DNA of 20,776 nt from a virus, in IMG/VR virus record IMGVR_UViG_3300044470_000279, positions 1 through 20,776 of that record. One strand, 5' to 3'. Shown one piece after another: positions 1 to 20,776 of the stretch. A program made the position numbers and the translations under genes. Within the stretch, counting starts at the first letter, position 1. Every line of letters starts with the position of its first letter. The notes under the pieces are model-generated. The model saw only the letters and a program-made list of their open reading frames with translations, was not told the DNA's origin and ran no database searches.

Positions 1-167
1 AAAAATAGATCATTTTTCCTCCTGGGAATGATAATATCAAAAATAGGTTGGTTGCACAACCTTACAGTGGGCTTGTATCGAAAGAATGAGACTCATTAGA
101 CTGTCTTTCTTCTTGATATTCATATTATTATTTTAATATGAAAATTTTTTAAAAAAGAGGTTGTAAC
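1..167 (+). other. Structured leader upstream of the AAA+ ATPase gene
   Basis: There is no convincing gene here. A 6-bp hairpin, AGGTTG (45-50) with CAACCT (57-62), is followed by a 6+1+6 palindrome AATGAG-A-CTCATT (85-97). An outer pair, GAAAGA (80-85) with TCTTTC (104-109), encloses most of that palindrome. The last 45 bases are A/T only apart from the AGAGG ribosome binding site at 156-160, seven bases before the ATG at 168. The region could be a 5' leader, a transcription-control hairpin or the 3' end of something to the left of the window. I see no tRNA or recognisable riboswitch. Confidence 0.4.
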
Positions 168-1289
168 ATGGGAATGTTAATGAAAGATAAGTTTAAATTT
201 CTTATCAAATTGAATCACAAGGCTTTGTGTATACTAGGCTCAAGTGGTTCAGGAAAATCCGCAATAGTAAAAGAAATAGCAGATGATTTGGGGTGGAACT
301 TCATAGATATTAGAATGATTGGAGAAGATCATGCAGAAGCTAATGGTTATCCATTCAGAACTCAAAAAGAGTTTGACAAAAGAAATATCGAAGTAATGAA
401 AAAAGCAGTTCCAGAATGGGCTTATATGGCAAATCAAAAAGAATGTATCGTTTGTTTTGATGAGTTTAACAGAGCTCTTAAAGAAACAATGGATGGATTA
501 CTTCAAGTAATCCATGATCGAAGAATTGGTTATGAATTTAATTTTAATGATAATGTTCATTTTGTTTTAATCGGCAATTTAGGCGAAGAAGATGAATGTG
601 ATGTTAACATGTTTGACCGAGCAGTTCTTGGAAGATTGCATATAGAAAAACATAATTTATCATTATCTGAATGGAAAGAAAATTTTGCGATAAAGAAAGT
701 GAATTCATATATTATTTCATTTTTAGATTCCAATCCAGATTTTTTCTATAAAATTAATGCAAATGATAAATATGCTTATGCATCGCCTAGAAGCTGGGAT
801 TCTTTATCTAGACTTCTAGGAAAAGACAATTCTAATATTGCAGATATGCTAGAAAAAATGGAAAATTTCGGAGTTGGAGAAATTGGAGGAACAGCTGCAG
901 ATTTTATGAATTATCTTCGTGAGATTGACAAATTCAATATTAATGATATATTAGATAATTTTGAAAAAATGAATTCAGCGATCAAAAATATGAATAGAGG
1001 AAAGCAAAATTCTTTATTAAAAGAATTAGAAAAAGTTAATATTGATAAACTTACAGAAATTCAATTTAAAAATTTAATCAAATTTTTAAAAATAGTTGAT
1101 CCAGATGAATTAACAGCATATATCTCGTATGTTGTTGATACGTTAGTTTTGCTTGATGATAAATCAGAAAAATTAGAAGGTTTATCAGACAACTTAAATA
1201 AATTAAGAAAAACATTTGAATCTATTACTAATATGCTTATTCTTGATGAGATGCTACAGAAAAAGAGAAAAAGAATAATGAATAACTAG
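168..1289 (+). CDS. MoxR/CbbQ-like AAA+ ATPase
   Basis: A 373-aa AAA+ protein. The Walker A motif GSSGSGKS is at residues 24-31, Walker B CIVCFDEF at 93-100, the sensor-1 Asn in LIGN near 137, and a likely arginine finger in FDRAVLGR at 149-156. A sensor-2-like ASPRSW follows near 205-210. MoxR-type ATPases remodel protein complexes, usually with a VWA-domain partner. No VWA gene is visible in this window, so the partner is unknown. The C-terminal third (about 250-373) is helical, Lys/Glu-rich and unrecognised. The start at 168 is chosen for AGAGG seven bases upstream. Its stop TAG overlaps the first codon of an out-of-frame copy of the recurrent tail/RBS repeat at 1288, so the tail is present in the DNA but not read. 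Confidence 0.85.
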   Translation: MGMLMKDKFKFLIKLNHKALCILGSSGSGKSAIVKEIADDLGWNFIDIRMIGEDHAEANGYPFRTQKEFDKRNIEVMKKAVPEWAYMANQKECIVCFDEFNRALKETMDGLLQVIHDRRIGYEFNFNDNVHFVLIGNLGEEDECDVNMFDRAVLGRLHIEKHNLSLSEWKENFAIKKVNSYIISFLDSNPDFFYKINANDKYAYASPRSWDSLSRLLGKDNSNIADMLEKMENFGVGEIGGTAADFMNYLREIDKFNINDILDNFEKMNSAIKNMNRGKQNSLLKELEKVNIDKLTEIQFKNLIKFLKIVDPDELTAYISYVVDTLVLLDDKSEKLEGLSDNLNKLRKTFESITNMLILDEMLQKKRKRIMNN

Positions 1290-1320
1290 ACAACTTAAAC
1301 TGAGGCTATTAAATGAAATT
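1288..1320 (+). repeat. Junction repeat, copy 1 (tail not translated in the upstream frame)
   Basis: This 33-bp copy differs at only one base from the copy at 18857-18889. It contains GAGG seven bases before the ATG at 1313, so it works as the ribosome binding site and start of the next gene. The frame that would read R-Q-L-K-L-R-L-L-N-E-I is +1 relative to the ATPase and is closed upstream by TGA at 1279. The DNA is therefore kept even though the tail peptide is not made here without a frameshift. Confidence 0.8.
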
Positions 1321-1513
1321 AACAACTAAGCATATTGAAAGATTAAAGTCATTAATTTTACGTTCTGGATATTGCAATGAATTAGAGTGTGATTCTGCAA
1401 GTTGTCCATGGTATTGGTATAATGATAGTCCTATATGTATGTCAAATGAAGAAATATTAATGCTTTCAAAAAGAAGACTTAAACTTTATCTTTTAAACAA
1501 GGAATTTGAATGA
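1313..1513 (+). CDS. Small Cys-cluster protein with divergent C-terminal tail
   Basis: A 66-aa protein of unknown function. It opens with a basic helix (KHIERLKSLILRSG) and then has Cys at about residues 22, 26, 31 and 43, consistent with a small zinc-binding or disulfide fold, though the spacing fits no family I can name. Its end, K-R-R-L-K-L-Y-L-L-N-K-E, is a diverged form of the R-Q-I-K-L-R-L-L-N-E tail. The start is set by the GAGG in the upstream repeat. It overlaps the next gene by an ATGA junction at 1510-1513, so the two are probably translationally coupled. It resembles the Cys proteins at 9519, 11878 and 18882 in layout (N-terminal helix, Cys centre, basic amphipathic tail). Confidence 0.65.
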   Translation: MKLTTKHIERLKSLILRSGYCNELECDSASCPWYWYNDSPICMSNEEILMLSKRRLKLYLLNKEFE

Positions 1514-1806
1514 CACACAAATACAAAGTTGGAGATAAAGTTAAAATTCATTCTTTGGACTGGTTTGAAAGAAACTGCATATGTATAAATGATTCCGATT
1601 TTGTACATAAAAATTTTGGAGTTAAAGGGTTTTCTGCACACATTATACCTGATATGTGGAAAAAAATGGAACAGAGTGTAATCATTAGAAGTCTTATTCC
1701 TATGAACTATTCTTATACAATAGACCAATATTCATGGACATGGCAAGAATGGATGTTTGAAGATTCCAGACAAATCAAACTTAAGTTATTGAGAGATTTA
1801 TTTTAA
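1510..1806 (+). CDS. KOW/SH3-like small protein with C-terminal tail (paralogue A)
   Basis: A 98-aa protein. It begins MTHKYKVGDKVKI, the signature opening of a KOW/SH3-like beta-barrel. A variable middle is followed by WTWQEWMFEDS and then the tail RQIKLKLLRDLF at the extreme C-terminus. The first 20 residues and the last 23 or so are almost identical to the protein at 7411-7722, while the centres barely align. About 20 bases upstream of the ATG are also shared between the two loci. I infer a small ligand- or host-interacting barrel with a constant tail; its function is unknown. It lies directly downstream of the Cys protein with an ATGA overlap and is the last gene before a TTTTAATAATATA box. 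Confidence 0.7.
   Translation: MTHKYKVGDKVKIHSLDWFERNCICINDSDFVHKNFGVKGFSAHIIPDMWKKMEQSVIIRSLIPMNYSYTIDQYSWTWQEWMFEDSRQIKLKLLRDLF
1768..1806 (+). repeat. Terminal-type tail repeat (…RDLF stop)
   Basis: It encodes RQIKLKLLRDLF and the TAA. Unlike the internal junction copies it is not followed directly by a start codon. The stop codon lies inside the adjoining TTTTAATAATATA element at 1801. The same arrangement recurs at 7684-7722 and 12058-12096, so tail and box form a composite unit. Confidence 0.75.
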
Positions 1807-1820
1807 TAATATATTAATGA
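1801..1820 (+). promoter_or_regulatory. TTTTAATAATATA box, copy 1
   Basis: TTTTAATAATATATTAATGA sits 33 bases upstream of the transglycosylase ATG. Close copies occupy the same position before other genes (4586, 7717, 12091, 19109, 19845). It may be a phage-specific promoter core, a leader element or a recombination linker. No conserved -35 is visible upstream of all copies. Here TTGAGA at 1789 lies 17 bases before TATTAA, which may be chance. Confidence 0.5.
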
Positions 1821-1833
1821 AAAGGAGTAAAAT

Positions 1834-2364
1834 ATGAAGAAAAAGATTATTAAGTGTGTTGTTGCTTTATTGTTTGTTATTTTATTATTTTCTAATCAGA
1901 CTTTTTTTAAAGAAAAAATGTTTGTAAAAGAAGGAAAAAATTTAGAAGAAATATATAAAATTGTAAAAGATTACAATGATGCTTATCAAATTCTAAATGA
2001 AACACAAACAGAGAATGTTCCCCTTGATTTATTTCTTTCACTTGTACAAACTGAAAGTAAAGGAAATAAACATGCCTTAAATACTAAAAATAGAAATGGA
2101 AGTTGGGATATTGGCTATTGCCAGTTGAATACAAATTCTTATAAAGATAAAACGGTTATAGAACTCATGAATCCAAAAACAAATATTCATTTAGGTATTT
2201 TGCATTTAAAAAAAGCATTGCAACAGGCACAAGGAAATCAAACTTTAGCACTTTTAATTTATAATGCTGGTTATGGTGCATTTTGTGCTGGAAATGTTTT
2301 TGCACCAACATATAAATATGCTAAAAATATTATTGAATTTAAAAATAAAATAAATTTAGTTTAG
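1834..2364 (+). CDS. Membrane-anchored lytic transglycosylase (SLT family)
   Basis: A 176-aa protein. A basic start and hydrophobic stretch (residues 1-20) form a signal anchor. A lysozyme-like SLT domain follows: the catalytic Glu is in QTESKG (about residue 74), the family motif GYCQLN is at 94-99, and LLIYNAGYGAF is at 140-150. Such enzymes cleave peptidoglycan between MurNAc and GlcNAc. The N-terminal anchor would place it on the outer side of the cytoplasmic membrane. It could act in lysis, in envelope passage or in remodelling during infection. AAAGGAG lies seven bases upstream of the ATG. The neighbouring lipase and glycosyltransferase suggest a cell-envelope gene block. Confidence 0.88.
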   Translation: MKKKIIKCVVALLFVILLFSNQTFFKEKMFVKEGKNLEEIYKIVKDYNDAYQILNETQTENVPLDLFLSLVQTESKGNKHALNTKNRNGSWDIGYCQLNTNSYKDKTVIELMNPKTNIHLGILHLKKALQQAQGNQTLALLIYNAGYGAFCAGNVFAPTYKYAKNIIEFKNKINLV

Positions 2365-2372
2365 GAAATAAC

Positions 2373-2480
2373 ATGAAAAAAATTATCAAAATAGTTATTT
2401 TTTGTGTAGCAACTTTATTGTTCATTGTAATGATTCCATTTTTTGTAACGGTGTGCAATTCAGCTCTAGGTGCTCAATAA
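2373..2480 (+). CDS. 35-aa single-pass membrane peptide
   Basis: A short open frame. It starts M-K-K-I-I-K and continues with a hydrophobic segment of about 20 residues (IVIFCVATLLFIVMIPFFV). The tail TVCNSALGAQ is short and polar. It resembles a signal/anchor peptide and its start mirrors the transglycosylase start just upstream (MKKKIIKCVV), so it may be a shortened duplication of that signal region. AGGAAA upstream is only a moderate ribosome site. It could be a holin-like or accessory membrane peptide, but nothing specific supports that. Confidence 0.5.
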   Translation: MKKIIKIVIFCVATLLFIVMIPFFVTVCNSALGAQ

Positions 2481-2510
2481 TACATTTATATTTTTATTAA
2501 GGATAATGAG

Positions 2511-3179
2511 ATGAGAAATTTATCAAATAAACAGCTTTGGTCTTTAACTCAAGATGAATGGGAAAATATAAGCGAAAACATTTTGACAAATCAAACACTT
2601 ATTCAAAATGAATTGACTAATGCTGATTGTAGATTAGGATATTCTGGAAAGACTTTGGTCATTTGTTTTAGAGGAACAATATTAAAATGGAATAGCATAT
2701 TAACAGATTTGCTTGTTTTCAAGGCATGCATGCCATTTGAAGGAGAAAAAATTAATCCTTTCATAAGAGTTCATTTTGGTTTTTTAAATCAATATATGTC
2801 AATAAGAAAAGAATTATTGGAATATTTAAATAACAATATAAAAAAATATGATGAAATTCTTATAATTGGACATTCTTTAGGAGCAGCATTAAGTACAATT
2901 TGCATATACGATTTAAAAAAATTGCAAAAATTTAATGTAGATATTGATGCAGTAATATTTGGTTCTCCTAGAGTTGGAAATTTTGATTTCACTTTAGATT
3001 TTGGAATAACAGTCAGAGATTCAATTACATCATATCAAGTTCAAAATGACATTGTTAATAAAGTGCCATTATTGTCTTGGAATTATTTTCATATAATTAA
3101 TGAAATTAAACTCGGGAAATTGAGACCTTTGTGGCCATTTTCAATCAAAGCACATTTCACTTATGGTGATTATCTATGA
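2511..3179 (+). CDS. Class 3 (Lipase_3-like) lipase/esterase
   Basis: A 222-aa alpha/beta-hydrolase. The oxyanion-side motif VICFRGT is near residues 50-56. The nucleophile elbow GHSLGAA has Ser at about 122, and FGSPRVGN is at 150-157. The acid residue is in QNDIV (Asp about 180). Of the two candidate His residues, the one in AHFTYGDYL (about 205) best fits the late catalytic His of the family. No signal peptide is visible, so it is cytoplasmic or released at lysis. Likely substrates are acylglycerols or membrane phospholipids. Lipases are not usual phage cargo, and its place beside a lytic transglycosylase suggests envelope attack. The stop overlaps a short ATGA frame that leads to the next gene. 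Confidence 0.8.
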   Translation: MRNLSNKQLWSLTQDEWENISENILTNQTLIQNELTNADCRLGYSGKTLVICFRGTILKWNSILTDLLVFKACMPFEGEKINPFIRVHFGFLNQYMSIRKELLEYLNNNIKKYDEILIIGHSLGAALSTICIYDLKKLQKFNVDIDAVIFGSPRVGNFDFTLDFGITVRDSITSYQVQNDIVNKVPLLSWNYFHIINEIKLGKLRPLWPFSIKAHFTYGDYL

Positions 3180-3217
3180 CAAAATTAGAATGTGCAAAGA
3201 GATACTTAAACTATTAA
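3176..3217 (+). pseudogene. Remnant of a tail/RBS junction repeat
   Basis: ATGA at the lipase stop opens a 13-codon frame reading MTKLECAKRYLNY. The DNA from 3200, AGATACTTAAAC-TATTAAAT, matches the junction repeat with the TGAGG block missing, and an ATG follows at 3222. The peptide CAKRYL also resembles the AKQYLR-type residues just before the tail in the protein at 11878. I read it as a decayed end of a Cys-type small gene; the loss of GAGG leaves the next gene without a clear ribosome site. Confidence 0.4.
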
Positions 3218-3221
3218 ATCA

Positions 3222-3701
3222 ATGAAAGAACTTATTATTTTGGGAAATGGAACTTCTAGATTAAATCATTTAGATTTCATAACAAAAAGCAATATACAAA
3301 TTTGGGGTTGCAATTTAGCTTTTCGAGAAAATATAAATTTCAATCTAATTGGAAGTGTTCATAATTGGGTAGTTGAAGAAGCGATAAAATATAGAAAAGA
3401 ACATAATTTGAATTTTGAAATATTGTATCCTAACATTATTCCAGAAATAAAAAAAGAATATAATTTATTTCAAAATTATCTGGGATATTCAACTGGAAAT
3501 GAATTGATGAATGAAGCTATATTACGAGGATATGACACTTTATATTTGCTGGGATTTGATAGCTTAAATAATAGTAAAGAAGATATTTATACTAAAAATC
3601 TTGTTATAGTCAATTTTATTCATCAAATAGATGTATTAAAAAAGAAGTATAATTTGAAACAAACAAAATATCAAGATAATATTTTTATTTTGAAAAAATA
3701 A
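3222..3701 (+). CDS. DUF115/sialyltransferase-like Rossmann protein
   Basis: A 159-aa protein. It begins ELIILGNGTS, a Gly-rich nucleotide-sugar-type loop, then has IQIWGCNLAF and a late GYDTLYLLGFDS. These three features in this order recall DUF115/Maf-type and bacterial sialyltransferase-like folds that handle nucleotide sugars. It is short for a complete transferase, so it may be a minimal domain. It precedes a glycosyltransferase, which suggests joint action on a host surface glycan or on a modified phage component. The ATG has no good Shine-Dalgarno because the upstream junction repeat has lost its GAGG. Translation may rely on coupling. Confidence 0.5.
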   Translation: MKELIILGNGTSRLNHLDFITKSNIQIWGCNLAFRENINFNLIGSVHNWVVEEAIKYRKEHNLNFEILYPNIIPEIKKEYNLFQNYLGYSTGNELMNEAILRGYDTLYLLGFDSLNNSKEDIYTKNLVIVNFIHQIDVLKKKYNLKQTKYQDNIFILKK

Positions 3702-3717
3702 AATAATAAGTATTAAA

Positions 3718-3741
3718 AAGATTAAAAAATATTTTAATCTT
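3718..3741 (+). other. 10-bp AT-rich hairpin before the glycosyltransferase
   Basis: AAGATTAAAA and TTTTAATCTT pair perfectly around a 4-base loop. It lies between two genes and ends 31 bases before the chosen ATG. No run of T follows, so it is not a standard intrinsic terminator. It may be an RNA stability or processing stem. Confidence 0.4.
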
Positions 3742-3772
3742 GGAAGTTTGGTATAGACTTGAAGGATATGAA

Positions 3773-4591
3773 ATGAAACTAGGCGTGAGTATAAATGCAT
3801 TTGATGGTGTTGAATTATTATATCATAGTATAAATCAAATACGACAATATGTAGATTTTATTTCAGTTGTTTGGCAAGAAAAAGATTGGTATGGTACAAA
3901 TAATATAAAATCTGAGGATTTAGATATTTTAATTAATTTAAAACAAAAAAACATCATCGATAATTTAAATCTATATAGACCAGAAAAATATGCTGTAAAT
4001 TCAATTCAAGCAAAACAACTAGAAATAGAAAAAAGAAATATTGGAAAAAATATTTGCAAAGAATTTGGAATGAATTATTTCATGACTATGGATGTAGATG
4101 AATTTTATGTTTCAGAACAATTTGAAAAAGCAAAACAATATATAATTGATAACAATATAGATTATTCATACTGTTTTATTCAAAATTATTTTAAATCTCC
4201 TATTTACAAAGTGAAAGAAATTTCAAATTCTTGTGTATCATTTATTTCTAAATTAACAGACAGAAAACTTGGCACAAATAATCTATCAGCACTTCATATA
4301 GATCCAACACGTGGTTATATTATTGATCAATTGAATGATAAATTACACGTATTTGATAAAGATAATTTGCTTATGCATCATATGTCAACAGTTAGAACAG
4401 ATTTAAAGTTAAAATATCAATGTAGTAGTATGGCAAATATTGATAGAACCAAAATAGATACAATAGTTGATAATGTTAAAAAAATAAATGATAATAATTT
4501 GCAAGTTGAATATTTAACAAAACATGAAACATTAAAATCAAATTTAGTAAAATGTGATAATCAATTTAACATTCCATTAGAATTATTTTAA
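3773..4591 (+). CDS. Glycosyltransferase, GT2/GT-A-like
   Basis: 272 aa from the chosen ATG. The open frame extends upstream to a TTG at 3740, but GAAGGA at 3761 is well placed for 3773. The N-terminus KLGVSINAFDGVELL and the acidic motif TMDVDEFY (a DxD-type nucleotide-sugar/metal site, near residues 104-111) indicate a GT-A family transferase. A late MHHMS is consistent with the His often found near the acceptor side. It acts on an unidentified acceptor, perhaps a cell-wall sugar or phage DNA/protein. It pairs with the DUF115-like gene upstream. Its end, PLELF-stop, runs directly into a TTTTAATAATATA box, as the tailed proteins do. Confidence 0.65.
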   Translation: MKLGVSINAFDGVELLYHSINQIRQYVDFISVVWQEKDWYGTNNIKSEDLDILINLKQKNIIDNLNLYRPEKYAVNSIQAKQLEIEKRNIGKNICKEFGMNYFMTMDVDEFYVSEQFEKAKQYIIDNNIDYSYCFIQNYFKSPIYKVKEISNSCVSFISKLTDRKLGTNNLSALHIDPTRGYIIDQLNDKLHVFDKDNLLMHHMSTVRTDLKLKYQCSSMANIDRTKIDTIVDNVKKINDNNLQVEYLTKHETLKSNLVKCDNQFNIPLELF

Positions 4592-4605
4592 TAATATACT
4601 AATGA
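4586..4605 (+). promoter_or_regulatory. TTTTAATAATATA box, copy 2
   Basis: TTTTAATAATATACTAATGA lies 33 bases upstream of the ATG at 4619, the same spacing as copy 1, and is followed by AAAAGGAG. One base differs from copy 1 within the 20-bp block. The upstream stop codon TAA is inside the box. Confidence 0.5.
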
Positions 4606-4618
4606 AAAAGGAGTTATT

Positions 4619-5227
4619 ATGATATTATATATTTTAATCTTAAATTTAATCGGATTATTATTTTTTATTATTTTTGTTAGATACTTAATTAAAATTTTTG
4701 AATGGAAAAAACCAATTAAAGAATTTTTACAATTAATATACTATAGATACAACCCAAAAGAAGTATGTTCAAACATTTATTATTGGTTTTATAATTTTCC
4801 ATATAGATTCAAAATGGCTAGATTATTTAAACATTTTTATAACTTTGATATATGTGAAGATATTCCAAATGTTTTATTTGCTATGTTTGAAGAATTCTAT
4901 AATAGTGGTATAGATTCCATCGTTAATTGGTCATGGGATGATAATCACAAAAAAGCGAGACAAATAATGGAAAATGCTCACACATATATTCAAAATAGAA
5001 AAAAATGGAGAATGAAAGCTGATCACATATTAAGTAAATCAACAAGGGATATAATATTTGTGAAAGATGAAAATCCAATGTTAAAAAGAATAGAATTTAC
5101 TCATATTGATGAAAAAAAAGATAAAAAGATATCAGAAATTTATGATAAGATTGAAGAAAGATTATCTAGGCTAGACGAAAAATATGCCATTGAAATCATT
5201 AAAATTAGAGATTATCTGTGGACCTGA
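4619..5227 (+). CDS. Membrane-anchored protein of unknown function
   Basis: 202 aa. A single strong membrane segment at about residues 2-24 is followed by a cationic, aromatic-rich cytoplasmic part (IYYWFYNFPYRFKMARLFKH) and a Lys/Glu-rich helical end. The alternation of Tyr/Trp/Phe and Arg/Lys suggests it lies along the membrane. I do not recognise a family with a known function. AAAAGGAG precedes the ATG and a TTTTAATAATATA box is upstream. The end overlaps the next gene by ten bases. Confidence 0.6.
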   Translation: MILYILILNLIGLLFFIIFVRYLIKIFEWKKPIKEFLQLIYYRYNPKEVCSNIYYWFYNFPYRFKMARLFKHFYNFDICEDIPNVLFAMFEEFYNSGIDSIVNWSWDDNHKKARQIMENAHTYIQNRKKWRMKADHILSKSTRDIIFVKDENPMLKRIEFTHIDEKKDKKISEIYDKIEERLSRLDEKYAIEIIKIRDYLWT

Positions 5228-5400
5228 AAGAAGCAGTTTATTTTTTAAAACAGGCAAAAAAATATCGTTCTGGCGGAGTATATTATTGCTATTATATTGG
5301 ATGTGATAAATGTTTTTTTAAATTTAATGGAATGTGTGCAACTAAAACATTAAAAGAAAAATACAAATTTGTAATGCTTTTATTAGAAAAGAAAAATTGA
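5218..5400 (+). CDS. Small Cys-cluster protein, GTG start
   Basis: 60 aa. The start is a GTG inside the preceding gene, with ten bases of overlap. A helix (LKEAVYFLKQAKKYRSGG) leads to YYCYYIGCDKCFFKFNGMC, with four Cys spaced C-x5-x-C-x2-C-x7-8-C, as in small zinc-knuckle or disulfide folds. The end EKYKFVMLLLEKKN is an amphipathic basic helix that may be a distant form of the recurrent tail, but it lacks the R-Q-I-K-L core. It belongs to the same general layout as the Cys proteins at 1313, 9519, 11878 and 18882. Function is unknown. Confidence 0.55.
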   Translation: MDLKEAVYFLKQAKKYRSGGVYYCYYIGCDKCFFKFNGMCATKTLKEKYKFVMLLLEKKN

Positions 5401-5419
5401 GATTGTTAGGAGATACATA

Positions 5420-5665
5420 ATGACAACACGCTATAAAATTTTACTGGGCACTATTTCAACATTTCAGTTATTGCTTATTTTTTTACAATTATTTGATATA
5501 GTTTATTTTTGTGAATGGTATTGGCTATTGTGGCCTGCATATTTAATTGCAATATCAGAATTAGCAACAGGAATATATTCAATAAGAAGAAAATTAAAAC
5601 TTAAATTCAAATGTGGTTGGAAACAATTCAAATCAGACCTTTACCATCTGTGGTGGAAAGAATAG
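5420..5665 (+). CDS. Two-span membrane protein, unknown
   Basis: 81 aa. Two hydrophobic segments (about residues 8-28 and 33-53) are separated by a short turn (YFCEWYW), and a basic, Trp-rich tail ends DLYHLWWKE. The size and topology would suit a holin-like or accessory membrane protein, but nothing specific supports lysis. TTAGGAG lies ten bases before the ATG. It is followed by a 77-bp gap with no gene. Confidence 0.55.
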   Translation: MTTRYKILLGTISTFQLLLIFLQLFDIVYFCEWYWLLWPAYLIAISELATGIYSIRRKLKLKFKCGWKQFKSDLYHLWWKE

Positions 5666-5742
5666 AACAGTAAAAAAAGTGAAAATTAATCATAACATTG
5701 CAAGATGAATATGATGATAATATTTATGGGAGGTATTAAATT

Positions 5743-5994
5743 ATGATAGGTTTTTTGTCTATATTGTTAATAATTTTTATTGCATATCTTATGACAGTGT
5801 CATTCTGCATAACCATTTTAATTACAATAATAATTATAAGAAAAGTATTTAACTTTTTAATTGATCATAGGAGGTCATTTTATGAACTTAGAGAAATTTC
5901 TATCAAAGGAATATCCATATTATATCGAAAAATCAAAGAAGGTGTTGGTAGAGCACACACTACAATCAGATTTCAGATTCAAAGATTTAAATGA
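5743..5994 (+). CDS. Membrane peptide whose 3' part overlaps the next gene
   Basis: 83 aa. The first 45 residues are one or two long hydrophobic segments (IGFLSILLIIFIAYLM and ITILITIIIIRK). GGGAGGT is well placed upstream of the ATG. The last 38 codons overlap, in another frame, the start of the gene at 5882, which has its own strong AGGAGG. An overlap of 113 bases is exceptional for this tightly packed window. Either the original stop was lost or the basic C-terminal extension is real. The membrane part is the dependable portion. Confidence 0.5.
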   Translation: MIGFLSILLIIFIAYLMTVSFCITILITIIIIRKVFNFLIDHRRSFYELREISIKGISILYRKIKEGVGRAHTTIRFQIQRFK

Positions 5995-6100
5995 ATTATC
6001 AGTATTTGAAACAGTTTTGGGCTGGAATAATTTAAGCGAAGCCAAAACAATAGCTAGAAACTACAACGGCACAGTCAAAATATTTGTAAAAAAAGTGTAA
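5882..6100 (+). CDS. Small soluble protein, unknown
   Basis: 72 aa, starting MNLEKFL. The frame runs further upstream, but AGGAGG at 5869-5874 fixes this start. It has an N-terminal amphipathic helix, a segment LGWNNLSEAKTIARNYNG and a short strand-like end VKIFVKKV. I recognise no family. It overlaps the membrane peptide upstream by 113 bases. Confidence 0.55.
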   Translation: MNLEKFLSKEYPYYIEKSKKVLVEHTLQSDFRFKDLNELSVFETVLGWNNLSEAKTIARNYNGTVKIFVKKV

Positions 6101-6162
6101 AAAATATATACATTAACAAAAAATAATATATAATTAAATTATAATTTTAATAAGAGGTATTT

Positions 6163-6348
6163 ATGACAAAGAACCATTTTAAAGCTATTGCAAAGATTAT
6201 TAAAGATTTAAGAATTTATGATTGCAATGAAATGATTGGAGATGATTTAGTGAGTAAACAGGATTTAACTTACGAAATATGTAAATATTTTAAAAATGAA
6301 AATGAGGCTTTCGATGAAGAAAGATTTGTAGATGCTTGCATTAAATAA
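6163..6348 (+). CDS. Small conserved-looking phage protein
   Basis: 61 aa. The sequence has the feel of a common small phage/plasmid protein: an opening NHFKAIAKIIK helix, a polar centre, then ICKYFKNENEAFDEERFVDACIK. Proteins ending in F-x-x-x-RF-x-x-AC recur in phages without a known role. AAGAGG precedes the ATG. Upstream, 6101-6162 is almost pure A/T with two TATAAT hexamers (6129 and 6140). It may contain a promoter, but no good -35 is spaced to either. Confidence 0.55.
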   Translation: MTKNHFKAIAKIIKDLRIYDCNEMIGDDLVSKQDLTYEICKYFKNENEAFDEERFVDACIK

Positions 6349-6364
6349 TAGGAGGAATTGCATA

Positions 6365-6517
6365 ATGTTTAGTTTAAAAAGCTTTTTAAAGGAAAAACAA
6401 GAAAAGGAAATAACAATAGCTTTGAAAGAATTGAAAATCAAACAATTTCAAGAAAAATTAAAAGATAAAAATTATATGGACGCTGTGATCAATGAAGTTG
6501 CTGCATGGTTTATATAA
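6365..6517 (+). CDS. 50-aa helical protein, unknown
   Basis: It starts at MFSLKSF. AGGAGG lies about nine bases upstream, and the in-frame extension to 6332 is ignored because it overlaps the preceding gene without a ribosome site. It is Lys/Glu-rich and predicted to be one long helix, ending DAVINEVAAWFI. No family is recognised. It is followed by a structured non-coding stretch. Confidence 0.5.
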   Translation: MFSLKSFLKEKQEKEITIALKELKIKQFQEKLKDKNYMDAVINEVAAWFI

Positions 6518-6525
6518 TTCTTTGA

Positions 6526-6589
6526 ACTCATTGGTATATTATAGCTTTATTCTGGAGGCTTCAGAATTAACCAGGTTAAACCAATGAGT
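6526..6589 (+). ncRNA. Structured intergenic RNA or operator region
   Basis: ACTCATTGGT (6526-6535) and ACCAATGAGT (6580-6589) form a perfect 10-bp outer stem. Inside are a 6-bp hairpin ATTCTG/CAGAAT (6549-6554 with 6562-6567) with a 7-base loop GAGGCTT, and the palindrome TTAACC-A-GGTTAA (6567-6579). The nested arrangement recalls a small folded RNA or a riboregulator upstream of the gene at 6622. It is not a tRNA: the 7-base loop lacks U at position 33 and no T arm is present. The palindrome recurs at 8889, so a protein operator is an alternative. Confidence 0.45.
6567..6579. promoter_or_regulatory. TTAACC-A-GGTTAA palindrome, copy 1
   Basis: A perfect 6+1+6 dyad in the context GAATTAACC-A-GGTTAAACC. 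The same 19-base context, differing only at the central base, occurs at 8887-8905. A repeated operator for a phage repressor is the simplest reading. The HTH protein at 17467 is a candidate only because GGTTAA also occurs upstream of its gene. Confidence 0.45.
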
Positions 6590-6621
6590 CTGATATATAG
6601 TTTATTAAAGAAGGCAAAAAA

Positions 6622-6969
6622 ATGTTAAAAAGAGAAGATAAAGTATATTTTGAAATGAGCAATATTAGACCAAGTGATACTGGTTTATCTATGATTATAT
6701 GGGTTAGTGTTGGCAAAAATGCAGGAAAGCAACTTAATCATTTTTTTAGAATAAAAGTTCAAAAAAACTATTCAGATAATTTTATGCCATCAGAATTATT
6801 TACAATCACTTATGATAAAAAAATAATTGGGGATATTGGAGAAATAAAGCAAAAAGATATAGAAAGAATATTTGAATTTATGGATTTAAATGAAAACACT
6901 TTAATTGATTTTTGGAATGGACTATTATCGGCTAAAGAATTATTAAATTTGTTAATACCAATCAAATAG
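6622..6969 (+). CDS. Unknown 115-aa protein
   Basis: The sequence looks like a compact alpha/beta protein. Strands SMIIWVSVG and FFRIKVQ and an ITYDKKIIGD segment are followed by helices (QKDIERIFEFMDLNENTLIDFWNGLL). No family is recognised with confidence. GAAGG precedes the ATG. It is the first gene after the structured region at 6526-6589, which may control it. It is followed at close spacing by two short genes. Confidence 0.55.
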   Translation: MLKREDKVYFEMSNIRPSDTGLSMIIWVSVGKNAGKQLNHFFRIKVQKNYSDNFMPSELFTITYDKKIIGDIGEIKQKDIERIFEFMDLNENTLIDFWNGLLSAKELLNLLIPIK

Positions 6970-6979
6970 GAGAAAAAAA

Positions 6980-7195
6980 ATGATAAAAATTAATTTACAA
7001 AATATTAGAAATCAAATTATAAAAACATCAAAAGATGAAAACAAAGATTCTAAAACATTTACATTGACAGTGAATCGAGAAACTTTTGATGAAATTATGA
7101 AATGGGGAAATTCTATTGAACAAGTAACAGACATCAAAGTTAAAGCTACTTTAGTTAATAATGAATTCTATTTGAATCCAAATAGAATAAAATAG
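6980..7195 (+). CDS. Unknown 71-aa protein
   Basis: A small, charged, strand-rich protein with AGGAG before the ATG. Features are FTLTVNRETFDEIMKWGNSIEQ and an end VKATLVNNEFYLNPNRIK. It sits four to ten bases from its neighbours on both sides, as in a transcribed operon. No family is recognised. Confidence 0.5.
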   Translation: MIKINLQNIRNQIIKTSKDENKDSKTFTLTVNRETFDEIMKWGNSIEQVTDIKVKATLVNNEFYLNPNRIK

Positions 7196-7205
7196 GAGGT
7201 TGAAA

Positions 7206-7397
7206 TTGAAAAATATTAAAATTGGAACAGAAATATTATTTTTTCATCCAAAATACAATAAGTATGAAGATGGAATTATTAAAGAAATAATGAAAGATGA
7301 AAATGGAAAAGAAATATATTTGGTTGAATATATTTCAAATGCTATATTAGTTGATATAATAATAATTGATGAAAAATGCATAATCGTTAAAATTTAA
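7206..7397 (+). CDS. KOW-like small protein, TTG start
   Basis: 63 aa from TTG at 7206, six bases after AGGAGG. The in-frame TTG at 7200 abuts the ribosome site and is less likely. No ATG is available near the start, so a TTG start is an inference. The start IKIGTEILFF followed by a turn and IIKEIMKDENGKEIYLVEY suggests a small SH3/KOW barrel, like the tailed proteins, but it ends CIIVKI with no tail. Just after its stop, the ribosome-site segment AACAAGGAATTT of the next gene is shared with the locus before 1510. Confidence 0.55.
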   Translation: MKNIKIGTEILFFHPKYNKYEDGIIKEIMKDENGKEIYLVEYISNAILVDIIIIDEKCIIVKI

Positions 7398-7410
7398 ACA
7401 AGGAATTTAA

Positions 7411-7722
7411 ATGACACACAAATACAAAGTGGGTGATAAAGTTAAAATTCATTCTTTGGACTGGTTTGAAAACAATTGTACAAATGATGTGGAATATGGA
7501 TATAGTCGGAAAAGATATTATCACAAAAATAGATATGGTGTTAACTTTTCTGAAACTTTCACATTTGACATGTGTAGTCGTACAAATCAAATAGTTACTA
7601 TTAAAGAATTAGTGTTCAAAGACTGTTCTTATAATATAGAAGAAAGTGATTGGACATGGCAAGAATGGATGTTTGAAGATTCCAGACAAATCAAACTTAA
7701 ACTTTTAAAAGAACTATTTTAA
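7411..7722 (+). CDS. KOW/SH3-like small protein with C-terminal tail (paralogue B)
   Basis: 103 aa. Its opening MTHKYKVGDKVKIHSLDWFE is identical to paralogue A at 1510, and its end WTWQEWMFEDSRQIKLKLL-KELF is nearly so. The central 55 residues are different, with extra Tyr/Arg and one Cys. Constant ends around a changing middle suggest diversification of a binding surface or recombination at the conserved ends. Function is unknown. It is followed directly by a TTTTAATAATATA box. Confidence 0.7.
   Translation: MTHKYKVGDKVKIHSLDWFENNCTNDVEYGYSRKRYYHKNRYGVNFSETFTFDMCSRTNQIVTIKELVFKDCSYNIEESDWTWQEWMFEDSRQIKLKLLKELF
7684..7722 (+). repeat. Terminal-type tail repeat (…KELF stop)
   Basis: It encodes RQIKLKLLKELF plus stop. 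The first 18 bases, AGACAAATCAAACTTAAA, match the copy at 1768 except for the last. The second half has drifted but keeps the amino-acid pattern, which argues that the peptide itself is selected. Confidence 0.75.
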
Positions 7723-7735
7723 TAATATATTAATG
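7717..7735 (+). promoter_or_regulatory. TTTTAATAATATA box, copy 3
   Basis: TTTTAATAATATATTAATG is identical to copy 1 over 19 bases, then GGGGAG replaces AAAAGGAG. It lies 31 bases before the ATG at 7748. Confidence 0.5.
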
Positions 7736-7747
7736 GGGAGTGTTAAA

Positions 7748-7972
7748 ATGAAATTGAATAAGAAGACCATTTTTAATTGGTTGTTTATAATTATTATGCT
7801 TTCGACTTTGTTGTTCGCAATAAGTTTACTTATTGTTGAATTTGTGTTTAATTGGAATCATCCAAATTATACCAGAATGATGGTGTTTCAAAAATTCTGG
7901 AAATGGGACGCATCATTGTTAATCGGAGGATTTTTATTGATTATATTACAATATCTAGGAGGAGATGAATAA
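7748..7972 (+). CDS. Two-span membrane protein, unknown
   Basis: 74 aa. It starts M-K-L-N-K-K after GGGGAG. The in-frame ATG at 7733 lies inside the upstream box and is less likely. Two hydrophobic segments (IFNWLFIIIMLSTLLFAISL and ASLLIGGFLLIILQYL) flank a polar loop with several aromatic residues. The end GGDE is encoded by the AGGAGGAG that serves as ribosome site for the next gene. Function is unknown; size and topology alone do not define a holin. Confidence 0.55.
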   Translation: MKLNKKTIFNWLFIIIMLSTLLFAISLLIVEFVFNWNHPNYTRMMVFQKFWKWDASLLIGGFLLIILQYLGGDE

Positions 7973-8217
7973 TGAAAATATTTAATTTTAAATATGCTAA
8001 AAATGGAGTAGAACCTAGAAATGTTGATTTACTATGCACCAAAACACACCCAGAATATTTCGAAGGAATTGATTTGACAAAATTAACAGATGAAGAAAGA
8101 GCAACAGCAAAAACATTAACAGATAATTATTATGCAGCTTTGAAACCATTCATTGATAAAGCATACAGAAGATTCAATGTTTGTAATATTTCAGAATTTT
8201 CGCAGAAGGAGTTTTAA
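7972..8217 (+). CDS. Unknown 81-aa protein
   Basis: It overlaps the upstream stop by one base (TAATG) with AGGAGGAG placed ahead, so it is coupled. The sequence has FNFKYAKNGVEPRNVDLL, a GIDLTKLTDEER helix start and a C-terminal helix with an RRF turn. I recall no named family. Its end contains AGAAGGAG, which serves as ribosome site for the next gene. Confidence 0.55.
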   Translation: MKIFNFKYAKNGVEPRNVDLLCTKTHPEYFEGIDLTKLTDEERATAKTLTDNYYAALKPFIDKAYRRFNVCNISEFSQKEF

Positions 8218-8218
8218 A

Positions 8219-8500
8219 ATGAAATATACAATTATAAAAACATCAAAAAACCGAGTTAAAGTAGGAAAAGAAAATCATTATGAACATATGTTCATAATAA
8301 ACACAGGAAATGAAATTAGATTTTACACTTTAACATTTCCACAAAGCAGATATTTTGAAGGAAAAAAAGAATTTAATAAAAACACAACAATAAAGGAATT
8401 TATAAGATTAAATGTTAAACAAGTGGATGAGGAATTAGATTCAATTGATAAAATTATATTTACTAATATAAAATCTATGATTGCTAAGGAGATAACATAA
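8219..8500 (+). CDS. Unknown 93-aa protein
   Basis: It starts at ATG 8219, two bases after the previous stop, with AAGGAG upstream. The longer in-frame extension to 8153 is rejected as it lies wholly inside the previous gene. It is probably alpha/beta, with YTIIKTSKNRVKVG and FIINTGNEIRFYTLTF strands and a helical end. It ends AKEIT; the bases for KE-I hold AAGGAG, which is the ribosome site for the next frame. Confidence 0.5.
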   Translation: MKYTIIKTSKNRVKVGKENHYEHMFIINTGNEIRFYTLTFPQSRYFEGKKEFNKNTTIKEFIRLNVKQVDEELDSIDKIIFTNIKSMIAKEIT

Positions 8501-8700
8501 TAATAAGAAAAATAATTGGTTTTATTTTAACTTTTATTGTAACAGGAACATTATCAGGATTGATTATATTTAGTGGCTTATGCATCATGCGGAATTTTCT
8601 TGATATTAAAAATAATGAAATAATGTTTTCATCATTAGCAACAATTTTAGTGTGCGGTTTGAGTAATGCAATAGTATATGGTTTATCAATAAAGGAGTGA
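8497..8700 (+). CDS. Two-span membrane protein with a probable ATA start
   Basis: An open frame from 8488 to 8700 encodes a clear membrane protein: IIGFILTFIVTGTLSGLIIFSG and IMFSSLATILVCGLSNAIVYG. It has no ATG, GTG or TTG before the first membrane segment. AAGGAG at 8486-8491 is five bases ahead of ATA at 8497, which I take as the start (67 aa). Alternatives are translation by coupling at a nearby ATT, or a lost start codon. Its stop TGA is within the ribosome site of the next gene. Confidence 0.45.
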   Translation: MIIRKIIGFILTFIVTGTLSGLIIFSGLCIMRNFLDIKNNEIMFSSLATILVCGLSNAIVYGLSIKE

Positions 8701-8703
8701 AGA

Positions 8704-8862
8704 ATGAACGGAAAATCAAAAGCAAATGGATTGCCATTTGGAATTAGAAGAAAAAAGCAAGGCCAGGACATGGCACCTAGAAGTCTCAGAAGGAAAGGTA
8801 AAATATTTTTGTCTGAATGCAGCGAAGAAGAGTTAAAAAAAGCAAAAATAGTTGAGGCATAA
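8704..8862 (+). CDS. 52-aa basic protein
   Basis: ATG 8704 follows AAGGAG by seven bases. The sequence MNGKSKANGLPFGIRRKKQG and APRSLRRKGK is strongly basic, then turns acidic (SECSEEELKKAKIVEA). It is small enough to be a nucleic-acid-binding or inhibitor peptide, but no family is recognised. It is the last gene before a non-coding region with repeated GGTTAA half-sites. Confidence 0.5.
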   Translation: MNGKSKANGLPFGIRRKKQGQDMAPRSLRRKGKIFLSECSEEELKKAKIVEA

Positions 8863-8978
8863 TAAAACATAAACTTAACCATTTTGAATTAACCTGGTTA
8901 AACCTCGTTAAAGTGGTTTAATGCTAAATAATATATGTGAGATGCATATTTTTATGAAAATACAATTGGAGAAATATT
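8863..8978 (+). promoter_or_regulatory. Non-coding region with GGTTAA/TTAACC half-sites
   Basis: In 116 bases there are TTAACC at 8876-8881, the palindrome TTAACC-T-GGTTAA at 8889-8901, GTTAAA at 8907, and TGGTTTAA near 8914-8921. AACCA and TGGTT can also pair as an outer stem around the palindrome, as in the 6526-6589 element. A TAAATAATATATG segment near 8925-8936 could be a -10-like sequence. GGAG at 8966-8969 serves the next gene. The best reading is an operator/promoter region, unproven. Confidence 0.4.
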
Positions 8979-9263
8979 ATGACAAATAAAAATGACCCAC
9001 TACATTTAACATTGGGCACAGACATCATATCTGGGCATAATAATAAAGTAAATCGATTTCAAGTGACATTGATAAAATTGCAAGAATGTTTTAATCATTT
9101 TACTGATTCTCTTATATCTGATGAAGAAAAAAAAGCAAAAGAAAATTTAGTTAAAGTATGCCAAGAAATAATAAATGAAGACATAAGAATAAAAACTAGA
9201 AAAAAGGGAAATGAAGATATAAATTATGCAACAAATTTTAACGATGATCCAGGAAATTATTAA
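8979..9263 (+). CDS. Unknown 94-aa helical protein
   Basis: It starts at ATG 8979 after TTGGAG. The first 25 residues are polar (HLTLGTDIISGHNNKVNRFQV). Long amphipathic helices follow (LIKLQECFNHFTDSL and EEKKAKENLVKVCQEIINEDIRIK), then a charged end. It is the first gene after the operator-like region, so it may be tightly controlled. No family is recognised. Confidence 0.55.
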   Translation: MTNKNDPLHLTLGTDIISGHNNKVNRFQVTLIKLQECFNHFTDSLISDEEKKAKENLVKVCQEIINEDIRIKTRKKGNEDINYATNFNDDPGNY

Positions 9264-9265
9264 AA

Positions 9266-9538
9266 ATGAAAGCTAGATTAAAAAAATTATCAAAAGTGGA
9301 ATTCAAGAAAATTTATTCAGAAATGCATAATTCTGGATGGCATAATTATGATGATTATCTTAAGCAATATAAAGAATTATTTAATAAAAATTTATTATTA
9401 AAATATGATGATACTGGTTATAATAATCACGCACCATATAGTCTTATAAATGGACGAATTACAAATTTTTACAGAGAAGAACTCATATTTGAAAGACAAA
9501 TCAAATTAAGGCTATTGAATGAAAAAACAAATACTTAA
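9266..9538 (+). CDS. Small protein with R-Q-I-K-L-R-L-L-N-E tail
   Basis: 90 aa. It starts three bases after the previous stop with only weak AGGAAA upstream, so it is probably coupled. The N-terminal half is basic and helical (KARLKKLSKVEFKKIYSEMH). The centre is Tyr/Asn-rich (HNYDDYLKQY and DTGYNNHAPYS), then FERQIKLRLLNE plus a KTNT extension that arises because the next gene starts inside the tail DNA. Function is unknown. The overlap with the next gene is 20 bases. Confidence 0.6.
   Translation: MKARLKKLSKVEFKKIYSEMHNSGWHNYDDYLKQYKELFNKNLLLKYDDTGYNNHAPYSLINGRITNFYREELIFERQIKLRLLNEKTNT
9494..9526 (+). repeat. Junction repeat, copy 2
   Basis: AGACAAATCAAATTAAGGCT then ATTGAATGAAA. It encodes RQIKLRLLNE for the upstream gene and provides AAGG and ATG (9519) for the downstream gene. 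Compared with the consensus, GAGG is changed to AAGG. Confidence 0.75.
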
Positions 9539-9692
9539 AATACTAATAGAACAAAAAGGAAATTGGGCTTATCCAGAATATATAAGATGTATTAATGGTT
9601 GTCCATTTTCGAAATTACAAGATCGCATTCCATCTAATAACTATAAATTAGCAAAAAGAGAAATGAAACTAGAACTTCTCAAGGACTTGTGA
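9519..9692 (+). CDS. 57-aa small Cys-type protein with variant tail
   Basis: MKKQILKILIEQKGNWAYPE opens with a basic helix, then YIRCINGCPFSKL carries a C-x3-C pair, then a helix KLAKREMKLELLKDL. The final R-E-M-K-L-E-L-L-K-D-L is a recognisable variant of the tail with the hydrophobic positions kept. It starts within the tail DNA of the upstream gene and ends at TGA overlapping the helicase ATG. The layout matches the proteins at 1313, 11878 and 18882. It has only one Cys pair, so a zinc site would need a partner. Confidence 0.6.
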   Translation: MKKQILKILIEQKGNWAYPEYIRCINGCPFSKLQDRIPSNNYKLAKREMKLELLKDL

Positions 9693-11416
9693 TGCAAATG
9701 GACAAGATAAATTTTTATGTTGAAAACAATATGATTAAAATAGACATCACTGGAGATTGGTTTAAATTTGTGCTTCCAGTAAAAGATAAAATTAAGCTTC
9801 GAAGGTATAAATGGAATAAAGACCGAAAAATATGGACAAAAGAACTTAATGATATTAGAATAAAAGAACAATTAAAAGAAGAATATAATTTTATAAAATC
9901 TAATTTCAAACCTGAATATATTAATTTTGGAAATTTGAAAGATTATATTATAAAATTAAATGAGAAACAAGAAAATTTTAAAAATACAACAATTGAAGAA
10001 ACATCAACAAATATAGAATCTTTACCGAAAAAAATATTTAAAAAGTTACTTCCACATCAAATAGAAGGAATAAGAAGATTTAATTTACAGCACAATCAAA
10101 TTTTATTGGGCTGGCAGATGGGTTTGGGCAAAAGTTTTGGAAGTTTGGCAATTGTAAAAAGTAAAAATAAAAATGGAATAATAATTGTTCCAAAAAGTTT
10201 AATTAGTCAATGGAGAGAAGAAATAATAAAATGGAATATATGTGATTCAGAAGAAATATATGATTGTGAATCTAATAGATTATTAAATTCAAATTATAAG
10301 TTTTATATTTTCAATTATGAAAAATTTAGATATTTAGAAAAAAATATTGATCATTTTACAATAATTGATAAAAAAAGTTATGAATGGTTAATAAACATTA
10401 TTCCAGAAAATTTCATTGTTATATTTGATGAAACATATAAAATTAAAAATTATAAATCTAAATTATATAAAGCATTTGACAGATTTAGATTTAATTTTAA
10501 TTGGTATGGAATAATATGTTTAACAGGAACACCATGTGAAAATTCATTATTTTATTTTTATACATTATTAAATTTTGTATCTAAAAATACAATCACTTGG
10601 AATGAAATGGAAACTCATTTCATATATCGACCGCCGTACAATCCTTATGAAATTAGATTTAAAAATTTAAAATATTTTAATGAACTTGCAAATAAAATTT
10701 TATATAGAATAACAAAAGATGAAGTCAAAAATTCTTTACCTCCAATATCTATACAATATAGGTTTGTTGAATCAACCAAACAAATAACTGAAATAAAAAA
10801 TATATTGATAGAAAAATCTGATACTATTTTTGAAATTTATTCACTTTTAAAGTTATTAGATTCTTATTTAAAACCAAATGAAGAATTAAAATACTATGAT
10901 ATATTAAAAGAATATTTAGAAATAGAACAAAAAAATAAATTAGAAGAACTATATGATATACTTGAAGAAATAGGACAAGATAAAGTCATCATTTTTACAC
11001 AATATAGCAAAACCAAAGATTGGTTAGTTGATAAGTTAAAAAAAGATTATAATGTTAAAGGAATTGAAGCGGCTACAAAAAATAAAGACGAAATTAAAAA
11101 AGAATTTTTAGACGGAGATTTACAAATAGTAATAAGCACAGACACTTGGAGTTACGGCATCTCATTAAATAACATAGATTTTCTCATAAATTTTGATATA
11201 TTGCCAAATCCCGCCAAAATGGCTCAACGTGCTGAAAGAATTCATAGATTAGATTCTCAAAATGGAAAAACTGTAATCTCATTAGTTGGATCAGTTATAG
11301 AAAAAGATGTTTATGATATTATTTTAAATAAAACAAAAATTTCAGAAATTTCAGTTGAAGGAACAGAAGAAAAATATTTAATGAAAAAATTAGAGGAAAA
11401 ATATGGACTCAAATGA
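9692..11416 (+). CDS. SNF2/UvsW-like superfamily 2 DNA helicase/translocase
   Basis: About 574 aa. ATG 9692 is chosen: AAGGAC is upstream and it overlaps the previous stop; GTG 9689 and ATG 9698 are also possible. The N-terminal domain (1-100), with YKWNKDRKIWTK, resembles the HARP-like DNA-binding region of phage SNF2-type and SMARCAL1-type enzymes. Helicase motifs follow: Q-motif LPHQIEG near 121, motif I WQMGLGKS near 141-148, Ia IIIVPKSLISQW, motif II IFDETY near 245-249, motif III LTGTP near 277-281, then VIIFTQYSKT, STDTWSYGISL and the motif VI region AQRAERIHRLDSQ. Motif II is DETY rather than DEAH. Its likely job is fork remodelling, recombination or origin melting in phage replication. 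It is embedded among small tailed proteins. Confidence 0.85.
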   Translation: MQMDKINFYVENNMIKIDITGDWFKFVLPVKDKIKLRRYKWNKDRKIWTKELNDIRIKEQLKEEYNFIKSNFKPEYINFGNLKDYIIKLNEKQENFKNTTIEETSTNIESLPKKIFKKLLPHQIEGIRRFNLQHNQILLGWQMGLGKSFGSLAIVKSKNKNGIIIVPKSLISQWREEIIKWNICDSEEIYDCESNRLLNSNYKFYIFNYEKFRYLEKNIDHFTIIDKKSYEWLINIIPENFIVIFDETYKIKNYKSKLYKAFDRFRFNFNWYGIICLTGTPCENSLFYFYTLLNFVSKNTITWNEMETHFIYRPPYNPYEIRFKNLKYFNELANKILYRITKDEVKNSLPPISIQYRFVESTKQITEIKNILIEKSDTIFEIYSLLKLLDSYLKPNEELKYYDILKEYLEIEQKNKLEELYDILEEIGQDKVIIFTQYSKTKDWLVDKLKKDYNVKGIEAATKNKDEIKKEFLDGDLQIVISTDTWSYGISLNNIDFLINFDILPNPAKMAQRAERIHRLDSQNGKTVISLVGSVIEKDVYDIILNKTKISEISVEGTEEKYLMKKLEEKYGLK

Positions 11417-11425
11417 GGAATTAGC

Positions 11426-11662
11426 ATGAAAATATATTATTATGTTGATAATGATCATTATGGGTTAACTGAGTGTCCTTACAAATTTAAAATATATCAA
11501 ATTTCCACGTTACAATATATTGATAATTTAAAAGAAATTGCAAAAGTAGGTTGTAATGCATGTGAACATTGTAAACATAATAAATCTAATGATTATAATC
11601 AAAATTTTATTGAATGCAATTATGAAAGACAAATCAAATTGAGGCTATTAAATGAAATTTAA
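11426..11662 (+). CDS. Cys-rich small protein with R-Q-I-K-L-R-L-L-N-E-I tail
   Basis: 78 aa. After MKIYYYVDNDHYGLTECPYK it has a dense cluster VGCNACEHCKHNKS (C-x2-C-x2-C with His), then a late Cys and YERQIKLRLLNEI. The cluster could hold a zinc ion. It is placed directly after the helicase (GAGGA before ATG). The tail DNA starts the next gene, with 11 bases of overlap. Confidence 0.65.
   Translation: MKIYYYVDNDHYGLTECPYKFKIYQISTLQYIDNLKEIAKVGCNACEHCKHNKSNDYNQNFIECNYERQIKLRLLNEI
11627..11659 (+). repeat. Junction repeat, copy 3
   Basis: It encodes RQIKLRLLNEI and has GAGG seven bases before ATG at 11652. Identity continues into the next gene: the first 25 or so bases encoding MKFKIGDKVKI are almost the same as at 18674, making a block of nearly 60 bp shared by the two loci. 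Confidence 0.8.
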
Positions 11663-11891
11663 AATTGGAGATAAAGTGAAAATAGTGAATTTGAACAACA
11701 CTGGTTTAGAAGACCAGCAGGAATTTCTTTATGATATTTCGCACATAGAACATATCATAAGTAATGTACATTCGACTGATGAATTATATTACACGATATA
11801 TATAAATAATTTGTCTTTTTATTTTAATGAATACAATTTGAAATTATGTGATTTTCAAATAAAATTGAGGTTATTGAATGACCAAAATTGA
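11652..11891 (+). CDS. KOW/SH3-like small protein with tail
   Basis: 79 aa. MKFKIGDKVKIVNLNNTG is the opening of a KOW-like barrel; the middle is unique (HIEHIISNVHSTDELYYTIYINN). The end DFQIKLRLLNDQN carries the tail with F in place of R. It is read from an ATG within the preceding gene, and its own tail DNA starts the next gene with a 14-base overlap. Confidence 0.65.
   Translation: MKFKIGDKVKIVNLNNTGLEDQQEFLYDISHIEHIISNVHSTDELYYTIYINNLSFYFNEYNLKLCDFQIKLRLLNDQN
11853..11885 (+). repeat. Junction repeat, copy 4 (diverged start)
   Basis: TTTCAAATAAAATTGAGGTT then ATTGAATGACC. The left three bases differ from AGA of other copies, while TTGAGG and ATG keep the same spacing. The tail reads F-Q-I-K-L-R-L-L-N-D. 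Confidence 0.7.
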
Positions 11892-12096
11892 AATAGTAAA
11901 AGCGATAATTAATAATAATGGATTATGCTACAGCAATGATTTAGATGGGTTTATAATAACATGGAAGTGCAATGAGTGTATTTTTGAAAAGTTTAGTTCT
12001 AGTAATTGTTCAAGTTATAATGATGATCAAAAAATTGTCTATGCGAAGCAATATTTGAGGAAAATCAAACTTAAATTGTTGAGAGATTTATTTTAA
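11878..12096 (+). CDS. Small Cys-cluster protein with R-K-I-K-L-K-L-L-R-D-L-F tail
   Basis: 72 aa. The helix IEIVKAIINNNG is followed by CYSNDLDGFIITWKCNECIFEKFSSSNC (four or more Cys with a C-x2-C centre). A second helix VYAKQYLRKIKLKLLRDLF merges with the tail. The layout matches the protein at 18882 closely (helix, Cys centre, AKxxLRKIK end), so they are probably paralogues with very different middles. It is the last of a three-gene coupled run and is followed by a TTTTAATAATATA box. Confidence 0.65.
   Translation: MTKIEIVKAIINNNGLCYSNDLDGFIITWKCNECIFEKFSSSNCSSYNDDQKIVYAKQYLRKIKLKLLRDLF
12058..12096 (+). repeat. Terminal-type tail repeat (…RDLF stop)
   Basis: It encodes RKIKLKLLRDLF and TAA. 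The last 16 bases, GAGAGATTTATTTTAA, are identical to the copy at 1768-1806 although the first half differs. Confidence 0.75.
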
Positions 12097-12110
12097 TAAT
12101 ATACAAATGA
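12091..12110 (+). promoter_or_regulatory. TTTTAATAATATA box, copy 4
   Basis: TTTTAATAATATACAAATGA lies 31 bases before ATG 12122 and is followed by AGGAG. It marks the boundary between the tailed cassette and the replication block. Confidence 0.5.
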
Positions 12111-12121
12111 AGGAGTAAAAA

Positions 12122-12310
12122 ATGGAAAAAGAAATAGAAGAAATAAAAGTTAATTTAACTCATGACTCAGATTTGACAAACATGATAGTTGAAAATTTAA
12201 ATTATGTAGTAAGATGGATTCAACAAAAAGACAAACTAAAACCAATATTTAGAAAATTTCTAAATGAAAAAGCAATTGAATTTGCGAAAGGAGAAAGCAA
12301 TGAACAATAA
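12122..12310 (+). CDS. Unknown 62-aa protein
   Basis: AAGGAG precedes the ATG. The sequence is charged and helical (MEKEIEEIKVNLTHDSD, then NYVVRWIQQKDKLKPIFRKFLNEKA). It is the first gene of the replication block. AAAGGAGAAA near its 3' end serves the next gene. No family is recognised. Confidence 0.5.
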   Translation: MEKEIEEIKVNLTHDSDLTNMIVENLNYVVRWIQQKDKLKPIFRKFLNEKAIEFAKGESNEQ

Positions 12311-12602
12311 GAAAACAATTGAATATTACAATGCAATTGATGCTACAAGAAAATGCTCAGTTAAAGGTTGCATTGGAGAAGCAAAATGGAAGGTGTTTCA
12401 TACAAAGTATTATTCATACAACAATACAACCTTAAGAGACAGAAATTGTTACATTCCACTTTTATGTGATTCACACAAACAAGAGGATGAAAAATTTGGA
12501 ATAATCACAAATCAAAATTCTATTGGCGCATATTCAGAGTATGAAGCACTTGAAAAAAATATTAAAAAAATCAAATATACAATTCAAAAAGGAGTATTGT
12601 AA
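12300..12602 (+). CDS. Putative zinc-ribbon-like small protein
   Basis: 100 aa from ATG 12300, five bases after AAAGGAGAAAGC; the open frame extends upstream but within the previous gene. CSVKGC (C-x4-C) near residue 19 and LLCDSH (C-x2-H) near residue 55 could coordinate zinc, with strands KWKVFHTKYYSY between. A helical end EYEALEKNIKKIKYTIQ follows. It may be a small regulator or DNA-binding accessory of replication, but the role is not shown. The TAATG junction couples it to the winged-helix gene. Confidence 0.5.
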   Translation: MNNKKTIEYYNAIDATRKCSVKGCIGEAKWKVFHTKYYSYNNTTLRDRNCYIPLLCDSHKQEDEKFGIITNQNSIGAYSEYEALEKNIKKIKYTIQKGVL

Positions 12603-12919
12603 TGGAAAAAAAAAATGATGTTAAAATTATTAACTTTATGGAACCCACAATGTTTTATAGACATGTTGCAATGAAATATGGTGTAAATGAATCTATTGTT
12701 TTGTATTATCTATATCGAGAAATAGAGTATGCAAAAATTAAAAATGAAGATTTTGATGGAACAAATTATTGGGTATTTGAATCAAATGATTATCTTAAAA
12801 AAGAATTTCCATTTTGGAATGATATTCAAATTATAGAAATAATTGATTCTCTAATTACAAAAAAAATTATAAGCATTAAAAATGATAACTGGTTTACTAT
12901 CATTGAAGGAGTAAAATAA
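12602..12919 (+). CDS. Winged-helix protein, short paralogue of the replication initiator
   Basis: 105 aa. The pattern YGVNESIVLYYLYREIEYAK, then DGTNYWVFESNDYLKKEFPFWND, then EIIDSLITKKIISIKNDNWFTI is the same as in the next protein (GLEEAIMLNNIIYWIK, DGYYWTYNTIDAYVKTFTFWS, RILNSLVKQGAIKK). This is the wHTH domain seen in phage replication initiators. It lacks the C-terminal region. It may regulate, pair with or compete with the full-length protein. Start and stop overlap neighbours as TAATG junctions. Confidence 0.65.
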   Translation: MEKKNDVKIINFMEPTMFYRHVAMKYGVNESIVLYYLYREIEYAKIKNEDFDGTNYWVFESNDYLKKEFPFWNDIQIIEIIDSLITKKIISIKNDNWFTIIEGVK

Positions 12920-13536
12920 TGAAAAATAAAGAAGAAGAAAAAATAAAAATTTATGAAATAATTTCAGAAATTATAGAAAAAAATGGTAAAATAGAAAAAG
13001 ATGATTTTGGTAAACAGTATAATGCAAATACTCTTTTAGCAAATATGTATGGTTTAGAGGAAGCTATCATGTTAAATAATATTATTTATTGGATTAAAAA
13101 AAATAAAGATAAGAAAAGAAATTTTCATGATGGATATTATTGGACATACAATACAATTGATGCTTATGTTAAAACATTCACTTTTTGGTCATATACAACA
13201 ATAAAAAGAATTCTAAATTCTTTAGTAAAACAAGGCGCAATTAAGAAAGGTAACTACAATACAAATAGATATAATCATACAAATTGGTATACTGTTATAG
13301 AAGGGTTCTTGTTATTAATATATGATCTTAGAAATGATGAAGAAGTACAAAATCAACCCATCGATGAGGCCAGAATCACCTCATCAGATGAGGCCAGAAT
13401 CAACTCATCAATGAGGCCAGAACCATCCCACCATTATACAGATATAATACCATATATAATACCAGATATAATAGCTGAGAATCAAGAAATAGCTAAAGAA
13501 ATTAAGAAAAAATATGAGGTATTTAATTGCAGCTAA
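12919..13536 (+). CDS. Winged-helix replication initiator-like protein
   Basis: 205 aa. The wHTH domain occupies about residues 38-128: an AIMLNNIIYWIK helix, DGYYWTYN, the recognition helix region FTFWSYTTIKRILNSLV and a wing NRYNHTNWYTVI. A linker of about 135-175 is encoded by repeated DNA (DEARITSS, DEARINSS, then DIIPYIIPDIIA), and a short helical end follows. Phage initiators of this kind bind repeats in their own gene and recruit the helicase. That is inferred here from the repeats and from the DnaB-type helicase downstream. AAGGAG precedes the ATG. Confidence 0.7.
   Translation: MKNKEEEKIKIYEIISEIIEKNGKIEKDDFGKQYNANTLLANMYGLEEAIMLNNIIYWIKKNKDKKRNFHDGYYWTYNTIDAYVKTFTFWSYTTIKRILNSLVKQGAIKKGNYNTNRYNHTNWYTVIEGFLLLIYDLRNDEEVQNQPIDEARITSSDEARINSSMRPEPSHHYTDIIPYIIPDIIAENQEIAKEIKKKYEVFNCS
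13363..13425. repeat. Three iteron-like direct repeats (candidate origin)
   Basis: GATGAGGCCAGAATCA at 13363-13378 and 13387-13402, and ATGAGGCCAGAACCA at 13411-13425. Spacings are 24 and 23 bases, so the third is in another reading frame yet keeps the DNA sequence. GATGAGG and CCTCATC also form a dyad (13363-13369 with 13379-13385) and a CCTCATC-A-GATGAGG palindrome (13379-13393). The stretch is much richer in G+C than its surroundings. Confidence 0.7.
13441..13476. repeat. Three 12-bp AT-rich repeats (candidate unwinding element)
   Basis: GATATAATACCA, TATATAATACCA and GATATAATAGCT follow one another, 15 bases after the iteron-like repeats. They encode D-I-I-P, Y-I-I-P, D-I-I-A. Iterons next to AT-rich tandem repeats is the usual plan of a replication origin. 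Confidence 0.6.
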
Positions 13537-13545
13537 AAATAATGC

Positions 13546-13574
13546 TTTACATTATCCGAATAATGTATTATAAT
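13546..13574 (+). promoter_or_regulatory. Sigma-70-type promoter with embedded operator dyad
   Basis: TTTACA (13546-13551), a 17-base spacer and TATAAT (13569-13574) make a near-consensus promoter. ACATTAT-CCGA-ATAATGT (13549-13566) is a 7-bp dyad that overlaps the -35 and spacer, where a repressor would block polymerase. The next gene starts 25 bases after the -10, with AAGGAG. Confidence 0.65.
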
Positions 13575-13598
13575 ATTTACTAAGAAAGGAGAAATCAA

Positions 13599-14291
13599 AT
13601 GGAAAATTTAGACAAAATTGATATTATTAAAAAAACCTTTAAAGGGTTAATGCTTAGGCATTTACAAGATCTTAATCCAGAGGCAAAAGAAGATAATAAT
13701 ACTATTAGAAGTATATCTCAAAAACTTATAGAAAAAAACTATTCATGTTTTGATAACATTATTATTCCTCAACAATATGATTCAAGAATAGAAAGAATAA
13801 TCAAAACTTTAATTCTTAATCAAGTGTTTTATAAGTTTCCACATATTGATACTTCAACTAATATTATAGAATTTCAAAAGCATATATTTGATATTCAAAA
13901 TAAGAATTTAGATTTTAATAAATATATGTTATCACATTTAAGACTAATTCAATTTAATGAAGAAGAGTATCTAAGTGGAATTGCATTATTGAATGAAATT
14001 GAAGATGCAAGCACTATTATTTTAACTGATGAAAATAATCCAAGTTTCACAAATGATATAAACAAGTACGGTAAATATATTGTCAATCAAATTGAATCAA
14101 TAATCAGAACTAGAATAATTAGAAACAAAAATACAATTATATGTATGTCTGATGAAAATTTAAAGAAATATGAAATATATAATATTACAAAAAATGAAAA
14201 TTTCAAAACTATGAAAGATATTAAGTTCAAAGAAATTGTTGAAGTAACATCATCAAAAACTTATGAAGAAAAAATTAATACAATGTACTAA
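13599..14291 (+). CDS. Unknown 230-aa protein of the replication block
   Basis: A mostly helical, polar protein with no motif I can name. It has its own promoter and operator dyad upstream and sits between the initiator and the DnaB-type helicase. That is a position where helicase loaders or primase-associated proteins are often found, but no Walker motif is present, so an AAA+ loader is excluded. The C-terminal ending ACAATGTAC-TAA reappears 730 bases later after the inserted endonuclease gene. AAAGGAG lies seven bases before the ATG. Confidence 0.6.
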   Translation: MENLDKIDIIKKTFKGLMLRHLQDLNPEAKEDNNTIRSISQKLIEKNYSCFDNIIIPQQYDSRIERIIKTLILNQVFYKFPHIDTSTNIIEFQKHIFDIQNKNLDFNKYMLSHLRLIQFNEEEYLSGIALLNEIEDASTIILTDENNPSFTNDINKYGKYIVNQIESIIRTRIIRNKNTIICMSDENLKKYEIYNITKNENFKTMKDIKFKEIVEVTSSKTYEEKINTMY

Positions 14292-14299
14292 AAAAAAGG
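14280..14299. repeat. Short direct repeat flanking the first endonuclease gene, left copy
   Basis: ACAATGTACTAAAAAAAAGG at the end of the unknown replication gene matches 15012-15030 except for one A fewer. The endonuclease gene lies between the copies. Confidence 0.55.
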
Positions 14300-14306
14300 A
14301 GAAATA

Positions 14307-14960
14307 ATGTACATATACAAGACAACTATTATACCCACAAATGAAATATACATTGGTCAATGTTCAAAGGATAGTAAAGACACATCAGATTATTTAGGTT
14401 CAGGAACAATTTTACAACACAAAATCAACAAATATGGCGTTGAGAATTGCAAGAAAGAAATATTATTAAATCACATTAAAGATCAAGAAGAATTAAATCT
14501 TTTTGAAATAATGTTTATCAAATTAAATAGAATCAAGTATGGTAGATACAAAGTCTTGAACATAGCAGATGGTGGAAGTTCTGTAATGTTAGGTAGAAAA
14601 CAAACAGAAGAATCAAAAGAAAAAATTAGACAAGCGCATTTAGGTAAAAAACAATCTCCAGAAGCAATAGCAAAAAGAGTTGCAAAAAACACAGGTAAAA
14701 AACGTACTGAAGAATCAAAACAAAAAATGAGAAAACCAAGAACAGAAAAAGGAAAAGCAAATATGAAACTTGCTCAAAATAGACTTGAAGTAAAAGAAAA
14801 GAAAAGTAAACCATGTTCAGAACAAACAAGATTGAAAATGAGCATTGCAAGAAAAGGTGTACCAAAAACAGAACAACACAAGAAAAATATTAGTTTATCT
14901 CAAATAAGACAAAAACTTATAAACAGAAAATGTTCAGAACAAACAAAACAAAAAATTTGA
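14307..14960 (+). CDS. GIY-YIG homing endonuclease with NUMOD3 repeats (1)
   Basis: 217 aa. MYIYKTTIIPTNEIYIGQ is the GIY-YIG core; the YLGSGTIL motif, the Glu in NLFEIMF and the Asn in LNIADGG complete the nuclease domain (1-95). Then there are several NUMOD3-type modules (HLGKKQSPEAIAKR, GKKRTEESKQKMRKP, RKGVPKTEQHKKN), which bind DNA in homing enzymes. It is free-standing, not in an intron. It is flanked by a short direct repeat and lies directly upstream of the DnaB-type helicase. The C-terminus stops after SEQTKQKI, shorter than its paralogues, so the last module is truncated. Confidence 0.85.
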   Translation: MYIYKTTIIPTNEIYIGQCSKDSKDTSDYLGSGTILQHKINKYGVENCKKEILLNHIKDQEELNLFEIMFIKLNRIKYGRYKVLNIADGGSSVMLGRKQTEESKEKIRQAHLGKKQSPEAIAKRVAKNTGKKRTEESKQKMRKPRTEKGKANMKLAQNRLEVKEKKSKPCSEQTRLKMSIARKGVPKTEQHKKNISLSQIRQKLINRKCSEQTKQKI

Positions 14961-14978
14961 AATTAGGAGATAAATTAA

Positions 14979-15023
14979 ATGCAGCAATGTAACAATATCT
15001 ACAACTTCAAAACAATGTACTAA
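14979..15023 (+). pseudogene. 14-codon remnant ending like the upstream gene
   Basis: ATG at 14979 has TAGGAG ahead of it, and the frame reads MQQCNNIYNFKTMY. The last codons ACA-ATG-TAC-TAA and the following A-run copy the end of the gene at 13599-14291 (INTMY). I read it as a left-over or duplicated 3' end from the insertion of the endonuclease gene. It could also be a short leader peptide for the helicase. Confidence 0.35.
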
Positions 15024-15039
15024 AAAAAGGTGGAAAAGT

Positions 15040-16449
15040 ATGTTAAATATTTTAAAAAATGCAAAATTATGGGATGACAAGGAACTAGAAAGAGAAGTAT
15101 ATAATCTATCTAAGGTTATACGACCAAAAGTTGGAGAACAATTAAAAGGAAACAATCTGCTAGGATTAGAATTGAATTCTGAAGTACTTGAGATGATAGA
15201 TTATGTGATTGTCTATTTTGAAGAAAATAGGTATATACCTTCATTTCCAGAAATATATAAGAAATTCAATTCATTTAAGTTTCTTTCAACAAAATACGAA
15301 AGTAAAGTAGAATTCAAAAACTACTTTGAAGAAAAGAAAGCATTCTATTTAGATAGAATTCGTATTAGCAAATTACGAGAATGCCAAGAAGAAACATCAG
15401 CAAAGAAGCAATTAGAACTATTAGATGATGTGAGTAGAATTGTTTCAGAAAAGCTCAATTCAGTAATTGAATTAAAATGTGCGACTCAATTTAATTGGGA
15501 AAAAGATTTTAAAGAATCAAAAGTAGCAGAAGAAGGCCCGAAAACAAATATTACATCAATTGACACAATAACTGGTGGAATAACAGCAGGAAAATTAATG
15601 ATAGTGGCTGCACCCCCAAAATGTTTAAAAACAATGTTTTTAATCAATATGTGTCATGAAGGCATAATAGAATATGAACCAGATAACAATACTCTATTCA
15701 TTTCATTAGAAATATCAGAAAAGGAATTGATGCAGAAACTAATTATAAGACATTCTAAGAAGTTTAATTCAAAATTAGATATAAAAGTAGTAATTAAAAA
15801 CAAATTAACAGAAGATGAAAAAAAAGAATTTTTAAGAGTAGCTGATGATTTTAAAAAGTCAAAGAAACATGATTTATTTATTTTGGATGGAACAAAGATT
15901 CAAACAGAGAGTCTGATCGCACTAAGACAACAAATATCAGATTTTATAGAAAAATATAATATTAAAACAATTATGATTGATTATATGCAGATGTTTAAGA
16001 ATTTCAATTATAGAGGCTATACAAATAGATATGATCAACTCAATGATATTGTAAGTCTGTTTCATGTAATAGAAATTAAATATAATGTTAGAGTGATTCT
16101 TGCGTCACAAATAACAAGAGAAGGACAAAAGATGAATGATACTCAAAAAGGAAAAAATAAAAAAGCTGGATTTCAACCATATCATTTATCAGAAGTATCA
16201 AATCTTGAAAAATACGCATATTATATTATATTTCTAGATACAGACGAGGTTTTAAAGAAGTCAAATCAGTTTAGGTATCAATTATCTCGTCATAGAGACG
16301 GAGAGACCATTGAGGATCAGAAATGTGCGTATGTAGATTTTAAATATTTCTATATCTCAGAAAGCGGATTTACATCTTTAGAAGAACAATTTTCTATTCC
16401 ACAAGACAAAACAAATCAACCAATAGCTGAAATTGACTTATTTGATTAA
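15040..16449 (+). CDS. DnaB-type replicative DNA helicase
   Basis: 469 aa. The N-terminal domain (to about 145) is unlike classic DnaB. The RecA-like domain has ITAGKLMIVAAPPKCLKTMF (P-loop near 191-198), SLEISEKEL with the catalytic Glu near 224, Walker B IMIDYMQMF near 311-319, RVILASQITREG near 351-362, and SRHRDGET near the end, the arginine-finger/C-terminal motif of the family. The P-loop reads A-P-P-K-C-L-K-T, without the usual Gly before Lys. It unwinds DNA at the phage fork. GGTGG precedes the ATG. It is flanked on both sides by GIY-YIG genes, as is typical of a conserved target. Confidence 0.88.
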   Translation: MLNILKNAKLWDDKELEREVYNLSKVIRPKVGEQLKGNNLLGLELNSEVLEMIDYVIVYFEENRYIPSFPEIYKKFNSFKFLSTKYESKVEFKNYFEEKKAFYLDRIRISKLRECQEETSAKKQLELLDDVSRIVSEKLNSVIELKCATQFNWEKDFKESKVAEEGPKTNITSIDTITGGITAGKLMIVAAPPKCLKTMFLINMCHEGIIEYEPDNNTLFISLEISEKELMQKLIIRHSKKFNSKLDIKVVIKNKLTEDEKKEFLRVADDFKKSKKHDLFILDGTKIQTESLIALRQQISDFIEKYNIKTIMIDYMQMFKNFNYRGYTNRYDQLNDIVSLFHVIEIKYNVRVILASQITREGQKMNDTQKGKNKKAGFQPYHLSEVSNLEKYAYYIIFLDTDEVLKKSNQFRYQLSRHRDGETIEDQKCAYVDFKYFYISESGFTSLEEQFSIPQDKTNQPIAEIDLFD

Positions 16450-16462
16450 GAAAGGATAAGTA

Positions 16463-17338
16463 ATGTACATATACAAGACTACAATAATTCCAACCAATGA
16501 GATTTACATTGGACAATCAATTCATAAACCTGAAGAAACAACAGATTATCTAGGTTCAGGTAAAATATTGAAAGCTAAAGTAAATTATTATGGCATAGAA
16601 AATTGCAAGAAAACAATTCTAATTGATGATTTAGATAACAAAGCAGATTTAGATTTCTTTGAAAAAGTTTTAATTGAGGCTAATAGAGAAGATTTTGGTG
16701 ATTTAGTTATTAACATTGCAGATGGTGGAGGCGGAGGAGTTGGTACTTTTAAAATACACAAACAAGACTGTAAATGTTCATTTTGCAAAGCCAAACGTGG
16801 CGAACTAAAAGGAAAATCAATGTCAGAACAAACAAAACAAAAAATGAGAATTTCAGCAAATAATCCTGAAGTAAAAGAGAAAAAAAGACAAGCTCATTTA
16901 GGTCAAAAGTGTACTGAAGAAACAAAATTAAAAATTAAACAATCTAATTTAGGACAAAAACGTTCAGAACAAACAAAAGAGAAAAATAGGCTTTCACATT
17001 TAGGTAAACCAATTGATCATAAATTAACTTGTCAATGTTTTATATGCAAATCCAAGAGAGGTGAAATGAAAGGAAAAATAGTATCAGAACAAGCAAAAGA
17101 AAACATTAGACTTTCACATTTAAAAAATCCAAATTGTCAATGTTGCATGTGCAAATCTAAACGTGGAGAAAGGAAAGGTATTGTCTTATCAGAACAACAT
17201 AAGAAAAATTTGAGAAAACCAAAATCAGAACAAGGAAAAGCAAATATGAAACTTGCTCAAAATCGTCCTGAAGTAAAAGAAAAAATTAGACAAACACGTT
17301 TAGGTAAACCGAGAGGAAATTATATTAAGAAGCTATAA
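16463..17338 (+). CDS. GIY-YIG homing endonuclease with NUMOD3 and Cys-knuckle modules (2)
   Basis: 291 aa. The nuclease domain starts with MYIYKTTIIPTNEIYIGQ (identical to enzyme 1), then YLGSGKIL, LDFFEKV and INIADGG. The C-terminal array mixes NUMOD3 modules with three copies of a C-x-C-x2-C-K-x-K-R-G-E knuckle (CKCSFCKAKRGE, CQCFICKSKRGE, CQCCMCKSKRGE). These are probable small zinc-binding units. The gene begins 14 bases after the helicase stop, with AAAGGA. Its last codons are part of a 14-bp hairpin (17331-17364). Confidence 0.85.
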   Translation: MYIYKTTIIPTNEIYIGQSIHKPEETTDYLGSGKILKAKVNYYGIENCKKTILIDDLDNKADLDFFEKVLIEANREDFGDLVINIADGGGGGVGTFKIHKQDCKCSFCKAKRGELKGKSMSEQTKQKMRISANNPEVKEKKRQAHLGQKCTEETKLKIKQSNLGQKRSEQTKEKNRLSHLGKPIDHKLTCQCFICKSKRGEMKGKIVSEQAKENIRLSHLKNPNCQCCMCKSKRGERKGIVLSEQHKKNLRKPKSEQGKANMKLAQNRPEVKEKIRQTRLGKPRGNYIKKL

Positions 17339-17364
17339 ACCTTTATATTTAAAGGTTTATAGCT
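17331..17364 (+). terminator. Perfect 14-bp hairpin at the end of endonuclease 2
   Basis: AGCTATAAACCTTT pairs perfectly with AAAGGTTTATAGCT around the loop ATATTT. It includes the stop codon. No T-run follows, so it may be an RNA-processing stem or a binding site rather than an intrinsic terminator. It carries AACCTT/AAGGTT, the motif that recurs over the next 75 bases. Confidence 0.5.
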
Positions 17365-17440
17365 CAAACCTTAAAACCTAAAAGTTTTAGTTAATAGCTC
17401 AAACCTTAAATTTTAATGTTAAGGTTAGTAAAGGTTAATT
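17338..17440. promoter_or_regulatory. Cluster of AACCTT/AAGGTT sites upstream of a HTH gene
   Basis: ATAGCTCAAACCTTAAA occurs twice exactly (17359-17375 and 17394-17410). AACCTTAA (17402-17409) and TTAAGGTT (17419-17426) form an 8-bp dyad, CTAAAA-G-TTTTAG (17378-17390) another, and AAAGGTTAA follows at 17430. The cluster lies just before the HTH gene at 17467, so autoregulation is the simple idea. An iteron-type origin is the alternative. Confidence 0.5.
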
Positions 17441-17466
17441 TTATATTTAGAGAAAGGAGAAAAATT

Positions 17467-17664
17467 ATGGAAAAGAACGATTTAGTAAAAACAAAAGATT
17501 TAGCAAAAGTTTTCGATGTTTCGTATAAAACAGTGCTTGAATGGGTAAAAATACTTGGAATAGTTGTTAAAAATGGAAGACCAAAAACATATAATTCTGA
17601 TGAAATAGAATTATTAAACAAGTTTCAAAAAACAAAACGTAAGTATGTAAAGAAAGGAAATTAA
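17467..17664 (+). CDS. Small HTH DNA-binding protein
   Basis: 65 aa from ATG 17467, seven bases after GAAAGGAG. VKTKDLAKVFDVSYKTVLEWVKILGI is a MerR/excisionase-type helix-turn-helix, followed by a basic end (FQKTKRKYVKKGN). It is probably a transcription factor or an endonuclease-associated DNA binder. Its upstream region has the AACCTT site cluster, so it may control itself. An in-frame extension to 17416 is ignored as it lacks a ribosome site. Confidence 0.7.
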   Translation: MEKNDLVKTKDLAKVFDVSYKTVLEWVKILGIVVKNGRPKTYNSDEIELLNKFQKTKRKYVKKGN

Positions 17665-17667
17665 ATA

Positions 17668-18684
17668 ATGAATAAGTATTATGGATATATTTACAAGACT
17701 ACAATAGTTCCAACTACTCAAATTTACATAGGACAAAAGAAAGGAACTATCGAAAAAACTAGAGACTATTTAGGTTCAGGTAAAATATTGCAAGCTAAAG
17801 TGAATCATTATGGACAAGAGAATTGTTTCAAAGAAATATTAAGCATTTGTAAAGACAAGCAAGATTTAAATGAAATGGAAATATTTTGGATAGAATACTT
17901 TAGAAGTATATTATCAGATAAAGTATTGAATATTACCAATGGTGGTGAAGGTTTTCATGGAAAGCATACTGAAGAATCAAAACAAAATATTAGACTCGCA
18001 CATTTAGGCAAACCAAAATCACCACAAGCAAAATTAAATATGAAACTTGCTCAGAATCGACCTGAAGTGAAAGAAAAGAAAAGCAAAAATATTAGTATTG
18101 CAAAAAAAGGCAAACCATGTTCAGAACAAACAAGATTGAAAATGAGCATTGCACATTTAGGCAAACCAATGTCAGAACAAGCAAAAGAAAATAATAGACT
18201 TGCTCAAAATCGACCTGAAGTGAAAGAAAAGAAAAGCAAACCTAGATCAGAACAAATAAAACAAAATATGAGAAAACCTAAATCAGAACAAACAAAACAA
18301 AAAATGAGAAAACCTAAGTCAGAACAAGCAAAATTAAATATGAAACTTGCTCAGAATCGACCTGAAGTGAAAGAAAAGAAAAGCAAAAATATTAGTATTG
18401 CTCATTTAGGCAAACCATTATCAGAAGAACATAAAGCTAGCATTAGTATTGCACTAAAAGGAAAATCCAAATCAGAAATGGGACACAAAGAAAATTGCAA
18501 ATGTATGTGTTGCAAAGCCAAACGTGGTGAACCAATGTCAGAACAAGCAAAACAAAATATGAGCATTGCTCATTTGGGTAAACCGAGAGTAAAGTATATT
18601 AAAAAGTTTGAAAACAGTTGGTGGTGTAGTAAAGATCGTATAGATGATAGACAACTTAAATTGAGGTTATTGAATGAAATTTAA
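17668..18684 (+). CDS. GIY-YIG homing endonuclease with long NUMOD3 array and C-terminal tail (3)
   Basis: 338 aa. YGYIYKTTIVPTTQIYIGQ, YLGSGKIL, LNEMEIFWIEYF and LNITNGG define the nuclease. About ten NUMOD3-like units follow, including two copies of a 78-bp identical DNA block, and one CKCMCCKAKRGE knuckle. The protein then ends KYIKKFENSWWCSKDR, followed by the tail DDRQLKLRLLNEI. So a homing enzyme has acquired the same tail as the small proteins. Its tail DNA starts the next gene with 11 bases of overlap. Recombination at the junction repeat is a likely cause. Confidence 0.85.
   Translation: MNKYYGYIYKTTIVPTTQIYIGQKKGTIEKTRDYLGSGKILQAKVNHYGQENCFKEILSICKDKQDLNEMEIFWIEYFRSILSDKVLNITNGGEGFHGKHTEESKQNIRLAHLGKPKSPQAKLNMKLAQNRPEVKEKKSKNISIAKKGKPCSEQTRLKMSIAHLGKPMSEQAKENNRLAQNRPEVKEKKSKPRSEQIKQNMRKPKSEQTKQKMRKPKSEQAKLNMKLAQNRPEVKEKKSKNISIAHLGKPLSEEHKASISIALKGKSKSEMGHKENCKCMCCKAKRGEPMSEQAKQNMSIAHLGKPRVKYIKKFENSWWCSKDRIDDRQLKLRLLNEI
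18024..18101. repeat. 78-bp direct repeat inside endonuclease 3, first copy
   Basis: Identical to 18324-18401 at a distance of 300 bases, in frame. Exact identity implies a recent duplication or gene conversion of NUMOD3 modules. A partial third copy lies near 18193-18242. Confidence 0.8.
18324..18401. repeat. 78-bp direct repeat inside endonuclease 3, second copy
   Basis: Second exact copy of the block at 18024-18101. The 300-base unit between starts encodes NUMOD3 modules in the same frame, so expansion or loss would keep the reading frame. Confidence 0.8.
18649..18681 (+). repeat. Junction repeat, copy 5
   Basis: It encodes RQLKLRLLNEI at the end of endonuclease 3 and supplies TTGAGG and ATG (18674) to the next gene. 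Together with the KOW start it matches 11627 onward for almost 60 bases. Confidence 0.8.
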
Positions 18685-18895
18685 AATTGGAGATAAAGTA
18701 AAAATAAAACATGGAACATTCATTGGAACATCAAATCAAATAAGCTATAATAAAATTTATACAATTGTTGAGGAAAAAGAAGACCTTGTTTATAAAATAA
18801 ATGTATCTGCTGATATAATATCAGTATATTATGATTGGGAATTGGAACGATACGATAGACAACTTAAATTGAGGCTATTAAATGAAATTAAATAA
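18674..18895 (+). CDS. KOW/SH3-like small protein with tail
   Basis: 73 aa. MKFKIGDKVKI is the same start as in the protein at 11652. The middle is different (YNKIYTIVEEKEDLVYKINVSADIISVYYDWELERY), then DRQLKLRLLNEIK. YYDWELE is placed like WTWQEWMFE in the proteins at 1510 and 7411, so one fold is likely. It is coupled to both neighbours by overlapping start and stop. Confidence 0.65.
   Translation: MKFKIGDKVKIKHGTFIGTSNQISYNKIYTIVEEKEDLVYKINVSADIISVYYDWELERYDRQLKLRLLNEIK
18857..18889 (+). repeat. Junction repeat, copy 6
   Basis: Nearly identical to copy 1 (one difference in 33 bases). It encodes RQLKLRLLNEI and gives TTGAGG, then ATG at 18882. Confidence 0.8.
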
Positions 18896-19106
18896 AATTG
18901 CATTTTTGAAAGACTTAATTAAATTAGATGGAGATTGTGTCAGAGTTGCTATTGGTGAATCTGGAAAACGTTGGGAATATCCGTGTATGAAATGTTCAAA
19001 AATAATTCCAAACTATTATAATTCAAAATGTAATGACATTGATATTTTATTAAATGCTAAGAAAGAATTAAGAAAAATTAAAATAAATTTAATAAACGAG
19101 CTTTAA
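18882..19106 (+). CDS. Small Cys-cluster protein with R-K-I-K-I-N-L-I-N-E-L tail
   Basis: 74 aa. The helix KIAFLKDLIKLDGDC, then YPCMKCSKIIPNYYNSKC (C-x2-C plus a late Cys), then the helix LNAKKELRKIKINLINEL. It is a clear layout match to 11878. The tail has drifted, with Ile at three of the hydrophobic positions. It closes this coupled run and is followed by a TTTTAATAATATA box. Confidence 0.65.
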   Translation: MKLNKIAFLKDLIKLDGDCVRVAIGESGKRWEYPCMKCSKIIPNYYNSKCNDIDILLNAKKELRKIKINLINEL

Positions 19107-19108
19107 AG

Positions 19109-19128
19109 TTTTAATAATATATCAATGA
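19109..19128 (+). promoter_or_regulatory. TTTTAATAATATA box, copy 5
   Basis: TTTTAATAATATATCAATGA, then AAGG and ATAAATTAAATG. The expected ATG at 19142 opens only a 7-codon frame, so this box may have lost its gene. The leader TATATCAATGAAAGG plus TAAATTAAATG is shared with 19634-19659. Confidence 0.45.
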
Positions 19129-19157
19129 AAGGATAAATTAAATGTTTATTAATTTTA

Positions 19158-19166
19158 TGATATAAT
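19158..19166 (+). promoter_or_regulatory. Extended -10 promoter candidate
   Basis: TGATATAAT is a perfect extended -10 (TG-N-TATAAT). The -35 position holds only TTAAAT. The next gene starts 53 bases downstream at 19219. Confidence 0.4.
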
Positions 19167-19218
19167 GTTTTTAAGTATTTAATTGAAAAAGAAGAGGATT
19201 TTTTTAAATGGAGGAAGT

Positions 19219-19614
19219 ATGATAGAATTTAGAGCGTGGGATAAGACAAATAAAAAGATGAAAAAAGTAGCTTCTATTGATTTTTATAATAAATTCGCTT
19301 TTTTAGAATGTCTTCCAAAATTTGATATAGATTTTTGTGAAGATTTTGATTTTGAGGATATTGAATTGTTACAGTATATAGGAATAAAAGATAAAAAAAA
19401 TGAAAAATATTTTATTGGGGATATTGGTGAGTTTGAAAATGGTGATAGGTTTGTTTTGAGAATGGAAGATTGGATAGAAGTTTATATTGAATGGATTGGA
19501 GAACCTGAATGTGAAGATTTAAGTAGTACTAATGATTTATATAGAATTGAAGAAGCAACAATAATAGGAAATGCATACGAACAAACTAGTCTATTGAAAC
19601 CGTATGAAAAATAA
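19219..19614 (+). CDS. YopX-like phage protein
   Basis: 131 aa. It starts MIEFRAWDKTNKKM, the typical opening of YopX-family phage proteins, and continues with LLQYIGIKDKKNEKYFIGDIGEF, another hallmark of that family (YTGLKDKNGKEIYEGDI-like). GGAGG is four bases from the ATG; an upstream TTG at 19183 is rejected. YopX-type proteins are common in phages of Gram-positive bacteria and lack a settled function. An extended -10 lies upstream. Confidence 0.75.
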   Translation: MIEFRAWDKTNKKMKKVASIDFYNKFAFLECLPKFDIDFCEDFDFEDIELLQYIGIKDKKNEKYFIGDIGEFENGDRFVLRMEDWIEVYIEWIGEPECEDLSSTNDLYRIEEATIIGNAYEQTSLLKPYEK

Positions 19615-19632
19615 CTATGCAAATATTAACTG

Positions 19633-19659
19633 GTATATCAATGAAAGGTAAATTAAATG
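19633..19659 (+). repeat. Shared leader segment
   Basis: GGTATATCAATGAAAGGTAA then ATTAAATG. It matches the leader after box 5 (19119-19144) apart from a few bases, and supplies AAGG to the gene at 19657. Confidence 0.4.
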
Positions 19660-19818
19660 GTTATAGAATTCATTTTTGGGGTTGTTATAATTATAATTTT
19701 GATGGGTGTTTATTTAGTCAATAAAAAAGTTGAACCAGAAATTTTATCATTACCAGAATCATCACTTAATAGAATTTGGAATACAAAAGAAGAAGATGAA
19801 GCTTGGAAAAATTTATAA
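19657..19818 (+). CDS. 53-aa single-pass membrane protein
   Basis: A hydrophobic segment (IEFIFGVVIIIILMGVYLV) at the N-terminus is followed by a polar, acidic end (WNTKEEDEAWKNL). AAAGG in the shared leader is eight bases ahead of the ATG. It is probably an inner-membrane anchor peptide with a cytoplasmic acidic tail. Function is unknown. Confidence 0.5.
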   Translation: MVIEFIFGVVIIIILMGVYLVNKKVEPEILSLPESSLNRIWNTKEEDEAWKNL

Positions 19819-19844
19819 ATTTAATTAATAAACTATAAAGTTTA

Positions 19845-19864
19845 TTTTAATAATATATTAATGA
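19845..19864 (+). promoter_or_regulatory. TTTTAATAATATA box, copy 6
   Basis: TTTTAATAATATATTAATGA is identical to copy 1 and is followed by AAGGAG. It lies 32 bases before ATG 19877. It precedes a full-size replication gene rather than a small accessory gene, so the box is not restricted to the tailed cassette. Confidence 0.5.
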
Positions 19865-19876
19865 AAGGAGAAAAAT

Positions 19877-20695
19877 ATGAAAGGTTTTATAAAAGGTGGG
19901 ATTGAAACTACTGTTCAAGAAGTTAGAATTCCAAAATATGCAGCGACAAAAGGAACGACAGACCGAGTGACATTTTTTAAAGCATCTACAGAAAAAATGA
20001 TAACAAAAACTCATTATATTCCTGGAGTGGGTACAACATATTGCTGGGAAGGCTTATGTTGTAAAAGGTTTGGAGAACCAAAAATTAGAAATGTTTATCC
20101 AATAATCAAATATCCATCTACAAAAGATGGTGATTTAGTTTTGAAAGGCGATCCAGAAATATTAAGACTTGAGCTTTCTAATAAGAAAGACAAAAGTATC
20201 AAAACTAAAAATAAAATAGAAAAAGATAAAGGTTCAGATATATCTAAAGCTGATATGTTTATTGTAGGTGCTGATGATATTCAAAAAATTGAGAATTCTG
20301 AAGGTGGAAAAACTACTGATTATATTGATTTTACATTTGAAGGCCCAGTTGAAGGTCCGAGTTATATGAAAAATAAAGCTTGGTTGCAAATTATAAAAGA
20401 TCAATGGGAATTTTATAAAGCAAATATCGAAAAAACATATGCTCGAACTATTGAGACAGATGAAGAATATTTGGAAATCATATCAGCAACAAAAGAAAAT
20501 AATAACACCACATCTTTTCAATATTCTAATAATAAATCAGCCAAAGCCTTGCCTGAACAGACAGATATTGTAGAATCTACTATAATTGAAGGAACAGCAG
20601 ATGAATTATTTGAGGAAGAAACAAAAACAAATCCAAAAACAGTCGGTGTTGTAGATCTCAAAAAAGATGAATTAGATAAATTGTTTGATGAATAA
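19877..20695 (+). CDS. Probable ssDNA-binding protein, gp32-like
   Basis: 272 aa. The N-terminal part is basic and strand-rich. THYIPGVGTTYCWEGLCCKRFGEP followed by VYPIIKYP is the pattern of T4 gp32-type SSBs of large phages (His and Cys residues that may hold zinc). The central linker is Lys-rich (KKDKSIKTKNKIEKDKG). The C-terminus is acidic, ending DLKKDELDKLFDE, like the acidic SSB tail that recruits partner proteins. GGAG precedes the ATG. It would coat single strands during replication with the helicases of this window. Family membership is from pattern memory only. Confidence 0.6.
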   Translation: MKGFIKGGIETTVQEVRIPKYAATKGTTDRVTFFKASTEKMITKTHYIPGVGTTYCWEGLCCKRFGEPKIRNVYPIIKYPSTKDGDLVLKGDPEILRLELSNKKDKSIKTKNKIEKDKGSDISKADMFIVGADDIQKIENSEGGKTTDYIDFTFEGPVEGPSYMKNKAWLQIIKDQWEFYKANIEKTYARTIETDEEYLEIISATKENNNTTSFQYSNNKSAKALPEQTDIVESTIIEGTADELFEEETKTNPKTVGVVDLKKDELDKLFDE

Positions 20696-20776
20696 TGGTT
20701 TCTGTTATTTTTAAAAGCCGGCATTTTTTGATTGTAAGCTGTTTTATATTTTACAATTCAAATTTATAATTTTATG
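20696..20776 (+). other. Non-coding end of the window
   Basis: 81 bases after the SSB-like gene. GCCGGC followed by ATTTTTT (20717-20729) is a self-complementary core with a T-run, which might be half of a terminator but forms no proper hairpin. ATTGTAA (20731-20737) and TTACAAT (20751-20757) form a 7-bp dyad with a 13-base loop. No gene is seen. Confidence 0.35.

Follow-up and report, generated by a model that had tools for sequence, protein, structure and literature searches.

In the phage DNA analysed here, three long repeats and three 12-mers lie one after the other inside the gene of a winged-helix replication initiator, and this locus is very probably a theta-type replication origin carried within its own initiator's gene (Table 1). 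The stretch under study, referred to below as the window, is an entire IMG/VR record of 20,776 bases, with a G+C content of ~25% and almost all of its genes on the same strand. An initial annotation, made from the sequence, had already proposed a candidate origin in this gene, and the proposal is supported by the winged-helix relatives, in which the two-part layout recurs at the corresponding position. Our analysis establishes the two-part architecture, its conservation at the level of the DNA, its link to one initiator family and the covariation of the repeats with the recognition helix.

Table 1. Coordinates of the origin, the initiator and neighbouring genes in the window.
Feature	Position	Strand	Remarks
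Iteron 1, AAAATCAACCCATCGATGAGGCC	13349..13371	+	repeat family D1 (23 bp)
Iteron 2, AGAATCACCTCATCAGATGAGGCC	13372..13395	+	repeat family D1 (24 bp)
Iteron 3, AGAATCAACTCATCAATGAGGCC	13396..13418	+	repeat family D1 (23 bp); one base shorter, hence in another reading frame
Iteron/12-mer junction, degenerate half-repeat AGAACCATCCCACC	13419..13437	+	ATTAT where relatives often have AACCTATA
Three 12-mers, ACAGATATAATA CCATATATAATA CCAGATATAATA	13438..13473	+	family profile; period 12
Initiator gene, 205 aa	12919..13536	+	phrog_11233 E=1.9e-30; phrog_6493 E=7.8e-20
Winged-helix domain, common to all homologues used	13036..13306	+	alignments A1, A2
Recognition-helix codons T93 to K96 (family columns K60, R63)	13195..13206	+	covariation; model helix 92-104
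Small winged-helix paralogue, 105 aa, overlapping the initiator start	12602..12919	+	32% identity over 90 aa, E=7e-11; phrog_11233 E=1.8e-9
DnaB-like replicative helicase	15040..16449	+	PF03796 E=2.7e-27; phrog_19 E=1.5e-33

The core sequence of the long repeats, GATGAGGCCAGAATCA, is found in exact form at 13363 and 13387 and with two mismatches at 13410, that is with spacings of 24 and 23 bases. In shuffled windows 0.05 matches are found on average, and never three; it is also absent from the other 40.7 kb of the same phage (contig G001, described below). Two of the iterons are identical over 16 bp. Each iteron joins the half-sites CTCATC and GATGAG, and the array thus contains two interlocked dyads, which around iteron 2 are GATGAGG-N9-CCTCATC (13363-13385) and CCTCATC-A-GATGAGG (13379-13393). 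The window has the shorter dyad ATGAG-N11-CTCAT only at 13364 and 13388 (0.07 expected). The best score for a repeat of 20-25 bp in the initiator gene is 21, compared with no more than 12 in 1,000 codon shuffles, and with 49% GC the iteron block is a compositional outlier in a genome of ~25% GC. In view of the shuffles, the dyad counts and the absence of the repeat elsewhere, the three long repeats with interlocked dyads described in the initial annotation are confirmed, and the shift of the third copy to another frame (23-base spacing) is real; the elements that it placed at 13363-13476 do exist, but the array begins somewhat earlier, at 13349.

The three 12-bp repeats reported to follow the long ones are likewise present, at 13439, 13451 and 13463, or at 13438, 13450 and 13462 in the register of the family. 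When the family 12-mer profile, for which the window is one of the 47 training cases, is applied to both strands of the window, 13450 ranks first and 13438 second. Against codon shuffles of the window gene alone the 12-mer score is moderately significant (P=0.0036); the copies have no CCTATA lead-in and one of them (CCATATATAATA) is degenerate. Their description as AT-rich holds only in part: their GC content is low (22%), but that of the DNA just downstream is 23%, and there is no A+T excess over the flank. The low duplex stability of the block corresponds to the 96th percentile over 36 bp and to about the 79th-81st over 50-100 bp. We regard this block as a candidate for a sequence-specific unwinding or loading element.

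For a broader view of the family, we have employed 178 winged-helix loci, drawn from among the matches listed in IMG/VR, GTDB genomes and phage records and reduced to 71 by clustering of their linkers; since the clusters were set by linker similarity, related lineages among the 71 are not wholly independent. Codon shuffles were the null for most tests. The mean self-similarity of the linker DNA is highest at a lag of 22 (0.349 versus 0.272 in the codon shuffles, z=11.6, n=71), followed by lag 23 (z=5.9) and by smaller rises at 21, 24, 12, 8 and 14, and the winged-helix DNA of the same 71 homologues has no peak at lag 22 or 23. Significant repeats of 20-25 bp are found in 43 of the 71 linkers, compared with one of 71 control stretches. 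They are 22-24 bp long, palindromic and lineage-specific, with inverted arms around an A-rich centre as their common form, and the relatives have them followed by 12-mers in the same place as in the window. Absence of the repeats from relatives had been named in advance as an argument against an origin; the relatives carry them. The view that the DNA rather than the peptide is conserved, at first drawn from the third copy lying in another frame, is borne out as well, and the relatives provide the stronger proof.

The part downstream of the iterons has the consensus of a tandem 12-mer, [AC]CAGATA[AT][TA]AAA, often with AACCTATA ahead of it. It exceeds the 99th percentile of the null in 47 of 71 linkers, in none of the 71 winged-helix domains and in 4 of 68 downstream stretches. 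Within the 12-mers the third codon bases agree with the motif 237 times, where the gene's own codon usage would predict 114 (z=16), and this agreement includes phages of 57-66% GC. Of the 46 relatives with the 12-mers inside the ORF, 43 read them in one common frame and three in another. When IMG/VR was scanned for CCTATACCAGATANNNNNNCAGATA without regard to homology, at least 120 contigs matched, and in 77 of the 80 loci inspected this family's winged helix precedes the match in the same orientation, its end being 22-232 nt away; for two of the three others it is cut off by the contig end. The 100 nt ahead of the motif in these scan loci have a lag-22 identity of 0.50 (0.26 expected). The 12-mer block is near-exclusively linked to this initiator family, and since both the lambda tract and the TP901-1 rep gene score low (see below), it is a feature of this family rather than of phage origins in general. 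Its conservation over phages of many bacterial phyla is unusual, and it is seemingly undescribed so far: a literature search with the 12-mer strings gave no match, which is weak evidence considering the incomplete coverage of subscription papers, and general literature searches, also of incomplete coverage, returned no description of it. One exact match to the two-copy iteron pattern (locus L005) was set aside as unrelated, its gene adjoining terminase and portal-like genes.

Dyad covariation, in a set of 35 sequences, is modest (best z=4.0), and we have consequently put more weight on a pair of rumen phages, L002 and L003, and on a test of the recognition helix. These two phages encode winged-helix-only proteins that are 86% identical, and their iterons and 12-mers are placed 3' of the stop codon in noncoding DNA; the two-part layout persists although it no longer encodes a linker. 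Between the two phages both arms are altered in both iterons (GTGACAAAATGT(C/T)AC against GTATCAAAATGATAC), with a perfectly symmetrical change in L003, and the 12-mer part, CCACCTATACCAGAGACTAACAGAGAATAA, is identical. As many as 6 of the 15 amino-acid differences between the proteins fall within the 12-residue recognition helix (P=0.0015). In the wider test, on 112 non-redundant proteins and with overall domain distance partialled out, which removes shared ancestry only partly, K60 and R63 are the top two columns for the right arm of the last iteron (0.251 and 0.229; permutation maximum 0.174) and for that of the second iteron (0.233 and 0.167; permutation maximum 0.157). The left arm, too, has them in first and second place (0.232 and 0.158), with K60 alone passing the maximum of 0.191. 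None of the control DNA stretches rises above its own permutation maximum, and one reaches its own 95% level. The window's equivalents of these two residues are T93 and K96.

The initiator itself consists of an N-terminal helix, the winged helix, the origin-encoded linker and a short C-terminal tail. Its residues 37-150 match the phrog_11233 profile, "replication initiation protein", and it matches phrog_6493, a DnaD-like loader family, in the N-terminal domain. An AlphaFold2 model has the winged helix at residues ~36-130 (pLDDT 84-98), and the linker, residues 143-185, is predicted to be disordered (pLDDT <50); this is the stretch encoded by the origin. A sequence search of the PDB found no solved relative of the winged-helix domain. 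In relatives the linker is followed by a C-terminal domain that can be DnaD (L018), Phg_2220_C (L024) or lambda-O-like (L017). The window protein stops ~20 residues past the 12-mers and is without the usual C-terminal domain, which is an unusual feature; the DnaD C-terminal domain (TIGR01446 / PF07261) present in L018 has no match in it. The small paralogue just upstream is truncated and might compete for the iterons or have a regulatory role. A small upstream gene of phage phiLdb was considered as a homologue of this paralogue and rejected, the two not being homologous.

The genomic setting can be extended with G001, an IMG/VR contig of 40,720 bases that overlaps the window from 14750 on (99.98% identity over 6,027 bases) and, on the strength of this overlap, is the same phage, of which ~55 kb are then known. 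No turn in GC skew, a feature that had been anticipated at the locus, is seen there: the skew is positive over the ~55 kb with no change of sign. G001 (L010, L011) encodes a family B DNA polymerase of the T4 type (phrog_262, E=2e-135). It also has genes for a clamp loader, a UvsX-like recombinase, an exonuclease, another DnaB-like helicase and, at L011:472-1365, a 297-aa protein of pentapeptide-like LSNSN/LSHSD repeats. In phages with T4-type polymerase genes, recombination- or R-loop-primed starts are expected, and the pairing of an initiator-origin module with a T4-type polymerase set is unusual here. Considering the polymerase, clamp loader and recombinase, the phage may start its replication mainly in other ways. 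Among the matches listed, a helicase search gave no close relative beyond G001 itself, and none was found that shares the window's iterons, the nearest being ~50% identical in the domain. The closest matches of an AAA ATPase at 168-1289 are in metagenomic phages of 635-735 kb (30-39% identity), suggesting that the window phage may be large.

A DnaB-like helicase, the presumed client of the origin, is encoded 1.5 kb downstream of the initiator gene. Between the two lies a 230-aa ORFan (13599-14291) for which no relative was found in IMG/VR and which is, by its position only, a candidate helicase loader. Three genes for homing endonucleases of the GIY-YIG/NUMOD3 type, with internal repeats, surround the helicase gene (14307-14960, 16463-17338 and 17668-18684). 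Elsewhere in the window, at least ten otherwise unlike small genes have a common C-terminal motif, approximately R[QK][IL]KL[RK]LL[NRK][ED], situated exactly at the junction with the next gene (gene ends at 1806, 7722, 9538, 9692, 11662, 11891, 12096, 18684, 18895 and 19106), and G001 has several further cases. This motif may be either a peptide tag or a DNA element of gene junctions. Directly 3' of three of these genes is a near-identical intergenic sequence, TAATATATTAATG (1807-1822, 7723-7738 and 12097-12112, the last as TAATATACAAATG).

If the locus works as an origin, winged-helix dimers would occupy the inverted half-sites that alternate along the three iterons (23-24 bp) and, as the covariation suggests, contact them with the recognition helix, at its N-terminal end. 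With half-sites spaced by about one helical turn, the bound dimers would line up along one side of the double helix and put strain on the adjoining 12-mer block. By analogy with SPP1, lambda and the RepA_N replicons, this block would then open to provide a single-stranded loading platform for the DnaB-like helicase of the phage. Because the initiator is without the C-terminal domain of its relatives, the recruitment of the helicase probably falls to a different protein of the phage or is done by the helicase itself.

Could the repeats instead be an operator, by which the winged-helix protein, bound to its own gene, regulates transcription of the replication operon, with replication starting elsewhere or by recombination in the T4 style? 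Winged-helix proteins are often repressors, the small paralogue is just upstream, the 12-mers hold the -10 consensus TATAAT three times and the T4-type polymerase, clamp loader and UvsX-like recombinase would suit such a start. However, the repeats lie deep inside the gene, ~430 bp into it, relatives have 12-mers that do not form -10 boxes (CAGATAATAAAC, CAGAGACTACT), and the combination of repeats and 12-mers goes with replication-initiator families whose C-terminal domains are DnaD, lambda-O-like or Phg_2220. An operator in place of an origin thus seems unlikely to us, although the two roles could be compatible within one element.

The evidence also bears on the state of the origin, which could be the residue of an initiator-origin module that a T4-type phage took up and that has since decayed. 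The loss of the C-terminal domain, the degeneracy of one 12-mer and of the last half-iteron, the T4-type replication genes and the nearby homing endonucleases could all be read in this way. Nevertheless, the ORF is uninterrupted and two iterons have kept their 16-bp identity. The winged-helix-only proteins of L002 and L003, moreover, go with iterons that are kept under compensatory change, so that loss of the C-terminal domain need not mean loss of function; we consider a vestigial origin very unlikely. As for the disordered linker, its repeats might be mere products of peptide-level selection or slippage, a tandem duplication in an unconstrained low-complexity segment, and the shared frame of the 12-mers in most relatives would speak for this. 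We have rejected this explanation, which is hardly credible considering that the dominant family lag of 22 bp is no multiple of three, that third codon bases track the motif, that in L002 and L003 the element lies outside the ORF with its dyads kept and that three relatives have the 12-mers in another frame.

Returning to an active origin within the initiator gene, we can tentatively suggest a more specific version of it, which to our mind is rather more apt to fail than to hold. The 12-mer array, often led by AACCTATA, would be a sequence-specific origin element kept in phages of many bacterial phyla and base compositions, a phage equivalent of the 13-mers of oriC that a conserved partner recognises in single-stranded form; iterons and recognition helix would diverge together as a specificity code; and the module in this phage would drive a T4-type polymerase set via an initiator stripped to its DNA-binding domain. 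If the reading of the locus as an origin is right, the origins of hundreds of uncultured phages could be located from their sequences, for a single short pattern finds at least 120 IMG/VR contigs and nearly all of the inspected matches are beside the initiator. A variable specificity part (iterons and two helix residues) would also be separable from a constant opening part (the 12-mers), making it a testable question what recognises an unwinding element. Finally, it would suggest that a T4-type polymerase and an origin of the plasmid style can serve one and the same phage.

The plan of an origin within the initiator gene is itself already known experimentally from SPP1 oriL, lambda ori and the pSK41 ori, and the present origin is built like these, but by sequence its initiator is neither RepA_N nor lambda O. 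In Bacillus phage SPP1, oriL lies in gene 38, whose product gp38 binds direct repeats in its own gene beside an AT-rich unwinding element, with gp39 as loader and gp40 as DnaB-type helicase (PMC6316719). The likeness to SPP1 is one of plan; unlike SPP1, the window has no separate loader gene that we could recognise, and a T4-type polymerase set is present. The lambda ori, in the middle of the initiator gene O, has four dyad iterons and then an AT-rich tract (PMC7466680; L187). The parallel with lambda O/ori drawn in the initial annotation holds as an analogy of mechanism only: PF04492 (Phage_rep_O) has no match in the window initiator (lambda O itself, E=5.7e-36), the nearest solved folds are RepA_N initiators, and the lambda tract scores 4.1 with the 12-mer profile against a 99th-percentile null of 11.3. 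A lambda likeness is found in the relative L017, with its lambda-O-like C-terminal domain (49% identity). The rep gene of Lactococcus phage TP901-1 similarly has small repeats in the linker, and its product a DnaD-type C-terminal domain, but the N-terminal domain is HTH_36-like, the repeat is of 15 bp and there is no family 12-mer (score 7.5). In plasmids of the pSK41 type, the RepA_N gene rep has the ori (Rep boxes) at its centre, the N-terminal domain binds this ori and the linker is encoded by origin DNA (PMC5703833). The window shares the repeats within the initiator gene and the linker encoded by them, and differs in belonging to a phage and in the absence of the C-terminal domain. The RepA_N profile PF06970 has no match in the initiator at E<=0.01. 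After re-alignment, the best solved structural matches to the model are RepA_N plasmid initiators (4pql, 4pt7, 5kbj and 4pta; Z 10.2-9.0), with a high rmsd of 6.6-7.3 A and with other winged helices reaching Z 8.6. In the PLE satellites the RepA_N domain covaries with its own origin (PMC8263062), just as initiator domain and origin covary in the window's family.
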